From: a candidate division WOR-1 bacterium RIFOXYB2_FULL_46_45
Lineage (GTDB): Bacteria > Margulisbacteria > WOR-1 > XYC2-FULL-46-14
DNA length: 64,000 bases
Assembly (NCBI GenBank): GCA_001771585.1
Contig: MEUE01000001.1
Location: 317,789-381,788 of the forward strand
Reading direction: 5' to 3'
Shown here: piece after piece, positions 1-64,000 of the stretch
How the letters are laid out: every line of letters begins with the position of its first letter
Numbering within the stretch: the stretch's first letter is position 1
Position numbers and translations under genes: made by a program
Notes under the pieces: model-generated
The model's database searches: none
What the model saw: the letters and a program-made list of their open reading frames with translations, nothing else
What the model was told of the DNA's origin: nothing

Positions 1-240
1 AAACCGAACCCGGGGATGCTCCTAAAAGCGGCGGAAGAATTCAACCTCAATTTAGACGAATGCTTTATGGTCGGCGACAAGTTATCGGATATCGAAGCGG
101 GAAAGAACGCCGGCTGTAAAACGGTTTTGGTCTTGACCGGCTACGGAGAAGAGGTTAAGGCAAACTTAAACGGCACCCGTCCCGATTTTATCGCGAAGGA
201 CCTTTTGGAAGCGGCAAACTGGATCCTGACACTTGCATGA
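1..240 (+). CDS. gmhB: D-glycero-D-manno-heptose 1,7-bisphosphate phosphatase, C-terminal part (cut by window start)
   Basis: The reading frame is open from base 1 (K-P-N-P-G-M), so the gene begins outside the window. About 79 residues of a HAD-superfamily phosphatase are visible. The segment M-V-G-D-K-x-x-D-I-E-A-G followed by G-C-K-T-V-L-V matches HAD motif IV and the strand after it, as in GmhB/HisB-type histidinol-phosphatase-like enzymes. GmhB removes the 7-phosphate in ADP-heptose synthesis for the LPS core. Its stop overlaps the ATG of hldE by 4 bases, and hldE catalyses the steps on either side of it, which makes GmhB much more likely than another HAD phosphatase. Confidence 0.85.
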   Translation, partial: KPNPGMLLKAAEEFNLNLDECFMVGDKLSDIEAGKNAGCKTVLVLTGYGEEVKANLNGTRPDFIAKDLLEAANWILTLA

Positions 241-1670
241 AACATCTAAAAACGATTATTCCCCATTTTGAGGGAAAAAAGATTTTGGTGGTCGGAGATT
301 TGATGCTCGATGAGCACATCTGGAGCACGGTCTACCGAATTTCACCCGAAGCCCCCGTCCCCATCGCCAATGTCAAAAAAATTACCCATGTCCCCGGCGG
401 CTGCGGCAATGTCGCCGCAAATATAAAAACTTTGGGAGGAACACCTATTTTGCTCGGCTTGATCGGAAACGACAGCTCTGGAGAGAAACTGGTCCGGGCC
501 TTAAAAAACCAAAAAATTTCCACCGCTTCTTTAATAAGATTTAAAGAACGCCCCACTATTTTAAAATCAAGGATTATCGCCGGCGGCCAGCAAGTGATCC
601 GGGTTGACCGCGAAGAAAAAGAAGAACTCCCGCCCGCTTTGGAAAAAATTATCCTAAAAAAACTCAAGCAGGCCATCAAAAACTGCGACGCGATCATCCT
701 CTCCGACTACGGAAAAGGGATGTTGTCCGCGAAAATTTGCCGTGAAGCGATCAAAAGCGGAAAACCGCTGGCAATCGACCCCAAAGGAAGCGATTATTCA
801 AAATATAAAGGGGCTTTCGTCATCACCCCAAACCTGTACGAAGCCGAGGTCGCCGCTAAAACAAAAGATTATAAGGCGGCCGGAAAAATCTTGCTCAAAC
901 AAACCGGCGCCAATCATATCATTATCACCCGGGGAAAAGACGGGCTCTCGATTTTTTCGCAATCCGGGAAAATAATCGACGTCCCGGCGGTGCCAAGGGA
1001 AGTTTTTGACATCACCGGCGCGGGAGACACGGTGATTGCCACCCTCTCACTCGCTTTGGCGTGCGGAGCCGGGATCGAAGAGTCCGCCATGCTTGGAAAC
1101 TACGCCGCCTCGGTCGCGGTCTCAAAGATCGGGACCCAGCCGGTTTATAAAGATGAGCTGGAAGAGGCGCTGGAAGAAAAAGAGCCGGCCGGCAAAAAAA
1201 TAAAATCCCGCAATGAACTCGCGAAAATAGTAAGGAGATTAAAGTCGCAAGGGGCGAATATTGTTTTTACCAACGGCTGTTTTGATATTTTACATTTGGG
1301 CCACGCACGCTATTTAAGAGAGGCCAAAAAACTGGGAGACATTTTGATCGTCGGCTTAAATTCGGATTCTTCGGTTAAAAAACTGAAGGGAAACTCCCGC
1401 CCCTATGTCACCGAACTGGAACGGGCGGAGGTATTGGCCTCGCTTGAATGCGTTGATTATGTTACTATTTTCGGGGAAAGTCGTCCGGATAATCTTTTGA
1501 AACTTCTAAAACCAAAAGTGCATGTTAAAGGAGGAGATTATAAGATGGAACACCTCCCTGAAGCCAAACTGGTCAAAGCACTCGGCGGCAAAGTGGTAAT
1601 CATCCCGCCGGTCGCGGGACGATCGACTACAAATATCGTTGAGAAAATTAGGAGTGAAAGATGCGATTAA
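237..1670 (+). CDS. hldE: Bifunctional heptose 7-phosphate kinase / heptose 1-phosphate adenylyltransferase
   Basis: At 477 residues this is the full length of the fused HldE enzyme. Residues 1 to about 315 form a PfkB/ribokinase domain with the substrate-binding P-G-G-C-G-N-V-A-A-N and the catalytic D-I-T-G-A-G-D at 258-264. From about residue 340 there is a cytidylyltransferase-like domain with F-T-N-G-C-F-D-I and H-L-G-H at 353-356, and it ends with the family G-R-S-T-T-N. It phosphorylates heptose 7-phosphate and later makes ADP-heptose for LPS core synthesis in the cytoplasm. It is translationally coupled to gmhB (ATGA), and the next gene overlaps its end by 10 bases. Confidence 0.95.
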   Translation: MKHLKTIIPHFEGKKILVVGDLMLDEHIWSTVYRISPEAPVPIANVKKITHVPGGCGNVAANIKTLGGTPILLGLIGNDSSGEKLVRALKNQKISTASLIRFKERPTILKSRIIAGGQQVIRVDREEKEELPPALEKIILKKLKQAIKNCDAIILSDYGKGMLSAKICREAIKSGKPLAIDPKGSDYSKYKGAFVITPNLYEAEVAAKTKDYKAAGKILLKQTGANHIIITRGKDGLSIFSQSGKIIDVPAVPREVFDITGAGDTVIATLSLALACGAGIEESAMLGNYAASVAVSKIGTQPVYKDELEEALEEKEPAGKKIKSRNELAKIVRRLKSQGANIVFTNGCFDILHLGHARYLREAKKLGDILIVGLNSDSSVKKLKGNSRPYVTELERAEVLASLECVDYVTIFGESRPDNLLKLLKPKVHVKGGDYKMEHLPEAKLVKALGGKVVIIPPVAGRSTTNIVEKIRSERCD

Positions 1671-2263
1671 AACTGCTTTTGTGTTTTTTTATTCTGATAT
1701 TCTGTTCCTCTGATGTTCTGGCCTGGAGCATGACGCCGGAATTAAGGAAGGAGATTAACGAGAAAGAGGCGGCTTTGAGGAAAAACCCCGATTCGGCCTT
1801 CACCCGTTTTGACCTGGCGGTCACCTATTCCTATTCCAACAAAATCCTGGAAGCGTGGGACACACTTAAAAAAATCCCGGAACTTGATCCGACTTTCAAA
1901 GAAAAAGGACTGGCTTTTTATGTCGACAAGGTCAGGAAAGATCCGGGGGACTGGAAAATGCGCTTCCGGCTTGCCTTTGCCCTTTATTTTAACGGCCGGA
2001 AAGAAGAAGCGATCCAGCAATTTAAATACGTCCTGGTCTCCGACCCGAACAATGTCTGGGCCTACGGCTATATCTCTCTTGCCTACGGCGAAATGAACAA
2101 TATCGACGAAGGGATCAAGTGGGCTCAAAAAGGGATCAAGGTTGATAAACTGGTGGCCGCACTGCATCTTCTCCTTTCGCAGGGATATTATAGGAAGGGT
2201 GACAACGGCAAGGGTTTTCTTGAAGCGGCGGAAACGATCCGGTTAAAAGCGCTGGGGTACTAG
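1661..2263 (+). CDS. Secreted TPR-repeat protein
   Basis: This 200-residue protein begins with a signal peptide (M-R-L-K-L-L-L-C-F-F, cleavage likely after V-L-A-W at about residue 21). It is then helical, with tetratricopeptide-like units: L-A-V-T-Y-S-Y-S, F-A-L-Y-F-N-G-R-K-E-E-A-I-Q-Q-F and W-A-Y-G-Y-I-S-L-A-Y-G-E. TPRs are protein-binding scaffolds, and the partner is unknown. It overlaps hldE by 10 bases and is probably co-transcribed with it, so an envelope role is likely. A perfect palindrome follows its stop codon. Confidence 0.8.
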   Translation: MRLKLLLCFFILIFCSSDVLAWSMTPELRKEINEKEAALRKNPDSAFTRFDLAVTYSYSNKILEAWDTLKKIPELDPTFKEKGLAFYVDKVRKDPGDWKMRFRLAFALYFNGRKEEAIQQFKYVLVSDPNNVWAYGYISLAYGEMNNIDEGIKWAQKGIKVDKLVAALHLLLSQGYYRKGDNGKGFLEAAETIRLKALGY

Positions 2264-2273
2264 AGATTAGGAT

Positions 2274-2301
2274 AATTCCACACATTTAAATGTGTGGAAT
2301 T
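2274..2301. repeat. 28-bp perfect palindrome, TTTAAA-centred family, intergenic copy
   Basis: Each half is AATTCCACACATTT followed by its exact complement, with no unpaired bases. It lies between the TPR gene and lptC. The core CACATTTAAATGTG recurs inside coaX at 63207-63232, where the next stem pair is C:G instead of A:T, so the stem is kept while the bases change. No T-run follows, so it is not a typical terminator. Confidence 0.85.
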
Positions 2302-2317
2302 TCCAGGTGTATAATTA

Positions 2318-3241
2318 ATGGAACTTTTAAAAAAAATAAGCTTCTTTGTCTTCACCATATTTATCTTTGTTCTTTTTGCCTGGGCGCTTTTTATCCCAAA
2401 AGAGGAAATAACCAAAAAAATCACCGAAGCGGCCAAAAAACAAAACACCATAAGCGACCTCTCCTTCCGCGGAGTAACGGTGCAGGAAGTTGTTGAAGGG
2501 ATAAAATATTGGGAGATCAAAGCCAAAACTTCGGAATTAAACCAGGGAAGCAACCTGGCTATTCTGCGCGAAGCCGAAGGGACCTTTTTTGAGAAGGGTT
2601 CCCCCACCCTCAAATTCATCTCGCCGGAAATTGTCTGGAAAATCGACAAAAAAGAGATAGAGATAAAAAGCCCCTTCGGCTTTGATCCCGGATCCGAAGC
2701 AAAGGTCCGGTCAATCTTGAAAGACCCCCAAAAAAACATTTTTTTCCTCCCTGCGGCAAACGGAAAGGGCTCTTATTTCAGGGCCGAGAAGCTTGACTGG
2801 AAACTCAAGGACAAAAAAATAAGCTGTGACGGGAATATCTGGATCAAAAGGGGAAAGATCATCGGGAAAGCGGAAAACCTGAAATCCGATGTCACTCTTT
2901 CAAAAGTTCTGCTGGGAGGGAACCCTTTTATCATGACTTCTTCCGATAATCCCGCCACCATTGAAGCGATGTTTTTTGAGGTGGACAATAAAAACGATTT
3001 AATTGTCGCCCGCGGCGATGTTACCATCACCAGCAACGACCGCAAGGCGACCGGAGAACTTGGGACCTATCATATTAAAAAGGACACTATTTCACTTTCC
3101 GGAAACACCCGGTTGGAGGAAAAAGGGAATTCTTTGACCGGCGAGAAAATCGTTTACCTGGTAAAAAAGAACAGTTTTACTATTTCCGGAAAGAGCCGCG
3201 CGGTAATTTCCGAAGAGAAATTGAAGGAGGGGGAACAATGA
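2318..3241 (+). CDS. lptC: LPS export system periplasmic bridge protein LptC, with OstA/LptA-like C-terminal part
   Basis: The 307-residue protein has one N-terminal membrane anchor (about residues 6-24) and a periplasmic body of alternating beta strands. L-S-F-R-G-V-T-V-Q, Y-W-E-I-K-A-K-T-S-E and the segment around A-T-G-E-L-G-T-Y are typical of LptC/OstA beta-jellyroll domains. LptC passes LPS from LptBFG to LptA or LptD. It is longer than the roughly 190 residues of enterobacterial LptC, which suggests the bridge function is partly built in; no separate lptA is seen here. The ATG follows a weak AGGTG at 2304-2308. A TATAAT at 2310-2315 is too close to that ATG to serve it. Confidence 0.8.
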   Translation: MELLKKISFFVFTIFIFVLFAWALFIPKEEITKKITEAAKKQNTISDLSFRGVTVQEVVEGIKYWEIKAKTSELNQGSNLAILREAEGTFFEKGSPTLKFISPEIVWKIDKKEIEIKSPFGFDPGSEAKVRSILKDPQKNIFFLPAANGKGSYFRAEKLDWKLKDKKISCDGNIWIKRGKIIGKAENLKSDVTLSKVLLGGNPFIMTSSDNPATIEAMFFEVDNKNDLIVARGDVTITSNDRKATGELGTYHIKKDTISLSGNTRLEEKGNSLTGEKIVYLVKKNSFTISGKSRAVISEEKLKEGEQ

Positions 3242-4203
3242 AACTGGCGGCACAGCCGAAACTTGAAACCATTATCACCAAAATGAGCTCCGGCTATGAC
3301 TTAATTATTATCGGCGGCGGACCGGCCGGATTGACCGCCGCAATCTATGCCGGACGCTTTGGATTAAAGACCCTCTTGATCGAAAAAGCGATCCTGGGGG
3401 GCTTGGCCTCCACTACTTTCCATATCGATAATTATCCGGGATTCCCGGAAGGGATCTCCGGAATGGACCTCGCGAATAAACTTGAAGAACAGGCCCGCAA
3501 ATATCACGTTGAGATAACTTATGGGCCCGTGACCGCGATTGAGAACGACCATAAGCACAAGCTGGTCCAGGTTGAAAACAAAAAATTCAAATCCAAAGCA
3601 ATTATCCTGGCGACCGGGACCGAACCGAAGAAGCTGAATATTCCCGGAGAAGCGGAGCTGCGCGGGCGCGGGGTATCTTATTGCGCAACCTGCGACGGCC
3701 CTTTTTACCGGGACAAAGATATCGTAGTTGCCGGCGGAGGGAATTCGGCGGTGGAAGAGGCGATCTTTTTAACCCGCTATGCCAAAAAAATCTCGATCGT
3801 CCACCGCCGCGACCAATTGCGGGCCGACCAGGTCTTGGCCAAGCAGGCGCTTGAACATCCCAAGATTTTTATTCTTTGGAACTCGATGGTCGAAGAGGTC
3901 AAGGGGACTAATCGGGTTGAAGAGATCGTTTTGAAGAGTACCGTAACCGAAAAAAAATCGATCGTAAAAGCCAACGGCCTTTTTATCTATGTCGGCTCAA
4001 TCCCCCAGACCGGTTTTTTGAAAGGGGTGGTCAGCCTGGATGAACACGGCTTCATAACCACAACCGGCCGCCTGACCACTTCCGTTTCCGGCATTTTTGT
4101 CGCCGGAGACGTGAGAAACAAATCCCTGCGGCAGGTTGTGACCGCTACCGCCGATGGAGCAATTGCCGCGGATGAAGCGCGCAAATATATCGAAGCAAAT
4201 TAA
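3238..4203 (+). CDS. trxB: Thioredoxin reductase (NADPH)
   Basis: This 321-residue flavoprotein has the FAD-binding I-I-I-G-G-G-P-A-G near residue 22. The redox-active pair C149-A-T-C152 is followed by D-G, the NADPH-binding segment is V-A-G-G-G-N-S-A-V-E-E-A, and the second FAD motif near the C terminus is G-I-F-V-A-G-D-V. It reduces thioredoxin or a similar dithiol protein in the cytoplasm. The start at 3238 is favoured by a strong AAGGAGGGGGAA just upstream and the ATGA overlap with lptC. An internal ATG at 3283 would give a more usual N terminus, so 15 extra residues remain possible. The fusion into an envelope operon looks like gene packing, not function. Confidence 0.95.
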   Translation: MKLAAQPKLETIITKMSSGYDLIIIGGGPAGLTAAIYAGRFGLKTLLIEKAILGGLASTTFHIDNYPGFPEGISGMDLANKLEEQARKYHVEITYGPVTAIENDHKHKLVQVENKKFKSKAIILATGTEPKKLNIPGEAELRGRGVSYCATCDGPFYRDKDIVVAGGGNSAVEEAIFLTRYAKKISIVHRRDQLRADQVLAKQALEHPKIFILWNSMVEEVKGTNRVEEIVLKSTVTEKKSIVKANGLFIYVGSIPQTGFLKGVVSLDEHGFITTTGRLTTSVSGIFVAGDVRNKSLRQVVTATADGAIAADEARKYIEAN

Positions 4204-4954
4204 GGGGCTCAAAAGCGCCGTAATCGCCTACTCCGGCGGAGTCGATTCAACTTTGCTTTTATCCCTTGCGGTTAAACTCCTGGGAAGAAAAAAAGTCCTG
4301 GCGGTTGTCGCCCGCTCCGAAACTTATCCCGAAAGAGAAATCAAAGCGGCCGTCGCCTTCTGCAAAAAAAACCGCATCCGATATAAGCTGATCAAGACCG
4401 ATGAAATTTTGGATCCCAATTTTTCCGCCAACCCCAGGGAACGTTGTTACTTCTGCAAAAAGGAACTTTTTTCAAAATTACTGGAAATCGCAAAAAAAGA
4501 AAATCTCAACTGCGTCTGTGACGGGTCAAATCTTGATGATCTCTCCGACTTCCGTCCGGGAAGCAAAGCAAAAAAAGAACTGGGGATCAAAAGCCCGCTT
4601 CAGGAAGCCGGGTTGACCAAAGAGCAGATCCGACGGCTTTCAAAGAAACTGAAACTTCCAACTTGGGACAAGCCCTCTTTGGCCTGTTTATCCTCGCGGA
4701 TCCCTTATGGGACGGCCATAACCGAACCTTTGTTAGCCCAAATCGGACGGGCGGAAGAATACTTAAATCGGCTCGGTTTCAGGCAATTTCGGGTCCGCCA
4801 TCATGGGGAGGTTGCCAGGATCGAAGTTGAGGAGAAAGACCTCGCTAAACTACTTAAATTTAGGCATAAAATAAGCAAAAAACTGCAAGAATTGGGATAC
4901 AAATATGCTACATTAGACCTACTAGGTTACCGCACCGGATCGATGAACCTGTAA
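4172..4954 (+). CDS. larE: LarE-like ATP-dependent sacrificial sulfur transferase
   Basis: The protein is 260 residues from this start. It opens with the PP-loop S21-G-G-V-D-S-T that binds ATP, has a C-Y-F-C-K segment, and carries P-S-L-A-C-L-S-S-R-I-P-Y-G with Cys172, equivalent to the sacrificial cysteine of Lactobacillus LarE. In the known system LarE adds sulfur to pyridinium bis-carboxylate to make the nickel-pincer cofactor of lactate racemase, with LarB and LarC, neither of which is in this window. An upstream ATG at 4154 is possible, but family N termini and a GGAG at 4156-4159 favour 4172. Either start lies inside trxB. Confidence 0.85.
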   Translation: MKRANISKQIKGLKSAVIAYSGGVDSTLLLSLAVKLLGRKKVLAVVARSETYPEREIKAAVAFCKKNRIRYKLIKTDEILDPNFSANPRERCYFCKKELFSKLLEIAKKENLNCVCDGSNLDDLSDFRPGSKAKKELGIKSPLQEAGLTKEQIRRLSKKLKLPTWDKPSLACLSSRIPYGTAITEPLLAQIGRAEEYLNRLGFRQFRVRHHGEVARIEVEEKDLAKLLKFRHKISKKLQELGYKYATLDLLGYRTGSMNL

Positions 4955-4960
4955 CAACGC

Positions 4961-4985
4961 AAGTTACCTTCCAGTTAACCCGATA
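4961..4985 (+). promoter_or_regulatory. Sigma-28-like promoter P1 of the 3D-domain gene
   Basis: AAGTTA at 4961-4966, 15 bases, then GATA at 4982-4985 in the context CCCGATAA. The -10 matches 7 of 8 bases of the FliA/SigD consensus GCCGATAA. The frame around it, GCAAG...CGATA.TATAG, is the same as at 42319 and 45018. Confidence 0.6.
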
Positions 4986-5006
4986 ATATAGGTAGAGGTG
5001 ATTGCC

Positions 5007-5399
5007 TTGAGAGCAACGCGATTAAGAGCTGTATTAATAGCTATCTTTATCCTGTTTTTACTCGGTTTCGGTAAAAACGAAGCCCAAACGGTACGATACC
5101 GAATTTTAAGCAGCGGGGTCGTCATGGCCACCGCCTATAATTCATTGGAAGGTCAAACAGACAGTACCCCATGGATAACCGCTTCCGGCACCCGCTGTAG
5201 GGAGGGGGTTATCGCTTCAAACTTCTTACCGCTCGGGACCAAAGTCATGATTGAAGGATTTGGCAACCAGGTCTTTACTGTTGAAGACCGGATGAATAAG
5301 AGATACTATAAAAAAATTGATATTTGGTTCAGGCATTATAACGATGCCAGGAAATTCGGGATCAAAAAGATTAAATACCATGTAGTAAAAATGGTATAA
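5007..5399 (+). CDS. Exported 3D-domain (double-psi beta-barrel) protein
   Basis: This 130-residue protein has an N-terminal membrane segment or signal peptide (about residues 8-25). After it come M-A-T-A-Y-N, the aspartates of Q-T-D-S-T-P, I-T-A-S-G, V-I-A-S-N-F-L-P-L-G-T-K-V and V-E-D-R-M with K-I-D-I-W-F. These are the landmarks of the 3D domain, named for three conserved aspartates and shared with the catalytic barrel of MltA lytic transglycosylases and with YabE/YuiC-type proteins. It probably acts on peptidoglycan. The TTG start is chosen because AGAGGTGAT at 4994-5002 is an excellent ribosome site 4 bases upstream; a GTG at 4998 would lie inside that site. A sigma-28-like promoter precedes it. 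Confidence 0.85.
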   Translation: MRATRLRAVLIAIFILFLLGFGKNEAQTVRYRILSSGVVMATAYNSLEGQTDSTPWITASGTRCREGVIASNFLPLGTKVMIEGFGNQVFTVEDRMNKRYYKKIDIWFRHYNDARKFGIKKIKYHVVKMV

Positions 5400-5400
5400 T
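5395..5400 (+). promoter_or_regulatory. -10 box of the cysteine desulfurase gene (leaderless start)
   Basis: TATAAT overlaps the stop codon of the 3D gene, and the ATG follows after 6 bases with no Shine-Dalgarno sequence. The -35 is poor (TTAAAT with an 18-base spacer). Confidence 0.55.
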
Positions 5401-5406
5401 TATTGC

Positions 5407-6573
5407 ATGGATCGAATTTATCTCGATTACGCCGCCACAACACCGGCTCTGCCCGAGGTTATCGCCGGGATGCTCCCCTATTTTAAGGACAATTACGGCA
5501 ACCCCTCTTCAATCCATTCGTTTGGCCAGGAAGCCAAAGCGGCAATCGATTCCTCTCGGGAAAAGATTGCCAAATCGATTGGCGCCAAGGCCGAAGAGAT
5601 CGTCTTCACCTCCGGCGGAACCGAGTCGGATAATTTCGCGCTTGAAGGGGTCGCTTTCAAAAACCAGGAAAAAGGAAACCATATTATCGTCTCCAAAATT
5701 GAGCATCACGCCGTTTTGGAATGCGCCGAATTTTTGGGCAAACATGGATTTGAGGTCACCACCCTTCCGGTCGACCGGTTTGGGGTCGTCAATCCCGAAG
5801 ATCTAAAAAAAGTGCTAACGGACAAGACCATCCTGGTCTCGATCATGCACGCGAACAACGAGATCGGGACAATTCAGCCGATCGCGGAACTTTCTAAAAT
5901 CGCCAAAGAAAAAGGGATCTATTTCCACACCGACGCGGTGCAAAGTTTCGGCCACCTTCCGATTAACGTCGATAAGCTGGGAATCGATCTCCTTTCTCTT
6001 TCCGGACATAAGTTTTACGGACCAAAAGGGATCGGCGCGCTTTATATCAAGAAAGGAACCCGGATGGTCCCCTTTCTCCACGGTGGCGGGCAGGAACGGA
6101 ACCGAAGAGCGTCAACCGAAAATGTCCCCGGGATTGTGGGGATGGGAATCGCTTCCGAAATCGTACACCTCAATTTAACCGATGAGATCAATCGCGAGAC
6201 TGTTTTGAGGGATAAATTGATCAACGCCATTTTGAAAAATATTCCGGATACGATCTTAAACGGCCATCCGACCGAGCGGCTGCCGAATAATGCCAACTTT
6301 TCGATAAAATATATTGAAGGAGAATCGATCCTTTTGAATCTGGACATGCTGGGAATTGCCGGATCGTCCGGCTCCGCCTGTACTTCCGGATCGCTTGACC
6401 CGTCACACGTCCTTTTGTCAATCGGCCTTCCGCACGAAATCGCCCATGGCAGTTTAAGATTGACTCTGGGACGGTTTACGGAAGAGAAAGAGATCGATTA
6501 CGTTATCGAAAACCTGCCGCCGATTGTTGAAAAATTAAGAGCCATGTCGCCGATCTATAAAAAGGAGAGTTAA
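5407..6573 (+). CDS. iscS: Cysteine desulfurase (IscS/NifS family)
   Basis: The 388-residue PLP enzyme begins with I-Y-L-D-Y-A-A-T-T. The PLP lysine is K202 in S-G-H-K-F-Y-G-P-K-G, and the catalytic cysteine is C325 in S-S-G-S-A-C-T-S-G-S. The S-G-S-A-C-T-S-G-S loop is that of group I (IscS/NifS), which donate sulfur to IscU-type scaffolds. The scaffold gene follows after 2 bases with its own ribosome site. It mobilises persulfide sulfur from cysteine for Fe-S clusters and probably for the sulfur chemistry of tRNA. NifS is an equally valid label. Confidence 0.95.
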   Translation: MDRIYLDYAATTPALPEVIAGMLPYFKDNYGNPSSIHSFGQEAKAAIDSSREKIAKSIGAKAEEIVFTSGGTESDNFALEGVAFKNQEKGNHIIVSKIEHHAVLECAEFLGKHGFEVTTLPVDRFGVVNPEDLKKVLTDKTILVSIMHANNEIGTIQPIAELSKIAKEKGIYFHTDAVQSFGHLPINVDKLGIDLLSLSGHKFYGPKGIGALYIKKGTRMVPFLHGGGQERNRRASTENVPGIVGMGIASEIVHLNLTDEINRETVLRDKLINAILKNIPDTILNGHPTERLPNNANFSIKYIEGESILLNLDMLGIAGSSGSACTSGSLDPSHVLLSIGLPHEIAHGSLRLTLGRFTEEKEIDYVIENLPPIVEKLRAMSPIYKKES

Positions 6574-6575
6574 AA

Positions 6576-7001
6576 ATGCCTGGAAATTATTCGGAAAAAG
6601 TGATGGAACATTTCAAGAACCCAAGGAACGTCGGGGAGATCCCGAATCCCGACGGGACCGGGCACGTCGGAAATCCGGTTTGCGGCGACATAATGGAAAT
6701 GTATATCAAAGTCAAAGATAACGTTATCGTCGACGCCAAGTTCAAGACATTCGGCTGTGGTGCGGCAATTGCCACATCATCGATGGTCACCGAACTGGTG
6801 AAGGGAAAGACGATTGATGAGGCGCTGAAAATTTCCAACCAAACCGTAATTGACGCGCTGGACGGGCTCCCCCCGGTTAAAAGACACTGTTCGGTTTTGG
6901 CCGAAGACGCCCTTAAGTCGGCAATTGATGATTATTTAAAAAAGTCAACCGGTCAGGGACTGCCGGGCTTTAAGCCCCACACCGAAGAACACCATGGCTA
7001 G
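6576..7001 (+). CDS. iscU: Fe-S cluster assembly scaffold IscU/NifU
   Basis: This 141-residue protein carries the three conserved cluster ligands C36 (P-V-C-G-D), C61 (F-G-C-G-A-A-I-A) and C105 ([10 protein letters not shown]). It lacks the C-terminal Nfu domain of full-length NifU. It receives sulfur from the upstream desulfurase and builds [2Fe-2S]/[4Fe-4S] clusters. The ATG follows AAGGAG in the end of iscS. Its TAG stop shares the tetranucleotide CTAG with the stop of the convergent hisI gene. Confidence 0.95.
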
Positions 7002-7312
7002 ATAATCTTCTCAAAAAAGCAGGTCCGGTTTCCGGTATGACAGGCGATGCCGCCGATTTGTTCTATTTTTGCTAAAAGAGTATCCTTATCGCAATCGTAA
7101 TATAGCTCTTTCACTTTTTGGACATGGCCGGAGGTGTCCCCCTTGTGCCACAGACATTGGCGCGAACGGCTCCAGTACCACATCTCCTTGCTCTCCACCG
7201 TCTTATTAAACGATTCTTCATTCATGTACGCCAGCATGTAGACCTCTCCTGTCTTATAATCCTGCGCGATAACCGGGATCAAACCGTCTTTGTCAAACTT
7301 TAATTTTTCCAT
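6998..7312 (-). CDS. hisI: Phosphoribosyl-AMP cyclohydrolase
   Basis: The 104-residue protein matches the single-domain HisI enzyme of histidine synthesis. [15 protein letters not shown], and the metal-binding cysteines of Y-Y-D-C-D-K-D-T and [11 protein letters not shown] are all present. The fused HisE pyrophosphohydrolase domain of many bacteria is absent. It opens the adenine ring of phosphoribosyl-AMP. AAGGAGG lies 5 bases before the ATG. It sits 11 bases after dnaE on the same strand, away from any other his gene, so the pathway is dispersed. Confidence 0.95.
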
Positions 7313-7323
7313 CTCTTCCTCCT

Positions 7324-10300
7324 TTATGCTGCTATCGGTACCGATTCCATTTTTACCTCAACCGAACCGGTTCCAAGCAAATTTTCCAATTGCGATACCA
7401 GTTCCGGGGTAATTGACACGCGGTATTTTGAGCTGGCCGCGATCAGCTTACCGTCATAAACGATCTCAACCGGATTATTACCCTGCGACGCCAGCAGCGC
7501 CTCTTTCACCTTTAGCAAAACACTCTTATCCTTAAGGTCGAAAATATCCAGATGGAGCATCCGCTCTTTTGTGACCGCCAGCAGACGGTGAACGCTGTCG
7601 GCCACAACGTTAAGTTCGTCGTTTCGAATATCGCGGTTAACCTTCCCCTTTACCACCACCACCGCGTCATCCATCAGAAGCTCCGAACACTGTTTAAAGG
7701 TTTTTGGAAAAACAATCAGCACGGTAACGCCGCTCAAATCCTCAATATTGCAGATCAGCATCGCGTCCCCTTTTTTGGTGTTGAGACGCCGGCAGGACGA
7801 GATCAATCCTCCGACAACAACCGCGTCTCCTTCGCTCTTGTCCGAAATCTCGGATATTTTATCCTTCACCTGCGCCTCCAGGGAATCTTTGACATACTCT
7901 AATGGATGGTTTGAGACATAAAAACCGAGCAGTTCCTTCTCCATCTGTAGCAGCTGATCCATCGGTAATTCCGGAATATCTTCCGGTTCCGCCGCTTCCA
8001 TCTCAACCGCAAAAAGTGAGCTTTGTCCCGAGTTTTCGTGTTTTAATTCCTTTGAAGCTTTTGACAGCACGGAGTCCATATTGGAAAGCAAATAGGCGCG
8101 CGTCCGCCCGAAACAGTCAAACGCCCCCGCTTTGATCAAGCTCTCGACCACCTTTTTGTTCACCGTCCGGGAATCGACCCTTTTGCAAAAATCAAGGAAC
8201 GATTTATAGGGCTTGTCTCCCCTTCTTTCAATGATCGAATCGATCGCCGCGATCCCGACATTCTTGATCGCGGTCAAACCAAAGCGGATGTTTTTTTCAA
8301 AAACAGAAAACTGCTTCTCGCTCCGGTTTACGTCCGGCTGGAGGATTTGAATCCCCATCTTTTGCGCCTCGGCCAAATAAAGAGAAACTTTGTCGGTGTT
8401 CCCCATCACCGAAGTCAACAGGGCCGCCATAAATTGGACCGGATAATTGGCCTTCAGATAGGCGGTATGATAAGAGATGAAAGCGTAAGCGGTCGAATGG
8501 GATTTGTTAAAGCCGTAGCCGGCAAACTTGGCGCAGAGGTTAAAAAGGGTCGCCGCCTTGTGCTTTGAAAAGCCGCGCTTGACCGCACCTGTTATAAAAT
8601 GCTCTTTCTGCTCTTCCATCTCTTTAACTTTTTTCTTTCCCATCGCCGCCCGCAAAACATCGGCCTGCCCCATCGAAAAACCAGCGATCTTTGAGGCGAT
8701 CTCCATCACCTGCTCCTGATAGAGGATCACACCGTAAGTTAAGGATAAGATCGGCATAAGTTCGGGGAGTTCGTATTTTACTTCAACCTGCTTGTGTTTC
8801 CTTTTTACGTAATCGGTCACCATTCCGGACTCAAGCGGCCCCGGACGATAAAGCGCCAAAAGAGCGATGATTTCCTCAAAATTATCCGGACGGAGGTCTT
8901 TGATCAAAGCCCGCATTCCTCTTGATTCAAGCTGGAAGATCCCCGTTGTTTCCGCCGAACGCAGCAGCGCGAAGGTCTTTTCATCGTCAAAAGGAATTTT
9001 TGACATATCCAAATCATCCCCGATCAGGCGGACCGCGTACGCGATCATCGTCAAATTGCGCAGGCCGAGAAAATCCATTTTCAGCAGACCGATCTTTTCA
9101 AGATCGGACATCGGCGCCTGGGTTACGATCACCCCCTCGTCCAATTCCTGCAAAGCGACATAGTCGGTCAGCGGCTCTTTGGAAATTACTACTCCGGCCG
9201 CGTGGACCGAAGCATGACGGGAAAAACCCTCCAGCCGCCTTGCGGTATCGATCAAATCTTTGGCGGTTTCATCATGATCATATTTTTCTTTAAGCTCCTT
9301 GCTCAATTCAAGCCCTTTTTCCAAGGTCATATCCGGTGCAAAGGGGACCATCTTGGCCAGGCGGTCAACCTCCGGAAGCGGAATCCCCTTGGTCCGTCCC
9401 ACATCCCGCAGGACTCCCCGCGCCGCCATGGTCCCGAAGGTGACGATTTGCGCCACGTGGTCTTTTCCGTATTTTTTTGTGACATACTCGAGAACTTCTC
9501 CCCGCCGCTCGATACAAAAATCGATATCGATATCGGGCATCGAGATTCTCTCCAGATTGAGAAACCGTTCAAAGATCAGACCGTACTTCATCGGATCGAC
9601 ATCGGTAATTCCAAGGGCATAAGAAACAATGCTCCCCGCCGCCGAGCCGCGGCCGGGACCGACCTGTATCCCGTTGCTTTTGGCGTAGTTGATAAAGTCC
9701 TGGACGATCAAAAAATAGCCGGCATAGCCCATCTTCTCAATCGTATAAAGTTCGTATTTAACCCGGTCGTTGATCTCCGGAGGGACCATCGTCCCGTATC
9801 TTTTTTTGATCCCGTCTATTACCAATTTTTCAAGATAGCTGTCCAAGGTCTCTCCCGAAGGGGTTATAAAATGCGGCAGGCGCAAGGTTCCCATTTCAAT
9901 TTCAACATTGCATTTGTCGGCCACCTCAACCGTATTTAAGATGGCGTCCTCAAAACCGGGGAGCGCTTCACGCATCTCTTCTATGGTCTTAAGATAAAGT
10001 TCGCGGCTTTCAAAACGGAGGCGCTTCTCCTGCTTGATTTCCGAATTGGTCCCGATGCACATCAAGACATCCTGCATGTCGGCATCTTCTTTGTTTAAGT
10101 AGTGGGCATCGTTGGTGGCAACCAGTTTGATCTTTAATTGATTCGCTATTTCCCTCAATCCCAAATTGATAATTTTATTTTCGGCCAGGGCGACATCCTG
10201 AACTTCAAGATAAAAATCGTCTTTAAAAAGATCTTTGAACCAAGCGGCAGTTTTAACGGCTTCTTCCCTCCGTCCGGCCAAAATCAACTGCGGTATTTCC

Positions 10301-10734
10301 CCTTTTGGACAGCCGGACATGACAACCAGTCCCTCTTTATATTTTTCAATCAGTTCGTGGTCGATCCGGGGCTTAGAATAGAAACCTTCAATTGACGCGA
10401 GGGAGGCGAGCTTTAGTATATTCTTATAGCCACCATAATCTTTCGCAAGGAGAGTCAAATGATAGGGGGAGCGGTCCTCTTTGGTCTCTTTGTCAAAGCG
10501 GGTACGCGGCGCGCAATAAAACTCGCAACCCAAAATCGGTTTTATCCCCGCTTCTTTTGCCGCGGAATAAAAGCTGATCAGAGCGTAAGTGTTCCCATGG
10601 TCGGTCACCGCCGCCGCCGGCATCTTCAGCTCTTTCAGGCGCCTTATCAAAAACGGAATCCTCGACGCGCCGTCCAGTAAACTGAATTCCGAATGGACAT
10701 GCAGGTGGATAAAATCGGCTGATTTAGAAGACAT
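7324..10734 (-). CDS. dnaE: DNA polymerase III alpha subunit
   Basis: At 1136 residues this is a full-length DnaE-type replicative polymerase. The PHP domain opens with [13 protein letters not shown]. The palm aspartates are in P-D-I-D-I-D-F near residue 398, with the partner M-D-F-L-G-L-R-N-L near 550. Helix-hairpin-helix and OB-fold regions follow (V-V-G-G-L-I-S-S near residue 980). It is DnaE1-like in its ending and lacks an exonuclease insertion, so proofreading must come from elsewhere. The ATG lies 9 bases from a TATAAT with no ribosome site. Confidence 0.97.
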
Positions 10735-10743
10735 GGTCTTCTT

Positions 10744-10749
10744 ATTATA
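10744..10749 (-). promoter_or_regulatory. -10 box of dnaE
   Basis: On the minus strand TATAAT lies 9 bases before the dnaE ATG, just after the stop of the DUF5679 gene. No -35 is recognisable. This would give a leaderless or very short-leader mRNA. Confidence 0.45.
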
Positions 10750-10758
10750 TCATGAGCT

Positions 10759-10899
10759 CTACCCGCCGATTTTAAACATCTTGGTGCCGCAAGTAGGACA
10801 GGTTCCTTTGGCGGCCTTTCTCCCATTTTTCATGGTAACAGGCTTAACGTCTTTCATCTCTTTTTTCTTTTTGCATTTCATGCAGTATGCTTCAGTCAT
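10759..10899 (-). CDS. DUF5679-type zinc-ribbon microprotein (46 aa)
   Basis: This short gene encodes 46 residues, starting M-T-E-A-Y-C-M-K-C and ending C-P-T-C-G-T-K-M-F-K-I-G-G. Two C-x2-C pairs (C6/C9 and C34/C37) form a zinc ribbon around a basic, Lys-rich middle with N-G-R-K-A. This is the layout of the DUF5679 family, common in uncultured bacterial phyla and of unknown function. A near-perfect GGGGAGGTGAT lies upstream of the ATG, which strongly supports translation. It sits between the beta-helix gene and dnaE on the same strand. A nucleic-acid or ribosome-associated role is only a guess from its charge. Confidence 0.85.
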   Translation of the reverse strand: MTEAYCMKCKKKKEMKDVKPVTMKNGRKAAKGTCPTCGTKMFKIGG

Positions 10900-10931
10900 T
10901 CTATATCACCTCCCCCATTAGTATATCAGAA

Positions 10932-13676
10932 TCAATCCTGCACCACCAGATGTCCGGTCGCGATCACCCGGTTTTGCGCGATGACTTTAATAAAATAAAT
11001 ACCATTGGGAACCAATCCTCCGCCGATCTCGGATATCCCGTTATATTCCACTTCATTGTAGCCCGCTTTGCCTCCGTTGTTTCCCGACGCGATCGATGTT
11101 TTCCAGTGAAGTTTGCCGTATTTGTTTATAAGATAAATTGTCACATCGGCATCGGTACTCAATTGATAGCCCAGTTTAAGCGTTGGACTTGTTAGCGGCT
11201 TATAAATCGTTGGATAAGGGTTAACCTGCCCTAAAATTTTGGGAGATTTGGAACTGATGGTAAAAGCGGCCGATTCGGCAGTGGCAATTTGAGAAGGAGA
11301 ATGAACTACCGCTTTTACTTTTGATTGGGTGCTGTCCGCTTTGGGAAGGGTCCAGCTGTAGCTTCCGGTATTGCTTATGCCGGAAACAATCGCGGTATAG
11401 GTTGCCCCGTTATCGGTTGAATAGTGAAGATCAACGGAGGTAACATCCGCCGAAGCGTGCCAGGTGATGTAATGGGTCGATTCTTCCTGCCAGTTGTCGC
11501 CGCTGACAGGAGTTATGACTCTAACCTCGGGAGTCGCTCCGCTATATTGATACGCTCCCATATCCGCCCCGGCCGGAGTCCCGGTGTTGATGCAGGGTGA
11601 ATTAAAAGCCAAATTATAATCATTGTTGACCGAATCGGAAAACAAAGGATTCGCGTGGATGGTCGCGGTCTTGGTAATTGTTCCGTTGAAGTTATAATAC
11701 GACAAAGCATTTCCGTAAATATCGGAATAACTGACCGTAACCGTTCCGGTTTCATTTGAAACGCCGACCGTCCCGCTGGCAATATTCGATCCGGTCGGAT
11801 CAGAAGAGATTATGCAGTTTTTAATATTTGCCGCCGCATCTCTGATTTGTATTCCCTTGTTCATATCCACGATCGTACAATGGTCAATGGTAACCGTCTG
11901 GGACGGAATAGTATCGACATCAATGCCAAAATCAACTCCTCTTATTTCATTGGTACTGACAACGGTTGGACTCACGGCCGTCCCATCCCCTCCCAAAAAT
12001 ATCCCCTTTACATCCGCCAATCTTGTCCCGACAATAACATTGTTTTCAATTTTTGAACCGTTAGCTCCATTAGACAAAGACACCAGTCCGTTTAATCCCT
12101 GTATTCTGCTGAAGTTTAAATATAAGTATTTTACATCTTTATCGGCATATATTTCATTATTAGCATTTTCCAGCCCCGCAACCAGATCCCCATCGGCATT
12201 GGTACCGATATAATTAAAAGAAACCTCATTGGAATCTGTTCCCGTGCCGAGAACCTCAATCCCATTATCGTTGTTTCCTGAAATTATATTTTTTCCGGCC
12301 GCCGTCCCATTCCCAATATCGTTGTAGGAAGCACCACCCCCCAGATAAATACCATCCACAGCATTCCCCAAAGCAACCGCACCAGTGGAATCCAATCCGA
12401 TATAATTGCCTAAAATAACATTATTCGATGCGTTGTCAAGGATTATTCCGGAGCTGGAATTTCCCGAAATAATATTTCTGTCACCAATAGAAACCCCTCC
12501 AACCGTGTTGCTACTTGATCCATTGGAAAAAGCTATACCGCTTAAGCCATTCCCTAAAGCGGTCGATCCGTTAATATCTGTGCCGATATAATTTCCTTTG
12601 ATCGTGCTTAAACTGGTACCAATTGATATCCCCGACCGGGTATTGCCGGAAATTATATTTCTTCCGCCGGAAGTTCCATTTCCAATATTATTGTTTTGGG
12701 AGGCGCCAAAAATAAAAACTCCCTCATCCCCATTCGCCAAAGCACTTGTCCCATTCGCGGCCACTCCAATATAATTGCCCAATATCAGGTTATCGTCACT
12801 CTCATCAATGTTGATCCCCGCATCGGTGTTCCCCGATATAATATTCCCTTCACCACTCAAGACCCCGCCAACCTCGTTGCTTGCGGATTGGATCAAATTA
12901 ATTCCGGCCAATCCATTTGCTAAAGCGGCAGTTCCGAGCCGGTTTGTTCCTATATAATTCCCTAAAATCCGGTTCTGTGAGGAAGAGCTCCCTACAATAT
13001 CAATCCCGTATAAAGTATTCCCCGAAATAAGATTCCTTCTTCCGCTTTCACTGCTCCCTATGATATTTGAAAAAGAATTGAAAACATTTATCCCTTTCTC
13101 CGCATTCGCGGCCACAACCTCCCCCGTCGCGTCGGTACCGATATAACAGCCGTAAACTTTTGTATTGCTTATGCCTGCGGCCCCGGTCGGATTAATCACA
13201 ATCCCATCAAGAAAATAATTATTAATAATCATCCTTTCAATTATGCAGTCTTTGGCCGTAACAGTAAGACCGTTTGCACTGCCAGCGTTTGTTCCGTCAA
13301 GCATTATTTCGGGTCCATAGGGATTGGTGTCTCCTTGATTTGTAGTTTGAGTGGTGCCGTCAATGGTCGTTCCTCCGGAAGCGTCCTCAAGGTTCGGCAG
13401 GGCGGCGGTTGGACGAATCCTCCAATAACTTGCTCCCCCCGCGGTTACATATCCGGCATCGGCAGCCGGAATATTAAAAGCAACCGTATCCGCTCCCGGA
13501 TTGCCGTTGGCATCCGTTATTGCCTGACGAAGGGAACCGGCTCCGGCATTGTCGGTGTTGGTCACCGTATACGTCGCCGCATCCGCGGGAAGTGCAAAAT
13601 GCAAAGTGCAAAGTGCAAAACAAACCCAAATTATCAAACTTTGCACTTTGAACTTTGAACTTTGAACTTTTCTCAT
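10932..13676 (-). CDS. Secreted parallel beta-helix repeat protein with FlgD-like C-terminal domain
   Basis: This 914-residue exported protein has a signal peptide ending near P-A-D-A-A, followed by T-Y-T-V-T-N-T-D-N-A-G-A-G-S-L-R-Q-A-I, the usual opening of surface beta-helix proteins. About six long repeats follow with the pattern N-x-I-G-x-G...R-N-I-I-S-G-N...G-I-x-I...I-x-G-N-Y-I-G-T. Then come a fibronectin/Ig-like segment near residue 740 and a C-terminal FlgD-Ig-like module (V-E-Y-N-G...G-L-V-P-N-G-I-Y-F-I-K-V-I-A). It is likely an outer surface or adhesion protein. The ATG at 13676 follows AGGAGGACACA and overlaps the stop of the upstream barrel gene, so the two are coupled. The signal peptide is encoded by an inverted repeat. 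Confidence 0.85.
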   Translation of the reverse strand: MRKVQSSKFKVQSLIIWVCFALCTLHFALPADAATYTVTNTDNAGAGSLRQAITDANGNPGADTVAFNIPAADAGYVTAGGASYWRIRPTAALPNLEDASGGTTIDGTTQTTNQGDTNPYGPEIMLDGTNAGSANGLTVTAKDCIIERMIINNYFLDGIVINPTGAAGISNTKVYGCYIGTDATGEVVAANAEKGINVFNSFSNIIGSSESGRRNLISGNTLYGIDIVGSSSSQNRILGNYIGTNRLGTAALANGLAGINLIQSASNEVGGVLSGEGNIISGNTDAGINIDESDDNLILGNYIGVAANGTSALANGDEGVFIFGASQNNNIGNGTSGGRNIISGNTRSGISIGTSLSTIKGNYIGTDINGSTALGNGLSGIAFSNGSSSNTVGGVSIGDRNIISGNSSSGIILDNASNNVILGNYIGLDSTGAVALGNAVDGIYLGGGASYNDIGNGTAAGKNIISGNNDNGIEVLGTGTDSNEVSFNYIGTNADGDLVAGLENANNEIYADKDVKYLYLNFSRIQGLNGLVSLSNGANGSKIENNVIVGTRLADVKGIFLGGDGTAVSPTVVSTNEIRGVDFGIDVDTIPSQTVTIDHCTIVDMNKGIQIRDAAANIKNCIISSDPTGSNIASGTVGVSNETGTVTVSYSDIYGNALSYYNFNGTITKTATIHANPLFSDSVNNDYNLAFNSPCINTGTPAGADMGAYQYSGATPEVRVITPVSGDNWQEESTHYITWHASADVTSVDLHYSTDNGATYTAIVSGISNTGSYSWTLPKADSTQSKVKAVVHSPSQIATAESAAFTISSKSPKILGQVNPYPTIYKPLTSPTLKLGYQLSTDADVTIYLINKYGKLHWKTSIASGNNGGKAGYNEVEYNGISEIGGGLVPNGIYFIKVIAQNRVIATGHLVVQD
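13591..13670. repeat. Inverted repeat of CAAAGT(T/G) units that encodes a signal peptide
   Basis: Units GTGCAAAGTGCAAA at 13591-13620 face units of CTTTGAACTTTGAACTTT at 13638-13670, around a short spacer. Read on the minus strand, this whole block encodes the start of the beta-helix protein, including the K-V-Q-S-S-K-F-K-V-Q-S motif and the hydrophobic core. Confidence 0.75.
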
Positions 13677-15379
13677 TGTGTCCTCCTGTCCCATTCTTTG
13701 AACAAGACAAAAATAACCAAAAGCACTATCGGGAAGATAATCAGTTTTAACGCCAGGACCAGGAAGCTGGTCGCGATTTGGGGGGCAATCCTTCCCAACT
13801 CCGACAACGGCTTTTCGCCGGAAAAGACCTTTTGCAGTTCTTCAAACGACTGCTGGATCTCCACCACTTCCTGCTGTGGAGGTAGTGGCGGTTCAACTTT
13901 TTCAGGCGCTTCTTTTACTTTTTCTGTCTTTTTCTCCTTCTCTTTTTCTTTCTCCTTTTCCCGTGGCCGTTCGGCCAACAAATCATTCCATGCTTTCCCG
14001 ACATTGTTTCCGGCCGCCCCAAAAGCACTGCCGATCCCCTGTCCGGCATTACCGAAAACGGATCCAATTCCCTGTCCCATCGCGCCAAAGGCGCCGCCAA
14101 TTCCTTTGAAAAATTGTTCCCTGTTTTTAGCCGCCCGCTCCCCTTCTTCCCTCTGTTTGATGGATCTCTCTTCCCTTTCTTTTAGCGACTTTTCCTGATC
14201 TTGTTTTTTCTTCTCTTCTTCCAGTTTTTTGCTCTCCGCTTCCTGCCTCAATTTTGCTTCCCGCGCTTCTTTGGCCCTGATCTCCCTTTGCGCCCTTTCC
14301 AACTCTCTCTGCTGCTCCCTCAACCGGTTTTCTTTTTCTTTGCGCTCTTTTTCGGCCAGCTCACGGGCCTCTCTCTCTTTCTTCTCCTGCGCGAGTTTTG
14401 CTTCCTGCGCTTCGTAATCTTCTTCTTCAAACAAGCCGTAGTTTATGGCAAAGAAATTGTTGCCGGCATCCGGGAATGAGGCAAACTGGTTGTAGGTATA
14501 ATCAAAACGGAATTTCCCCCTCTTCAATCCGATCCCTGCGGTTAAGCTCGACTGGTCAAAACCCAGCCGGAGATCCAAAAACCTCAAAGGAGACCATTCC
14601 AGTCCGGTATGGAACGCCAGCGGGACATTTGAAAGATTGGGATAATAATCGGCATCAATGTTAAAGAGCAGTTTTTCGTTCCCTCTTTTATAAAAACCGT
14701 CGTGGCCGATAATCTTTAAAGAAATACCCCCTTTAAACAGCGTCGGAAGGTCTTCGATTGTCCCCCCCGACCATTCCAGCTTCCCTCCCATCCCCTCCGG
14801 AAGCAGGTTCTTGGCGGTTAAGCCGGCGGAAAAATTGGGGCGGGGTTTAAACAGTATTCCCAGGTCAAGCTCTCTCCCCGCTGCGGTAGTCGTTGCCAGT
14901 TTTTTGGTAAAAAGTTTCAGCGCGGCGCCAAAAGAAAAGGTTTTGTTGAAAGCCGTGCTGTAGGACAAAAGCCAGGTTGAATCGTTGTCCGAAAAGCTGA
15001 CCGCCTCCGTGCTGGTTGTGATCTGCCCGCCGGACACATAGGTATCAAAAGCGGTAAAACCAAAATCGGAACCGATGTAGCCCACCCCGAAAGTTCCTCT
15101 CAGGGTGGGAAAAGCGGCGGCAAAAGAAAAATAATTCACCTCATTCAAAAACTTTCCGGAAAAAGAGGTGGCCTGCACATGGTTCAAACTGGCCAGTCCG
15201 GCCGGGTTGACAAACAGGGCGTTAATATCATCCGCCAAAGCGGAAAAGGCGTTCCCCATCCCCATCGGACGGACGCCAAAAATAAAACCGGCCGGATCAT
15301 CGGCGGTTTTATTAGCGGCCAAAACCAGCCCGCCCGATAAGCAAAGAAAAAACAACGCAATCAGGCAGAATTTTTTCAT
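13673..15379 (-). CDS. PorV/UPF0164-like outer membrane barrel with coiled coil and C-terminal transmembrane helix
   Basis: This 568-residue protein has a signal peptide (1-21). Residues 25-315 resemble PorV/UPF0164 barrels (P-M-G-M-G-N-A-F-S-A-L-A-D-D-I-N-A-L-F-V-N-P-A-G-L). An unbroken Glu/Lys/Arg-rich coiled coil spans 318-425, followed by a glycine-rich repeat with G-x-G-S-x-F-G-x-A-G-Q (426-462) and a Lys/Glu then Pro-rich stretch (470-505). A hydrophobic helix (about 536-560) precedes the basic end. A barrel and an inner-membrane-type helix in one chain is unusual. It is coupled to the beta-helix gene downstream and may help place or secrete it. The barrel assignment is firm by pattern; the tether idea is inference. 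Confidence 0.75.
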   Translation of the reverse strand: MKKFCLIALFFLCLSGGLVLAANKTADDPAGFIFGVRPMGMGNAFSALADDINALFVNPAGLASLNHVQATSFSGKFLNEVNYFSFAAAFPTLRGTFGVGYIGSDFGFTAFDTYVSGGQITTSTEAVSFSDNDSTWLLSYSTAFNKTFSFGAALKLFTKKLATTTAAGRELDLGILFKPRPNFSAGLTAKNLLPEGMGGKLEWSGGTIEDLPTLFKGGISLKIIGHDGFYKRGNEKLLFNIDADYYPNLSNVPLAFHTGLEWSPLRFLDLRLGFDQSSLTAGIGLKRGKFRFDYTYNQFASFPDAGNNFFAINYGLFEEEDYEAQEAKLAQEKKEREARELAEKERKEKENRLREQQRELERAQREIRAKEAREAKLRQEAESKKLEEEKKKQDQEKSLKEREERSIKQREEGERAAKNREQFFKGIGGAFGAMGQGIGSVFGNAGQGIGSAFGAAGNNVGKAWNDLLAERPREKEKEKEKEKKTEKVKEAPEKVEPPLPPQQEVVEIQQSFEELQKVFSGEKPLSELGRIAPQIATSFLVLALKLIIFPIVLLVIFVLFKEWDRRTQ

Positions 15380-15394
15380 TTTATTTTTGTAAGT

Positions 15395-15423
15395 ATAATA
15401 ACAAAGAATAGTTGAACTAACAA
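15395..15423 (-). promoter_or_regulatory. Sigma-70-type promoter of the barrel gene
   Basis: On the minus strand, TTGTTA at 15418-15423, a 17-base spacer, and TATTAT at 15395-15400. Its -35 directly abuts the -35 of the opposite promoter, so the two promoters share one polymerase landing zone. Confidence 0.55.
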
Positions 15424-15440
15424 CTGTTTTTAAGTATAAT
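15412..15440 (+). promoter_or_regulatory. Sigma-70-type promoter of the sensor kinase operon
   Basis: TTGAAC at 15412-15417, a 17-base spacer and a perfect TATAAT at 15435-15440. It places the transcript start near 15447, a few bases before the ATG at 15451, which rules out the ATG at 15442. Confidence 0.65.
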
Positions 15441-15450
15441 CATGCTTGAC

Positions 15451-15882
15451 ATGAAAAAATTGATCTGGATACTGGCAATCTTTACCGCTGTGGCCGTCAT
15501 TGTTTCGCTCGCGCTCAACTATTTTAATAATAACTTAAATTCGGAAAGCCGGGATTTTGTCGACACTACTTTTAGGAAAATTATAACCGATTGGGATTCA
15601 AACCTTTTAATTGCCAACTCTTCCCCCTCCATGCTTGCCATGCTCCCGAAAGAAAAACTAAAGGCCTCCTTCAACGCGCTGGGAAAAGACTTGGGGGCGC
15701 TCAAAAAATACCGGGGAGCAAGCGGCCAGGTCGGCATAAATTTTGAAGAAAATAAACAGGTCGTTACCGCCACCTACGACGTGGCCTGCGCGTTCGAAAA
15801 AACCGAAGCGGTTTTTCGGCTTCAGCTCATAAGGGAAGCGGGAAAATGGCAAATTAAAGCCATAAGCGTTAATAAAAAATGA
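15451..15882 (+). CDS. Small membrane-anchored protein with NTF2-like C-terminal part
   Basis: From this ATG the protein is 143 residues: one N-terminal transmembrane helix (K-L-I-W-I-L-A-I-F-T-A-V-A-V-I-V) and an outside domain ending in V-F-R-L-Q-L-I-R-E-A-G-K-W-Q-I-K-A-I-S-V. That last pattern, a strand, a turn with G-K-W-x-I, and a strand, is typical of small NTF2-like/DUF3887-DUF4878 domains. Function is unknown. It overlaps the histidine kinase gene by ATGA, so it may be a periplasmic sensing or accessory subunit for that kinase. An ATG at 15442 is 1 base after the -10 box and is rejected. Confidence 0.65.
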   Translation: MKKLIWILAIFTAVAVIVSLALNYFNNNLNSESRDFVDTTFRKIITDWDSNLLIANSSPSMLAMLPKEKLKASFNALGKDLGALKKYRGASGQVGINFEENKQVVTATYDVACAFEKTEAVFRLQLIREAGKWQIKAISVNKK

Positions 15883-17651
15883 TAAATCCAATCGCTCCTT
15901 TAGTTGGCTGCCTTTATCTTGTAACCGTTCTGGGGTTTTTGAAAGAAAAATGGTCCCCCTGGCCGTTTCTTTTTTCAATCCCACTGGCTTTTCTGCCGCA
16001 GGAATTGATCTTCTATTATGTAGCCTGCGGAATAATTTTTCTTTTCTACCTAAGCATCAAAATTCGGCGACTAAGTCAGGATTCGGTTTTAAGGCAAAGG
16101 GCAAAGCTTATGCTTCTGGCAATCTTTGTAACCGCTTTGATCGCGGTTTTGGGGCACCGCGGCGCGCTCCTGTTTTTGGCCGCTTTGCCGGTTCCCGCGG
16201 CAATCGGCTACGGCCTACTGCACCACAACCTGTTTGAAGTCGACGAGATCATTAAACAATCGATCCTCTATTCCGTAACGCTGCTTTTGATCACCGCCCT
16301 TTACGGACTTTTTCTGTGGTTTTCAAACCTTTATCTGGAAGGGCTGATCTTTTCGCAAAACCGGATGGTGATCCTCTTCTCCGCGATCTTTTTCCTTTTT
16401 TATTTCAAAAGCCTGGCGCGTCCGGTCAAAGCAACGATTGACCATCTGTTTTTCCGCAAAAAATCCGATTCCCCGAAAGTTCTGGCTAAAATAAGGGACA
16501 GCCTGGCATCGATTATGGACCTTGATTCGCTGGTCACAACCATCAAGGGCGTAATACTGGAAAACCTAGCGGTCCAAAACTGCGAACTGCTTCTGGTTGA
16601 AAAATTGCCCGCCGATTCCGCGCTGGTAAAACTGGCGCGGGAAAGAAAAAAGATTATCTCAAACAATGAACTGGAAAATAACCCGCGTTTTTTTAAGGTT
16701 CTGGCGGAAATGGCGCGGCTGGAAGCCGCTTTCATTGAACCGATCTTTTTCCACGAAAAGATGATCGGGCTTTTGGTTGTTGGAAAGCCGCAGCCGGGGA
16801 CCTCTTTTACTCTTTCGGACATCGCGCTTTTAAATTTTCTTGCCAACCAGGCGGGTGTGGCAATTGAAAACGCCCGCCTTTTCGATTCAACCGACAAGGC
16901 CAAGCGCGAACTCTCCGCTTTAAACCAGGTCCTCGAAAAAAAGGTCAAGGAACGCACCTCCGAATTGCAGGAGCGGAGCGCCGAGCTTGAAACGGTCAAC
17001 CAAAAAGTGGCCCTGGCGACCAAGTATAAAGGAGAATATCTTTCAAGCATGTCGCACGAACTTAGGACCCCGTTAAACGGCATTCTCGGTTTTACGGACC
17101 TGATACTTGAAAAAATTTACGGCGAGATACCTGAAAAAGTATCGGAAACCCTGCTGGAACTAAAGAAAAACGGCCAGTTCCTCTTGCGGACCATTAACAA
17201 CATTCTGGACTATTCAAAAATCGACGCCGGAAAGCTGGAACTGCAACTTGAGGATTTTTCACCAAAAGAGCTGATTGAATCGGTTGTGGTCCCAAATGTT
17301 GAACCGTCGATTCCGGACAATCTTCCGATTACCAAAGGAGACAGCAAGCGGATAAAACAAATCCTCTCCAACCTGATCGACAATGCCGTAAAGTACGCCG
17401 GCCGGGGGAAAATTTCAGTCGGCGCCGCGGTGAAAGAGAACAACCTGGTTTTTCAGGTTAAGGATGCCGGTCCGGGGATCCCCGCGGAGCGGATCGAAAA
17501 GATTTTTTCTCAATTTGAAGAGCCGAACGGCCGCGGCCTGGGCTTGGCCCTAAGCCGCAAGCTGGCCGAACTACATAAGGGAAAACTCACGGTTGAAAGC
17601 AAAACCGGGAAAGGTTCGGTTTTTACCGTTTCTTTGCCGCTTATAAAATGA
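15879..17651 (+). CDS. Membrane-bound sensor histidine kinase with GAF domain
   Basis: The protein is 590 residues. Several hydrophobic segments fill residues 5-190. A GAF-type domain follows at about 205-345 (L-L-N-F-L-A-N-Q-A-G-V-A-I-E-N-A-R-L-F), then a short coiled coil. The HisKA motif is M-S-H393-E-L-R-T-P-L-N-G, and the ATPase domain has N-L-I-D-N-A-V-K-Y-A, D-A-G-P-G-I-P and G-R-G-L-G-L-A-L. All key residues for autophosphorylation are present. No response regulator lies next to it, so it is an orphan kinase. It is coupled on both sides (ATGA) to the small membrane protein and to the unknown 338-residue protein, which may be its input or output partners. Confidence 0.9.
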   Translation: MINPIAPLVGCLYLVTVLGFLKEKWSPWPFLFSIPLAFLPQELIFYYVACGIIFLFYLSIKIRRLSQDSVLRQRAKLMLLAIFVTALIAVLGHRGALLFLAALPVPAAIGYGLLHHNLFEVDEIIKQSILYSVTLLLITALYGLFLWFSNLYLEGLIFSQNRMVILFSAIFFLFYFKSLARPVKATIDHLFFRKKSDSPKVLAKIRDSLASIMDLDSLVTTIKGVILENLAVQNCELLLVEKLPADSALVKLARERKKIISNNELENNPRFFKVLAEMARLEAAFIEPIFFHEKMIGLLVVGKPQPGTSFTLSDIALLNFLANQAGVAIENARLFDSTDKAKRELSALNQVLEKKVKERTSELQERSAELETVNQKVALATKYKGEYLSSMSHELRTPLNGILGFTDLILEKIYGEIPEKVSETLLELKKNGQFLLRTINNILDYSKIDAGKLELQLEDFSPKELIESVVVPNVEPSIPDNLPITKGDSKRIKQILSNLIDNAVKYAGRGKISVGAAVKENNLVFQVKDAGPGIPAERIEKIFSQFEEPNGRGLGLALSRKLAELHKGKLTVESKTGKGSVFTVSLPLIK

Positions 17652-18664
17652 GCAGCCCGATTATTAATCCGAATAATTTGCCAAAGGGCGGCCAGGGAGA
17701 ATCGATGGCCGCGTCGGGGGCTATGATTGTTTCCGGGCTGGATAAAGAACTGAAGCCCAAATCCGAAGTGGTTATCAAAGATCCCAAAGCAAACCTGAAA
17801 GAACTTGATGAATATATCCTAAAACTGACCAACACCACCCCTCTTGACCAGGTTAAAAAATGGGAACAAAAAAATACCGGTGGAAAGAAAGAAGAAGAAA
17901 GGAAACCGGCAAGATTTAAGGCCTTTTATTCGCCAAGCGCTCCGGCCGAACCTTTTGAATGGAATAAAAAGGGAAAAAGCGGCAATTTTATCCTGGATTT
18001 TTTCCTTTCTCTCCAGCATGAAATCTTAAAAAGGGTCCTCTTTTTTGCCCTCAACCCGGAGTTGAACGAATTATCCAAGCTGGCGGAAGAGCTGAACATA
18101 AACACCAAAGGATGGAACCTTGAAAAATTCCACGTCGGACCGGACGGCGAAGCGATCCTCTCTTCCGACTTGACCCCCGAAGAAAAAAAGATCCTGCTCT
18201 TAAAAGAGGAGCTCAAAATCCTTATAATCGGCGAGATCCTCGAAGATGAATGGGTCGGTTTATTGGTGATCAAGCTTAGGAAAAATTACGTACTGAAAAC
18301 CCTGATCGGTTTGAATGTGAAGATCGAAGAGCTCATAATTTCCGCCAAGCAGATCGCCTGGCTCAAGCTGATCGCGGAACTGAAGGCGATGCACCTTAAG
18401 CGGGTCTTCTGCGGATCGAAAAAGGATTTTGATTCTTATTCGAAAGTGATACTCAACCTGACCCAAAAGATCAGGAAAATCGACTTGAACCTGCCGGGAG
18501 AACTGATGAATCTGGTCAAGACCCATTTGGAAAAACTGGCCCTTGAAACAGCGGTCTATAAATTGGAACTTTTGCGCTCGCTCCAAAAGATCAGCCCCGA
18601 CAAAGCGAGGGAAAAAGATATCAAGTGGCTAGAGTCGACCGCGGCGCATCTAAAACATGTGTAA
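17648..18664 (+). CDS. Unknown helical protein coupled to the histidine kinase
   Basis: I do not recognise this 338-residue protein. Its first 100 residues are polar, low in order and rich in Lys/Pro. The rest looks all-helical, with Leu/Lys/Glu-rich stretches such as E-L-S-K-L-A-E-E-L-N-I and L-L-K-E-E-L-K-I-L-I-I-G-E-I-L. It has no signal peptide and no clear membrane span. Its ATG overlaps the stop of the histidine kinase (ATGA), so it is likely made with it and may be a downstream effector or scaffold. The last 15 bases overlap the convergent queE. Confidence 0.7.
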   Translation: MSSPIINPNNLPKGGQGESMAASGAMIVSGLDKELKPKSEVVIKDPKANLKELDEYILKLTNTTPLDQVKKWEQKNTGGKKEEERKPARFKAFYSPSAPAEPFEWNKKGKSGNFILDFFLSLQHEILKRVLFFALNPELNELSKLAEELNINTKGWNLEKFHVGPDGEAILSSDLTPEEKKILLLKEELKILIIGEILEDEWVGLLVIKLRKNYVLKTLIGLNVKIEELIISAKQIAWLKLIAELKAMHLKRVFCGSKKDFDSYSKVILNLTQKIRKIDLNLPGELMNLVKTHLEKLALETAVYKLELLRSLQKISPDKAREKDIKWLESTAAHLKHV

Positions 18665-19342
18665 AATTTTGTGAACTTGCGGAATAATCTTCACCCTCTC
18701 CAATTTCCTTTTCGCCACCGCCTGAAAAGACAACAGCTGGTCTTTTTTTATTTTGATCGGATGAAGGGGCTGAAGAACCAGCGGGATAAGCGGGCTGATT
18801 TGGGAAATTAAACCGGCCGCCTCGTCAATATCTTTCGTCGTAACTTCCGGGCCGACCGGAAATTTGACAAAGAGTTCTTTGCCCGAAGTATAGGCAATTT
18901 CCATAAAGTGAAAATGTTCTTTCGCGTGCCCCGCCTTAAAATCCATCGAAATAATATTAACATGATTAATAATTTCGCTTAAATGATTGGGGAGCGTTCC
19001 ATTTGTTTCCAGATACACCGGGATTTTTAACTCCGGAAGGAATTTGGCCAAAAAATCGACCTGAAGAAGCGGCTCTCCGCCGGTGATGCTGATTGCCGAA
19101 TGAAGGTTTTTGTTTTTGGTAAAAGAAGAGACGATCTCAAGCAGTTTCTCTGCCGTAACCGGATTGTCGATTTTCTTATCTTCAACTTTGAATTGTGGTT
19201 GAAGCGTAAGCGCCTCTTTGGAATCGCAATAATCGCAGCTTAAATTACAGCCCGAAAAACGGATAAAGAGCTGGCGGTCGCCGACATAAAGACCTTCCCC
19301 CTGGATTGAAGAAAAGATTTCATGAAGTTGAGCTCCGCTCAT
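18650..19342 (-). CDS. queE: 7-carboxy-7-deazaguanine synthase
   Basis: The 230-residue radical SAM enzyme has the F-S-S-I-Q-G-E-G start of QueE and the cluster motif C32-x3-C36-x2-C39 in G-C-N-L-S-C-D-Y-C-D. The SAM-binding I-T-G-G-E-P-L-L-Q follows. It makes the deazaguanine ring of queuosine precursors from carboxytetrahydropterin. No other queuosine gene is in the window. It overlaps scpB by 4 bases in a minus-strand operon. Confidence 0.93.
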   Translation of the reverse strand: MSGAQLHEIFSSIQGEGLYVGDRQLFIRFSGCNLSCDYCDSKEALTLQPQFKVEDKKIDNPVTAEKLLEIVSSFTKNKNLHSAISITGGEPLLQVDFLAKFLPELKIPVYLETNGTLPNHLSEIINHVNIISMDFKAGHAKEHFHFMEIAYTSGKELFVKFPVGPEVTTKDIDEAAGLISQISPLIPLVLQPLHPIKIKKDQLLSFQAVAKRKLERVKIIPQVHKILHMF

Positions 19343-19851
19343 ACCGGCTGGGGAAGTTCGTGGTGGCTTCCCAATCCAAAGTGCTTGAGAAATTCGGTTG
19401 TAGTGCCATAGAGGATCGGCCGCCCCGGCCCATCACTCCTCCCCTTTTCTTCTATCATCCCGCGCGCGATCAAGGTTTCTATCACCCCGTCGGAAAAGAC
19501 CCCTCGGATCCGCTCGATCTCGGGCTTGGTCACCGGCTGTTTGTAGGCGATGATCGCCAAAGTTTCGAGCGCCTGGGGGGTGATCCGCGCCTCTTTGGGA
19601 AAATTGCGCAAAAGATCGATGTAGGAAGCGCAGTCGGGATTGGTCCCCCAGATATACCCATCGGCAATCTTTAGGACATTAATCCCTCTTCCCTTATATT
19701 CTTCACTAAGCTCGTTTAAGACCGCCCCAATCGAATCTTCGGGAAGACCGGTCAAACCGGAAAGTTCCGAAAGCGAAAGGGGCTCCCTGGCGGCAAAAAG
19801 GAGCGCCTCCAGTATTTTTTTAGTCTCTTGAAACACCAATGTGGATTTCAC
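19339..19851 (-). CDS. scpB: Segregation and condensation protein B
   Basis: The 170-residue protein consists of two winged-helix domains, with typical ScpB segments I-L-E-A-L-L-F-A-A-R-E-P-L-S, P-Q-A-L-E-T-L-A-I-I-A-Y-K-Q-P-V-T-K-P-E-I and G-R-P-I-L-Y-G-T-T. It binds ScpA and SMC in the bacterial condensin that organises chromosomes. It overlaps scpA by 32 bases, as often seen in this pair, which implies balanced synthesis. Confidence 0.96.
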   Translation of the reverse strand: MKSTLVFQETKKILEALLFAAREPLSLSELSGLTGLPEDSIGAVLNELSEEYKGRGINVLKIADGYIWGTNPDCASYIDLLRNFPKEARITPQALETLAIIAYKQPVTKPEIERIRGVFSDGVIETLIARGMIEEKGRSDGPGRPILYGTTTEFLKHFGLGSHHELPQPV

Positions 19852-20548
19852 CGAATTTTTCTCCTTGTAAAAGATAGATAAACTTCTGCCGGGTCAGCTC
19901 CAGCACCGCTAAAAATGTTACCACAATTTCAAGCCTGGTTCCAGAGACAAATAATTCTTCAAGCCGCACCCGTTCTTTGCCGTAAAGGATTTTTTTGACT
20001 TCCTCAATCCGCCGGGGAAGAGTGATCGGTTCTTCCGTTATCGCCCTGATCTCTTCTTCTTCCCGCGCTTCCCGCCAGATTTTCTGAAAAGCAAAGACCA
20101 GTTCTTCCAAAGAGACCTTGCCTAAATTGATCGGAACTTCTTTTGCAATATTTTCTTCTTCAAAATGATAACGGGAATAAACTTTGGCAAAATGTTCTTT
20201 TCGCTCCCGAAGCCGCAAAGCTAAGTCGCGATAGACGCCGTACTCTTTGATATGCGCGGCCAGGTCAAGCTCAATCTCTTCCTCTTCTTGTATCCCGCTT
20301 AAGGTCGGCGGCTCCGGCAGGAGCTTCTTTGATTTCATCTCCAACAGGCAGGCTACCATGACCAAAAATTCGGCCGCCCGGTTCAGGTTCAAAGTGCGCA
20401 AATTCTCTTTTAGATAAAGGTGATATTCGGAGGTGATCTTGGTTAAAGAGACGTCATAAACATCGATCCTCCCCTCTTTAATCGCCTGGAGCAGAAGATC
20501 AAACGGACCTTCGTAAGTAGCCGTTTTTACCGAATACGTTTCCTGCAT
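19820..20548 (-). CDS. scpA: Segregation and condensation protein A (kleisin)
   Basis: From this ATG the protein is 242 residues, starting M-Q-E-T-Y-S-V-K-T and leading into Y-E-G-P-F-D-L-L-L-Q-A-I, the conserved ScpA N terminus that contacts SMC. A Glu-rich middle follows, then a C-terminal winged helix (V-T-F-L-A-V-L-E-L-T-R-Q-K). A longer frame reaching to 20641 only reads through the end of trpS with arginine-rich nonsense, so the later ATG, 1 base after the trpS stop, is used. Confidence 0.95.
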   Translation of the reverse strand: MQETYSVKTATYEGPFDLLLQAIKEGRIDVYDVSLTKITSEYHLYLKENLRTLNLNRAAEFLVMVACLLEMKSKKLLPEPPTLSGIQEEEEIELDLAAHIKEYGVYRDLALRLRERKEHFAKVYSRYHFEEENIAKEVPINLGKVSLEELVFAFQKIWREAREEEEIRAITEEPITLPRRIEEVKKILYGKERVRLEELFVSGTRLEIVVTFLAVLELTRQKFIYLLQGEKFGEIHIGVSRD

Positions 20549-20549
20549 C

Positions 20550-21521
20550 TCAAAAAAGACCCATCGCTTTTTTTGCTTCGGACAAGGTCTGTGAAGCGAT
20601 CGCGCGTGCCTTCTTGGCCCCCGCCTCCAGGATTTCGTCAATATTTTTTATTTTCCCGCGCCGCTCTTTGATCGGGGCCAAATATTCTTCAAGCTGTCTT
20701 AACAATTCCTTTTTGCACTCAACACAGCCGCGTTCGGCTTTTTTACACTCTTCGGCTATCTGTTTGATTTTGGGAGCGGTAAAAATCTCGTGAAAATCAA
20801 AAACGGTACAGACCTCCGGATGCCCTTTATCGGTTTTGACAACCCGCGCCGGGTCGGTGATCATCATATTTACTTTCTTTTTTAATTCTTCGGACGAATC
20901 GGAAAGATTGATCGCGTTGTTATAACTTTTGCTCATCTTCCGCCCGTCGGTCCCGGGGACATTGGGGGTTTTGGTTAAAAGATCCTTGGGCATCGGGAAC
21001 AATTCCCCGTAAAAATTATTAAAACGCCGCCCAATCTCTCTGGTCAGTTCGATATGCGGAAGCTGGTCTTCCCCCACCGGGACATAGTCGGCCTTGTAGA
21101 TTAAAATATCGGCCGCCTGGAGGACCGGGTAACCGAGGAATCCGTAGGTCCCCAAATCTTTCCCTTTGATCTCTTCGATTTTACTTTTATAGGTCGGAAC
21201 CCGCTCGACCCAGGAGAGCGGAGTTATCATTGAAAAGATCAGGTGGAGCTCCGAATGTTCCGGGACATCGGATTGTTTGAAGATGACGCTTTTTTCGGGA
21301 TCAAGCCCAATTGCCAGAAGATCGGCGGCGACCTCTTTTACGGTTGAATGGAGCTCTTTGGGATTATCATAAAAGGTGGTCAAAGCGTGCAGGTCGGCGA
21401 TAAAGAAAAAACATTCATATTCGTCCTGGAGTTTTTTCCAGTTTTCCAAAGCACCGAGTAAATTACCCAGATGTAATTTCCCGGTCGGCTGGATCCCTGA
21501 AAGAACGCGTTTTTTCCTCAT
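20550..21521 (-). CDS. trpS: Tryptophanyl-tRNA synthetase
   Basis: This 323-residue class I synthetase has the HIGH-type K-L-H-L-G-N near the N terminus and an exact K-M-S-K-S in G-R-K-M-S-K-S-Y-N-N. The TrpRS signature G-Y-P-V-L-Q-A-A-D-I-L-I-Y and V-P-V-G-E-D-Q are also present. It charges tRNA-Trp. The ATG lies 9 bases from a TATAAT on the minus strand, with no ribosome site. Confidence 0.97.
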   Translation of the reverse strand: MRKKRVLSGIQPTGKLHLGNLLGALENWKKLQDEYECFFFIADLHALTTFYDNPKELHSTVKEVAADLLAIGLDPEKSVIFKQSDVPEHSELHLIFSMITPLSWVERVPTYKSKIEEIKGKDLGTYGFLGYPVLQAADILIYKADYVPVGEDQLPHIELTREIGRRFNNFYGELFPMPKDLLTKTPNVPGTDGRKMSKSYNNAINLSDSSEELKKKVNMMITDPARVVKTDKGHPEVCTVFDFHEIFTAPKIKQIAEECKKAERGCVECKKELLRQLEEYLAPIKERRGKIKNIDEILEAGAKKARAIASQTLSEAKKAMGLF

Positions 21522-21530
21522 AGTTTTTTT

Positions 21531-21536
21531 ATTATA
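21531..21536 (-). promoter_or_regulatory. -10 box of trpS
   Basis: TATAAT on the minus strand, 9 bases before the trpS ATG and next to the stop of the PBP gene. No clear -35. Confidence 0.4.
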
Positions 21537-23114
21537 TCATAACCCGTCCGGCGGAACATTGAGGTAACGGAGCGATTCGTCGACCACCCGTTGAAAGACC
21601 GGCGCGGCGGTACTCTCACCCCAGATCGAACCTTTCGGATCATCAATGATCACCAAACAAACCAGCCGCGGTTTTTTAAGCGGCGCGATCCCGATAAAAG
21701 AGGCGATGTAGTTCCCCTTCATGTAGGCGCCGGAGCCGACCGCCACCTTTTGCGCGGTCCCGGTCTTCCCTCCGACATGGTATCCTTTGATCTTGGCGTG
21801 CCGTCCCGACCCTTTTAAAACGATATTTTCCATCAAACCGAGCATCTCTTCGGCGGTCTTTTTCGAAACCGACCGCCCGTAATACTCGGCGGAATAACTT
21901 TTAACGTAAGAGCCGTCGCGGCTCTCAATTCTTTTAACCAAATGCGGCTTGAGCACCAACCCCTCTTTGCCGAAAGAACCGACCGCCGCCAAAAGCTGCA
22001 TAGGGGTGACCGCGATGCTTTGGCCAAAACTTAGCATCGCGATATCCGGAGTGTACCAGTTATTATAATGGCGCAGGATGCCGGAAGATTCGCCATCAAG
22101 GCCAAAGCCGGTCTTCTCTCCAAAACCGAAGGCCTTGATATGATTGTAAAATTTCTCTTTCCCAAGCTTCATCGAGATCTGCGCCATGGCGGTGTTGATC
22201 GACTGTTCAAGCGCGTACGAAATCGATATCTCTTTTCCCGGCCAATTGATTTGATGGGAATTGCCGATTGTTTTTCCCCCAACCACAATCTGGTTCAACG
22301 CCTGCAATTTTGAATCGATTGTGATCGTCCCCTGGTCCAACCCCGAAGCGGCGGTGATCAGTTTAAAGGTCGAGCCCGGCTCATACACCAGGCAGGCACG
22401 CGAGTTCCAGGTTTTTGGATCAAATTTGGAATAATTGTTCGGATCAAAATCGGGTTTCGAAGCCAGGGCCAGGATCCCGCCGTCTTTCAAATCCATCATT
22501 ACCGCGGTCCCGGAGATCGCAGAGAATTTTTTTATGGCGGCCGAAAGCTCCCGCTCAACCGCGTATTGGATCTTTTGATTGATCGTCAAGACAATGTTCA
22601 TCCCGTCTTCTTCGGTATCGAGCTTTTTGCTCTTTGCCTGCAGGAATTCAAAACCGATCGGATCGGCATAGGTTTTGATCCAACCCTCTTTCGAGCGCAG
22701 GTATTCGTCGTAGGCCTGTTCAATCCCGGCCAACCCTTCGTTATCGGCTCCGGTAAAACCGACCACCTGTGAGGCTAGATGCGCGTTGGGATAGACCCGC
22801 TTTTTCTCTTCGATCACAACCATTCCGGGAAGTTTTTCAGCCGGCGGACGGTCAAGTTTTCTCTTGATCCATTTAAATTCTCCGGTATTGGTATAAATCG
22901 AATAAGTGGAAAGCGATGTTGCCAAAACCGCCCCGTCCGAACTTACGATGTCGCCGCGATCGGTGGCAATGCGGATAAAGCGCCGCTGCTGAACCTCGGC
23001 CTTTTGCTTGTAAAAATTATATTGCAGGATCTGAATCCTGAACAGAGCCAGGAAAAATACCACTCCCAATACGATAAAAGCCGCAATCGCGGAAGAAACC
23101 CTCTTCCTATCCAC
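21537..23114 (-). CDS. ftsI: Class B penicillin-binding protein (FtsI/PBP2-type transpeptidase)
   Basis: This 525-residue protein has one N-terminal membrane helix (about 9-28), a dimerisation domain (T-D-R-G-D-I-V-S-S-D-G) and a transpeptidase domain. All three active-site motifs are present: S248-T-F-K251, S304-I-N306 and K-T-G-T near residue 455. It crosslinks peptidoglycan outside the inner membrane. No PASTA domains are present. The assignment to the division enzyme FtsI over another class B PBP is likely but not proven, since no other dcw cluster gene is nearby. It overlaps holA by 8 bases. Confidence 0.85.
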   Translation of the reverse strand: MDRKRVSSAIAAFIVLGVVFFLALFRIQILQYNFYKQKAEVQQRRFIRIATDRGDIVSSDGAVLATSLSTYSIYTNTGEFKWIKRKLDRPPAEKLPGMVVIEEKKRVYPNAHLASQVVGFTGADNEGLAGIEQAYDEYLRSKEGWIKTYADPIGFEFLQAKSKKLDTEEDGMNIVLTINQKIQYAVERELSAAIKKFSAISGTAVMMDLKDGGILALASKPDFDPNNYSKFDPKTWNSRACLVYEPGSTFKLITAASGLDQGTITIDSKLQALNQIVVGGKTIGNSHQINWPGKEISISYALEQSINTAMAQISMKLGKEKFYNHIKAFGFGEKTGFGLDGESSGILRHYNNWYTPDIAMLSFGQSIAVTPMQLLAAVGSFGKEGLVLKPHLVKRIESRDGSYVKSYSAEYYGRSVSKKTAEEMLGLMENIVLKGSGRHAKIKGYHVGGKTGTAQKVAVGSGAYMKGNYIASFIGIAPLKKPRLVCLVIIDDPKGSIWGESTAAPVFQRVVDESLRYLNVPPDGL

Positions 23115-23985
23115 GGCAGATCTCTTCCGCCAAAAGCGGCATGACCGCTTTTGGCGATTCCCCTTTCTTTAAAAGCAGGTCCGAAGCGTAAATTTTTTCC
23201 AATATCCCCCAAAGGGCGGCGGCGGTAAACCGCTTGCTTTGCTCAAGGCACTTTTTCAGATAATAGCCGCCGGCCGCAAGTCGGTTGGTCTTTGCCAGAA
23301 AGAGGGCGCGAAACTGCGAAAAAAGCAGACCCAAAAGCGGGACCATCTCTTCGTTGTTTTTAATCATCTTTTCAAGCAGGCGCAGAGACTTACCCAGGTT
23401 TTTATTTTTAAGCGCGTCTGAAAAAGCAAAAACATTCACGTCCTGTTGTGAAGCCAGCGCCAAAATCGCATCGTTGTCTATCTGTTTTTTGTCTCCGCAA
23501 TAGGCGGAGAGTTTTTTGATCTCGGACGAAAGGGCAAAAAGATTTTTTCCGCTTATGGCAACCAGAAGCAGGGAATCTTCGCGGTTAATCGCGTTTCCAA
23601 TTGATCGGGCGTATTGGATCACCCATTGGGCCGCTTTTTCATCGTCCCAGTCGCCAAAGCTTTTGAATTCTTTGACCGACCCCATCAGCTTATAATTGGC
23701 ACGGCGGCGGTCCAGACTGTGCGGTTGAATAAAGACCAGTTCAACTTGGGGATCAAGGTTTTTAAGCGCGAAAAGGAAGGACTCGTCATCGTTTTTAAAA
23801 TCAAAATCATAAACAAAGATCAGGCGGGAGGAGTAAAAGAGCGACGGGAGGCTCAAGTTTTCGATAATTTCGGTGGCGGATGGATTTTCGAGCGTTTCAA
23901 AAGAGCGATCCTTAAACTTCTCTTTTATCCGCTTAAGTTCTTCCGCTATTAAATACTCTTCGTCGCCGATGATGAGGTTGATCAT
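23107..23985 (-). CDS. holA: DNA polymerase III delta subunit
   Basis: The 292-residue protein starts with I-N-L-I-I-G-D-E-E-Y-L-I-A-E-E-L-K-R-I, the degenerate AAA+ opening of HolA. D-F-K-N-D-D-E-S-F, L-F-A-L-S-S-E-I-K-K-L and the C-terminal collar region with L-L-S-Q-F-R-A-L-F-L-A-K match the family. It is the clamp-opening wrench of the clamp loader. Its partner holB is at 26954. Confidence 0.93.
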   Translation of the reverse strand: MINLIIGDEEYLIAEELKRIKEKFKDRSFETLENPSATEIIENLSLPSLFYSSRLIFVYDFDFKNDDESFLFALKNLDPQVELVFIQPHSLDRRRANYKLMGSVKEFKSFGDWDDEKAAQWVIQYARSIGNAINREDSLLLVAISGKNLFALSSEIKKLSAYCGDKKQIDNDAILALASQQDVNVFAFSDALKNKNLGKSLRLLEKMIKNNEEMVPLLGLLFSQFRALFLAKTNRLAAGGYYLKKCLEQSKRFTAAALWGILEKIYASDLLLKKGESPKAVMPLLAEEICRG

Positions 23986-24004
23986 ATTTTTTGGGAAACA
24001 AATT

Positions 24005-24077
24005 AGCCGACGGTCGGAGTTGAACCGACAACCTACTGATTACAAATCAGTTGCTCCGCCAATTGAGCTACGTCGGC
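24005..24077 (-). tRNA. tRNA-Thr (anticodon TGT)
   Basis: The 73-base cloverleaf has acceptor stem GCCGACG paired to CGTCGGC, D-arm GCTC...GAGC, anticodon loop TTTGTAA between ACTGA and TCAGT, and T-loop GTTCAAC. The CCA end is not encoded. It lies 14 bases downstream of a second tRNA-Thr on the same strand. Confidence 0.96.
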
Positions 24078-24091
24078 CCGAAAAATTATTC

Positions 24092-24164
24092 AGCCATCGG
24101 TCAGAATCGAACTGACGACCTGCTGTTTACGAAACAGCTGCTCTGCCAACTGAGCTACGATGGC
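24092..24164 (-). tRNA. tRNA-Thr (anticodon CGT)
   Basis: The 73-base cloverleaf has acceptor GCCATCG paired to CGATGGC, anticodon loop TTCGTAA between GCTGT and ACAGC, and T-loop GTTCGAT. CCA is not encoded. It precedes the TGT tRNA in the transcript, so both Thr isoacceptors are probably made together. Confidence 0.96.
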
Positions 24165-24174
24165 GCGGATTAAT

Positions 24175-25596
24175 TTACCATCGGCTGACTAAAAGCCGCG
24201 CGTTCTTATTGTACGGTTCCACCCGGCGGCTGTCAGGATCAACTTTGAAAGAAAAAAGTTCCGACTCTGTTTTTCCCAGCCGCTCCTGCCTGCAGGCATA
24301 GGTCACCAAAAAACTGTTTCCGGTCCAGCTGGCCTTCCAGCCCTCTTCATCAATTTTAGTTCCAAGAGACTTGGCCATGCTCACGACCGATTTTAGCGCT
24401 GACCCAACCAGCGTCCCTTTCTCTGTCCGGCTTTGTTTAACCATGTTAACATATTGGCTTGAAGCCGTTTCCGCGGCAATTTTAGGGGCAGCCGGTTCAA
24501 TCGGTTCTTCTTTAGCGATCATCCTGTAATAATCGGTCTTCAAAAGCGCGTGCGCCTGCTGATTGTCCGGATCAATCAACAAGACCTGTTTCCATGCTTC
24601 CGAAGCCGCGTCGGTATCTCCCAAAAGCCCGTAAATTTTACCAAGCTGCATCCAATAGGAAATTGAACCGGGACGCAGAGAAGAGGCATTCTCGATCGCT
24701 TCGGCCGCCTCCTGGTATTTTTTCATTCTAAGAAGAGCTATCCCTTTGGAAAAATCATCCTTGGCTACCCGGCCAGCCATCCAGTTCGCGCCGCTGTGCT
24801 GGGGATCAATCGCCAAGGCGGTTTTTAATGCCTTTATAACTTCCTGTTCTTCCCCGACTTGTTGGTACGCTTTAGCCAACCAGTAATAAGCATCCGCGTC
24901 GTTGGGATCGAGTATCACCACTTCACTGTAGTAAACGATCGCCCGGTCATAGTCTCCCTCCGTAAACGCCTGATAAGCGCTTACGTAAATTTCCCGTTTG
25001 GATTCTTCTATCCCGCTTGCTTCAATCCATCCCTCCGCCCCATCCGGCCCCTTGACCCAATAGTAGGTCTGGCGGTAAATTGCTTCCCCTTTTTCTCCGG
25101 CCGTAACACTTCTCCCTTTTGAGAGCCGGGTATCGGACTTAAAAGTTACCGGAAAAGAAATTTCTGCCCGTGAAGCATTCCCCAACACCCTGAAAACCAG
25201 GGTCCGGCTGATCGTTTTTCCGTTATTTCCGGTAATGTTCACTTTTAAAAAATGGAGCCCGCTCTTTAGGTCCGAGGGGAGAACAATCGCGGCATCCCAG
25301 CCGCTCTGGTCTTCCGGTTTGAGCGCGTATTTTTCTTTATCGTCCAAAACAGCCGAAACCTCTTTCACTTTTGACGCCAGTGCCGCTTTGACAGAAAACT
25401 GACCGCCGGCTTCCACATTTTTAGGATAGAGCGAAACTTCAACCCACGGGATAGAGAGATCTTCCGCCGGATCGGTTGGTCCGGCCTTAAAAGAGATCTT
25501 TTCCGGATCAACGTCCTTAAAACCGGCCGCCCCCGCCGAACAAGCCATAAAAATCATCAGGCAAAAAACCAGGAATATCTTTTTCCTCTCTAACAT
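24175..25596 (-). CDS. Secreted TPR-repeat protein with N-terminal beta-sandwich part
   Basis: This 473-residue protein has a signal peptide ending near C-S-A-G-A-A-G (a lipobox is possible at M-A-C-S). Residues 40-150 look like an Ig-like beta sandwich (V-E-V-S-L-Y-P-K-N-V-E-A-G-G-Q-F). A short SH3-like segment follows (Y-W-V-K-G-P-D-G-A-E-G-W-I), then four to five TPRs (A-Y-Q-A-F-T-E-G-D-Y-D-R-A-I; A-D-A-Y-Y-W-L-A-K-A-Y-Q-Q). The C-terminal 80 residues form another beta-rich domain. It is likely a periplasmic assembly or binding protein. AAGGAGGAG precedes the ATG. The gene ends 11 bases from a tRNA-Thr. Confidence 0.75.
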   Translation of the reverse strand: MLERKKIFLVFCLMIFMACSAGAAGFKDVDPEKISFKAGPTDPAEDLSIPWVEVSLYPKNVEAGGQFSVKAALASKVKEVSAVLDDKEKYALKPEDQSGWDAAIVLPSDLKSGLHFLKVNITGNNGKTISRTLVFRVLGNASRAEISFPVTFKSDTRLSKGRSVTAGEKGEAIYRQTYYWVKGPDGAEGWIEASGIEESKREIYVSAYQAFTEGDYDRAIVYYSEVVILDPNDADAYYWLAKAYQQVGEEQEVIKALKTALAIDPQHSGANWMAGRVAKDDFSKGIALLRMKKYQEAAEAIENASSLRPGSISYWMQLGKIYGLLGDTDAASEAWKQVLLIDPDNQQAHALLKTDYYRMIAKEEPIEPAAPKIAAETASSQYVNMVKQSRTEKGTLVGSALKSVVSMAKSLGTKIDEEGWKASWTGNSFLVTYACRQERLGKTESELFSFKVDPDSRRVEPYNKNARLLVSRW

Positions 25597-25606
25597 TTTC
25601 TCCTCC

Positions 25607-26245
25607 TTAGTAGGTCAACAATACATTGTCAAGCCCGACATCAACTTTTCCGGTCTTTTCTTTGGCAACAAAAACAATCTGCATCCTGGTCAAACCGCTT
25701 GAGCCGTTCTTGGTAGCGGGATTCCAGATGCCATCCCCCTTCCCCGGATTGTCCAGAGTAAAGGCGGTAAAAGGGACGGATATTCTGGTGAACCCGGGCC
25801 CCAAGATCGGGATCTCAACCGCCCATTTGTCGTCGTAAAGCGGCTGCCAGTTTTTGTCCGTCTCGATCTGGTTGTTGCCGTTGTCTTCGTCATAAAGCTC
25901 AATCCGAAGTTTTCCGCCCAAAGCGCTTCCGTATATATCCATCTGCAGGCGCTTATAAAATGAGGCATCGATCATAAGGTCGGTACCAATCCCGCCGACA
26001 TACCAATCGGAAGCGCTCCCTTTAATTTTAAGCATATAACTCCCGCACGATTCCGCCACCAGATCTTTGGCCTTGGCCAGCGGATTGGCAACGGCCGAAA
26101 CGTCAATCGATCCGAAAGGAAACCATTTCGAGGTTGAGCCCGATTCAAAATTATCAATTAAGTAAAAGGTCAATTCCGCCATTGAACAACTAACGACCAA
26201 CAACAAACAACAAACAACCAACAACCACAATCTAATTTTTCGCAT
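25607..26245 (-). CDS. Secreted carbohydrate-binding-module-like beta-sandwich protein
   Basis: The 212-residue protein has a signal peptide with a possible lipobox (V-V-S-C-S). It continues as one beta sandwich starting F-Y-L-I-D-N-F-E-S-G-S-T-S-K-W-F-P-F-G and ending V-D-V-G-L-D-N-V-L-L-T-Y. This opening and closing are typical of CBM11/galactose-binding-like domains that hold sugars or calcium. No catalytic domain is attached. It starts 10 bases before the TPR gene and overlaps the coiled-coil gene before it, so all three are one operon. The signal peptide is encoded by a run of TGTTGTTTG-type repeats. Confidence 0.7.
   Translation of the reverse strand: MRKIRLWLLVVCCLLLVVSCSMAELTFYLIDNFESGSTSKWFPFGSIDVSAVANPLAKAKDLVAESCGSYMLKIKGSASDWYVGGIGTDLMIDASFYKRLQMDIYGSALGGKLRIELYDEDNGNNQIETDKNWQPLYDDKWAVEIPILGPGFTRISVPFTAFTLDNPGKGDGIWNPATKNGSSGLTRMQIVFVAKEKTGKVDVGLDNVLLTY
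26184..26230. repeat. Low-complexity AACAAACAACA repeat inside a signal peptide coding region
   Basis: On the plus strand units of CAACAAACAACAAAC and ACCAACAACC follow each other. On the minus strand they encode most of the hydrophobic core of the signal peptide of the 25607-26245 gene (L-L-V-V-C-C-L-L-L-V-V). Confidence 0.7.
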
Positions 26246-26783
26246 TTTTTCTCCTTTGCTTTTTTTTCTTCTCTTTTTTCTTCTCTTCCTCTTTAATCTT
26301 TTTTAGCTCCGCCTCTTTCAAGTTCAAGCTCTCCATCAAGCGGTCCCTTTGCGACAAAAGATTGTCAATATCTTTCTTTAAAACCAAAATGCTCTGGTGG
26401 AGCAATTTTTCGTGGTCACCGGGCTGTTTGGAACGCTCCTCCAATTCGTTTGCTCTTGTAAAAAGCTGTTCTCTGTCCTGCTTCAGCTCTTTATTTTTTC
26501 CTTCCAACACCCTGTTCTTTAAAATCAATTCGTCAATCTTTATGTACAGCTGTTCCCGCTGGCAATCCTGGCCTCTTTTGAACCTCTTATTGCTCTTGAC
26601 ATAAGTTACGGTAGCCAGTGCAAAAGCAAAAAGAGAAAACAAAATCAGGGAATTGGTTCCGCCGCTTTTGGCTTTTCCCGCCAGGACGCTTTCAATGTCC
26701 GGATTGGACGGGACAAAATAAAAAAGCGCGACCAAAAAAAACAGGAACCCGATAAAACCGGCAAGCGCCAAACGTTGTCTCAT
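26232..26783 (-). CDS. Small membrane protein with two transmembrane helices and a long coiled coil
   Basis: The protein is 183 residues from this ATG. Hydrophobic segments lie at about 6-24 and 42-60. They are followed by a coiled coil of about 100 residues (Q-L-Y-I-K-I-D-E-L-I-L-K-N-R-V-L-E...) and a run of Lys/Glu ending K-K-K-Q-R-R-K-N. The start is fixed by AAGGAG 7 bases upstream; a longer frame to 26840 would run into tRNA-Phe. Function is unknown. It may be a septum- or envelope-linked spacer. Confidence 0.7.
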   Translation of the reverse strand: MRQRLALAGFIGFLFFLVALFYFVPSNPDIESVLAGKAKSGGTNSLILFSLFAFALATVTYVKSNKRFKRGQDCQREQLYIKIDELILKNRVLEGKNKELKQDREQLFTRANELEERSKQPGDHEKLLHQSILVLKKDIDNLLSQRDRLMESLNLKEAELKKIKEEEKKKEKKKKQRRKNAKN

Positions 26784-26808
26784 GCAACTTCTCCTTAAAA
26801 ATGGGAAG

Positions 26809-26881
26809 TGCCGCAGGGCGGAATCGAACCGCCGACGCACGCCTTTTCAGGGCGTCGCTCTACCGACTGAGCTACCGCGGC
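26809..26881 (-). tRNA. tRNA-Phe (anticodon GAA)
   Basis: The 73-base cloverleaf has acceptor GCCGCGG paired to CTGCGGC (one G:T), D-arm GCTC...GAGC, anticodon loop CTGAAAA between ACGCC and GGCGT, and T-arm GGCGG-TTCGATT-CCGCC. CCA is not encoded. Confidence 0.96.
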
Positions 26882-26938
26882 CTGTCTCTTCTTCTTTATG
26901 AATGATATCCGAAAATGAAAATCTTTTCAAGCCCATGC

Positions 26939-26944
26939 TATAAT
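26939..26944 (+). promoter_or_regulatory. -10 box of holB
   Basis: TATAAT 9 bases before the ATG at 26954, with no ribosome site between them. It excludes an upstream in-frame ATG at 26915. Confidence 0.5.
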
Positions 26945-26953
26945 GTATTAACA

Positions 26954-27652
26954 ATGCATCAAAGAATAGAAACAATCTTGAACGGAATTGTAGGAAGCAA
27001 AAGGATTGCCAACGCCTATCTTTTTGCCGGAGCTCCCGGAAGCGGCAAGTTTGAAGCCGCCCTTTTTATGGCTCAAAAACTAAACAGCACCGGACCGGAT
27101 CTGATCATCATAGAAAAAGACGAAACCTCGTTAAAAATCGATCAGATCAGGGAGCTGAAAGAGTTGACCCGCTACGGCCCTTCCCAATCGGATTATCTGG
27201 TGGTGATTGTAAAAGACACGGAGACGATGGGAAATGAAGCGGCCGGAAGTTTTCTAAAACAACTGGAAGAGCCCCCCTCCGGCACCGTCTTCATTCTCTT
27301 AAGCGCCAGTGAAACGGCTTTGCCCCAAACGATCAAGTCACGCTGCCAGAAAATTGTCTTTCCCGAAAATCCCGTCCCAGAGGTCGGCGAGGACGCGAAA
27401 GAATTTTACCGAAAAGTCAGGGAAGAAGATATTGCGGCTCTTTTTGGCGGAAAACTAAACGAGGAGTTTTTAAATTCGCTGGTTTTGACCTGTTATAACA
27501 GCATCGATTACCATGATCCGGATTTTGGCAGGCATTTGAAAAGCATCAAGGCGGCCCAGGAAATTTCCCGGGACATAAAAAGGAGGGCCGGCAAAAAAAT
27601 GGCGTCCGATATTCTGCTTTTGCGGCTTAGTGAAATATGGAACAAAAACTAG
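26954..27652 (+). CDS. holB: DNA polymerase III delta-prime subunit
   Basis: This 232-residue AAA+ protein begins M-H-Q-R-I-E-T-I-L-N-G and has a Walker A-like F-A-G-A-P-G-S-G-K-F. It also has V-V-I-V-K-D-T-E-T-M and L-K-Q-L-E-E-P-P-S-G-T-V-F-I-L-L-S, the hallmark of clamp-loader subunits, with the arginine-finger S-R-C-Q-K. It is shorter than the usual 300-330 residues, and the C-terminal collar domain appears reduced. It is the stator of the clamp loader. It overlaps ricT by 16 bases; this pairing is common in Gram-positive and related genomes. Confidence 0.9.
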   Translation: MHQRIETILNGIVGSKRIANAYLFAGAPGSGKFEAALFMAQKLNSTGPDLIIIEKDETSLKIDQIRELKELTRYGPSQSDYLVVIVKDTETMGNEAAGSFLKQLEEPPSGTVFILLSASETALPQTIKSRCQKIVFPENPVPEVGEDAKEFYRKVREEDIAALFGGKLNEEFLNSLVLTCYNSIDYHDPDFGRHLKSIKAAQEISRDIKRRAGKKMASDILLLRLSEIWNKN

Positions 27653-28296
27653 CGATCAAACTGCGCAACAAAGAGGTTTGCCCGATCTCATCAAAGGACG
27701 ATATCAAGATCGGGGCAAGGGTGGTGGTAAAGACCAGCCGCGGGGAAGAATACGGCCAGATCGTCTCTTTTCCTAAAAAATACCCAAAACAACTGAACGC
27801 GGAAGCGCACCTAAAAAAAGTCCTGCGTTATGCCACCGAACAGGATATTAAAAAGGCCGAAACACTTCCGGACAAAGAAGCGAAAGCGGTCGAAACCGCT
27901 TCCGCCAAAGCACGGGAATTCGAACTTTCAATCAAAATCATCGCCGCCGAATATATTTTTGATTTGAGCAAACTTTACCTTTATTACAAGTCGACCAAAG
28001 AACGGGAAGCTCCCAATCTTCGCGATTACCGCAAACACCTGGCCGGACTCTTTAGCGCCGAGGTAACACTGCGACACCTGTCGCCAAGGGACGAAGCCAG
28101 GTTCATCGGCGGACTGGGCCACTGCGGAAGATCGCTCTGCTGCGGAAGCTGGCTCACCGAGCCGCGCCATGTCACCGTAAAAATGGTTAAAGAACAGGGA
28201 ATGCAGATTTCTCCCAGCAAGACCTCCGGCATGTGCAACCGTCTGATGTGCTGTCTTTCCTATGAATTTGAAAAAAAAGAAGGGGGAAAAAAATAG
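27637..28296 (+). CDS. ricT: PSP1-domain protein RicT (YaaT)
   Basis: The 219-residue protein shows the PSP1 domain: R-V-V-V-K-T-S-R-G-E-E-Y-G, then F-D-L-S-K-L-Y-L-Y-Y-K-S, and the Cys-rich end G-G-L-G-H-C-G-R-S-L-C-C-G-S-W-L and C-N-R-L-M-C-C-L-S-Y-E. In Bacillus the RicT/RicA/RicF complex holds Fe-S clusters and guides RNase Y cleavage of mRNAs. The clustered cysteines fit that. Its partners are not in the window. Confidence 0.92.
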   Translation: MEQKLAIKLRNKEVCPISSKDDIKIGARVVVKTSRGEEYGQIVSFPKKYPKQLNAEAHLKKVLRYATEQDIKKAETLPDKEAKAVETASAKAREFELSIKIIAAEYIFDLSKLYLYYKSTKEREAPNLRDYRKHLAGLFSAEVTLRHLSPRDEARFIGGLGHCGRSLCCGSWLTEPRHVTVKMVKEQGMQISPSKTSGMCNRLMCCLSYEFEKKEGGKK

Positions 28297-28316
28297 GATC
28301 GAATTTCGACTGTAAT

Positions 28317-28345
28317 TTGTCAAAAGCCGTTTTTTCTGCTATAAA
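28317..28345 (+). promoter_or_regulatory. Sigma-70-type promoter of rpsU
   Basis: TTGTCA at 28317-28322, a 17-base spacer, and TATAAA at 28340-28345. AGGGGG at 28361-28366 is the ribosome site for the ATG at 28375. Confidence 0.7.
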
Positions 28346-28374
28346 TCCATATATATAGAAAGGGGGAAAACAAA

Positions 28375-28566
28375 ATGGCAAGAGTAGAAGTGAGAAACAA
28401 TGAACTGGAAAAGGCCCTGCGCAAGTTTAAGTCCAAGGTTAAACAGGCCGGTATTATAGAAGAGATTAAAAAACGCGAATGTTACGAAAAGCCGAGCGAA
28501 CGGCGAAGGAAAGACCTGGCTCGAGCGGTACGCCGCCAGCAGCAGCGGAACTCCGACGAAGAGTGA
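28375..28566 (+). CDS. rpsU: Small ribosomal subunit protein bS21
   Basis: The 63-residue basic protein has V-R-N-N-E-L-E-K-A-L-R-K-F-K, E-E-I-K-K-R-E-C-Y-E-K-P-S-E-R-R-R-K, the conserved bS21 core. It helps mRNA binding on the 30S subunit. Its presence fits a genome that still uses Shine-Dalgarno sites at many genes. The TGA stop overlaps the GTG start of the LptF/G gene. Confidence 0.96.
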   Translation: MARVEVRNNELEKALRKFKSKVKQAGIIEEIKKRECYEKPSERRRKDLARAVRRQQQRNSDEE

Positions 28567-29639
28567 AATTATTAGACCGTTACCTGGGACAAGAAATGCT
28601 GGGGCCGTTTTTCCTCGGCATTGTCGGCTTTGTGATGGTAATGATTGTCGATCTTCTTTTTACCTTTGTTGACCTGATCATAAACCGCGGGATCCCCTTT
28701 ACCGCGGTGCTTGAACTTTTGATCTACAAGCTCCCTTCGATTATGATTATGACTTTTCCGGTGGCGGTCCTTTTTGGCGTGGCCATGGCAATCGGGCGGC
28801 TCTCCAAAGATTCGGAGCTGGCCGCCTTTCGGACCTCCGGGATCTCTTTTTTCAGGATCATCGCGCCGCTTTTAACCCTGTCAATTATAATTTCGGCCGC
28901 TTCTTTTTTTATAAACGAAAAGATCGTCCCCTACGCCAACCAGCGTTCGGAACAGATTGTGAGAGAGATCATCTACCGGCAGCCGATCCCGGAAGTGAAA
29001 TCGGACGTTTTTTTCAAGGACCCGCACGGCCGCTATTTTTACGTAAAAAAAATGGACGCCAAGACCAAGACACTTGAAGGAATCATGGTTTACGAACTCT
29101 CCCCCGCATCACTCCCTCGAACCATCATCGCGGAGTCGGGAACAATTGAGGGGTTAACATTGCACCTGACAAAAGGTATAATACACAAGTTCGAATCGAG
29201 CGGAAAAATGGAATACGAAGCGGTCTTTGCAAACATGAAACTTAATCTTTTAGAAAACCCACTCTCGCTGGGAGCCTCAAAAAGCGCGCAGGAGATGAGC
29301 TCGCAAGAACTTGCCGCGCAGGTTAAATCGTTTGAAAAAAGCGGCGTAAAAACTCATGAACTTAAGACCGACCTTTATCTTAAATATTCGATCCCGCTCA
29401 CCCCGTTTGTCTTCGCGCTAATCGGGATCCCGCTCTGCCTCCCCGGAATAAAATCTTCGCGCACCCTGGGAATGGTGCTGACTATTGTGATCATGTTTAC
29501 TTTTTACGTCTTTGCTTCCGTCTTCCGGTCGCTTGGAAGAGGAGCAATCCTTCCGCCTCTTTTGGCCGCCTGGATTCCGGCAATGACGGTTGCCGTACTC
29601 GGCGCCGCTCTCATCATAAAAGAAGGAAACACCAAATGA
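28563..29639 (+). CDS. LptF/LptG family LPS export permease (first of two)
   Basis: This 358-residue YjgP/YjgQ-family protein starts L-L-D-R-Y-L-G-Q-E-M-L-G-P-F and has three N-terminal helices, a periplasmic beta-jellyroll (about 120-260) and three C-terminal helices (L-G-M-V-L-T-I-V-I-M-F). L-S-K-D-S-E-L-A-A-F-R-T-S-G-I-S is the cytosolic coupling helix that contacts LptB. GTG at 28563 is used because it overlaps the rpsU stop (GTGA); the longer frame only reads rpsU out of frame. It should pair with the permease at 39463. Confidence 0.92.
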   Translation: MKLLDRYLGQEMLGPFFLGIVGFVMVMIVDLLFTFVDLIINRGIPFTAVLELLIYKLPSIMIMTFPVAVLFGVAMAIGRLSKDSELAAFRTSGISFFRIIAPLLTLSIIISAASFFINEKIVPYANQRSEQIVREIIYRQPIPEVKSDVFFKDPHGRYFYVKKMDAKTKTLEGIMVYELSPASLPRTIIAESGTIEGLTLHLTKGIIHKFESSGKMEYEAVFANMKLNLLENPLSLGASKSAQEMSSQELAAQVKSFEKSGVKTHELKTDLYLKYSIPLTPFVFALIGIPLCLPGIKSSRTLGMVLTIVIMFTFYVFASVFRSLGRGAILPPLLAAWIPAMTVAVLGAALIIKEGNTK

Positions 29640-31951
29640 AAGAACAGCTTTGCGAAACAAAGGAACAGCTGGCGCAAGACCCCGGAAACCCGCGCCTTTT
29701 GAGGCAGCTGGGCTGGCTCTATTTGAACAGCCATTGTTTTAAGAAAGCGAACGAAGAATACGCTTTGGCGGTTACCCGGGCACCTAGGCTCGCTTCGGAG
29801 ATAATTTTGGACCACGAGCGCCTGATTGAAACCGAGCCGCAAAACAGCATGGCGCGGCTTTCACTGGTCTCTTTCCTGTTAAATAATTCGGAATTCGAAG
29901 CGGCGATTTTGGAACTTGAAGAGCTTTTGGAAATTAATTCCAATGACGCCCGCTCCTACAACCTGCTTGGAAAACTTTATATCCAATTGAACCGAATCGA
30001 CGCCGCCTTGTCCCTGCTCGAAAAGGCGCTGGCCACGGGGGTGAACGATATCGGAATTTCACAAATGCTGGCCGGGGTCTATCTGGAAAAAGGGAGGTTT
30101 GAGGAAGCGATCCGTTTTTATGAAGACCTAATCAAACACCTCCCTTCCGACAAAAACATTTTGAGAACCCTGGGAGAACTTTATACCCGCACCGGAAAAC
30201 TTAACCGGGCAGCCGAACGTTTCGGCGGGCTCTTTGCCCTTGATCCGGAATCCGCGGGGGAAGTCATAAAAAAACTGGAAGCGCTCCTCCTAAAAGACGA
30301 AACCAATTTAAAAGTACGGGAAGTCCTCTCGCACATTTACATGCGGTCGCTCAAGCCGGATCGCGCGGCGGAAACCCTGCGAGAAATCCTTCTCCTTGAT
30401 CCCCAAAAAATCGATTTTGTGATCGAAAAAAATAAAATTATCTTAAAAAATTATCCCAACCACCCGCAGGCCCTTTTGACCCTGGCTTCGGTTTTGGCGC
30501 AAAAGGGTGATTTTTCGGAAGCGATTGAGAACTTCAAGCAGTTGATTAAAAATCATCCCGACTTTAAGGAAGAAGCCATTGAAGGCGCGCGGGATATTTT
30601 GAAAAAATATCCCGACCAGTACCTGGCCAACCAGTTTTTGGCCGAAACACACCTGCTTGACGGCAACTTCTCCGAAGCGATTGCCGAACTGCACCGCCTC
30701 TTGTCCCTTCACCAAGAATCGGCCGACTGGATACTCTCAAAACTTAAGGATTTGACAAAAAAAGAGGCGCGGCTATTTGAAATAACCGGTTACGCCTGGC
30801 TTAAGAAAGAGAACAGCGACCGTGCGCTTGTGGAAGCGGAAGCGCTGATGGCTAACGACAAAGAATATGCCCCGGCGCATATTCTGTTTGGAAAAATCTA
30901 CCTTGCCAAAAACTTGACCCGCAAGGCGCGCGAAAGTTTTTTGTCGGCGCTGAAGCTTGATCCCTATAACATTACGATCCACTCCCTGGTCAAAGAAGCG
31001 AGCGTTAAGGAGCTTTCCCTTGAAGAAGAATCGCTGAAAAAAAGATCGGCGCATTTCGACCTTGCCAAAATCTATATCGGAATGGAGCGCCGCGAAGAGG
31101 CCTTGCGCGAATTGCAACTTGCCCGCGGCGACGAGAGGGTCCCAATCCAGATCGCCGAACTCTATATTGAAGAGGGACGATTCAACCTGGCCCAGGCGGC
31201 GCTAATCAATCAGAACGGCCACCCCTCCATTTTAAACCAGGCCCGCTTCAAGCTGGCCGCCTGCTATGAGGCGCAGGGGAATATCAAAAAAGCGATCAAA
31301 GTTCTGGAAGAGATTCAGGCTTACGAAATGGAATATCCGGGACTGGAACAAAAAATAAAATTCTTAAAGTCCTCCAGTTTAAAATCACTGCAAAACCGGA
31401 CCCTGGCTCTTTTGATCTTTAATCCCGAAAGCCGCGCCACCTACGCCTTTTGGGGACGCGAATCGAAAAGCGGTTCAAAGAAACAGAACATTACCGCCTC
31501 TTTCGGATTGAGCCACAATAACGCCGGCTTTGATTATTACATAAAAGGGATGCTCAAAGCGGCGCGGGAAGAGTTTGACCTCGCCTCAAAAATAGATCCC
31601 GCTTTTTCCGCCGCCGGCAACAACCTTGGAGCGACCTATGTCGCCGAGGGGCGCGCGGGGGAAGCGCTCCAGAAATTCAGGGAAGCGCTTAGGATCGAGG
31701 GGGGATCGGCGGTCTTCCTAAACAACTTTGGAGTCGCTTCTTTCCTGGAAAAAGATTTGGCCCAGGCCGAAAAGTATTTTGATCTGGCGCATGAAAACGA
31801 TCCCGAGCTCTCCGCGGCGGCGATCAATCGCGGCGACCTGGCCTATTTGAACGGACGGGCAAAAAAAGCGGTCGAATCCTATCAGACGGTTAAAAACCAC
31901 GACCTGCTCTACTCTCTCGCGCGGAAAAGACTGCTTTATAAGACCGCATGA
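29636..31951 (+). CDS. Large TPR-repeat protein between LPS export genes
   Basis: The 771-residue protein is made almost entirely of tetratricopeptide repeats, about 15 to 18 units, for example A-R-S-Y-N-L-L-G-K-L-Y-I-Q-L-N-R and A-G-N-N-L-G-A-T-Y-V-A-E-G-R-A-G-E-A-L. It has no signal peptide or membrane helix. It overlaps the LptF/G gene before it and lptD after it by 4 bases each. It may be a cytosolic assembly scaffold for envelope synthesis. The fold is plain from the repeats; the role is inferred only from context. Confidence 0.8.
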   Translation: MKEQLCETKEQLAQDPGNPRLLRQLGWLYLNSHCFKKANEEYALAVTRAPRLASEIILDHERLIETEPQNSMARLSLVSFLLNNSEFEAAILELEELLEINSNDARSYNLLGKLYIQLNRIDAALSLLEKALATGVNDIGISQMLAGVYLEKGRFEEAIRFYEDLIKHLPSDKNILRTLGELYTRTGKLNRAAERFGGLFALDPESAGEVIKKLEALLLKDETNLKVREVLSHIYMRSLKPDRAAETLREILLLDPQKIDFVIEKNKIILKNYPNHPQALLTLASVLAQKGDFSEAIENFKQLIKNHPDFKEEAIEGARDILKKYPDQYLANQFLAETHLLDGNFSEAIAELHRLLSLHQESADWILSKLKDLTKKEARLFEITGYAWLKKENSDRALVEAEALMANDKEYAPAHILFGKIYLAKNLTRKARESFLSALKLDPYNITIHSLVKEASVKELSLEEESLKKRSAHFDLAKIYIGMERREEALRELQLARGDERVPIQIAELYIEEGRFNLAQAALINQNGHPSILNQARFKLAACYEAQGNIKKAIKVLEEIQAYEMEYPGLEQKIKFLKSSSLKSLQNRTLALLIFNPESRATYAFWGRESKSGSKKQNITASFGLSHNNAGFDYYIKGMLKAAREEFDLASKIDPAFSAAGNNLGATYVAEGRAGEALQKFREALRIEGGSAVFLNNFGVASFLEKDLAQAEKYFDLAHENDPELSAAAINRGDLAYLNGRAKKAVESYQTVKNHDLLYSLARKRLLYKTA

Positions 31952-34230
31952 TCTTCCGTCCGATCACGATTTTTCTTATTCTGCTTACCGGATTAGCCCT
32001 GGCCGAAGAGATTCCGGTAAAGATCAAAGCCGATACCCTAAAATTTTCCGAACAAAAAGAGCTGGTAACCGCGACCGGCTCGGTTGAGATCCATATTAAA
32101 GATCTGGTGATCAGGGCCGATAAGCTTGAAATGTATACCCCTCAAGATATCGTAACGGCGGAGGGAAGAGTTACTCTGAAAGGCGGCGGCTACGACGCCG
32201 CCGGTAAAAAGGTCACCTACTATTCCAGCAACGAAACCGCCTCTTTTTACGGTTTTAAAAGCGTACAATCCCCCGGAACAATCAACGGCAAATTATATTT
32301 GAGCGGAGAGCGCATTTTTGATTACAAGGACAAAATGATCGGAGAAAACTCCGGAATCACCACCTGCGATTACGAAAATCCGCACTATCTGGTCATGGCA
32401 AAGCGGGTTGAATATTATCCGGACGACAAGATTATCGGCTACAACGTCACTTTTTATGAGGGGTGGATTGGCAAAGCGCCGATGCTGTGGGCTCCCTACA
32501 TCTATTATGATCTCAAGAAACAACGGAAAAAAAATTGGGTGATCGGAAATAACGAGGTGGAAGGGACTTTCGCCAAGACCTCCTGGGATATCCCTTTGCC
32601 GCTCGCCGGATCGGTCCTCCTTTTGGATTGGATGGATAAAAAAGGAATCGGCCTCGGAACGCAGTGGGAATACGGGAACAAATCGTCGGTTTATCTCTAT
32701 AATATCGACGAGAAGGATACAAAGATTAACGATTGGATCGTAAAATGGAAACATAACGCCAGGATAAACGATAAGACCGATCTTCAGTTTTACCACGAAT
32801 CGCAAAAGACTTACCTGATCCCCAGCGGCCGCTCCGACAAATTTAACAACCGGCTTTCGTGGAACCATAGAGGGGACCATGTGACCCAAGCCCTTTTGGA
32901 ACAGACCGACGACAAACAGAACCAGAACGAGCGCTACAATTTAAGCTTGAGCCATTCGTACAAAGGCTTTGACACCAGTTACGGAACTTCTCTTGACCAG
33001 AAAAAAAACGAACCGCGGCAGATCCGCTGGAGCCAATATTTGAGCCATTCCCAGCCGCTCCTTTTTGATAACACCAAGTTCAAGACCAATTTTAGGTACA
33101 ACGATTATATTCAGCGGACCGGAGACATAGGGGACGAGCGTTTGGATATCGATTACGCGATCTCTCATTCCAACAACTGGTTTGACCTTTCCTGGTATGA
33201 AAACTATTATCTTGATTTGGACGGAAGCAAATACCCCGCAGATGCCAACCTTGAATACATGGAGAGACAGCCGGAAATAATTATTAAAGGAAAGCCGCTT
33301 GATTTGAAACTTTTCAGCTTAACCCCCACCCTCGGCTATGGCTGGTACCGCGAAGTAAAATATGTCCCGGCGCTGGGTCGGACCCGCGATTATTCGTCTT
33401 CCCGCTCCCAGGCGTCGCTTACCGCGGGAAAGACCTTCCCTTCCGTTTTTGGTAATACTTTCGGATTTAACCTTGGCATTGACCAGTTTGTATATGAGCC
33501 GGGAGATATGCGTTACTCTTTTACCGAATCTTTTGCGCTTGACAGCGGCTGGTTTGACCGCGTAAGAAACAATGCTTCCTTCCGGCGCGGGATCTCCGAA
33601 GGGAACTCCCCCTTCTTTTTTGACACGGTTGGAGTAAATTATAATGAAGCGAAAGAAGCCCTTTCTTTTTATTATAAAGACAAGTTTGAGTGGAAAAATT
33701 CTATCGGCTATAATTTCCGGATCAGAAAATACGACGATTTCATAACTTCCCTTTCGCTTAGGCCAAGCGGCCTGCTCGCGCTTTCCCTGACTTCCGGCTT
33801 CGACCTAAACAACAAACGCTACCGCGATTTAAGTTCAAGCATAAAATTTTCGCCTTTGCGAGGATTGACTTTTGAGGTTTCCGGAACTTGCGACATCAAC
33901 ATCGGGGTTTTCAGGTCGGCCAATAGTTTGATAGACTGGGAGATCGGAAGCGAAGCGGAGTGGAGATCGCATATGCATGTCACCGTTCGAAGTTTATATG
34001 ACACGGCAACCCAAACGATGAAGCTGTCCGACATCGCGCTGGTGAAAGACCTGCACTGCTGGAACCTTTCCGGCTTCTATTCCGATTATCGGAAGGAGTT
34101 CGGTTTTACTTTTGCGATCAAGGCCTTCCCGAGCGAACCGTTCGGTTATGCTCCCGGCCGCGGGTTCTATTATGAGGGGATTGATAAAGCGATGCAAAAC
34201 ATCAACGAATCGTCTCCTCGGAGGTATTAA
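31948..34230 (+). CDS. lptD: LPS assembly outer membrane protein LptD
   Basis: This 760-residue protein has a signal peptide ending at A-L-A-E. Residues 24-125 form an OstA/LptA-like domain (I-K-A-D-T-L-K-F-S-E...V-T-A-T-G-S-V-E-I). The rest is a long beta-barrel with G-N-N-E-V-E-G-T-F-A-K-T-S-W-D and R-L-D-I-D-Y-A, typical of LptD. It inserts LPS into the outer leaflet. The enterobacterial disulfide cysteines are not evident. No lptE-like gene is recognised, but the small lipoprotein that follows is a candidate partner. Confidence 0.92.
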   Translation: MIFRPITIFLILLTGLALAEEIPVKIKADTLKFSEQKELVTATGSVEIHIKDLVIRADKLEMYTPQDIVTAEGRVTLKGGGYDAAGKKVTYYSSNETASFYGFKSVQSPGTINGKLYLSGERIFDYKDKMIGENSGITTCDYENPHYLVMAKRVEYYPDDKIIGYNVTFYEGWIGKAPMLWAPYIYYDLKKQRKKNWVIGNNEVEGTFAKTSWDIPLPLAGSVLLLDWMDKKGIGLGTQWEYGNKSSVYLYNIDEKDTKINDWIVKWKHNARINDKTDLQFYHESQKTYLIPSGRSDKFNNRLSWNHRGDHVTQALLEQTDDKQNQNERYNLSLSHSYKGFDTSYGTSLDQKKNEPRQIRWSQYLSHSQPLLFDNTKFKTNFRYNDYIQRTGDIGDERLDIDYAISHSNNWFDLSWYENYYLDLDGSKYPADANLEYMERQPEIIIKGKPLDLKLFSLTPTLGYGWYREVKYVPALGRTRDYSSSRSQASLTAGKTFPSVFGNTFGFNLGIDQFVYEPGDMRYSFTESFALDSGWFDRVRNNASFRRGISEGNSPFFFDTVGVNYNEAKEALSFYYKDKFEWKNSIGYNFRIRKYDDFITSLSLRPSGLLALSLTSGFDLNNKRYRDLSSSIKFSPLRGLTFEVSGTCDINIGVFRSANSLIDWEIGSEAEWRSHMHVTVRSLYDTATQTMKLSDIALVKDLHCWNLSGFYSDYRKEFGFTFAIKAFPSEPFGYAPGRGFYYEGIDKAMQNINESSPRRY

Positions 34231-34231
34231 G

Positions 34232-34867
34232 TTGAGAATTCTATTAATTGTTTGTTGTCTGTTTCTAGCTACGGGATGCGCAAAAACCGTAACCCCGACT
34301 ACCACCTACGGAACAGAAGCGGTCGTTGAAATTACCCTAAGAGGAAACGCCGACGTGATCAACAACCGCTATTTTATGGTATTAAGCAACAGCCAATCTT
34401 TCAGCGTCCCGCTTACTTACGCTGATAATACGGAATATGAATTCCTTTCGGTCGGCGACCCCCCGCAATCCGGAAGCCAGGAGAGTTATTACACCAAATA
34501 TTATTCCACCTGGAACGGTTATATAGAATTGAACAACAACGGTTATTATTTGACCAAGGGACCTTTTACCTACGAAACCACCGCGACTCCTGAACCTTTA
34601 TCTTTGTTTGACGGGAATACCAACACTTTGAAATTTGATTTCCGGCTCGACCGGATCTTTGGGACCAGCATCCCAGACACGATCTATTTTGACCTGATTA
34701 CCGTAAGTTATCCCTTGTCCGGATCAAAAAGGACCCAAGACCTGCTTTATCCCGATAGGCTCCCAATTCCCAAAGGTTCCAGCGCGGAAAAGAGCGGCTC
34801 GGACCTAAGCGACACGACTCTTAATTCAAGCCTGGATATAACCGGGTGGAAAGTGAGGATACAATGA
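34232..34867 (+). CDS. Outer membrane lipoprotein, unknown, possible LptE-like partner
   Basis: The protein is 211 residues from a TTG start. A GGAGG at 34220-34224 lies 7 bases upstream, which decides this start over an ATG at 34112 inside lptD. The signal peptide ends with the lipobox L-A-T-G-C. The mature part is beta-rich (V-V-E-I-T-L-R-G, F-S-V-P-L-T-Y-A-D-N) and Tyr/Asn-rich. It sits between lptD and lnt, the enzyme that acylates lipoproteins. An LptE-like role is suggested by position and size only. Confidence 0.8.
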   Translation: MRILLIVCCLFLATGCAKTVTPTTTYGTEAVVEITLRGNADVINNRYFMVLSNSQSFSVPLTYADNTEYEFLSVGDPPQSGSQESYYTKYYSTWNGYIELNNNGYYLTKGPFTYETTATPEPLSLFDGNTNTLKFDFRLDRIFGTSIPDTIYFDLITVSYPLSGSKRTQDLLYPDRLPIPKGSSAEKSGSDLSDTTLNSSLDITGWKVRIQ

Positions 34868-36162
34868 CAATTTTATCCGCGATCCTTTTGGCATTATCTT
34901 TTCCAAAAGCGAACCTGTTTTTTCTCTCCTGGTTTTGCCTGGTACCGCTCATCGCGAACATAAAAAAGAAAAACGCCGCGCGGGAAGGACTCCTCTTCGG
35001 ACTGGTCTTCTTCGGGATCAATCTTTTTTGGGTTACTACCCTCTCCGATTACGCCGGCTTCTGGGCGATTGCCGGCTATGTTGCCCTGGTCCTTTTCCAG
35101 GCCGTCTATTTCGCCGCGGCGGCGGTTTTGATCAAACCGGCTCCGGCTTTTGCGATCCCTTTTATCTGGGTGGCGGTTGAATGGTTGAGAACGCAAACCC
35201 CTTTTGGGATCTCGGCCGGCAACCTTTGTTACAGCCAGGTCCATTTTTTGCCGATGATTCAAACGGCCCCTTTCATAACTTCATACGGGATCTCTTTTCT
35301 AATTGTTCTCATAAACACCTTGTTGTTTTCAAAGCGCTTTATCGCCGCGGTTTTAGTTGTCGCGTCATTGGTAATTTATGGAATAACAGAGTTGGACCGT
35401 CCTTTGGTTCAAAATGAAAAATCGCTTTCCGTATCGATCATCCAGGCCAATATTCCACAGGAGAAAAAACTTGATCCGGCCTACGCTCTCCCTTCTTTTG
35501 ATAAATATATTTATCTAAGCCGCCAGGTTAAAAATGCCGATATCATCATCTGGCCGGAGACGGCGGTTACAAATTATCTGATGGACAGCCCCCTGCTTTT
35601 GGATTTGGTCCGCGAACTGGCGATTGAAAAGAAGGCCCACCTTTTGATCGGGACCCCATATTATGACAAGGGGATGATTTATAATTCCCTGGTCGCTTTT
35701 TCTCCCAAAGGAGCGGTGGTCGGCGCCTACAACAAACAGCACCTGGTCCCATTTGGAGAGTATCTCCCTTTCAGAAAACTGCTCTACCCCATGCTAAAAA
35801 ATTCCGGTTTCTTTGACGCCGATTTTAATTCCGATCCCAACCCGAAACTGATTGAGATAAACGGGATAAAGATCGGCGCTTTGATCTGTTTTGAATCAAC
35901 TTTTCCAAATCTGGCAAAAGAGCGGGTCGCGAAAGGGGCGGATATTTTATTGACGGTGACCAACGACGGCTGGTTCAAAGATTCGTCGGCATTACAGGAA
36001 CATTTGAACATGGGGATCATGCGGGCGGTGGAGAACCGGAAATATTTCATCCAGGCGGCCAACACCGGCATCTCGGCGGTTATTGATCCTTATGGAAGGA
36101 TATTAAAACAGAGTAAAATCAATGAGACTGCGGTTTTGAGTTTTGAGTTAATGAGGCCATGA
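34864..36162 (+). CDS. lnt: Apolipoprotein N-acyltransferase
   Basis: This 432-residue enzyme has six to seven N-terminal membrane helices and a C-terminal nitrilase domain. The catalytic triad is visible: E232 in W-P-E-T-A-V, K291 in Y-N-K-Q-H-L-V-P-F-G-E, and C342 in L-I-C-F-E-S-T-F. It adds the third acyl chain to lipoproteins, required for sorting in diderms. The ATG overlaps the lipoprotein gene stop by 4 bases. A REP-like hairpin begins 9 bases after the stop. Confidence 0.95.
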   Translation: MTILSAILLALSFPKANLFFLSWFCLVPLIANIKKKNAAREGLLFGLVFFGINLFWVTTLSDYAGFWAIAGYVALVLFQAVYFAAAAVLIKPAPAFAIPFIWVAVEWLRTQTPFGISAGNLCYSQVHFLPMIQTAPFITSYGISFLIVLINTLLFSKRFIAAVLVVASLVIYGITELDRPLVQNEKSLSVSIIQANIPQEKKLDPAYALPSFDKYIYLSRQVKNADIIIWPETAVTNYLMDSPLLLDLVRELAIEKKAHLLIGTPYYDKGMIYNSLVAFSPKGAVVGAYNKQHLVPFGEYLPFRKLLYPMLKNSGFFDADFNSDPNPKLIEINGIKIGALICFESTFPNLAKERVAKGADILLTVTNDGWFKDSSALQEHLNMGIMRAVENRKYFIQAANTGISAVIDPYGRILKQSKINETAVLSFELMRP

Positions 36163-36171
36163 TATTTTCCC

Positions 36172-36200
36172 CGCGTAGCCACCCCTCTTAGGGATAGCAA
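36172..36200 (+). repeat. REP-like hairpin element, copy 1
   Basis: CGCGTAG followed by an imperfect hairpin with loop TCTTA. The first 22 bases (36172-36193) are identical to copy 2, while the 3' arm has two mismatches. The -10 box of the nucleotidyltransferase gene follows 4 bases later. Confidence 0.75.
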
Positions 36201-36204
36201 ATGC

Positions 36205-36210
36205 TATAAT
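36205..36210 (+). promoter_or_regulatory. -10 box of the nucleotidyltransferase gene
   Basis: TATAAT with the ATG 6 bases later and no ribosome site. Any -35 would fall inside the REP hairpin and is not recognisable. Confidence 0.45.
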
Positions 36211-36216
36211 TACTTC

Positions 36217-36702
36217 ATGTACTACTTGGAAGTTTTTAATAAGCTAAACAAAGCCAAAGTGCGCTATCTTGTCGTGGGTGGTGTCGCCTTGGTACTCCAC
36301 GGCGTTGTACGATTAACCGCAGACCTTGATCTCTTTGTCGACCTTGAAGAAAACAATTTAAATAAACTGCTTAAAGCGCTGGCGGAATTGGGATATAAAC
36401 CAAGATTGCCGGTAAGCCCGACTGATTTTGCCAATCGCGCCATTCGTGAAAACTGGATAAAAGAAAAAAATATGCTGGTCTTTACTTTTTTACATTCCAA
36501 AGACGACTTTAAGGTCATTGATGTTTTTGTGAATGAACCGATTCCGTTTGACCGTGCCTACTCAAACAGACAAACGCTCAAAGCACAAGGAGTTACCATC
36601 AAAACGATCTCCTTTAAAGACCTTATCGCGCTGAAAAAGATCTCGGCACGGGAACAAGACCTGAAAGACATTGAAATGCTCGAGGAATTAAATAAAAAAT
36701 GA
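36217..36702 (+). CDS. Nucleotidyltransferase-fold protein (MNT/AbiEii-like)
   Basis: The 161-residue protein has V-V-G21-G22-V-A-L-V-L-H-G and T-A-D36-L-D38-L-F-V-D, the G-G and D-x-D metal site of the DNA polymerase beta-type nucleotidyltransferase fold. Such small stand-alone proteins are often part of toxin-antitoxin pairs or mobile islands. It overlaps the next small gene by 4 bases, and the pair is bounded by two REP-like repeats. Whether it transfers nucleotides to RNA or protein, or acts as an antitoxin, cannot be told. Confidence 0.8.
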   Translation: MYYLEVFNKLNKAKVRYLVVGGVALVLHGVVRLTADLDLFVDLEENNLNKLLKALAELGYKPRLPVSPTDFANRAIRENWIKEKNMLVFTFLHSKDDFKVIDVFVNEPIPFDRAYSNRQTLKAQGVTIKTISFKDLIALKKISAREQDLKDIEMLEELNKK

Positions 36703-36893
36703 AAAAGAAAATGACCGTAGCACAAAAATACAGCTTCAAGATTGAGAGGAAACGGCTACTTGAATTCTCAAAAATGCCGATTGCCGCGCGCTTAAAATGG
36801 CTGGAAGAAGCTCTCCTCTTTACCGCCGGGATCAACAATGGAAAGATACTAAAGAATTGGCTTAACCTTCCCTCGCGTAGCCACCCCTCTTAG
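36699..36893 (+). CDS. Small basic helical protein, partner of the nucleotidyltransferase
   Basis: The protein is 64 residues, starting M-K-K-K-M-T-V-A-Q-K-Y, helical and basic, with A-A-R-L-K-W-L-E-E-A-L-L-F. This resembles the short companion genes often found beside such nucleotidyltransferases. The ATG overlaps the stop of that gene. Its last residues, S-R-S-H-P-S and the stop, are encoded by REP-like copy 2, so the original C terminus may have been replaced when the repeat arrived. Confidence 0.65.
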   Translation: MKKKMTVAQKYSFKIERKRLLEFSKMPIAARLKWLEEALLFTAGINNGKILKNWLNLPSRSHPS

Positions 36894-36900
36894 GGGTGGC
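36874..36900 (+). repeat. REP-like hairpin element, copy 2
   Basis: CGCGTAG head, then a perfect 8-bp stem GCCACCCC/GGGGTGGC with loop TCTTA. It overlaps the end of the 64-residue gene, whose TAG stop lies in the loop region. Confidence 0.85.
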
Positions 36901-36936
36901 GCAAGACTGCAAGCATGAGTCCAGCACAGGAAGGAA

Positions 36937-38079
36937 TTATTCCCCTTCTGTTGCTTCCGGAAGCTGTTTTGGGGCTTCCTCTGCTTCAGGCAAAACAGTC
37001 TGGTCGGTTCCTGCTGATAACTTTCTTTTTACTGCTTCTTGTCTTTCTTTGGGTAGACAATTAAGAAGACTTTCTCGCCACTGAGCCTTTTCTCTGATAA
37101 TTTGCCTAGAAATTTCCTGATCCGATAATTCTGCTAAAACCGATACAATTGACCTATGAAGAGAACGCCTATAAATTTCAGCAACCGTTCCACCCAACCC
37201 CACTAAACTACCTAGACCTATGGAAAGCATGCTAAAATCAAGAAGCCACAGGGGAAGCTCCCCTCCAAGCAACACTGATACTCCACTAATTACTATACCT
37301 GCTATAGCTGGAGGAAGTGGTATCACTACTATTTTTCCTTCTCTTTTTCTAAATCTGGAAAGCGTTGCCATTTTCTTCCCTTGATTTTTAATTAAATCAA
37401 AAAGAGAATCAGTTGTCCTAGCGGCCTCAAAAGGCGTTCCAGCAACTATTGCTTGGTCCAATGGCTTCGTAACTGCCAGGCCATATTCCTGTGCCAGCTG
37501 GCTAAGTGCGGCTTCATCGGTTTTCATTCTGGCTAAAATCGCTTCCGGACTGACTTCTTCAATTGGAGGTCTAATCGGAACCATCGCTAAATGCAGAGCC
37601 AGTTCCTGCGCTGGCTCTTTGAGCGGATCAAGGCCAATCTCCAGATACCGCTTGGTGCCGGCCTCTCCCACACCACTTAAAGGAATGCTAAATGCGCTCT
37701 TGCCTAACATATCAACTGTTGAGGACTCAAACATAGCAGAGGGGACTTCTATTGTTTCTCCGTTTTTTACATAAATTGGCCTGGATTCATCAGTAGCTAT
37801 ATTGGTCAAAGAAAATTGTTCATTGCCAAGATGGGCAATTACAACATGCTCGGCAGCAACTCTGGGATCAAAAATCTTAATATCACAGCTGCGGGTTGAT
37901 CCTATGCTGATCTGGCCATTCTCAGGGATATAAACTTTTGTTGCGCCGATATGAAGTATGCCTCCAATATTGCCTGACAGGGGATTAGTTAGATCTCTCC
38001 TGATTTTAACCTTAACCGACTCTCCGCCGCCAACTACCGGAGAATAAACCTTAAAACGCGTAATACTCGTGATTGCCAT
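36937..38079 (-). CDS. FHA-like domain protein with membrane hairpin
   Basis: From the ATG at 38079, fixed by AAAAGGAGG upstream, the protein is 380 residues. Residues 43-135 look like a forkhead-associated domain: I-S-I-G-S-T-R-S-C-D-I-K-I-F-D-P-R-V-A-A-E-H and Y-V-K-N-G-E-T-I-E. FHA domains bind phosphothreonine peptides. The usual G-R is G-S here and the S-x-x-H is A-A-E-H, so binding may differ. Hydrophobic segments lie at 249-300, and the C terminus is polar. No kinase is nearby. It has a sigma-28-like promoter. Confidence 0.65.
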   Translation of the reverse strand: MAITSITRFKVYSPVVGGGESVKVKIRRDLTNPLSGNIGGILHIGATKVYIPENGQISIGSTRSCDIKIFDPRVAAEHVVIAHLGNEQFSLTNIATDESRPIYVKNGETIEVPSAMFESSTVDMLGKSAFSIPLSGVGEAGTKRYLEIGLDPLKEPAQELALHLAMVPIRPPIEEVSPEAILARMKTDEAALSQLAQEYGLAVTKPLDQAIVAGTPFEAARTTDSLFDLIKNQGKKMATLSRFRKREGKIVVIPLPPAIAGIVISGVSVLLGGELPLWLLDFSMLSIGLGSLVGLGGTVAEIYRRSLHRSIVSVLAELSDQEISRQIIREKAQWRESLLNCLPKERQEAVKRKLSAGTDQTVLPEAEEAPKQLPEATEGE

Positions 38080-38123
38080 TTTGGTTCCTCCTTTTAGGAA
38101 TCTTTCCTGTCTATCTATATATG

Positions 38124-38151
38124 TATCGTTAAAATCGGATGTAAATTTCAC
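38124..38151 (-). promoter_or_regulatory. Sigma-28-like promoter P2 of the FHA-like gene
   Basis: On the minus strand GTGAAATTT (38143-38151), 15 bases, GATA (38124-38127). Same elements and spacing as at 47176, 58198 and 62082. Confidence 0.6.
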
Positions 38152-38188
38152 TTTTTTTCGAAATGAATTTTTCCGAAATGAAGAACAG

Positions 38189-38218
38189 GAGCAGCGCCTA
38201 AGAGTCGCTGCTACGCGG
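38189..38218 (-). repeat. REP-like hairpin element, copy 3
   Basis: On the minus strand CCGCGTAG, then stem AGCAGCG/CGCTGCT around a loop containing TCTTA. The stem bases differ fully from copies 1 and 2 while head and loop are kept, so the structure covaries. The TAG of the head is the stop codon of the YqgF-like gene. Confidence 0.75.
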
Positions 38219-38597
38219 AAATGTTCGCAAGATACCGCTTCCCCACCACCACCGCGGCGTAATCGTCAACCGGCCGCGGGGGAAAAAGAAAAGAAGTAGG
38301 AATAAAACGAAAAAGACCTTGCGGCGGATTTTCCTTCCAGTAAAGTTTTCTGGCTTCAAGAGTTGTAAATTTTTCGGGGACTTTCTTGATTGGAACGGAA
38401 ACTTTAAGCGCTTTTATGACGGCATCACTGCCGGTTGAGTCCCCCACCACCACCTCCGAAATCTTAAAAGAAGCGAGGATTGAAGAAACCCGCTCGGCAA
38501 TATTTTTGATTTCGACAATTTCCCTTAAATAAACCTTGTCGGAATCCAAAACCGCCAAGCCACATTTGGATAGTCCGGGATCAATCGCCAGGATCAT
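38211..38597 (-). CDS. RuvC/YqgF-like RNase H-fold nuclease
   Basis: This 128-residue protein starts I-L-A-I-D-P-G-L-S-K-C-G-L-A-V with the first catalytic Asp. It has V-V-V-G-D-S-T-G, F-T-T-L-E-A-R-K-L-Y-W with Glu, and P-V-D-D-Y-A-A-V near the end. The order fits pre-16S processing YqgF or a short RuvC-like nuclease, more than full RuvC (about 160-170 residues). It lies directly after a DUF3084 gene, an arrangement seen in Cyanobacteria. Its stop lies in REP-like copy 3. Confidence 0.8.
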   Translation of the reverse strand: MILAIDPGLSKCGLAVLDSDKVYLREIVEIKNIAERVSSILASFKISEVVVGDSTGSDAVIKALKVSVPIKKVPEKFTTLEARKLYWKENPPQGLFRFIPTSFLFPPRPVDDYAAVVVGKRYLANISA

Positions 38598-39469
38598 AAT
38601 GAAAAGCTGACACTTAACGGCCCGATCGAATAGACCGGCCGGCTGGCAATGACGACGACCGTGATTAAAGAACGCTGTTTTTTGATCTCTTTCACCGTGT
38701 TGAAAATTTCGGCGTAGGGGATTGAACCGAGCGATCCGGAAGAAGCTGGTATAACCCCTTTTTTCTCCGCTATTTCCCTGGCGGACGACAAAAGCGCCTG
38801 CAGTTCCTGCTCAATCTCCGGATCAGTCAAACTCGGGGATATTTTGCTTTCGACAATCTCTTCTCCATCTTGAAAAACCAATTTATTGGCGGTAAAAATA
38901 AATTCAACCGGGATCGCCTCGCCAAAAATAACATTGCGCAAAACCTTGACCCGCAAAACCTGGTCTTCGCTCCTTTGAGAAAGAAGCTCGGCCGCCCGGT
39001 TTAATTTGTCCGCGGGGATTAAAACTTTTCCGCTTTTCTGGACATAAAGATTGAGCAGGGAGTTGACCTGTACCATTTTGGCGGCCGCTTCCTTGCGGCT
39101 CATCCCCCCCTTAAGCAGCGTAGTCAACATTATATCGCCGTTTCTAAAAAGAAGCGCTCCTTTTCTCCTGACTTCAATCTCTTTTTCAAGCCCGTTCCTG
39201 ACATTTTCAAGCGTCATAATTTTTTGCCGCAGCTCTTCCATCCCGAAAAGGGCCAGCCGAGCTTCACGGGACAAGACAATAAAAGTGGCAAAAGTAATGG
39301 TGGCGATTAAAATTCCCGAAACAATTGTAACCATCACCGCGGTGTAGCGCGGACGCAGGCCAAAAAGAGAGAGCCGCCGCCGGCCGATGTAGCGGCCGAT
39401 CTTGTCGCCAACATAAGAGACCGCTCCCGAAACGACAATCAAAAGAAAGATAACCCTAAAAGCTAACAT
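38594..39469 (-). CDS. DUF3084 family membrane protein
   Basis: The 291-residue protein has two N-terminal membrane helices (about 4-22 and 45-67) around the cytosolic Y-I-G-R-R-R-L-S-L-F-G-L-R-P-R-Y-T-A. A coiled coil and a soluble domain with F-R-N-G-D-I-M-L and A-A-E-L-L-S-Q-R follow. This is the signature of DUF3084, best known from Cyanobacteria and of unknown function. It overlaps the YqgF-like gene by 4 bases and the LptF/G gene by 7, linking it to LPS export by position. Confidence 0.88.
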   Translation of the reverse strand: MLAFRVIFLLIVVSGAVSYVGDKIGRYIGRRRLSLFGLRPRYTAVMVTIVSGILIATITFATFIVLSREARLALFGMEELRQKIMTLENVRNGLEKEIEVRRKGALLFRNGDIMLTTLLKGGMSRKEAAAKMVQVNSLLNLYVQKSGKVLIPADKLNRAAELLSQRSEDQVLRVKVLRNVIFGEAIPVEFIFTANKLVFQDGEEIVESKISPSLTDPEIEQELQALLSSAREIAEKKGVIPASSGSLGSIPYAEIFNTVKEIKKQRSLITVVVIASRPVYSIGPLSVSFSL

Positions 39470-40554
39470 TGGTTCGCCTTGTTGATAAAATACCAGCTGA
39501 TCAAAGCGGTGATGATATTGGGGAGCCAGGCGGCAAGCGAGGGAGAGATAAGTTCAAGCTCCCCCAGCGCCATCCCAAAAAACATCGCCACATAATAAGC
39601 AAAGACGACAATAATCGAAAGCCCAAGACCGATTGATGATGAGGCGCGACGGGGAGAGAGCCCCAGCGGCGCTCCAAGCAGGACAAAAACCAGGCTCGCG
39701 AACGGGATCGCAATCTTTAAATTGAGGTGAATTTTGGCTCCGGTAACTTTTTCTCCCATCTTTTCTTTAAGTTCGATATGGCGGCGCAAAGCGATAATTG
39801 ACATCTCTTCGGGCTTACTGTCGTCGCGAAAAATCTCTTCCGGAGAAAACTTGATCGCCACCGATTGTTCGTCAAAACGGATCAAATGTTTGTATTCCCC
39901 GTCTTCGGAGAGTATATAGATGATCCCGTTCTTAAAAAGCCAGGTCTTTTTTTCCGGATCCCACAGCGCCTCTTTGGCATTGATGATCTGCGATAAAATA
40001 CCATTGGAAAACTCTTGGACAATAACACTCTTTAAGACGGAATTTTCCAGCTTTTTGGCATAAAAAACTCTCCGCAGTGCCCCCCGGTTAAATTCGGGAA
40101 CAAAAACATTTTCCTGGATCTTGGGGGCCTTCTCCAGCGCCGATTCGATCACCAAATTGCGCGCCGCGGTATTGGCCTGTGGGACCACTATCTCCGAAAA
40201 GACCAAGTTGATAAGTGAAATCGCGATACCGAAAGCGATCACCGGATAAATCAGCCGGTTTAAACTGATCCCGCCGGCACGAAAGGCGGTAACTTCCGAA
40301 TCTTTAGAAAGCCGCGCGAATCCGAGCAGAGCGGCCAAAAGGGTCGCCATCGGGAAGATGTAAACCATCACCGAAGGGAGGCGGAAGATAAAAATTTTCA
40401 GGGCGATCAAAAGAGGCATTCCCTGCAAAACGACCGCCCGGACCAATTCGAACATCACCATCGAGGCGGAAAGGATGAGAGAAAAAGAGAGTAGCCCAAA
40501 GATAAAAGGGTCAAAAAGCTCTTTTATCACATAGCGGTCGATCAGCTTTGGCAT
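39463..40554 (-). CDS. LptF/LptG family LPS export permease (second of two)
   Basis: This 363-residue YjgP/YjgQ protein starts L-I-D-R-Y-V-I-K-E-L-F-D-P-F. It has the coupling helix L-S-K-D-S-E-V-T-A-F-R-A-G-G-I-S, a periplasmic beta domain (about 120-260) and three C-terminal helices (L-G-L-S-I-I-V-V-F-A-Y). It sits directly after lptB, its ATPase, with one base shared. Together with the permease at 28563 it should form the LptF-LptG heterodimer that lifts LPS out of the inner membrane. Confidence 0.93.
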   Translation of the reverse strand: MPKLIDRYVIKELFDPFIFGLLSFSLILSASMVMFELVRAVVLQGMPLLIALKIFIFRLPSVMVYIFPMATLLAALLGFARLSKDSEVTAFRAGGISLNRLIYPVIAFGIAISLINLVFSEIVVPQANTAARNLVIESALEKAPKIQENVFVPEFNRGALRRVFYAKKLENSVLKSVIVQEFSNGILSQIINAKEALWDPEKKTWLFKNGIIYILSEDGEYKHLIRFDEQSVAIKFSPEEIFRDDSKPEEMSIIALRRHIELKEKMGEKVTGAKIHLNLKIAIPFASLVFVLLGAPLGLSPRRASSSIGLGLSIIVVFAYYVAMFFGMALGELELISPSLAAWLPNIITALISWYFINKANQC

Positions 40555-41276
40555 CAGAGTGTGAACTGGTCTCCCAGATAAAATTTGCGGGCCTCTTCGG
40601 AATTGGCGACCGTCTCCGCGTCTCCCGCAATCAGGACTTCACCCTTGTGTACGATATAAGCGCGGTCGGTAATTTTCAGCGTCTCGCGGACATTGTGGTC
40701 GGTGATCAAAACCCCGATCCCCTTATCTCTCAAATGCCGGATGATCTCCTGGATATCGGTTACGGTCTTCGGATCAATCCCGGTGAACGGTTCATCCAAA
40801 AGCAGGAAAGAGGGATTGGTAGCCAGAGCTCTCGCGATTTCTACCCTTCTCTGTTCTCCTCCCGACAGGGTGTAGGCCCGCTGTTTCCGAAGATGGGTTA
40901 CGCCAAATTCATTGAGCAGGGCTTTTAATTTTGTTTCGTAGTCCGACGGCTTGATCTCGGGCATCAGCTCCCACAAAATTAAAATATTCTCTTCAACCGT
41001 CAGTTTCCTGAAGATTGAGGTCTCTTGTGGCAAATATCCCAGCCCCATCTTTGCCCGGCGGTGCATCGGATAATGGGTGATGTCATGTTCGCCGACATAA
41101 ACATGGCCGGAATCGGGACGGACCAGTCCTACGATCATATAAAAAGTGGTAGTTTTTCCGGCCCCATTGGGTCCAAGGATCCCGACAATCTCTCCCTGTT
41201 TAACCTCAACGCTGATTTCGTTCACCACCCGGTGCCCTTTATATTCTTTTACCAGCTTGTCCGTCTTAATGTACAT
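40554..41276 (-). CDS. lptB: LPS export ABC transporter ATP-binding protein LptB
   Basis: The 240-residue ATPase has Walker A G-P-N-G-A-G-K-T-T, the signature L-S-G-G-E-Q-R-R-V-E-I-A-R-A-L, Walker B F-L-L-L-D-E-P-F and the switch H in I-T-D-H-N-V-R-E-T-L. The sequence P-Q-E-T-S-I-F-R-K-L-T-V is LptB-specific. It powers LptFG. It overlaps trpD by 11 bases. Confidence 0.96.
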   Translation of the reverse strand: MYIKTDKLVKEYKGHRVVNEISVEVKQGEIVGILGPNGAGKTTTFYMIVGLVRPDSGHVYVGEHDITHYPMHRRAKMGLGYLPQETSIFRKLTVEENILILWELMPEIKPSDYETKLKALLNEFGVTHLRKQRAYTLSGGEQRRVEIARALATNPSFLLLDEPFTGIDPKTVTDIQEIIRHLRDKGIGVLITDHNVRETLKITDRAYIVHKGEVLIAGDAETVANSEEARKFYLGDQFTL

Positions 41277-42273
41277 CCAAAATCTCCTTCAGTTTATTTA
41301 AAGCCGCCTTCGAATCGATCGACTCCTTGGCCTTCCCTACCCCTTCTTTGATTGAAGCGGCCAACCCCGCCACATAGATTACCGCGCCGGCATTAAAAAC
41401 GACAATGTCGCGGCAGGCACCGACTGCTTTTCCGGAAAGGACGGCAAGCGCCATCCTTTTATTTTGCGAGATATTCCCACAAATTAAATCCTCTTTTCTT
41501 CCTCTCTTCAAACCGACATCTTCTGGAAAAAGGGTATAATTTGTGATTTTTCCATTCTTCAATTCGGAGACATAGGTGCTTTTTGAAATCGAAATCTCGT
41601 CGAGGCCGTCGTTGCCGTGAACAACCAGGGCGCGTCTGACCCCCAAATTACGGAGAACATGGGCCATGGTAACAGTCAGGTTATGGGAAAAGACCCCCAA
41701 TAACTGCGCCCCCGCCCCGGCCGGATTAGTAAGCGGCCCCAGGATATTAAAGATCGTGCGGATCCCCAGCTCTCGTCTTACCGGCATAACATGTTTCGTC
41801 GCACGGTGAAAGAGCGGTGCAAAGATAAAACCGAAACCGGTCTTATTGATATTTCTTTCAACCTGTTTATTGGTAAGGTCGATTTTTACCCCCAGCGCTT
41901 CAAGCAGATCCGCGCTTCCGCACTTTGAGGAGACCGAGCGATTGCCGTGTTTGGCGATTGTAACCCCCGCCCCGGCCGCGACCAGAGCGGAAACGGTTGA
42001 GATATTGAAAGTGTTGGAAAGGTCGCCGCCGGTGCCGCAGGCATCGACAATTTTTCGGGATGCCGGAGAAATTTTTACCGCGTTTTTGCGCATTGCTTTG
42101 GCAAAACCGGTGATCTCGTCGATCGTCTCCCCTTTCATCCTAAGGGCGGTTAAAAGAGCGGCAATTTGAGCGGAAGTGGCTTTTCCGGCCATGATGATAT
42201 TTAAGGTCTTTTCCGCCTCGGAGAGCGTAAGATCACGGCGGTTTACGGCTTTATCGATGGCTGATTTAATCAT
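41266..42273 (-). CDS. trpD: Anthranilate phosphoribosyltransferase
   Basis: The 335-residue enzyme has the conserved D-A-C-G-T-G-G-D-L-S-N-T-F-N-I-S-T, K-H-G-N-R-S-V-S-S-K-C-G-S-A-D and V-H-G-N-D-G-L-D-E-I-S motifs. It joins anthranilate to PRPP in tryptophan synthesis. No other trp gene is nearby. A clear sigma-70 promoter precedes it. Confidence 0.96.
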   Translation of the reverse strand: MIKSAIDKAVNRRDLTLSEAEKTLNIIMAGKATSAQIAALLTALRMKGETIDEITGFAKAMRKNAVKISPASRKIVDACGTGGDLSNTFNISTVSALVAAGAGVTIAKHGNRSVSSKCGSADLLEALGVKIDLTNKQVERNINKTGFGFIFAPLFHRATKHVMPVRRELGIRTIFNILGPLTNPAGAGAQLLGVFSHNLTVTMAHVLRNLGVRRALVVHGNDGLDEISISKSTYVSELKNGKITNYTLFPEDVGLKRGRKEDLICGNISQNKRMALAVLSGKAVGACRDIVVFNAGAVIYVAGLAASIKEGVGKAKESIDSKAALNKLKEILDVH

Positions 42274-42284
42274 TGGTTTTCATT

Positions 42285-42313
42285 ATTATAGCACCCGAAA
42301 AAGCGGTAAGCAA
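42285..42313 (-). promoter_or_regulatory. Sigma-70-type promoter of trpD
   Basis: On the minus strand TTGCTT (42308-42313), a 17-base spacer, TATAAT (42285-42290), and the ATG 11 bases later without a ribosome site. It lies within the repeated promoter block of the divergent gene. Confidence 0.6.
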
Positions 42314-42359
42314 ACCGCAAGTTTTAGGGGCAAAAACACGATATATATAGTAGGGAAAT
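42295..42359 (+). repeat. Duplicated 65-bp promoter block, copy 1
   Basis: This block is almost the same as 44995-45058. From AACCGCAAG to GGGAAAT the two copies differ at only two of 47 bases (GG versus CC). The upstream part is also similar and here forms the small inverted repeat GCGGT...ACCGC. Each copy leads into an orphan gene with Cys/His motifs. Confidence 0.85.
42319..42343 (+). promoter_or_regulatory. Sigma-28-like promoter P3
   Basis: AAGTTT (42319-42324), 15 bases, GATA (42340-42343) followed by TATATAG. A ribosome site AGAGAGG lies at 42366-42372. Confidence 0.6.
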
Positions 42360-42378
42360 CTCCCAAGAGAGGTAAACC

Positions 42379-43947
42379 ATGGTAGAGTTAGGCGGCATAA
42401 GAAGCCGCAATGACCTTGTCCAATATATCAGGGAAAAAGACACAAAGAAAAAAGACGGCCGGGTGTCGGTTTCCGAAGATCCATCCGTAAAAAAATACTC
42501 CGGCTTTGACAAAGACAAGAACGGACTTGACGAAAAAGAACTAACCAGAGCATTGGATCTGTTTAAAATATGCCCGAATAGCTATTCAAGCCAGGCCTTC
42601 AAAGGCAACCTGTTGGGAATAATCTCCAGTCTTAGTTTAATTGGAACACAAATTGACGCGTTGCTGCACAGCAGTAATTATATAGACCAGGATAAATATA
42701 CCCTTTTGACGCTTCAAAGAATCAAGCTTTTTGTCGATTGTTCCACAGAACTGGAAATGGCCGAAAGTGTTTTGGGGGAACAAGAAACAAAAAACCTGCT
42801 TTCTTCTTTTGTAAAAGAAAACCCCAAATTAAACCAATATGTTTTTGAGTTGGCAACTTCTCCCGAGATCGCACAGGGCCTGCTGGAACAAGTGTTTTAT
42901 TTTGGGGCACTGGGCGCGAACCTGGGGGGGAGCGAAGAAGACAGAAATAAGTTTTTGCTTTTATTGTCCGATCTCCTTGCCGAAATTTCTCCTAATTATT
43001 CCGGAAAAGAATTACACCAAAAAATTACAGAATCCATAAAATGGCTTGAAAATAAAACAAATCAAGCAAAAATTGCGGAATTCTTTCACAAAAAAACAAG
43101 CCCCGATCTTTTCTGGGAAACAGAAGGAAGCGATAAGCTTTTATGCGCGCGGCATTTTTTCCCAAAATCAATATTTGATGCGCAAATAGAAGAAAAACTA
43201 CATGCAGTAAAAAAATATTCCCCGATCTTACTAGGAGGATCATTAAACCCCTATTCTCCTGCCGAGAGAAAAACAATGGCCGACAACTTTCTGGTGGCCT
43301 ACAATTGTTTGGCAAATAAAATGCCTTACGGCAACGGCAGAATAGGCAGAGACGGATCTCTTGTAAACAATGACCGGGAAAAAAATAAGCCGGGACTGTC
43401 TTGCATAGCGTTGGTTGAAACCTTGGTAAAAATGCTTTTTGGCAATCCGGAAATTAATACCAATATCAAAACTGGATTTAATCTGATTTTTGAGTCCGAA
43501 TTGAAAGACCGCCCCAAGCTAACAAACCTCACGGTTGAAATGTCCGATCCAAAACATAACAAAATAAAAGATCTTTTGGGCAAACTGGGAACGTATTTTG
43601 TGGTGCAATCTTATATGCCCAACGGGGAATATCTTTCTCCCGCTCATGCAGTCCTTGTCTTTAAAAATAAAGGGCAATGGTTTGTTTTTGAAGCTGCCGT
43701 AGCCGGTCAAACCGCAAAAGTAAGAAAACTTGACTGGTGGCTGGGAACACACTCCTATCAGTCATTAACCTTCATTCCATTAGATTGCACTTTAAAAAAT
43801 AACGAAAAGAAGATAATCCCTGTCCCCATGCAAAACAATAACTCTTTTATCGAGAATTTATTAAAGGCGGGAGTTCAAGCGATTAAAACCCATCCATATA
43901 AAAAAAATATTTTGGAGTTTCTGAAGCGTCACAGTGCAAAAGTTTAG
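42379..43947 (+). CDS. Orphan protein with EF-hand-like loops and papain/transglutaminase-like domain
   Basis: The protein is 522 residues with no signal peptide. The N terminus has two calcium-loop-like segments: D26-G-R-V-S-V-S-E33 and D44-K-D-K-N-G-L-D-E-K-E. A helical middle follows. The C-terminal domain has P-Y-G-N-G-R-I-G-R-D-G, then P-G-L-S-C342-I, L-G-T-Y-F-V-V-Q-S-Y, and H423-A-V with Glu438 15 residues later, just after G-Q-W. This order of Cys, His and acid fits papain-like or transglutaminase-like folds. It shares these motifs with the protein at 43944. Enzyme activity is inferred. The base composition looks more A+T-rich than neighbouring housekeeping genes. Confidence 0.7.
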   Translation: MVELGGIRSRNDLVQYIREKDTKKKDGRVSVSEDPSVKKYSGFDKDKNGLDEKELTRALDLFKICPNSYSSQAFKGNLLGIISSLSLIGTQIDALLHSSNYIDQDKYTLLTLQRIKLFVDCSTELEMAESVLGEQETKNLLSSFVKENPKLNQYVFELATSPEIAQGLLEQVFYFGALGANLGGSEEDRNKFLLLLSDLLAEISPNYSGKELHQKITESIKWLENKTNQAKIAEFFHKKTSPDLFWETEGSDKLLCARHFFPKSIFDAQIEEKLHAVKKYSPILLGGSLNPYSPAERKTMADNFLVAYNCLANKMPYGNGRIGRDGSLVNNDREKNKPGLSCIALVETLVKMLFGNPEINTNIKTGFNLIFESELKDRPKLTNLTVEMSDPKHNKIKDLLGKLGTYFVVQSYMPNGEYLSPAHAVLVFKNKGQWFVFEAAVAGQTAKVRKLDWWLGTHSYQSLTFIPLDCTLKNNEKKIIPVPMQNNNSFIENLLKAGVQAIKTHPYKKNILEFLKRHSAKV

Positions 43948-44906
43948 TTTCCGCCTTCTTTTTTGGCCTTTGCAATCGATTCTTTTAGATTATTAATAAA
44001 GTTTTTACTCTTTGCTTCCAAGACCGGCTGAGCCCCGGGAGTATCCACCAGATTTATTGTCATATGTGTCGCTGACGGGTAATATTTTAAAAGTTGAAAA
44101 ACCTCTCCAACTCGGCCAAACCCATTGTCCGACAACGTGTCCAATACATCAAAGCCTTTTCCTGTCTTATGAAGAAAAACCGTGTGAAAAGGCATTCCTT
44201 TTGTATACAACTGAACTGCAAAATATTTTCCGTATAAGTCCAATAATTCTTCAAGCCGGCTTATTTGTGATACAGGAAATTTTGAAATAACCGGAAAAGC
44301 ATACCCCCCCCGATTTTTAAATTCTGACTTGGTAAAAACATCTTCGTTAACGATCCCTCTTTTGAGCAAACCATTTGGATTAGGATCCACCAAGTTGGGA
44401 TGATATTCTTTTGCTCCTACAACAATATTTGAAAAAACATGGTTCATTCTGATGCAGTTTAATCCGTAAACAGTCTCGAATGTAAGACCATATATTTTTC
44501 TCTTCTTTTCCAGTTCCGCAGTTAATCTTATATTCCCATCCCCATCAATATAACCATGGTTATAAGGAGTTCCTTTAAATATTTTTAACGCGAATTCAAA
44601 ATTTTCCTGCAATGTTTGTTCCTGGCGGCCCGATAATTTAGGATGGACAGCGTCAATCAGTAGCTTTGCCGCCTGTTTTTTTCCTGCCAGAAACAATCGA
44701 TTGGCCAAAACAAAAGCCTTTTCCCTGAATGCCTCTTTACGCTCCTTTTCTTTAATGGAGCCAAAAAAAGTTTTTATCCGATTTAATGTTTTTCTTCTTC
44801 CAATCCCTTGATTTGCCGCTTCTCTTTCAAATTGTTCAAAAATATTTGACAAAAGGTCAAAAGCCGATTGGGGAACACAGAATATGGAATTAAACAGTAT
44901 TGCCAT
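43944..44906 (-). CDS. Orphan protein with papain/transglutaminase-like domain
   Basis: This 320-residue protein is homologous in its C-terminal half to the 42379 protein. It has P-Y-N-H-G-Y-I-D-G-D-G, Y-G-L-N-C151-I, Y-G-K-Y-F-A-V-Q-L-Y, and H241-T-V with D256 15 residues later. The N-terminal 100 residues are helical (F-D-L-L-S-N-I-F-E-Q-F). It has no EF-hand loop and no signal peptide. The gene is convergent with 42379 (4-base overlap). The ATG follows GATA by 7 bases with no ribosome site, so the mRNA is probably leaderless. Confidence 0.7.
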   Translation of the reverse strand: MAILFNSIFCVPQSAFDLLSNIFEQFEREAANQGIGRRKTLNRIKTFFGSIKEKERKEAFREKAFVLANRLFLAGKKQAAKLLIDAVHPKLSGRQEQTLQENFEFALKIFKGTPYNHGYIDGDGNIRLTAELEKKRKIYGLTFETVYGLNCIRMNHVFSNIVVGAKEYHPNLVDPNPNGLLKRGIVNEDVFTKSEFKNRGGYAFPVISKFPVSQISRLEELLDLYGKYFAVQLYTKGMPFHTVFLHKTGKGFDVLDTLSDNGFGRVGEVFQLLKYYPSATHMTINLVDTPGAQPVLEAKSKNFINNLKESIAKAKKEGGN

Positions 44907-44913
44907 GATGAAT

Positions 44914-44942
44914 TATCGTACCAAAACCACCCAAAATTTCAG
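44914..44942 (-). promoter_or_regulatory. Sigma-28-like promoter P4
   Basis: On the minus strand CTGAAATTT (44934-44942), 16 bases, GATA (44914-44917), then 7 bases to the ATG. Confidence 0.5.
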
Positions 44943-44994
44943 GTTATTTTGCCCACTTGTCCGAAAAGCCCGCCCCGTTTGATGGTAACCGAAG

Positions 44995-45058
44995 CCGAAA
45001 AGGCATAAAGAAACCGCAAGTTTTAGGCCCAAAAACACGATATATATAGTAGGGAAAT
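44995..45058 (+). repeat. Duplicated promoter block, copy 2
   Basis: Second copy of the block at 42295-42359, in the same orientation, and again upstream of a Cys/His orphan gene. It points to duplication of a promoter or of a whole gene whose coding part has since diverged. Confidence 0.85.
45018..45042 (+). promoter_or_regulatory. Sigma-28-like promoter P5
   Basis: AAGTTT (45018-45023), 15 bases, GATA (45039-45042). AGGAG at 45091-45095 precedes the ATG at 45099. Confidence 0.6.
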
Positions 45059-45098
45059 TCCCGACAACAATACCCTTTGAGGTGAAAAAGAGGAGTTT

Positions 45099-46619
45099 AT
45101 GATAGAGGTAAAACCAAAATACGGAATACCCATTTACCCTACCGGCAAGGACGGAGCCGATGGAGCTTCTTCCTCCGGCATTGAAGCAACCCAAAAAGGG
45201 ACCTCTACTCCGCAAAAACTAACGCTGGCCCGGCAGATATTCTCAGCCCTACAAAAAGAAGGATTTATCAGCAAAAAAACAAACCCATCGCTCGCTTTGA
45301 TAAAAACAATTGCATCTGTAATAAAAGATGACGACCAGGACGGTTATCTGGATGTTTCAAATCTTAGCCAATTGGCAAAAAAACTGGCCGGGATACTTAA
45401 AAAAGATGATCCGGAAAAAATGGGAAACTGCATTTCCGGATTAGAGCATGCCGACAGATATTTTAAAGATTATTCAAAAATGGAAGAATTGCTTGATCAA
45501 AGCCTGTTCGGCAATTCGAAACAGCTGAAAGAAAAAGAAAGTATCAGTAAGAACCCTCTCTATATGGCGGGGAAGGAAACCAAACTGATATCAGAAGGAA
45601 TAAAACACTTCCGCTCAAAATATTTATTAAAACACGGAAAAGATTGGTGGAGAAAACCCAATCTAATTGATGATTTTCAAAAAGAAATGCATAACTATCT
45701 TAAATCAAATTTTATACATGTCTGGAACCTAAACGATAATGCATTTGCCGGAACAGAAATCACAGACAGTACCTTAAACTATCTTTCAAAAGACCACCTT
45801 GGAAGGGTAAGGATCGATTGCAGGATGTATGCGCTGATTTCCGCGCAAATATTTAAATCTGTCGGCCTTAAAACCTCATTTGCCGCGGGATATGAAAACG
45901 AAAGCGGTATCGGCCACGCATTCACTATTGCAAAAGCCTGTTCGGACAAGCAAAATACGACTTTTATCTCAAGCAGCGAGTATGTCTATTCCATTACAAG
46001 CTCCCAGGGAAAAGCAATTACCGAACTGGACTTGATCACTAAAATAGATGAAGAAGAAACAGAATATCAAAGTTTGGCCTTTGCTTCGGACATAGACAAA
46101 GCGGCAGAGCTTGCTCTCTCTAAAATGCCAAAAATGAAAAGCTTTTCCCTTCTTTTAAAACAAGTTGAAATAACGGTAAATTTTTTGGCAAAATACAAAA
46201 ACTCTGAACAAGAAAGACTGTTGATGCTGTATTCCGATGGGAAAGAGAGGGATTCCGAGTTCTACGGCAGAAGAATACTCGAAACGCTTAATGAGCTAGA
46301 AAAGAACATCGATAAACTGCCTAAAGACTTAATGGCTTTGACAACAGCCGGAACAACAGTAAAAATCAAAAGCAATGAACTATCAGATCTAATCAGAAAC
46401 TTGCGGATTGTAATTTTTTATCATCTGAACAACTATCGGCCTGGAAGCTTAAGCTGGGAAGAAAGAAACAAATACATCTGCATCGCAACCGAAGTGGAAA
46501 ACGCCTTTTCTTACCTTTCAAAAATAGCCGCGTTTAAAGATTTAGTTGCCGAAGTAAACAAAAGATTTTTAGCGGCTAATAATAACCGCGATTCTGGAAG
46601 AATAATAGAGAGCCCTTAA
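45099..46619 (+). CDS. Orphan protein with EF-hand-like loop and transglutaminase-like core
   Basis: The protein is 506 residues. After a polar N terminus there is one good EF-hand-type loop D77-D-D-Q-D-G-Y-L-D85. The middle has I-D-C241-R-M-Y-A-L-I-S-A-Q-I-F-K-S-V-G-L and G-I-G-H273-A-F-T-I, the Cys and His spacing of transglutaminase-like domains. The C-terminal 180 residues are helical. It has no signal peptide or membrane span. The Cys/His motifs are weaker matches to the other two cluster proteins, so shared ancestry is likely but not certain. It is convergent with the next gene, overlapping by 51 bases. Confidence 0.7.
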   Translation: MIEVKPKYGIPIYPTGKDGADGASSSGIEATQKGTSTPQKLTLARQIFSALQKEGFISKKTNPSLALIKTIASVIKDDDQDGYLDVSNLSQLAKKLAGILKKDDPEKMGNCISGLEHADRYFKDYSKMEELLDQSLFGNSKQLKEKESISKNPLYMAGKETKLISEGIKHFRSKYLLKHGKDWWRKPNLIDDFQKEMHNYLKSNFIHVWNLNDNAFAGTEITDSTLNYLSKDHLGRVRIDCRMYALISAQIFKSVGLKTSFAAGYENESGIGHAFTIAKACSDKQNTTFISSSEYVYSITSSQGKAITELDLITKIDEEETEYQSLAFASDIDKAAELALSKMPKMKSFSLLLKQVEITVNFLAKYKNSEQERLLMLYSDGKERDSEFYGRRILETLNELEKNIDKLPKDLMALTTAGTTVKIKSNELSDLIRNLRIVIFYHLNNYRPGSLSWEERNKYICIATEVENAFSYLSKIAAFKDLVAEVNKRFLAANNNRDSGRIIESP

Positions 46620-47168
46620 CGAATATTCGCTGCCTCCCGAACATTCTTTTTGAACCCGCAAAAAATTATCGAGCGATTTTTCCCAAAGATGCCCCTTTTT
46701 ATAAATAATCCCCAGCTGTAACCGCATATAAGGGACAAAGGGATCAATACCGCAGACTTTTCGCTCTTCAATCTTTTTCTCGATAATTATTGCCGCTTGG
46801 CTTGGAATCCCCTCTCTGCGGAATATTTCGGCAGACAACAAATCCAAAACATCGCTTCTCCGATTCTGCTCCACGGCGGTTTTCAATAGATCATGTGCGA
46901 GGGCATAATTACCCTTGTTTAATTCGGCATAGGCTTTTTTTGCGTATTCGGGCTTAGGTAATTTATCCAAAAGACCGACAAGAAATCCTTTGTTTTTTCC
47001 GAAGGCGCCATTTCTCCGGCAGGCGGCAGGATGATAGTTTTTAAAATCATCTTCTTTTTTGGCACGCGCCGCAAATTTTCCGCTTTTTTTACCCTGGACA
47101 GAAGAGTAAACTCCCCCACTCTTCGGAAAAGAGACATCTTTTACACCAGCATCTAATCTTTCTCCCAT
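46569..47168 (-). CDS. Orphan protein with TPR-like C-terminal half
   Basis: In this 199-residue protein the first 65 residues are polar and basic (G-K-K-S-G-K-F-A-A-R-A-K-K). The rest is helical with TPR-like A-Y-A-E-L-N-K-G-N-Y-A-L-A-H-D-L-L and Y-M-R-L-Q-L-G-I-I-Y-K-K-G-H-L-W-E-K-S-L-D-N-F. It is probably a binding protein; its partner may be one of the Cys/His proteins beside it. The ATG is 7 bases after the GATA of a sigma-28-like promoter and has no ribosome site. Confidence 0.65.
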   Translation of the reverse strand: MGERLDAGVKDVSFPKSGGVYSSVQGKKSGKFAARAKKEDDFKNYHPAACRRNGAFGKNKGFLVGLLDKLPKPEYAKKAYAELNKGNYALAHDLLKTAVEQNRRSDVLDLLSAEIFRREGIPSQAAIIIEKKIEERKVCGIDPFVPYMRLQLGIIYKKGHLWEKSLDNFLRVQKECSGGSEYSLRALYYSSRIAVIISR

Positions 47169-47175
47169 ATTATTT

Positions 47176-47203
47176 TATCTGTATATTCTAAAAAAAATTT
47201 CAC
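47176..47203 (-). promoter_or_regulatory. Sigma-28-like promoter P6
   Basis: On the minus strand GTGAAATTT (47195-47203), 15 bases, GATA (47176-47179), 7 bases, ATG. Confidence 0.6.
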
Positions 47204-47212
47204 CCTGTTTCG

Positions 47213-49099
47213 CTACCCCGCCCTTTTTACGTCATAAACATCGGAAACAGAGCGGATGGAGGCGGTAACTTTTTGGAGGTGCTCGACATTCTTTACGTCA
47301 ACGATTATATTTAAAAAGGCCGAACTGCCCCGTTTGGTGGTGACCGAAGCCGAAGAGACGTTGGTTCCGGTATTTGAAATCTGCGATAAAATATCCTTAA
47401 AGACCCCCACCCGGTCAAACGCCTCCACCTCAATCTCAACCGGATAAAAACTGTCCCGGCTCAAATCCCACTCGACTTCAACAAGCTTCTCTTTGTTCAC
47501 TTTCTGCCGGGCCAAAGTCGGACAGGCGGCCTTGTGGACGGAGACCCCTTTGCCGCTGCTCACAATCCCGATGATCCGGTCCCCGGGAAGCGGCTTGCAG
47601 CATTTGGAAATCCGGGTTGAAACATTTTCGAGCCCGCTCACCTTGATCCCCAAAACGATCTTACGCTTGTGTGGCTTGCTGATCTCAACCGGCCGGGTCT
47701 CTTCAATCTTTTTCTCCGCGACATACTCTTCTTCTCGATGTTTTTTAAACCAGTTTTTTATCCTGGAGCGGGCATTGGCGCTTTTGACAAAATTAAGCCA
47801 GTCAAGCGACGGCTGATCGACTTTTCCGGTTATGATGTCGATAATGTCGCCGTTCTGGAGCTTGTAGTCAAGAGGCACAATCCGTCCGTTCGCCTTGGCG
47901 CCGGCTACCCGGTGCCCGACTTGGGTGTGAACATGGTAGGCAAAATCAACAGGGGTTGAGCCAACCGTAAGCTGAAAAACATCCCCTTTGGGTGTATAAA
48001 CAAAGACCTCATCCGTAAAAAGGTCGATTTTTAAACTTTCCATAAAGTCCTTGGCATCCTTCAGCTCGCTCTGATTTTCCAGCAGGCGGCGGAACCAGGA
48101 CATCTTGAGGTCAAACTCACGGTCGGTCGTTTTCTCTTTATAAACCCAGTGCGCCGCGATCCCGTATTCGGCCACCCGGTGCATCTTTTTGGTGCGGATC
48201 TGGATCTCAACCGGCCGCCCCCCTTCTCCAACCACCGTAGTATGGAGCGATTGATAACCGTTGCTTTTGGGAACCGCGATATAATCGCGGAACCTTCCCG
48301 GAATCGGCTTCCAGGCGGCGTGGATAATCCCCAAAACCGCATAGCATTCTTTAACCGAATCAACAATGATCCGAACCGCGGTCAAATCGTAAATTTCTTC
48401 GAATTCAATCCCGCGCGCCAGCATTTTTTGATAGATGCTGTAAAAGTGCTTGGCCCTTCCGTAAATTGTCGAAGGAATATTGACTTTATCAAGCAGCGCC
48501 TTGACCTCGGCCTGAAACCGATTAATGTATTCTTCCCTTGAACCGCGGCTCTCCGCGACCTTTTTGTTGATATCCGCGAATTGTTCCGGCTCCAGGTATT
48601 GAAAGGAGAGATCTTCCAGCTCCCATTTTAATTTCCACATCCCCAGCCGGTGGGCCAGCGGCGCGTAGATCTCCCTGGTTTCAAGGGCGTTTTCCCTGAT
48701 CCTTTTGGGACTCAAGTATTGCAGAGTGCGCATATTATGGAGGCGGTCGGCCAGCTTGATTATTATGACCCGCAAGTCGCGCCCCATCGCGATAAACATC
48801 TTGCGGAAATTTTCCGCCTGGCGCTCTTCTTTTGATTCGTAAACCAGCTGTCCCAGCTTGGTCACACCGGAAACCAGCTCGGCAATCTCGGGTGAAAAAA
48901 GGCGGGAGATCTCTTCAACCGTCACCCCGGCATCTTCAATCGTATCGTGTAGAAGGGCGGCGCAGATGGTCGGCTCATCCTGCTCCAATTCGGTCAAAAT
49001 CCGGGCTACCTCGATCGGATGGGTTATAAAGGGTTCGCCCGAAAGCCGCTTATGGTCCTTATGTTTTTCTTCGGCAAAGCGGCGCGCTTTTTCAATCAT
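47213..49099 (-). CDS. Bifunctional (p)ppGpp synthetase/hydrolase (RelA/SpoT homologue)
   Basis: The 628-residue Rsh protein has the HD hydrolase (F-I-T-H-P-I-E-V-A...A-L-L-H-D-T-I-E-D-A-G). The synthetase domain has Y-G-R-A-K-H-F-Y-S-I-Y-Q-K, D-L-T-A-V-R-I-I-V and N-G-Y-Q-S-L-H-T-T-V. The TGS domain follows (V-Y-T-P-K-G-D-V-F-Q-L), and the C terminus is an ACT domain (G-V-F-K-D-I-L-S-Q-I). Both catalytic sites look intact. It sets the stringent-response alarmone level. It is shorter than the usual 700-plus residues because the N terminus is trimmed. The ATG overlaps the aldolase gene stop. Confidence 0.95.
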   Translation of the reverse strand: MIEKARRFAEEKHKDHKRLSGEPFITHPIEVARILTELEQDEPTICAALLHDTIEDAGVTVEEISRLFSPEIAELVSGVTKLGQLVYESKEERQAENFRKMFIAMGRDLRVIIIKLADRLHNMRTLQYLSPKRIRENALETREIYAPLAHRLGMWKLKWELEDLSFQYLEPEQFADINKKVAESRGSREEYINRFQAEVKALLDKVNIPSTIYGRAKHFYSIYQKMLARGIEFEEIYDLTAVRIIVDSVKECYAVLGIIHAAWKPIPGRFRDYIAVPKSNGYQSLHTTVVGEGGRPVEIQIRTKKMHRVAEYGIAAHWVYKEKTTDREFDLKMSWFRRLLENQSELKDAKDFMESLKIDLFTDEVFVYTPKGDVFQLTVGSTPVDFAYHVHTQVGHRVAGAKANGRIVPLDYKLQNGDIIDIITGKVDQPSLDWLNFVKSANARSRIKNWFKKHREEEYVAEKKIEETRPVEISKPHKRKIVLGIKVSGLENVSTRISKCCKPLPGDRIIGIVSSGKGVSVHKAACPTLARQKVNKEKLVEVEWDLSRDSFYPVEIEVEAFDRVGVFKDILSQISNTGTNVSSASVTTKRGSSAFLNIIVDVKNVEHLQKVTASIRSVSDVYDVKRAG

Positions 49100-49755
49100 C
49101 TTTTGTGGTACGGCATCCGGCGCCCCATGATCCCGATCCCGGTCGGAATGACCGATCTTTTCTTGTACGGATCTTCTTTCCTGGGAGCGCTCTGCGGGAT
49201 CGGCCGAGTGATCATTTTTAGCGCCACAATAATTTTGGCTGAAGCGGCCAAAGCCGAAGTAACCTTATAGGCATCCAGCAAATTTTCACCGATTACAAAA
49301 GAGCCGTGCCCCCTGATCATGGCGGCCCGATAGGAACTATTAAAAACCGTTCCCAGCTCCCTCCCCGCTTCGGCAGAGGCAATCGCTTCTTTGGGCTTCA
49401 CGACCGGTACCACCCGGGTATAAAAACGCCCCTCCGCGTCTTGCGGAATAATGCGATCTTCCTGGATTGAAAGGGCGATTGCTTCGGCCGGATGGGCGTG
49501 GACGATTGCCTGCGCTTTGGACCCCTTGTAAATCGCCCGATGGACCACCAATTCACAAGAGGCCTTGCCGTCGTTTGGATCACCCTCCGCCAAAGAAACC
49601 TCAATGATATCTTCGTCTTTCAATTCCGAAAGCATGCTCCCGTGGGCGGTGATAAATATTTTATCCCCCTGCCGCACGCTCATATTCCCCCCGTGCGAAG
49701 TGATCAATCCTTCCTCAAAAAGTTTTTTTCCTACCAGTTTAAATTCTTCCAACAT
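49096..49755 (-). CDS. Class II aldolase/adducin-family protein (pentulose/deoxysugar phosphate aldolase-like)
   Basis: In this 219-residue protein, S-H-G-G-N-M-S-V-R, C-E-L-V-V-H-R-A-I (with the catalytic Glu), V-H-A-H-P-A-E (two zinc-binding His) and R-G-H-G-S-F (third His) define the fold. Family members are fuculose-phosphate and ribulose-phosphate aldolases or the MtnB dehydratase; the sequence does not decide the substrate. The next gene upstream encodes a PfkB sugar kinase and overlaps it by 25 bases, so kinase and aldolase likely act in sequence on one sugar or on a methylthioribose-type salvage product. Confidence 0.82.
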   Translation of the reverse strand: MLEEFKLVGKKLFEEGLITSHGGNMSVRQGDKIFITAHGSMLSELKDEDIIEVSLAEGDPNDGKASCELVVHRAIYKGSKAQAIVHAHPAEAIALSIQEDRIIPQDAEGRFYTRVVPVVKPKEAIASAEAGRELGTVFNSSYRAAMIRGHGSFVIGENLLDAYKVTSALAASAKIIVALKMITRPIPQSAPRKEDPYKKRSVIPTGIGIMGRRMPYHKR

Positions 49756-50666
49756 TTTTCCTCCTCATCAAAGTGTGAAAATCGCTTGAATTCGTCAAAA
49801 CGTTTTTTAATTTCCCGATGCGTTAACCTCCTCATCCGGTCAGGCCCGAAATCTTCCACGTTAAAAGAAGCCATCACCGACCCGAAGATCACCGCGGTAC
49901 GGATATTGCCGGGACTCAAATCGCCGCTTTGGGCCAGATAGCCGATAAAACCGCCGGCAAAAGAATCCCCCGCCCCGGTCGGATCCTTCAATTCTTCCTG
50001 CGGATAAGAGGCCGCGGAGAAAAAAGCGTCGGGGGTAAAGACCACCGCCCCGTGTTCTCCTTTCTTTATTATTGCTCCCTTTGCCCCCAGCTCCAAAATC
50101 CGCCGCCCAGCCAAAGGAAGGTTCGGCGTTTCCATAAACTGCCGCGCCTCTCCTTCGTTCAACAGCATAAAATCAACTTTCTTGATTAGTTTATGGAGAG
50201 AGCTTCTTTTGCTCTCGATCCAAAAATTCATCGTGTCGGCGGCGATAAATTTGGGGGCTTCCAATTGTTCTATTACCATTAGCTGGAGATCGGGATCAAG
50301 ATTGGCCAGAAAAACATATTCCGCCTTTTTAAGCTCCGGAGAAAGCCGGGAATCAAAATTGAGCAGAGTATTTAGATCGGTTTTTTTGGTGTGGGCATGA
50401 TTCATATCGTATTCATAAGAACCTTCCCAGTGGAACGTTTTTCCGGAAGCTTTTTTTATCCCCCGGGTATCAATCCCCCTCCCTTCCAAAAAATCAACCT
50501 GGGTAGTTGGAAAATCCTCTCCCACAATTGAAAGTAGAGAGAGCGGTCCAAAAAAGCTGGCCGAGATTGACGCGTGGATTCCCGATCCTCCCAGGATATT
50601 CTCTTTTCTGCCAAAGGGAGTTTCTATCGTATCCAATCCGCTGGTTCCGGCAATTAAAAGCTTCAT
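49731..50666 (-). CDS. PfkB-family sugar or nucleoside kinase
   Basis: The 311-residue protein has the N-terminal G-G-S-G-I-H-A-S-I-S-A and the C-terminal catalytic D-P-T-G-A-G-D-S-F-A-G-G-F of ribokinase-like enzymes. The substrate lid with E-Y-D-M-N-H-A-H-T-K-K-T-D is unlike common ribokinases and may mark a special substrate. It overlaps the aldolase gene, which suggests a two-step path of phosphorylation then cleavage. It overlaps proC by 4 bases. Confidence 0.85.
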   Translation of the reverse strand: MKLLIAGTSGLDTIETPFGRKENILGGSGIHASISASFFGPLSLLSIVGEDFPTTQVDFLEGRGIDTRGIKKASGKTFHWEGSYEYDMNHAHTKKTDLNTLLNFDSRLSPELKKAEYVFLANLDPDLQLMVIEQLEAPKFIAADTMNFWIESKRSSLHKLIKKVDFMLLNEGEARQFMETPNLPLAGRRILELGAKGAIIKKGEHGAVVFTPDAFFSAASYPQEELKDPTGAGDSFAGGFIGYLAQSGDLSPGNIRTAVIFGSVMASFNVEDFGPDRMRRLTHREIKKRFDEFKRFSHFDEEEKCWKNLNW

Positions 50667-51478
50667 TTGGAAAGTTCTTTCGACCGCCTGGCCGCGGCCA
50701 GGAGCGTTTCTTCTACCGCCTTTTTAAATTTATACTTTTTCAATACTTTTAAGCCCGCTTCGGTGGTCCCTCCTTTGGAGGTGACCATATCGCGCAGGGC
50801 CGACAGGTGATGTTCGGTCTTTTCCACCATACAAAGAGCCCCTTTTATCATGGCCAGCGCCAGCCGCCGGGCCGTTAAAGGAGGAAGATTGGAACGGATC
50901 GCCCCGTCGATCAATCCTTCCAGGAAAAGATAGGCAAAGGCCGGACCGGAACCGGAAAGTGCGGTCACCGCGTCCATATATTCTTCCGGAACAAAAAGGG
51001 TCTCGCCGACGGTTGAAAAGACCAGCTCCGCCAGTTTCAAATCCCCTTCGGCGGCAAACTGGCCATGAGAAAGCGCCGTTATCCCGCAGCCAACCATCGC
51101 CGGAGAGTTAGGCATGGCACGCAGGAGCGGAACTTTTTTTAGCTTTTTCTGCAGTGCGCCGATCGTAACCCCGGCGGCAATTGAAATAAACATCTGATGT
51201 TTGCTGGCATAGGGAGAAATCTCATCCAACACCTTCAGCATATCTTGCGGCTTGACCGCCAGGATCACAATCCGCGCGGCCGCTACCAGGGCAGGATTGG
51301 AAGCGGCTCCTTTTATATTATAGGAGGAAACCAGGTGCTTGATCCTTTTTTTATCTTTATCGTAAACCATAATCTGCGAAGGAACGGCGGCTTTTGAAGA
51401 AAGCAAGCCCTTGATAATTGCTTCGGCCATTTTTCCGCCGCCGATAAATGCCAGTTTAGAATGATGAAGATTCTTCAT
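50663..51478 (-). CDS. proC: Pyrroline-5-carboxylate reductase
   Basis: From this ATG the protein is 271 residues. The Rossmann motif F-I-G-G-G-K-M-A-E-A-I, the V-K-P-Q-D motif, M-P-N-S-P-A-M-V-G and the C-terminal signature A-L-S-G-S-G-P-A-F-A-Y-L-F define ProC, which makes proline. A TTG at 51499 would add 7 residues that come from a repeat, so the ATG is preferred. It precedes the PfkB kinase and follows sepF, a common sepF-proC neighbourhood. Confidence 0.94.
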   Translation of the reverse strand: MKNLHHSKLAFIGGGKMAEAIIKGLLSSKAAVPSQIMVYDKDKKRIKHLVSSYNIKGAASNPALVAAARIVILAVKPQDMLKVLDEISPYASKHQMFISIAAGVTIGALQKKLKKVPLLRAMPNSPAMVGCGITALSHGQFAAEGDLKLAELVFSTVGETLFVPEEYMDAVTALSGSGPAFAYLFLEGLIDGAIRSNLPPLTARRLALAMIKGALCMVEKTEHHLSALRDMVTSKGGTTEAGLKVLKKYKFKKAVEETLLAAARRSKELSK

Positions 51479-51490
51479 GTCTTTTTTTTG

Positions 51491-51598
51491 AATTTTCAAT
51501 TATCAATGCTCAATTTTCAATTACGGTATGCCTTCGGCATGATTATAATGTGCGAAGCACACATTAATTGATCATTGAAAATTGTTAATTGATAATTT
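51491..51598. repeat. Inverted repeat of TCAATT units around two small hairpins, between sepF and proC
   Basis: Left arm of repeated TTTTCAATTATCAATG units (51491-51522) and right arm of CATTGAAAATTGTTAATTG units (51565-51598). Between them lie the small hairpins ATGCC-TTC-GGCAT and TGTGC-GA-GCACA. This is a mobile-looking intergenic element with no coding function seen. Confidence 0.75.
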
Positions 51599-51602
51599 CT
51601 TA

Positions 51603-52052
51603 CTATCGGCCAAAGAAGCTGTCTTTTCGTTCACCAAAAGGAGAAACCCCTTCTTCCAGTATACCTTTTTCTTCCGCTTCTGTCACCCTGACGGAGTTCG
51701 GAGTGAAAAGAAAAATGGTCTCCGCAATCTTGACCATGTGGCCGTCAATCGCGTAAGCGGTCCCGCAGACAAAATCGATCAAACGCGTCCCTTCGGAAGG
51801 ATCAAGGTTTTTTAGGTTTACCAAAACCGGAGAACCTCCTCTCAAACTGCCGGAAATTGAAAGCGAATCCTCGTAAACCTTGGGCTCATAAAGCATGATC
51901 TCGCAGAGGCATTCGGTCTTCTCTTTTACCGCTTCTCTTCTCCCCTTTAAGATCGATCCGATATCAAGCTGGCTGGCCGAAGCGCGATTCTCTTCTTCTT
52001 CGGTTTCAAGTCCCATAAATACTTTTGCCCTTTTCAACAGGTTTTCTACCAT
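51603..52052 (-). CDS. sepF: Cell division protein SepF
   Basis: The 149-residue protein starts with a short amphipathic region, has a polar linker, and ends with the SepF domain: V-Y-E-D-S-L-S-I, G-S-P-V-L-V-N-L-K-N-L-D, R-L-I-D-F-V-C-G-T-A-Y-A-I-D-G and I-F-L-F-T-P. It links FtsZ to the membrane in lineages such as Cyanobacteria, Firmicutes and Actinobacteria, a hint that this diderm is not a proteobacterium. A strong GGAGGT precedes the ATG. Confidence 0.94.
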   Translation of the reverse strand: MVENLLKRAKVFMGLETEEEENRASASQLDIGSILKGRREAVKEKTECLCEIMLYEPKVYEDSLSISGSLRGGSPVLVNLKNLDPSEGTRLIDFVCGTAYAIDGHMVKIAETIFLFTPNSVRVTEAEEKGILEEGVSPFGERKDSFFGR

Positions 52053-52077
52053 GATTTATACCTCCAAGATTAATATA

Positions 52078-52106
52078 AGTATAAGAGCAGGTTTTCAAAA
52101 AGTCAA
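52078..52106 (-). promoter_or_regulatory. Sigma-70-type promoter of sepF
   Basis: On the minus strand TTGACT (52101-52106), 17 bases, TATACT (52078-52083). Confidence 0.7.
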
Positions 52107-52122
52107 CCGCTATTTCAAGGGA

Positions 52123-52151
52123 TTGCAAGGCCATTTTTTTTATGGTAAAAT
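52123..52151 (+). promoter_or_regulatory. Sigma-70-type promoter of rpsB-tsf
   Basis: TTGCAA (52123-52128), 17 bases, TAAAAT (52146-52151), then AGGAGG at 52163-52168 before the ATG. Divergent from the sepF promoter. Confidence 0.7.
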
Positions 52152-52179
52152 TAATCTTAAATAGGAGGTTTTATAAAAT

Positions 52180-53037
52180 ATGTCTATTGTAACGATGAAA
52201 GAACTTTTGGAGGCGGGGGTACATTTTGGCCACCAGAGCAAAAGCTGGGATCCCAAGATGTCCCCGTTTATTTATTCGTCCCGGAACAATATCCACGTTA
52301 TCGACCTGCACAAGACCATCCCTTTGATTGAAAAGGCCTACCGCTTTATCGAAGCGGCGGTTAAAAAAGGAGGAACGGTTCTTTTTGTGGGGACAAAAAA
52401 ACAGGCGCAGGAAGCGGTTGAGGCCGAAGCCAAGCGTTGCGGGATGTTTTTCGTGAAAGACCGCTGGCTCGGCGGAACACTTACTAATTTTAAGACCCTT
52501 CAGAAAAATATCGCCCGAATGAAAGAGATCGAGCAGATGGAGACCAACGGGATGTTTGAAAAGCTCCCTAAAAAAGAAATTGCCGCGCTTCGCCGCGAAT
52601 GCCGCAAGCTGATTCGCGGTCTGGACGGGATCCGCGACATGAAAGCGGCTCCCGCAGTCATCTTTATAATCGACACCAAAAAAGAACAAACCGCACTGGC
52701 AGAGGCAAAGCGGCTTAATATCCCGGTAATCGCGGTGGTTGACACCAACTGCGATCCCGACCAGATTGAATTTCCGATCCCGGCCAACGACGATGCCATC
52801 CGTTCGATCAAACTTTTGACCACGATTATTGCCGACGCAGTAATGGCCGGACGGGAGCTTTTGAAACCGGAAGCGGAAAGAACCCCCGAAATCGCCGTTC
52901 CGATTGAAGAAGGAACAGAAGCGGCTCAGGAGCCGTTAAGCGAAGAAGCTCTGGTTGTAACGGAGGAAGAGCGGCTGGAAGAACTGACTCCTCCAATCCC
53001 CAAAATAGCGGAAGAAGAAGAAAGGATCGGCTTATAA
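52180..53037 (+). CDS. rpsB: Small ribosomal subunit protein uS2
   Basis: The 285-residue protein has the uS2 landmarks [38 protein letters not shown] and [14 protein letters not shown]. An acidic C-terminal tail of about 55 residues goes beyond the bacterial core. It is followed 1 base later by tsf, the common pair. Confidence 0.97.
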
Positions 53038-53038
53038 A

Positions 53039-53641
53039 ATGACAACCATTACTTCAAAAATTGTTCAGGAATTGAGAGAAAAGACCGGCTGCGGGATGAT
53101 GGACTGCAAAAAAGCGCTCACCGAAACGAACGGCGACATGGAAGCCGCCGCCGACCTTTTAAGGAAAAAGGGGCTGGCGGGAGTCGCAAAACGGTCCGGA
53201 AGAGTTGCCGCACAGGGACAGGTTGCCTCTTATATCCACACCGGTGGGAAGATCGGGGTTTTAGTCGAGGTTAACTGCGAAACCGATTTTGTCGCCAAAA
53301 ACGACGATTTTCAGGCCTTTGTGAAAGATGTCGCCATGCAGATTGCCGCACAAAACCCCGAATATATTACCAGAGAGGATGTCCCGGAAGGGGTCGTCCA
53401 GCACGAAAAGAATATTTTGATCCACCAGGCCAAAGAAGAAGGAAAGCCGGAAAAGGCGCTGGAAAAGATTATTGAAGGCCGGGTCAAAAAGTTTTATGAA
53501 GAAGTCTGCCTGCTTGAACAGCCATTCATTAAAGATACCAAGAAAACGATCAACGATCTTTTGGGCGAAATCGCCGCCAAGATCGGTGAGAATATCGTCA
53601 TCCGCCGCTTTATAAGGTATCAACTGGGCGAAAAATCTTAA
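53039..53641 (+). CDS. tsf: Elongation factor Ts
   Basis: The 200-residue protein has the N-terminal UBA-like [16 protein letters not shown] and the core [12 protein letters not shown]. It recycles EF-Tu. It is a short form with one core subdomain (about 200 versus 280 residues), as in many Gram-positives and Cyanobacteria. Confidence 0.96.
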
Positions 53642-53647
53642 AAGTGT

Positions 53648-53653
53648 TAAAAT
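53648..53653 (+). promoter_or_regulatory. -10-like box of polA
   Basis: TAAAAT 6 bases before the polA ATG with no ribosome site; -35 is not clear. Confidence 0.35.
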
Positions 53654-53659
53654 AGCCCC

Positions 53660-56335
53660 ATGAAAGCCCTCCTCATAGACGGAAACTCGTTAGCTTATCG
53701 CGCCTTCTACGCTCTGCCCGATACGATGAAAACCTCAACCGGCATTGTGACCAATGCCATCTACGGCTTTACTTCGATGCTTTTAAAAATTCTGGAAGAG
53801 GAGCCGGACTATGTCGCGATCTCTTTTGACTTGAAAGAGCCAACTTTTCGGCACAAAGAATATAAGGAATACAAGGCAACTCGTGAAAAAGCCCCCCCCA
53901 CCCTCCACCAACAGATGCCGTATATAAAAGAAGTGGCGGAAGCGTTTGATATCCCCATCTTTGAAATGGCAGGATATGAGGCGGACGATGTGATCGGAAC
54001 CTTGGCCAAAGAGGCGGAAAAAGAGGGCTACAACGTTGAAATAATATCGGGTGATAAAGACCCACTCCAATTGGTGACCGATAAAATTAAATTGCGGACC
54101 ACCCGCAAAGGGATCTCCGATATCGTCGTCTACGGCAAAAAAGAGATCAAGGCCCAATATAACCTGGAGCCGGAACAACTGATCGATTTGAAGGCGCTAA
54201 AAGGCGATTCGTCCGACAATATTCCCGGGATAAAAGGGATCGGAGAAAAGACCGCGTTGGAACTATTACATGAATTCGAATCATTGGATAACCTTTTTGA
54301 ACATTCGGATAAAATCAAAAAGGAACGCATTAGAAAATTAGTTGAGGAAGGAAAAGAGATGGCCCTGTTGAGTCGAATGCTGGGGACGATCAAGACCGAT
54401 GTTCCGATAGAGATAAAAATTAAGAACCAGGAAAAATACAAGATCGACTGGGACAAAGTGGTGCGGGTTTTTGAAAAATTCGAATTTGGTTCCCTGATAA
54501 AAAAGTATTCCAACCATAAACACTCCAAACAAACTCTTGAAGAAAAGAGGGAACAAATTTCCAAATTTGATTTCCATTGCGTCGATTCCGAAAATAAACT
54601 GCAGGAATTGATCAAAAAACTGGAAGCGGCCGATTCTTTCGCTTTTGATACCGAAACCGATTCGGTCTCTGCTTTGGATGCGAATTTGATCGGCATTTCG
54701 TTTTCCGTTAAACCCGGAGAAGCGTTTTATATTCCTATTGAAGGCGAGAATTCGAATTCTCGCCTTCAATTATTCAAATCAATCCTCGAATCAAATAAAC
54801 TTAAAGCCGGCCACAACATCAAATACGATATCGAGGTCCTGCTGAAATACGGCATCAAGGTCGCCCCACCCTATTTCGACACCATGGTCGCCGCCTATCT
54901 GCTTGATCCTAATTCGGACCAGCTGAACCTGAAAGCGGCCGCCGCCCGCTACCTGGGACGGCATGAAATGATCCGGCTGGACGAGCTGATCGGAAAAGAT
55001 GCCGAATATAAAAATTTCTCCGAAGTGCCGAAAGATCTGGCCGCCCAGTATGCCTGCTCCGATGCCGACGCGACGATCGGATTAAAAGAGGAGTTTGAAA
55101 AATTATTCACCGAAGGCGAGAATTCGAATTCTCGCCTTCGGAAATTATTCCATGATGTGGAGATGCCCTTGATTTCGGTTTTGGTTGAGCTGGAGAAAAA
55201 TGGGGTTTATGTCGACACCAAAATTTTAAATAAAATCTCCAAAGAGCTTGAAATTGAGATGAAGGATTTGGAGCGGAACATCTTCGCGATTGCAGGAGAG
55301 ACCTTTAATCTTAATTCACCAAAACAACTGGCGGTAATTCTTTTTGAAAAACTGAAAATACCGATCGTCAAAAAGACCAAGACCGGAGCGTCGACCGACG
55401 CGTCGGTCTTGGAAGAGTTGTCGGCCAAATTTGAGATCGCGGCAAAACTTTTGGAGTACCGCACCTATGCAAAACTAAAATCGACTTATGTCGACGTCCT
55501 TCCCGAACTGGTGCGGAAAGATACCGGCAGGATTCATGCCAATTTCAACCAAACGATCACCGCCACCGGGCGGCTTTCAAGTTCCAATCCGAACATGCAG
55601 AATATCCCGATCCGCGGCGAGCTTGGAAAAAAGGTTCGCTCCGCCTTTGTCCCGCAAAAAGAAGGATACAAGATATTGGTTGCGGATTATTCGCAGGTCG
55701 AGCTTCGCATTCTGGCCCACCTGAGTCAGGATGAACAGCTGATCAAAGATTTTAAAGAAGACAAAGACATCCACCAGGCGACTGCCGACAGCCTCGGCAT
55801 TTCCCGCTCTGCGGCGAAAGCGATCAATTTTGGGATCATCTACGGCCAGAGCGCCTTTGGATTGGCCAAGAGTTTAAAGATCGGGCGGAAAGAGGCGCAA
55901 GAGTTTATTGACAAGTATTTTGAGCGCTATAAGGGAGTAAAAAAATTTATTGACAAGACTATTAAGGAGGCAGAGGAAAAGGGTTATGTTGAGACGATGC
56001 TGGGGAGAAAGAGGGAATTACCGGATATAAACAGTCCGAACCAGTCGCTCAAATCCTTCGCCGAGCGTACGGCGATAAATACGCCGGTGCAGGGGACGGC
56101 TGCCGATTTGATAAAAGTGGCGATGGTTAATATATGGAAGAAATACCCCACAATTAATTGTGGGGATTATATGCTCATTCTTCAGGTGCATGACGAATTG
56201 GTTTTTGAAGTTCCGGACAATGAACTAGAATCCATCCAAAAAATCGTGGTGGAGGCGATGGAATCCGCTATTCCACTTTCGGTGCCGCTTAAAGTGGATG
56301 TCGGGGTTGGGGAGAGCTGGAGCGGGGCCAAATAA
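53660..56335 (+). CDS. polA: DNA polymerase I with three in-frame palindromic insertions
   Basis: At 891 residues this is a complete Pol I. The 5' nuclease domain (1-290) has L-I-D-G-N-S-L-A-Y-R-A-F-Y and E-A-D-D-V-I-G-T-L. A proofreading domain (about 315-490) keeps F-D-T-E-T-D, G-H-N-I-K-Y-D and Y-A-C-S-D-A-D. The polymerase domain has D-Y-S-Q-V-E-L-R-I-L, M-L-G-R-K-R-E and Q-V-H-D-E-L-V. Perfect palindromes encode residues 360-370 and 484-494 (both containing E-G-E-N-S-N-S-R-L) and 829-835 (P-T-I-N-C-G). All lie where loops are expected, and the frame is kept. Catalytic residues are untouched, so the enzyme should work. Confidence 0.95.
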   Translation: MKALLIDGNSLAYRAFYALPDTMKTSTGIVTNAIYGFTSMLLKILEEEPDYVAISFDLKEPTFRHKEYKEYKATREKAPPTLHQQMPYIKEVAEAFDIPIFEMAGYEADDVIGTLAKEAEKEGYNVEIISGDKDPLQLVTDKIKLRTTRKGISDIVVYGKKEIKAQYNLEPEQLIDLKALKGDSSDNIPGIKGIGEKTALELLHEFESLDNLFEHSDKIKKERIRKLVEEGKEMALLSRMLGTIKTDVPIEIKIKNQEKYKIDWDKVVRVFEKFEFGSLIKKYSNHKHSKQTLEEKREQISKFDFHCVDSENKLQELIKKLEAADSFAFDTETDSVSALDANLIGISFSVKPGEAFYIPIEGENSNSRLQLFKSILESNKLKAGHNIKYDIEVLLKYGIKVAPPYFDTMVAAYLLDPNSDQLNLKAAAARYLGRHEMIRLDELIGKDAEYKNFSEVPKDLAAQYACSDADATIGLKEEFEKLFTEGENSNSRLRKLFHDVEMPLISVLVELEKNGVYVDTKILNKISKELEIEMKDLERNIFAIAGETFNLNSPKQLAVILFEKLKIPIVKKTKTGASTDASVLEELSAKFEIAAKLLEYRTYAKLKSTYVDVLPELVRKDTGRIHANFNQTITATGRLSSSNPNMQNIPIRGELGKKVRSAFVPQKEGYKILVADYSQVELRILAHLSQDEQLIKDFKEDKDIHQATADSLGISRSAAKAINFGIIYGQSAFGLAKSLKIGRKEAQEFIDKYFERYKGVKKFIDKTIKEAEEKGYVETMLGRKRELPDINSPNQSLKSFAERTAINTPVQGTAADLIKVAMVNIWKKYPTINCGDYMLILQVHDELVFEVPDNELESIQKIVVEAMESAIPLSVPLKVDVGVGESWSGAK
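54737..54770. repeat. 34-bp perfect palindrome in polA, GAATTCGAATTC-centred family, copy 1
   Basis: Each half is ATTGAAGGCGAGAATTC; the other half is its exact complement. It codes for the peptide I-E-G-E-N-S-N-S-R-L-Q in the proofreading domain. The inner 28 bases are identical to copy 2, while the outer bases differ but remain paired. Confidence 0.95.
55110..55141. repeat. 32-bp perfect palindrome in polA, GAATTCGAATTC-centred family, copy 2
   Basis: Each half is CCGAAGGCGAGAATTC. It codes for E-G-E-N-S-N-S-R-L in the same frame as copy 1, at the junction of the proofreading and polymerase domains. Confidence 0.95.
56146..56165. repeat. 20-bp perfect palindrome in polA (CCCCACA...TGTGGGG)
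   Basis: CCCCACAATT followed by its complement. It encodes P-T-I-N-C-G just before the Q-V-H-D-E-L motif. It resembles the TTTAAA-centred palindromes at 2274 and 63207 with a shorter middle. Confidence 0.85.
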
Positions 56336-56336
56336 T

Positions 56337-57392
56337 TTATCTTTCTGCGTACTGCTCTCTCCATTCCGTTAAAAAGCTAGTGTTAAGATGGACTTCAGCT
56401 CCTATCTTCTCAAGATAATCATTATACAATGTTTCCTTCAACACTCTAAATACGCCATTTTTATCAAATAAATACTGATTCCTAACCATAGCAAGATGCA
56501 AAGCGGTTGGAAGCAGCAATTGGTTGCCACAAAGTAAACAAGTGTTCCAAATTGCCTCAAAAACCTTAGATGCTTTTAATTTTTTTCCTGTTTTTTCTGG
56601 AATTGGTACAGGTAAAAGTCCTTCTACTATCGGATCCCATTCATTCGCCAAGCCAAAAATCCCTGGTCCGACACAATAAAAAGAATCTTTCTCTCGAAGA
56701 TAATAACCCGCCACATGATTGGCCAAATTAAAATGTCTTTCGACAAAATCCAATGATAAAGCGGGACGGATATTTTCATCAGGAATAGTGATTTTCCCGC
56801 CGGTTAATTTATAAATCTTCCCACGAACAAAATCAACTCCTTCTTCCTTTATAAGTGCAACTATCCTATCCTCAATCTTTCCTTCCATCTCTCTTTTTGA
56901 TATAAGCCGCCCGTCAATCGCTATCGCCGGATGGTTTTTTAAAACATAGCTCAACCACTTTTCATTCGTGACCGGTATATTTTTCTTTGATAAATCGGCG
57001 CTAAAAGCATCCAATGATAATCGTGAATTTTGAGTATGTCTAAAAAACTCAATCCATATGGCAACATATAGATCGGAAACGACTAGGCGTTCTACCGCAC
57101 AGGAAGCAACATCATCCCATCCTCTTGTTTCCGCAATCTCCTCATTTGCTGTTAATTCCACAATGTCGGGCAATCGTTCTGGTTTACAAGCATGCAGATA
57201 TGAACGCATAACCTCAACGAAACCATTAACATCTATCTTGTACCTGTTCCCGCTCATTCTAAATCTTATTCCTTTGCCGTTTAACTGGACACTCATTTCA
57301 CTGATTTCTTGAACAGGACCAGAATTAGGAATAGATATTCCACGTGTCCCAGAAGGACCACTTAATCCCCTATGAATTACTTGTTTTAACAT
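56337..57392 (-). CDS. Unknown orphan protein (351 aa)
   Basis: I do not recognise this protein. It starts M-L-K-Q-V-I-H-R-G-L-S-G-P-S-G-T-R-G-I, then mixes helices and strands, with G-N-R-Y-K-I-D-V-N-G-F, I-A-I-D-G-R-L-I-S-K-R-E and N-T-C-L-L-C-G-N-Q-L-L-L. It has no signal peptide or membrane helix. It is convergent with polA (1-base gap). The ATG has AGGAG 13 bases upstream, which is far, and a weak sigma-28-like element. The G-P-S-G-T-R-G-I start is unlike a folded N terminus and may be a secretion or binding tail, which is speculation. Confidence 0.7.
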   Translation of the reverse strand: MLKQVIHRGLSGPSGTRGISIPNSGPVQEISEMSVQLNGKGIRFRMSGNRYKIDVNGFVEVMRSYLHACKPERLPDIVELTANEEIAETRGWDDVASCAVERLVVSDLYVAIWIEFFRHTQNSRLSLDAFSADLSKKNIPVTNEKWLSYVLKNHPAIAIDGRLISKREMEGKIEDRIVALIKEEGVDFVRGKIYKLTGGKITIPDENIRPALSLDFVERHFNLANHVAGYYLREKDSFYCVGPGIFGLANEWDPIVEGLLPVPIPEKTGKKLKASKVFEAIWNTCLLCGNQLLLPTALHLAMVRNQYLFDKNGVFRVLKETLYNDYLEKIGAEVHLNTSFLTEWREQYAER

Positions 57393-57409
57393 GCTTTAAA
57401 TATATCTCC

Positions 57410-57436
57410 TATCTATTCTATGCAAAAAAAATTAAC
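57410..57436 (-). promoter_or_regulatory. Weak sigma-28-like promoter P7
   Basis: On the minus strand GTTAATTTT (57428-57436), 14 bases, GATA (57410-57413). It departs from the other members in the -35 and the spacer, so it is uncertain. Confidence 0.35.
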
Positions 57437-57443
57437 TCTTTAA

Positions 57444-58187
57444 TTAAAAATCACCAAATAAAAATAAACTTCTTGATCTTGGTAAATGGGCATCTGGAGG
57501 CAAATTGCCCCGTACATACTCTGCACTAGGAACAACTGCTATTAATCGGTCAATATTGATCCCTCCATCTATTCCTACCGGCCAGAGCCCAATAAAGTCT
57601 CTTGTAGAACTTACTGCTATAGATTTTTTGGTCTTATATGATGAATCATAATAAGTAAAACATACTTTGTAGGTTTGGGTTTGAGGATCAAAACTAATTG
57701 TTAACGGCTTATATTGAGTCCCATTCTCAATTGGCAATGGTTTAAAATCAATAGTCCGCGGGACGCGGATATGGACAGCCTCATCTGGCAGCAAAGGATC
57801 TTGCCTGGAATCATAAATATCATTACTCATTCCCCTACCGACAAACACCCGCTTTCCATCTTTAAAATAAATAGATGAAAAATACAAAGAATTATCCGGT
57901 AGCATATTATGCATCATATAGCCCCACACTCCGCCGGTATTAATTTGATTCAAAGAGGCACTTAAAACCGCTACTCTAGGAACACCCGTATCCCCCAACA
58001 AATCATAAAAGTCCGCCTTAACAAGCCACCTTACATCCTCTCTGTTCCCTATGGAAGGATGTTCAAATTCGACCATTTGGGTGCTATCCCAGCGATACCA
58101 GACAGCATAGCCCGGTTTGCCATTCGACTGACAAGGAGGAGACATTGCCACCCTGCTTCTATTTCCAACCATTAATCCTATATTCAT
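57444..58187 (-). CDS. Unknown orphan protein (247 aa)
   Basis: I do not recognise this protein. It has beta-rich patterns (S-L-Y-F-S-S-I-Y-F-K-D-G-K-R-V-F-V-G, Y-K-V-C-F-T-Y-Y-D-S-S-Y). It has no signal peptide or membrane helix. It is transcribed toward the 56337 gene with a 51-base gap that contains that gene's own promoter-like element. The ATG lies 10 bases after GATA with no ribosome site. Confidence 0.7.
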   Translation of the reverse strand: MNIGLMVGNRSRVAMSPPCQSNGKPGYAVWYRWDSTQMVEFEHPSIGNREDVRWLVKADFYDLLGDTGVPRVAVLSASLNQINTGGVWGYMMHNMLPDNSLYFSSIYFKDGKRVFVGRGMSNDIYDSRQDPLLPDEAVHIRVPRTIDFKPLPIENGTQYKPLTISFDPQTQTYKVCFTYYDSSYKTKKSIAVSSTRDFIGLWPVGIDGGINIDRLIAVVPSAEYVRGNLPPDAHLPRSRSLFLFGDF

Positions 58188-58197
58188 ACTATTTATT

Positions 58198-58225
58198 TAT
58201 CTTCACTTTCCACCAAAAATTTCAC
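58198..58225 (-). promoter_or_regulatory. Sigma-28-like promoter P8
   Basis: On the minus strand GTGAAATTT (58217-58225), 15 bases, GATA (58198-58201), 10 bases, ATG. Confidence 0.6.
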
Positions 58226-58235
58226 TTTTTTTTGC

Positions 58236-58241
58236 TATAAT
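58236..58241 (+). promoter_or_regulatory. -10 box of tldD
   Basis: TATAAT 5 bases before the tldD ATG, no ribosome site. Lies back to back with P8. Confidence 0.45.
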
Positions 58242-58246
58242 GAGTC

Positions 58247-59629
58247 ATGCTTTCCAAATCCGAACTTGAAGAAATTCTCCATCTAGCGCTTGAGACCGGC
58301 GGCGACTTTGCCGAAATATTTATTGAGGATGAGAACGGAACCACCGTCGCCTGCGAAGACAACAAGATCGAAAAAATCGTAACCGGCAATTCACACGGGG
58401 CCGGAATCCGCGTCATAAAAGATAAAATCATCTCCTACGGGAGCACATCCCTTGTAACCCTGGACGAATTAAAAAAAGTCGCCCGGGAGACCGCCGCCGC
58501 CTTTTCCGGATCAAGCCGAAAAAAAACTTTCGATTTGGTCGCCAGCATACCACCGCACGGAATAGCGGTCAAGCGCAGACCGCATGAAGTCGCGATTGAA
58601 GAAAAAGTGGCGCTGGTTGAAACTTTAAACAAGACCGCAAGAAGTTACGGGGATAAAATCGTCCAGGTAACCGTAAGATACCTCGATTCAAACCAGGCGG
58701 TAACAATCGCCAACTCCGACGGAATTTACATCGAAGATAACCGGATCCGGACCAGATACTATATCAACGTCATTGCGGCCAAAGGGAACATTTTGCAGAC
58801 CGGCTACGAAGCTCCGGGAGGAACCGTCGGTTTTGAATTGATTGAAGAATATAACCCGGAAGAGAAAGCACGACAGGCGACCGAAAGAGCTCTCCTGATG
58901 CTCGATGCCCCCCACGCCCCCGCCGGCCGGATGATGGTCGTTTTGCATTCCACCGCCGGAGGGACAATGGTCCATGAAGCGTGCGGACACGCTCTCGAAG
59001 CCGATTTTATCTATAAAGGAACTTCAATCTATGGGAATAATATCGGGAAGAAGGTAGCGTCAGAGTTGGTAACCGTCATTGACGACGCGACAATCAGAGG
59101 TAAATACGGGACCTTTAATTTTGACGATGAAGGGACCCCGGGACAAAAAACTATCCTGATAGAAAACGGAATACTAAAAGGCTTCATGTCCGACAAGTAC
59201 AACGCGAAACTGCTGGGGATAAAAGAGACCGGGAACGGCCGGCGCGAATCGTATTTGAGCAAGCCGATCCCCAGAATGACCAATACTATCATCGCTCCGG
59301 GAAAGAGCAACCCGGATGAGATCGTCGCGTCGATCAAAAATGGACTCCTGGTCAAACATATGGGGGGCGGGGAAGTAAATGTCACTAACGGTGATTTTGT
59401 TTTTGATGTCACCGAGGGCTATGTGATAGAAGACGGGAAAGTTAAACATCCGGTCCGCGGGGCGATTCTAACCGGCAACGGGCCAAAAGTCCTTGAAACA
59501 ATCGATATGGTCGGAACCGACCTGGGCTTCCAAACCGGCGTCTGCGGCAAATACGATCATGCTCCGGTCGGCGACGCTCAGCCGACTATCCGGATTAAAG
59601 AGATAGTTGTTGGAGGACGACAGCAATAG
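58247..59629 (+). CDS. tldD: Metalloprotease TldD
   Basis: The 460-residue protein has the zinc motif H243-E-A-C-G-H248-A-L-E-A-D, the HExxxH signature of TldD. G-E-V-N-V-T-N-G-D-F-V and G-G-T-M-V-H-E-A lie around it. In other bacteria TldD and TldE form a heterodimer that degrades or matures peptides such as microcins and antitoxins. No TldE partner is next to it, so it may lie elsewhere or TldD may act alone here. It is convergent with metF and overlaps it by 35 bases. Confidence 0.95.
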   Translation: MLSKSELEEILHLALETGGDFAEIFIEDENGTTVACEDNKIEKIVTGNSHGAGIRVIKDKIISYGSTSLVTLDELKKVARETAAAFSGSSRKKTFDLVASIPPHGIAVKRRPHEVAIEEKVALVETLNKTARSYGDKIVQVTVRYLDSNQAVTIANSDGIYIEDNRIRTRYYINVIAAKGNILQTGYEAPGGTVGFELIEEYNPEEKARQATERALLMLDAPHAPAGRMMVVLHSTAGGTMVHEACGHALEADFIYKGTSIYGNNIGKKVASELVTVIDDATIRGKYGTFNFDDEGTPGQKTILIENGILKGFMSDKYNAKLLGIKETGNGRRESYLSKPIPRMTNTIIAPGKSNPDEIVASIKNGLLVKHMGGGEVNVTNGDFVFDVTEGYVIEDGKVKHPVRGAILTGNGPKVLETIDMVGTDLGFQTGVCGKYDHAPVGDAQPTIRIKEIVVGGRQQ

Positions 59630-60461
59630 GACCCGCCTGGTTCAACACAAAGAAATGCAAGCCCGGAATTCCTTCCTGTTTCAACCGCGCGCAGAGTTTT
59701 GAGGCCTCTTCGATCCCGATCTTTTCAATCGCGCTTTGATCCCCCTGGTGCCGGTTGATCTGCCGCATGATTTCATCGGGAATGCTCGCCCCGCACAGCT
59801 CGGTCATCTTTGTGATCTGCTTAAAGCTGTTGATGATCATTATCCCCGGAAGAATCGGGACAGTGATCCCCGCCTTCCGGCATCTCTCTTCAAATTTCAA
59901 AAAGAGCTCCGCCTCAAAAAAGAGCTGGGTGATGATATATTCCGCCCCCGCCTCCACCTTTTGTTTCAGGTATTCGGTATCCTTCTCAATATTTTCCGCT
60001 TCGCGGTGCCCTTCGGGATACCCCGCCACCCCGACGCAAAAATCAGGCTTCTCTTTTTTGATCAAAGCGACCAATTCTTTGGCATAGCGGCAGCCCTTTA
60101 GTGCCGGAACAAACCTGGAATGCCCCTGCGGAGGGTCCCCCCGCAGAGCCAAAACGTTGTTGACACCAATTTTATCCAATTGGTCAAGATGAACTTTAAT
60201 ATGATCGCGCGGTTCGGCCACGCAGGTCAAATGCGCCACAGGCGTAATATGGAATTTGTCTTTTATCTCTTTGGTCCAAAAGGTCGTCTTATCCCGGGTG
60301 GTCCCCAGCGCGCCGCAGGTTACCGAAACAAAATCGGGATTATATTCCTTAAGTTTTCCGATAACCTCAAAGAGCTTCTTCTCCTGTTCCTCGGTCTTGG
60401 GAGGGAAGAATTCAAAGGAGAGCGTTTGCTTGTCCCTTTTTAAGGCGTCGATGACTTTCAT
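59595..60461 (-). CDS. metF: Methylenetetrahydrofolate reductase
   Basis: The 288-residue TIM-barrel flavoenzyme opens with S-F-E-F-F-P-P-K-T. V-T-C-G-A-L-G-T-T, H-L-T-C-V, A-L-R-G-D-P-P and A-E-Y-I-I-T-Q-L-F-F define MetF. It reduces methylene-THF to methyl-THF for methionine synthesis. It starts 3 bases after lysS. Confidence 0.95.
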   Translation of the reverse strand: MKVIDALKRDKQTLSFEFFPPKTEEQEKKLFEVIGKLKEYNPDFVSVTCGALGTTRDKTTFWTKEIKDKFHITPVAHLTCVAEPRDHIKVHLDQLDKIGVNNVLALRGDPPQGHSRFVPALKGCRYAKELVALIKKEKPDFCVGVAGYPEGHREAENIEKDTEYLKQKVEAGAEYIITQLFFEAELFLKFEERCRKAGITVPILPGIMIINSFKQITKMTELCGASIPDEIMRQINRHQGDQSAIEKIGIEEASKLCARLKQEGIPGLHFFVLNQAGPIAVVLQQLSL

Positions 60462-60464
60462 CGG

Positions 60465-61937
60465 TTATCCCAACGGCCTCATGTGGGGAAACAATAAGAC
60501 ATCTCTAATCGATTCCGCGCCGGTTGCGATCATGACCAGTCGGTCGATGCCGATCCCAAGCCCGCCGGCGGGAGGCATCCCGTATTCAAGGGCCAAAAGA
60601 AAATCTTCGTCCATCGATTCGGCCTCTTTGTCCCCGGCCGCTTTTAAATTGGATTGCTTTTCAAGCCGCCCTCTCTGGTCGATCGGATCGTTTAATTCGG
60701 AAAAGGCGTTGGCGATCTCCATCCCGGCAACAATCAGCTCAAAACGTTCAACTTTATTTTCGTCATCCCGTTTCTTTTTTGCCAGAGGAGTAGTTTCCAG
60801 TGGATGATCGATCACAAAGGTCGGTTGTATAAAATCGGCTTCGACAAATTTATCATAAAGGACGTTTATCAATTTGCCAAATCCTAATTCGTTTGCCCCT
60901 TCAATCCCTTTCTTCTTTGCTATCTCTCTTATTTCTCCCTCGTTTTTTCCTGTAAGGTCTACTCCCCCATGCTCACGCAGGGCATCAATTAGAGTAATCC
61001 TTTTCCACGGCCGTTTAAAATTCAACTTGTGCCCTTTATATTCAACTTCCAATGTCCCCAGTGTTTCTTTTAAAACAAAAGTTACCAATTCTTCGGTCAT
61101 CTCCATGATATGGTTATAATCGACATAGGCCTGGTAAACTTCCAGCATCGTATATTCGGGATTGTGTTTATAGGACATCCCCTCGTTGCGGAAGACCCGG
61201 CCGAGTTCAAATACTTTTTCAAACCCGCCAACCAGTAAACGCTTCAGATAAAGTTCGGGAGCAATCCGCAAAAATAACGGCATGCTTAAGGCATCGTGAT
61301 AAGTTTTGAATGGAGTGGCGGCCGCCCCGCCCTGCAGAACATGCAGCAGCGGAGTCTCAACTTCCATAAAGCCCCGCTCCTCCAAAAATTTGCGGATTTG
61401 AGAGACGATTTTGCTCCGTTTGACAAAAAGGTCTTTTACCTCTTGATTGACCATCAGGTCGACATAGCGATGGCGGTAGCGAAGTTCTTTGTCTTGCAGT
61501 CCGTGCCATTTTTCGGGGAGCGGATGGACCGATTTCGCCAGAAGCTGCCATTCTACGACACGAATAGTCAGCTCTCCGGTCTTGGTACGGAAGACCTTCC
61601 CTTTTACACCAATGAAATCTCCGGTATCGAGCTTTTGGAATAATTCATAACTATCGGCCAAAGCCTCCTGTTTGGCATAAATCTGGATTTTACCGATTCC
61701 ATCTTGTAGATGAGCAAAGCAGGTTTTGCCGTGTCCGCGCTTGGTCATTAGCCGTCCGGCAATTGAGACCTCTTCGGGACTTTCATCGTGTCCTTCCAGT
61801 TTTTCGTATTTGTCCTTAATTTCTTTGGAGTTAGTCGTTATATTATATGTATAAGGATACGGATTGACCCCCGCGGCCTTAAATTCATCCAGTTTCTGCA
61901 ATCGCCCTTTGATCAAATCATTAATTTCTTCGGTCAT
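60465..61937 (-). CDS. lysS: Lysyl-tRNA synthetase, class II
   Basis: This 490-residue protein has an N-terminal OB-fold (G-R-L-M-T-K-R-G-H-G-K). The class II motif 2 is F-R-N-E-G-M-S-Y-K-H-N-P-E-Y-T-M-L-E. Motif 3 is G-G-L-G-I-G-I-D-R-L-V-M. It charges tRNA-Lys. AGGAG lies 5 bases before the ATG. An inverted-repeat element lies just upstream. Confidence 0.97.
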   Translation of the reverse strand: MTEEINDLIKGRLQKLDEFKAAGVNPYPYTYNITTNSKEIKDKYEKLEGHDESPEEVSIAGRLMTKRGHGKTCFAHLQDGIGKIQIYAKQEALADSYELFQKLDTGDFIGVKGKVFRTKTGELTIRVVEWQLLAKSVHPLPEKWHGLQDKELRYRHRYVDLMVNQEVKDLFVKRSKIVSQIRKFLEERGFMEVETPLLHVLQGGAAATPFKTYHDALSMPLFLRIAPELYLKRLLVGGFEKVFELGRVFRNEGMSYKHNPEYTMLEVYQAYVDYNHIMEMTEELVTFVLKETLGTLEVEYKGHKLNFKRPWKRITLIDALREHGGVDLTGKNEGEIREIAKKKGIEGANELGFGKLINVLYDKFVEADFIQPTFVIDHPLETTPLAKKKRDDENKVERFELIVAGMEIANAFSELNDPIDQRGRLEKQSNLKAAGDKEAESMDEDFLLALEYGMPPAGGLGIGIDRLVMIATGAESIRDVLLFPHMRPLG

Positions 61938-61957
61938 GTTGGCTCCTTATATAGGGT

Positions 61958-62041
61958 ATCAGCAGATCAGAAAATCGGGCAAAATCCCCTTGATATCCTG
62001 ATTGCCCGATTTACCACCCACCGATCTCCTGATAACCTGAT
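61958..62041. repeat. Nested inverted repeat upstream of lysS
   Basis: An 11-bp perfect stem, AAATCGGGCAA (61972-61982) with TTGCCCGATTT (62002-62012), is enclosed by ATCAG...ATCAG and CTGAT...CTGAT units. Direct and inverted ATCAG words make a layered palindrome. It has no T-run and reads like another intergenic repeat family. Confidence 0.75.
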
Positions 62042-62081
62042 ATGCTTATTTCATTATAACCCATCTAGATTTCAAAATTAA

Positions 62082-62109
62082 GTGAAATTTTACTGATAAT
62101 AAGACGAAA
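62082..62109 (+). promoter_or_regulatory. Sigma-28-like promoter P9
   Basis: GTGAAATTT (62082-62090), 15 bases, GAAA (62106-62109) in place of GATA, 7 bases, ATG. Same geometry as P6. Confidence 0.5.
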
Positions 62110-62116
62110 CCATATT

Positions 62117-62470
62117 ATGAGAGTTTTTCATGTTTCCCCTCAAGTTGTCGGGTACAGAAGCAGATTAAACAGCACCCTCTATCGAGAAAACGCCGTACAT
62201 AAATTGGAAATACTGGATATTTTAAAGGCTTTGCGAGACTCTTTTGCCAACCAATCTTACCATCCCTATTATGACAGAGACCAAGTAGCTAATTTATACA
62301 AGGAACAAGTTTTAAAAGAATTTCATAATGTCACGTATTATCCCAATGGTCCAGCAACTCCTTTGTTATGGCAGGATTTCGTTGGAAATCTTAACGCCTC
62401 ATCAAGAAGCTTAAGAAGCATGTTAGTTCACCGGAAAAAGCAAAAAGGCCACACACAAGAAATATCATAA
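62117..62470 (+). CDS. Small orphan protein (117 aa)
   Basis: I do not recognise this protein. It starts M-R-V-F-H-V-S-P-Q-V-V-G-Y-R-S and is rich in His, Tyr and Asn, with two predicted helices (H-K-L-E-I-L-D-I-L-K-A-L; Q-V-A-N-L-Y-K-E-Q-V-L-K-E-F). It has no signal peptide. No ribosome site precedes the ATG, and the promoter geometry predicts a leaderless mRNA, as for other genes of the same promoter class. Confidence 0.6.
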   Translation: MRVFHVSPQVVGYRSRLNSTLYRENAVHKLEILDILKALRDSFANQSYHPYYDRDQVANLYKEQVLKEFHNVTYYPNGPATPLLWQDFVGNLNASSRSLRSMLVHRKKQKGHTQEIS

Positions 62471-62485
62471 AAATTGACCGAAGGA

Positions 62486-62587
62486 ATGAGAGAATTGAAG
62501 ATAGTAGAAGACTGGTTGTATTATTTCGGCAGACAAGAGCTTGACAATTTCATCCGGTTTTTAGAAGCATTAAACCCTTCAAAGTAA
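62486..62587 (+). CDS. Possible 33-residue helical peptide
   Basis: M-R-E-L-K-I-V-E-D-W-L-Y-Y-F-G-R-Q-E-L...S-K is a good amphipathic helix. It starts 15 bases after the 117-residue gene and overlaps the end of convergent coaX by 38 bases. AAGGA touches the ATG, too close for a normal ribosome site. It may be a decayed end of the gene before it. Confidence 0.25.
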   Translation: MRELKIVEDWLYYFGRQELDNFIRFLEALNPSK

Positions 62588-63299
62588 TATCCTGATCCAC
62601 TATATCAATCACTTTGGCATGTTTCGCGATTAGTCCGGCAAATCCGCCGGTTGCTATTATTTGAATTTTAGATTTAGGATTTCGGATTTGTTTAGAGTTT
62701 AGGGTTTCGGATTTAATTCTAGCAATCATCCCTTCAACCAACGAAACATATCCGTAAACCAATCCCGAAAGTATCGCCTCTCTGGTGTTTTTTCCGATTA
62801 GCCTTTTGGGGGGGGCAAGTACAACTTCGGGAAGCTTCGCGGTGGCTTGATGTAAAATCTTAGCGGCTAATCCGATCCCGGGAGAAATCGCTCCGCCCAG
62901 GTATTCCCCTTTGGCGGAAATCATATCAAAGGTCGTTGCGGTGCCAAAATCAACGACAATTGAAGGCGCGCCGTATAATTTATACGCCGCCAGAGCGTTC
63001 ACTACCCTATCCGCCCCTACTTCTGACTTCTTGGCTTTGACTTTTATTCCTTTTATATTTTTTGCGGTGACAAAATGGGCTTGGGGAAATCTCTTTTTAA
63101 TTATTTTGTCAGCCTTGGGGACGACGGAAGAGACGATGACGTCTCCAGAAAAGTTTGGCAGATTATGGGAAAGCTTCTTGGTTTCAACCCCCCATCTTTG
63201 ACGAATATTCCCCACATTTAAATGTGGGGAATTATCCCTAACCCCTTCAAACAAGCCAAAAGTGGTCGTAGAATTTCCGACATCAATCGCAAGCAGCAT
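62550..63299 (-). CDS. coaX: Type III pantothenate kinase, with two repeat-encoded segments
   Basis: The 249-residue enzyme has D-V-G-N-S-T-T-T-F-G-L-F-E-G, V-G-A-D-R-V-V-N-A-L and V-V-D-F-G-T-A-T-T-F-D, all needed for CoaX. It starts CoA synthesis. Residues about 23-31 (N-S-P-H-L-N-V-G-N) are encoded by a perfect palindrome, and residues about 194-212 (R-N-P-K-S-K and neighbours) by a low-complexity repeat. Both are placed between conserved motifs. It follows the RluD-family gene by 1 base. Confidence 0.94.
   Translation of the reverse strand: MLLAIDVGNSTTTFGLFEGVRDNSPHLNVGNIRQRWGVETKKLSHNLPNFSGDVIVSSVVPKADKIIKKRFPQAHFVTAKNIKGIKVKAKKSEVGADRVVNALAAYKLYGAPSIVVDFGTATTFDMISAKGEYLGGAISPGIGLAAKILHQATAKLPEVVLAPPKRLIGKNTREAILSGLVYGYVSLVEGMIARIKSETLNSKQIRNPKSKIQIIATGGFAGLIAKHAKVIDIVDQDITLKGLMLLKTG
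62663..62719. repeat. Low-complexity TTTCGGATTT repeat inside coaX
   Basis: Plus-strand units GGATTTCGGATTTG and GGGTTTCGGATTTA repeat with TTTAG spacers. The minus strand reads K-S-E-T-L-N-S-K-Q-I-R-N-P-K-S-K-I-Q, a peptide type not conserved in CoaX. Confidence 0.75.
63207..63232. repeat. 26-bp perfect palindrome inside coaX, TTTAAA-centred family
   Basis: Each half is ATTCCCCACATTT. It shares CACATTTAAATGTG with 2274-2301, with one stem pair changed on both arms. It encodes N-S-P-H-L-N-V-G-N in coaX. Confidence 0.9.
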
Positions 63300-63300
63300 C

Positions 63301-64000
63301 TTATATCAATTTTAGCATGTCATCGGGCAGTTTGGCCTCAAATTCCAGCTCTTTCTCCGTGCGAGGATGAGTAAATTTTATCTTATAAGCATGCAGCAAC
63401 TGCGCATTTCCCTTGCCATAAACCGGATCCCCAAGTATCGAATGCCCAATATGTGCCAGGTGCACGCGTAATTGATGCGTCCTTCCCGTTTTCGGTTTCA
63501 ATTCGACCAAACTGTACTCCTTAAATCGTTTAAGAACCTTATAGTGCGTCACTGCCTCGCGCCCCTTATGAGAGACCGCCATTTTTTTGCGGTTCACCGG
63601 GTGGCGGCCAATTGGCTCCGCAATCGTCCCTTCGTCTTTTTTGGGATTCCCTTTCACAATCGCCAGATAAGTTTTCTGAATCGTCCGATCCTTAAATTGC
63701 GCCGAAAGGACTTGGTGCGCCTTATCATTTTTTGCGACCAATAAAATCCCCGAAGTATCCTTGTCCAACCGATGCACAATCCCCGGCCGCTCCACGCCCC
63801 CTATCCCCGACAAATCCCGGCAATGATGAAGCAGTGCGTTTACCAGCGTCCCGGAACGGTTCCCCGCCCCCGGATGGACCGTTAATCCCCGCGGTTTGTT
63901 GATAACCAAAATATCTTTGTCTTCATAAATAATATCAAGCGGAATATTTTCCGCTTCCAACTTGGATTTCTCCGGTTCAGGAACATTAATATCCACCTTG
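63301..64000 (-). CDS. RluD-family 23S rRNA pseudouridine synthase (5' end beyond the window)
   Basis: The frame is open to the window end (K-V-D-I-N...), so the start is missing; the S4-like N-terminal domain is probably outside. The visible part has I-Y-E-D-K-D-I-L-V-I-N-K-P-R-G and the catalytic H-R-L-D-K-D-T-S-G. G-R-T-H-Q-L-R-V-H-L-A-H-I-G-H and the C-terminal L-D-x-K-like end are also seen. It isomerises uridines in large-subunit rRNA. RluD is the closest guess; RluC is possible. Confidence 0.92.
   Translation of the reverse strand, partial: KVDINVPEPEKSKLEAENIPLDIIYEDKDILVINKPRGLTVHPGAGNRSGTLVNALLHHCRDLSGIGGVERPGIVHRLDKDTSGILLVAKNDKAHQVLSAQFKDRTIQKTYLAIVKGNPKKDEGTIAEPIGRHPVNRKKMAVSHKGREAVTHYKVLKRFKEYSLVELKPKTGRTHQLRVHLAHIGHSILGDPVYGKGNAQLLHAYKIKFTHPRTEKELEFEAKLPDDMLKLI

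What the first reader, a model, noticed from the sequence alone, without database searches (positions are those of the whole stretch)
42379..46619. Cluster of papain/transglutaminase-like orphan proteins with EF-hand-like loops
The proteins at 42379 and 43944 share PY-x2-G-x-I-x2-DG, GL-x-C-I, (T/K)YF-x-VQ-x-Y, and H-(A/T)-V with an acidic residue exactly 15 positions after His. The protein at 45099 has D-C-R and G-H-A-F in the same order. The 42379 and 45099 proteins carry DxDx(D/N)G calcium-loop-like segments near the N terminus. A TPR-like partner gene (46569) lies next to them. Calcium-gated thiol enzymes or crosslinkers, made together under one regulator, is a plausible and apparently undescribed system.
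Basis: partly seen in the sequence, partly recalled or inferred. Interest (0 to 1): 0.85.

Follow-up and report, generated by a model that had tools for sequence, protein, structure and literature searches.

The report
Orphan papain-like enzymes, weak calcium loops
Three neighbouring orphan genes of an uncultured bacterium most likely encode papain-like (thiol) enzymes from two unnamed families; the enzyme idea holds up, but the proposed calcium switch, shared regulation and TPR partner do not.

Summary
The motifs are real. The C-terminal domains of the 42379 (+) and 43944 (-) proteins are homologous: profiles built without each target still find it (E 2e-8, 5e-22). Their only other detected relative keeps Cys, His and an acid exactly 15 after His. 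The AlphaFold model of the 43944 protein (core pLDDT about 70-85) is papain-like; the best structural matches are DUF1460 amidases (Z 8.5-8.8). The 45099 protein belongs to a different family, probably transglutaminase-like: three relatives keep Cys, His, a nearby acid and a DxDxDG loop, but its own model failed. No Pfam or NCBIfam family matches. The calcium reading is weak: DxDxDG motifs occur at chance rate in the proteome, both EF-hand loops of the 42379 protein are degenerate (a relative has an intact pair), and the 43944 protein has none. The genes alternate strands, so they form no operon; the TPR match is sub-threshold. Most of these proteins lack Sec signals, two relatives carry LysM domains, and the genome encodes a flagellar type III apparatus with no flagellin and a FliG lacking its motor domain. 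Best reading: thiol peptidases or amidases acting outside the cytoplasm; export by that apparatus is only an inference.

The parts
42379..43947 (+). Orphan protein P0001, 522 aa: EF-hand-like N-terminus, helical middle, papain-like C-terminal domain
42427..42558 (+). Degenerate EF-hand pair (residues 17-60): loop 1 DTKKKDGRVSVSE has an extra residue and Lys at position 3; loop 2 DKDKNG-LDEKE is one residue short
   Evidence: 48% identical to the N-terminus of P0007, which passes Pfam EF-hand_1
43204..43893 (+). Papain-like domain of P0001 (residues 276-505) with Cys342, His423, Glu438
   Evidence: Homology to the P0002 domain
43944..44906 (-). Orphan protein P0002, 320 aa, minus strand
43977..44609 (-). 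Papain-like domain of P0002 (residues 100-310) with Cys151, His241, Asp256
   Evidence: AlphaFold model and structural matches
45099..46619 (+). Orphan protein P0003, 506 aa
45327..45362 (+). EF-hand-like loop DDDQDGYLDVSN (residues 77-88), no acid at position 12
   Evidence: DxDxDG kept in P0005, P0008 and P0009
45651..45998 (+). Transglutaminase-like domain of P0003 (residues 185-300) with Cys241, His273 and a conserved acid near residue 294
46569..47168 (-). Orphan protein P0004, 199 aa, with a sub-threshold TPR-like stretch; no evidence that it belongs to the set

Best explanation
The 42379 and 43944 proteins carry a papain-like thiol hydrolase domain of an undescribed family that resembles DUF1460 and NlpC/P60 amidases in fold. 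Cys attacks a peptide or amide bond, His activates the Cys, and an Asp/Glu 15 residues on orients the His. The 45099 protein carries a separate, transglutaminase-like thiol domain with Cys, His and an acid. Shown: homology, conservation of the Cys/His/acid set, papain-like predicted fold of the 43944 protein. Inferred: that the domains are active, that they hydrolyse peptides or peptidoglycan rather than cross-link, and that they act outside the cytoplasm. Export without a Sec signal, possibly through the flagellin-less flagellar type III apparatus of this genome, is a further and weaker inference. The EF-hand-like segments of these copies are best read as degenerate or structural rather than as a working calcium switch.
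For: Leave-one-out profile matches and conserved C/H/acid; model with pTM 0.68 and core pLDDT 70-85; structural matches almost all papain-like, led by DUF1460 amidases at Z 8.5-8.8; P0003 family with conserved Cys, Tyr, His and Cys/His in register with Transglut_core, P 7.7e-4; no Sec signal in P0001 and P0003; LysM domain in two P0003 relatives.
Against: Only three homologous sequences carry the first family, so the model rests on a shallow alignment; no Foldseek hit reached E 0.001. The P0003 model failed (pLDDT 44) and its Transglut_core probability is only 25%. No activity, localisation or export was measured. P0002 and P0006 begin with a short hydrophobic stretch.
Confidence: 0.6

Rival explanations
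1. Calcium-gated thiol enzymes or crosslinkers: N-terminal EF-hand loops bind calcium and switch the C-terminal enzyme on.
For: The P0001 N-terminus is homologous to an intact EF-hand pair in P0007; the P0003 loop keeps DxDxDG in all relatives; calcium-dependent activation recurs among transglutaminase-like proteases such as LapG (PMC4866520).
Against: Both P0001 loops are degenerate, the P0003 loop lacks the acid at position 12, P0002 has no loop, and the short motif is at chance rate in the proteome.
Confidence: 0.15
2. Cell-wall enzymes: amidases or endopeptidases of the bacterium's own peptidoglycan, exported by an unrecognised route.
For: Best structural matches are DUF1460 amidases and NlpC/P60 endopeptidases; LysM in P0005 and P0009.
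Against: No Sec signal in P0001 or P0003; no LysM or other wall-binding domain in the window proteins; the matched superfamily is also rich in injected and cytosolic enzymes.
Confidence: 0.25
3. Substrates (effector-like proteins) of the flagellin-less flagellar type III apparatus, used against other cells.
For: Flagellar export gate, rod, rings and ATPase present, no flagellin, FliG without its C-terminal domain; signal-less proteins; papain-like folds are frequent among injected effectors (one search list); P0003 N-terminus resembles a 435-aa protein of the flagellar cluster (E 0.067).
Against: No linkage of the window to the apparatus, no chaperone gene recognised, the N-terminal resemblance was found post hoc, and the apparatus was not looked for in the genomes that hold the relatives.
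Confidence: 0.2
4. Non-enzymatic or decaying orphan genes whose fold is kept without catalysis.
For: Low GC (5th-9th percentile of genes), fast divergence and very sparse distribution.
Against: Cys and His are invariant across homologues that share only 25-33% identity.
Confidence: 0.12

Closest known systems
DUF1460 / AmiA-like amidases (PF07313; PDB 4h4j, 4q5k, 2im9)
   Same: Predicted fold (Z 8.5-8.8 over 158-166 residues); Cys followed by a downstream His
   Different: No Pfam match; third catalytic residue is Asp/Glu, whereas DUF1460 uses a second His (PMC10318531)
NlpC/P60 endopeptidases (PF00877; e.g. MepS, P60 domains)
   Same: Papain-like fold (Z about 5-7)
   Different: No Pfam match; CHH triad there, Cys-His-acid here
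Transglut_core (PF01841) and LapG-like BTLCP proteases
   Same: Cys at the start of a helix, downstream His and acid; profile comparison aligns Cys and His; calcium-dependent members exist
   Different: The 45099 protein matches no Pfam model; its candidate acid lies 21 residues after His
EF-hand proteins (PF00036, PF13202)
   Same: The P0001 N-terminus is homologous to an EF-hand pair in P0007
   Different: Loop lengths and liganding residues are disturbed in P0001; P0003 has a single loop without the position-12 acid
LysGH15, a phage lysin with an EF-hand-like calcium site (title in the reference list of PMC10318531)
   Same: Pairs an EF-hand-like site with a papain-like hydrolase
   Different: There the site lies within the catalytic domain (own knowledge); here the EF-hand-like segment lies about 215 residues upstream of the domain and is degenerate

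Membership tests
Papain-like superfamily (Pfam clan Peptidase_CA), 42379 and 43944 proteins | Papain-like fold | tested here: met
   Predicted model of P0002; structural matches almost all papain-like. Predicted only; P0001 by homology
Papain-like superfamily (Pfam clan Peptidase_CA), 42379 and 43944 proteins | Conserved Cys, His and polar/acidic third residue | tested here: met
   Conserved in P0001, P0002, P0006
Papain-like superfamily (Pfam clan Peptidase_CA), 42379 and 43944 proteins | Cys, His and third residue adjacent in space | not testable with these tools
DUF1460 / AmiA-like (PF07313) | Match to the family profile | tested here: not met
   hmmscan without a match up to E 10; no match over cut-off in own genome
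DUF1460 / AmiA-like (PF07313) | Second His as third catalytic residue | tested here: not met
   Asp/Glu at the conserved position; CHH stated in PMC10318531
Transglut_core (PF01841), 45099 protein | Match to the family profile | tested here: not met
   No match in hmmscan or in the own genome
Transglut_core (PF01841), 45099 protein | Cys-His-Asp in the family's order and fold | tested here: inconclusive
   Cys and His in register, P 7.7e-4, probability 25%; model failed
EF-hand, 42379 protein | Two 12-residue loops with ligands at 1, 3, 5 and 12 | tested here: not met
   Insertion and lost ligands in loop 1, deletion in loop 2, against P0007
EF-hand, 42379 protein | Homology to an EF-hand pair | tested here: met
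   P0007 N-terminus finds P0001 at 1.2e-10 and passes Pfam EF-hand_1
Type III secretion substrate | Secretion through a type III apparatus | not testable with these tools
   Only the absence of a Sec signal and the presence of an apparatus in the genome were shown
TPR protein, 46569 | TPR profile above cut-off | tested here: not met
   TPR_2 14.3 bits against 27

The most novel reading that the evidence does not exclude
These proteins are exported by a flagellar type III apparatus that has lost flagellin and the motor-contacting domain of FliG, and belong to a lineage-specific set of signal-less proteins that pair EF-hand-like segments with varied thiol-protease domains (papain-like, transglutaminase-like, caspase-like), calcium being sensed after export.
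Probability: 0.1. Interest if true: 0.85.

Novelty: new member of a known kind. Interest (0 to 1): 0.42.

Why it matters
Two sequence families that no library names can be placed, with different certainty, in the papain-like superfamily, which gives testable active-site residues for proteins that would otherwise stay orphans. The wider observation, a flagellin-less flagellar type III apparatus together with signal-less proteins of this kind in an uncultured lineage, would bear on how flagellar export was turned into secretion, if export is shown.

Tried and rejected
Relatives in IMG/VR and plasmids: none. PHROGs and PADLOC: nothing for the window proteins beyond a chance-level Csm2 score at E 0.011. 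Sequence search of solved structures: nothing for the catalytic domains. Single-sequence model of the 45099 domain: pLDDT 44, not searched further. A common origin of the 42379/43944 domain with the 45099 domain: profile comparison negative. One operon: rejected by strands. My first leave-one-out run read gapped copies of some sequences, as did the residue positions; both were repeated correctly and only those figures are used (the GC statistics are unaffected). Pattern searches for flagellar motor proteins are crude and count only as a hint.

Full report
Observation. All four open reading frames exist at the stated coordinates, on alternating strands (+, -, +, -). The proteins match no Pfam or NCBIfam family above its cut-off. 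The genome is a nearly complete 1.7-Mb assembly of four contigs.

Homology of the first two proteins. P0001 (42379) and P0002 (43944) align over about 190 residues (E 2e-6). One further homologue was found among the relatives searched, P0006 in genome G014 (E 2.5e-16), on contig JAHFDA010000009.1 of the assembly nzgw234; a profile search of 74 genomes of the phylum added no convincing one. Profiles built from any two of the three find the third at E 1.8e-8, 5.4e-22 and 3.2e-15. All three keep G-[LI]-[NS]-C-I, the His, and an acid exactly 15 residues after it. No relative was found in viral contigs or plasmids, so the family is rare.

Fold. AlphaFold on P0002 with its two relatives gave mean pLDDT 64.5 and pTM 0.68, with 168 residues at 70-90. 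No Foldseek hit reached E 0.001. In the structural realignment the top rows are the DUF1460 amidase BACUNI_02947 (three entries), the DUF1460 protein LPG0564 and a structure titled putative xylanase (Z 8.3-8.8 over 152-166 residues), followed by YopQ (7.9) and a long list of NlpC/P60 and other papain-like proteins. Z of 8-9 alone would be modest; the consistency of the list together with the independent Cys/His/acid pattern makes the papain-like assignment likely. The protein is not a DUF1460 member: no Pfam match, and its third residue is acidic where DUF1460 uses a second His.

The third protein. P0003 (45099) belongs to a separate family. G014 encodes P0005 and P0009, and genome G069 a weaker relative, P0008. 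All four keep Cys, a Tyr three residues later, His, and an acid some 20-25 residues after His. A profile of the three relatives finds P0003 at 8.8e-9, although a profile without P0008 did not find P0008. Against Transglut_core sequences of the same phylum the profile comparison gave probability 25%, P 7.7e-4, with Cys and His in register. The single-sequence model failed. Transglutaminase-like is therefore probable, not shown.

Calcium. The six-residue motif DxDx(D/N)G occurs in 19 of about 1,680 predicted ORFs against 16.7 in shuffled sequences, so on its own it means nothing. By homology, however, the P0001 N-terminus is an EF-hand pair: it is 46-48% identical to the N-terminus of P0007 from genome G066, which passes Pfam's EF-hand cut-off. 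In P0001, loop 1 has gained a residue and lost an acidic ligand, and loop 2 has lost a residue. The P0003 loop keeps DxDxDG in all relatives but lacks the acid at position 12. P0002 has none. A calcium switch in these copies is therefore unlikely but not excluded.

Wider pattern. P0007 carries its EF-hand pair in front of a segment with H-x-x-H and G-S-C motifs, and P0011 of genome G073 has an EF-hand-like segment and a similar H/C pair. Both look caspase-like by eye, without database support. EF-hand-like segments thus seem to recur with candidate thiol-protease domains in this order.

Context and export. P0001, P0003 and most relatives have no Sec-type N-terminus, while FlgI, FlgH and FlgA of the same genome have a strongly hydrophobic one; P0002 and P0006 begin with a short hydrophobic stretch that is not a clear signal. 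P0005 and P0009 carry LysM domains, which are expected to work outside the cytoplasm. The genome encodes FlhA, FliK, FliM, FlhB and a rod/hook-type protein, and FliI, FliF, rod proteins, FlgG, FlgH, FlgI and a 172-aa FliG with N-terminal and middle domains only. It has no Flagellin_N match, nor has any searched genome of its class above the cut-off, whereas three genomes elsewhere in the phylum do. Flagellin-less basal bodies are known in Buchnera and have been proposed to secrete (PMC8109811). That the window proteins are substrates is an inference; the closest hint, the resemblance of the P0003 N-terminus to a 435-aa protein of the flagellar cluster (E 0.067), was found after the fact.

Verdict. 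The thiol-enzyme idea is supported for two proteins and plausible for the third; calcium gating, joint regulation and a TPR partner are not supported. The proteins are new families of a known superfamily. Interest is moderate, raised somewhat by the genome context.

Noticed in passing
own genome G000, C3:10097-20905 (L110) and C3:248379-257098 (L122), outside the window: Flagellar type III apparatus with rod, P- and L-ring, FliF, FliI and export gate, but no flagellin in this genome or (above cut-off) in any searched genome of its class, and a 172-aa FliG without its C-terminal motor domain.
   Followed up: partly
own genome G000, C1:163484-176582 (L042), outside the window: Cluster of signal-less orphan proteins (331, 1525, 90, 140, 105, 591 and 524 aa) without convincing Pfam matches; the 1525-aa protein has hydrophobic stretches that by eye recall type III translocators.
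   Followed up: partly
L008:4175-6223 (G066) and L038:9710-13749 (G073): Proteins with EF-hand or DxDxDG-type segments and a caspase-like H/C pair by eye; in G066 an L,D-transpeptidase-like gene lies next to it.
   Followed up: no
window 45099-45180 and own genome C3:20954-22261: The N-terminus of the 45099 protein (GIPIYPTGKDGADGASSSG) has as its best match among all N-termini of the genome a 435-aa protein of the flagellar cluster (GKPIIWPTGKGSSSSSAV; E 0.067, post hoc).
   Followed up: partly
own genome G000, C1:749998-751887, outside the window: 629-aa signal-less orphan with a canonical EF-hand loop (DVNRDGLITKDE) near its N-terminus.
   Followed up: no
window 42000-46600: GC falls to 0.39-0.41 against about 0.47 around it; the three genes lie at the 5th-9th percentile of gene GC, between housekeeping genes.
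   Followed up: partly

Follow-up and report, generated by a model that had tools for sequence, protein, structure and literature searches.

In-frame REPs, even in DNA polymerase I, and REPs within transposase genes have already been published. REPs of the GTAG and CGTC types were found in frame in many genes, including those for DNA polymerase I, uvrABD, recBCD, and tRNA modification, with loops and linkers being discussed for them (PMC3733652, 2013); the same work tied RPE-4/6 to CGTC-type repeats, which have no known transposase, and RPE-1 elements are longer. REPs with a GT[AG]G foot were likewise described in frame within the transposase genes of TnpA_REP subclass 2.4, and the same study reported no REPs for TnpA_Y1 subclass 1.2, which has the signature Y---Q--HH plus WQ, occurs in low copy number, and bears a C-terminal extension (PMC6006769, 2018).

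The locus considered here is polA, located at positions 53660 to 56335 (+ strand) of the window, i.e., the whole stretch of 64,000 nucleotides that was analyzed, which belongs to a 1.70-Mb genome designated G000. The ORF encodes an 891-aa DNA polymerase I scoring far over the cut-off of full-length NCBIfam models (NF004397, 1090 bits; TIGR00593, 988 bits), and it carries three palindromic inserts. Two of them represent what is termed the GGCG family: a perfect 34-bp palindrome at 54737 to 54770 (aa about 360 to 371) and a perfect 32-bp palindrome at 55110 to 55141 (aa about 484 to 494). As a reading of the sequence alone (the sequence-only reading) had claimed, both are in frame, share an identical 28-bp core, GAAGGCGAGAATTCGAATTCTCGCCTTC (54740 to 54767 and 55112 to 55139), and are translated EGENSNSRL, while their outermost bases differ yet pair within each copy (ATT/AAT in palindrome 1 and CC/GG in palindrome 2). 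The third palindrome, CCCCACAATTAATTGTGGGG at 56146 to 56165 (aa about 829 to 836), is of a different family, CCCCACA. AlphaFold2 modeling (16 sequences, mean pLDDT 84.8) predicted the three inserts as loops (360-364, 485-490, and 829-837) with local dips in confidence, in agreement with the loop positions proposed earlier for palindromes 1 and 2. Insert 1 follows the strand 354-359 and its block has a lowered mean pLDDT of 70, insert 2 lies between helices 458-484 and 491-514, and pLDDT falls below 50 at residues 831-834 of the third loop.

Both GGCG palindromes had been regarded as inserted, which the comparison with relatives bore out cleanly at site 2 only. There, palindrome 2 was missing from all 29 relatives compared; the aligned block is 23 aa here and exactly 18 aa in 28 of the 29, G000 being 5 aa longer than these and 6 aa longer than the remaining one. 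Site 1, in turn, is a loop of highly variable length among relatives (18 to 71 aa in the aligned block, 22 aa here). As even the nearest genome shares just 77% PolA identity, neither a clean empty site nor a target duplication is readable. The outer codons of site 2 (ACC and CGG) are unlike those of the relatives compared codon by codon, from which we infer that they were probably co-created rather than part of a pre-existing palindromic target. An ancestral loop should show this peptide at the corresponding position in lineages lacking the palindrome; EGENSNSRL occurred there in no relative, and genome G003 has its own palindrome variant. This G003 palindrome, in loop 1, is of that genome's own subfamily and identical to the copy in G003 thiL, which points to an insertion independent of that in G000. 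Loop 1 thereby carries lineage-specific variants in at least two genera and a GTAG-type insert in a third. Long inserts of other repeat types were also observed in this loop in L031 (G022), L039 (G004), and L042 (G027), that of L031 being a GTAG...CTAC insert with the inverted pair GTAGGGAC...GTCCCTAC. In addition, the C-terminal loop preceding ILQVHDEL contains repeat-like peptides such as CQMTNVKCQM and RITNYELRM in relatives (L017, L035, L039, and L030), which suggests another recurrently modified loop.

The two polA copies are members of a dispersed family with the formula (AA)GGCG-N14-CGCC(TT). A genome-wide count, proposed by the sequence-only reading, gave 11 copies in G000, scattered with both large contigs represented and all (11/11) inside ORFs, namely, polA (two copies), ispH (two copies), gatB, wecB, lplA, genes for a NirA-like reductase and a PMT_2-type transferase, and two ORFs without a Pfam match. 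Since the coding density of G000 is about 93%, this placement shows that genes are not avoided, rather than enrichment in them. The census pattern was AAGGCG-N14-CGCCTT, the narrower GGCGANNATNNNNATNNTCGCC missing GGCGG subtypes and the two ispH copies of G000. Besides G000, the largest sets were those of two related genera, namely, of G003, with about 24 genic and intergenic copies (23 matches to the census pattern) and in-frame hosts including gatA, gltB, miaB, thiL, queC, and polA, and of G009, with 9 copies mostly between genes and one in tsaD. Nearly all other genomes of the phylum had no match to the census pattern or only non-palindromic chance matches. In an exact scan of GTDB genomes, Neomarinimicrobiota, Spirochaetes, and one Absconditabacterales MAG had the core as well. 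The order includes a Candidatus Saganbacteria MAG (G005 contig, WPAF01000008.1).

Cores vary by genus yet stay palindromic (AATTCGAATT, AAAATCGATTTT, and GATGATCATC). Among 55 aligned copies, the uninterrupted arms measured 22 to 46 bp, and sequence conservation stopped about 14 bases from the center (≤0.4 bit from position 15 outwards). The arms nevertheless still paired past the core, at position 15 in 41 of 55 copies and one base farther out (position 16) in 34 of 55, against an expected proportion of about 0.3, so that the differing but complementary outer bases first remarked in polA are a property of the whole family. No conserved asymmetric guide tetranucleotide or foot tag (GTAG/GTGG or CGTC) was found beside the core in these 55 copies. 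A chance origin was rejected: 100 shuffles of the window gave 0 matches to the 22-bp core, and palindromes of 24 to 38 bp, numerous in the 464 kb of genome sequence covered, had no counterpart of >22 bp in Markov-simulated sequence. An assembly artefact was also rejected, the family recurring in independent genomes and one ispH insert being common to G000 and genome G001.

Insert-free orthologues were available for several hosts. At the insert, gatB of G000 is 8 aa longer than in 9/9 relatives and gatA of G003 is 8 aa longer than in nine orthologues, while wecB gains 0 or 1 aa and one ispH loop 2 aa; the little net gain in wecB and at polA site 1 is attributable to the variable loops concerned. 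With gains this unequal (wecB 0/+1, ispH +2, polA +5, and gatA and gatB +8 aa), insertion must be combined with local deletion or loop drift, and no clean target-site rule was derivable, gatA and gatB each showing +24 bp and the other loops not. As for the reading frame, 15 of the 18 non-transposase copies in family-supported genes were in the EGxxxxxRL phase (P about 2e-5 versus equal phases). Read from the sequence, cores with AATTCGAATT, GATATATATC, or GATGCGCATC are stop-free in every frame, and the GATGATCATC core type, common in G009, has a stop codon in one frame. Where the ORF lacked a family match, the two copies were read in a hydrophobic phase (KARIxILAF), in one case close to the N terminus.

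The family is linked to a clade of Y1 transposases. A Y1 transposase gene of G005 contains a palindrome identical over 28 bp to the polA core of G000, and the clade to which it belongs (support of 0.96 in a quick tree) has 11 members from two phyla, found in G003 (two genes), G005, G009, and Neomarinimicrobiota. Matches to NCBIfam REP_Tyr_transpos ranged from 59.6 to 83.3 bits, with a cut-off of 80. An in-frame palindrome lies between the HUH and Tyr motifs in 10/11 members, six of which additionally have flanking palindromes; a palindrome-flanked transposase (REPtron arrangement) occurs in G003, G009, and the Neomarinimicrobiota loci L171, L197, L198, and L200. Both His residues of HUH and the Tyr were invariant in the nine aligned members. 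Alignment and motif scan together recovered the Tyr motif Y---Q in 10/11 members (e.g., YILKQKKHHDL, YILKQQKHHGL, and YILNQHEHHEL), the motif scan finding none in L201; Saganbacteria-side members show Y---Q--KH and L197 shows Y---Q--RH, with WQ present in all. Within the phylum, the clade is restricted to G003, G005, and G009, and all three have GGCG palindromes. In G000, no copy of a transposase of this clade was detectable. A search of plasmids for the transposase returned nothing.

Two Y1 transposases outside this clade, L065 and L087, are still present in G000. The former (G000:C1:696665) is flanked by CCCCACA-type palindromes (L065 1432-1463 and 2016-2049; family formula CCCCACA[AT]TTAA[AT]TGTGGGG), and the third polA palindrome and an L065 transposase flank have the 25-nt string AAATACCCCACAATTAATTGTGGGG in common. 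Two further palindromes of this type lie in the window, one at 63207 to 63232, which a coaX-like ORF (62550 to 63299, - strand) carries in frame close to its start, and one at 2274 to 2301, between the ORFs at 1661 to 2263 and 2318 to 3241. A 26-mer identical to the coaX-like insert was seen near a transposase of another genus (L066 3116-3141). The transposase ORF of L087 (11478-11759; G000:C3:101478, - strand) contains GTAGAAACGCCCCGACGGGGCGTTTCTAC (VETPRRGVSTET), a GTAG-type palindrome. Elsewhere in G000, a perfect 26-bp palindrome, GTCATGCAAAATATATTTTGCATGAC, lies beside the HIGH motif of an aminoacyl-tRNA synthetase-like ORF (L096 6392-6417; G000:C3:406392) and matches no recognized family, and a perfect 38-bp palindrome, AGGCCGTAGGGAACGAAAATTTTCGTTCCCTACGGCCT (L106 9072-9109; G000:C1:909072), is possibly of the GTAG type.

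Taken together, we consider it probable that the GGCG palindromes of polA represent a REP-like, non-autonomous element spread by a Y1 transposase that has since been lost from G000. The earlier suggestion of a mobile palindrome tolerated inside an essential protein is supported by the 11 genomic copies, mostly in unrelated housekeeping genes, and also by the insert-free orthologues, the lineage-specific variants, and the linkage to the transposase clade. A Y1 (HUH/single-tyrosine) enzyme cutting and joining single-stranded hairpin DNA would have dispersed the GGCG palindrome from which the polA copies would descend; relatives would have kept this enzyme, with the palindrome in its own gene and often adjoining it, and G000 would have lost it. 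With the stop-free cores common in G000 readable as EGxxxxxRL, insertion into a surface loop would add or replace a few hydrophilic residues and the protein would survive, and selection would then retain copies at tolerant loops and in the EGxxxxxRL phase. The complementarity of the arms past the conserved core suggests that one flank may be an inverse copy of the other, made either during insertion or through later quasi-palindrome correction. More tentatively, and with more doubt than confidence on our part, a Y1 subclass thought to be partnerless (Y---Q--HH) might mobilize a perfect-palindrome element that is usually housed in protein-coding genes, with inverse flank copying on insertion and with certain loops serving as recurrent landing sites.

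The palindromes might instead serve to bind a host chromosome protein (for nucleoid organization, segregation, or repair), being selected as DNA and simply accommodated by the genes. Their perfect two-fold symmetry and scattered positions on both large contigs would suit such sites, as would the ispH copy common to G000 and G001, in which the palindrome is 26/28 identical and the flanks 69%, a difference that could alternatively reflect constraint on the DNA. We regard this as unlikely, because only about 11 to 24 copies exist where the family is present, most relatives have none, the core differs between genera while being palindromic throughout, and copies occur in and next to a transposase gene. 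Another alternative is a mobile palindrome moved by some other enzyme, for example, the CCCCACA-family transposase of G000, with the transposase-internal copies as passengers. G000 indeed has two other Y1 transposases and lacks the GGCG clade, and unrelated palindrome types also lie inside other transposase genes; but each such gene has its own, distinct palindrome type, and GGCG palindromes occur within or adjoining the genes of a single clade across two phyla, which makes another mobilizing enzyme quite unlikely.

Local formation within gene loops through template switching (quasi-palindrome correction), with no transposition involved, would account for arms that are complementary outside the conserved core and for the small or absent net length gain in several loops (wecB and polA site 1). 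It cannot, however, yield the same 28-bp core in unrelated genes plus the transposase gene of another family, nor the additional 24 bp in gatA and gatB, and we judge it very unlikely as the source, although template switching may act on the palindromes after insertion. Finally, EGENSNSRL recurs in several proteins, as would be expected of a protein motif that is ancestral or under selection, with DNA symmetry being incidental. Other copies are nevertheless read in a different phase (RRGFESSPS and KARIRILAF), G003 and G009 also have copies between genes, and selection on the protein is not expected to give synonymous palindromic symmetry. In polA itself, an ancestral loop was rejected on the grounds that relatives had no match to the peptide and a shorter block at site 2, and such a motif is the least probable of these explanations, being highly improbable.

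The reading of a REP-like element moved by a Y1 transposase would make polA part of a compact natural case of a mobile DNA element writing peptide loops into essential enzymes, a repair polymerase among them, and would give a transposase subclass previously listed as REP-free a proposed substrate. Both the insertion mechanism and the protein tolerance become directly testable through the frame bias, the lineage variants sharing a polA loop, and the complementarity of the flanks.

Among known systems, the likeness to Rickettsia palindromic elements noted in the sequence-only reading holds for behavior, i.e., in-frame inserts in functional proteins (here polA, gatB, wecB, ispH, lplA, gatA, gltB, miaB, and thiL), on a comparison by description, and REP sequences with RAYT transposases are the better parallel. 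Like these, the GGCG family comprises short palindromes in several lineage-specific variants, with a Y1 transposase link and in-frame coding copies. Its arms (22 to 46 bp) fall within the REP length of about 20 to 65 nt, and a cognate transposase is present in G003, G009, and Neomarinimicrobiota and absent from G000. It differs in being uninterrupted and near-perfectly palindromic without a GTAG or CGTC tag, and, whereas REPs are mostly extragenic and usually exceed 100 copies, G000 has 11 copies, all in ORFs, and G003 about 24 in mixed locations. The transposases resemble TnpA_REP subclass 2.4 in that a palindrome lies in frame between the HUH and Tyr motifs, with further copies adjoining the gene, but the Tyr motif is Y---NP in class 2 (including 2.4) and Y---Q--[HKR]H in the GGCG clade. 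Judged by sequence features, the clade resembles TnpA_Y1 subclass 1.2, with which it shares Y---Q--HH, WQ, an extension at the C terminus, and low copy number; that subclass was reported REP-free, whereas genes of the GGCG clade contain and adjoin palindromes. A literature search combining the lineage with palindromes found no prior description. Thus, the GGCG family itself, its perfect symmetry without a tag, its placement inside genes in G000, its association with a transposase type carrying the motifs of a REP-free subclass, and arms complementary past the core appear to be new relative to the REP systems described so far.
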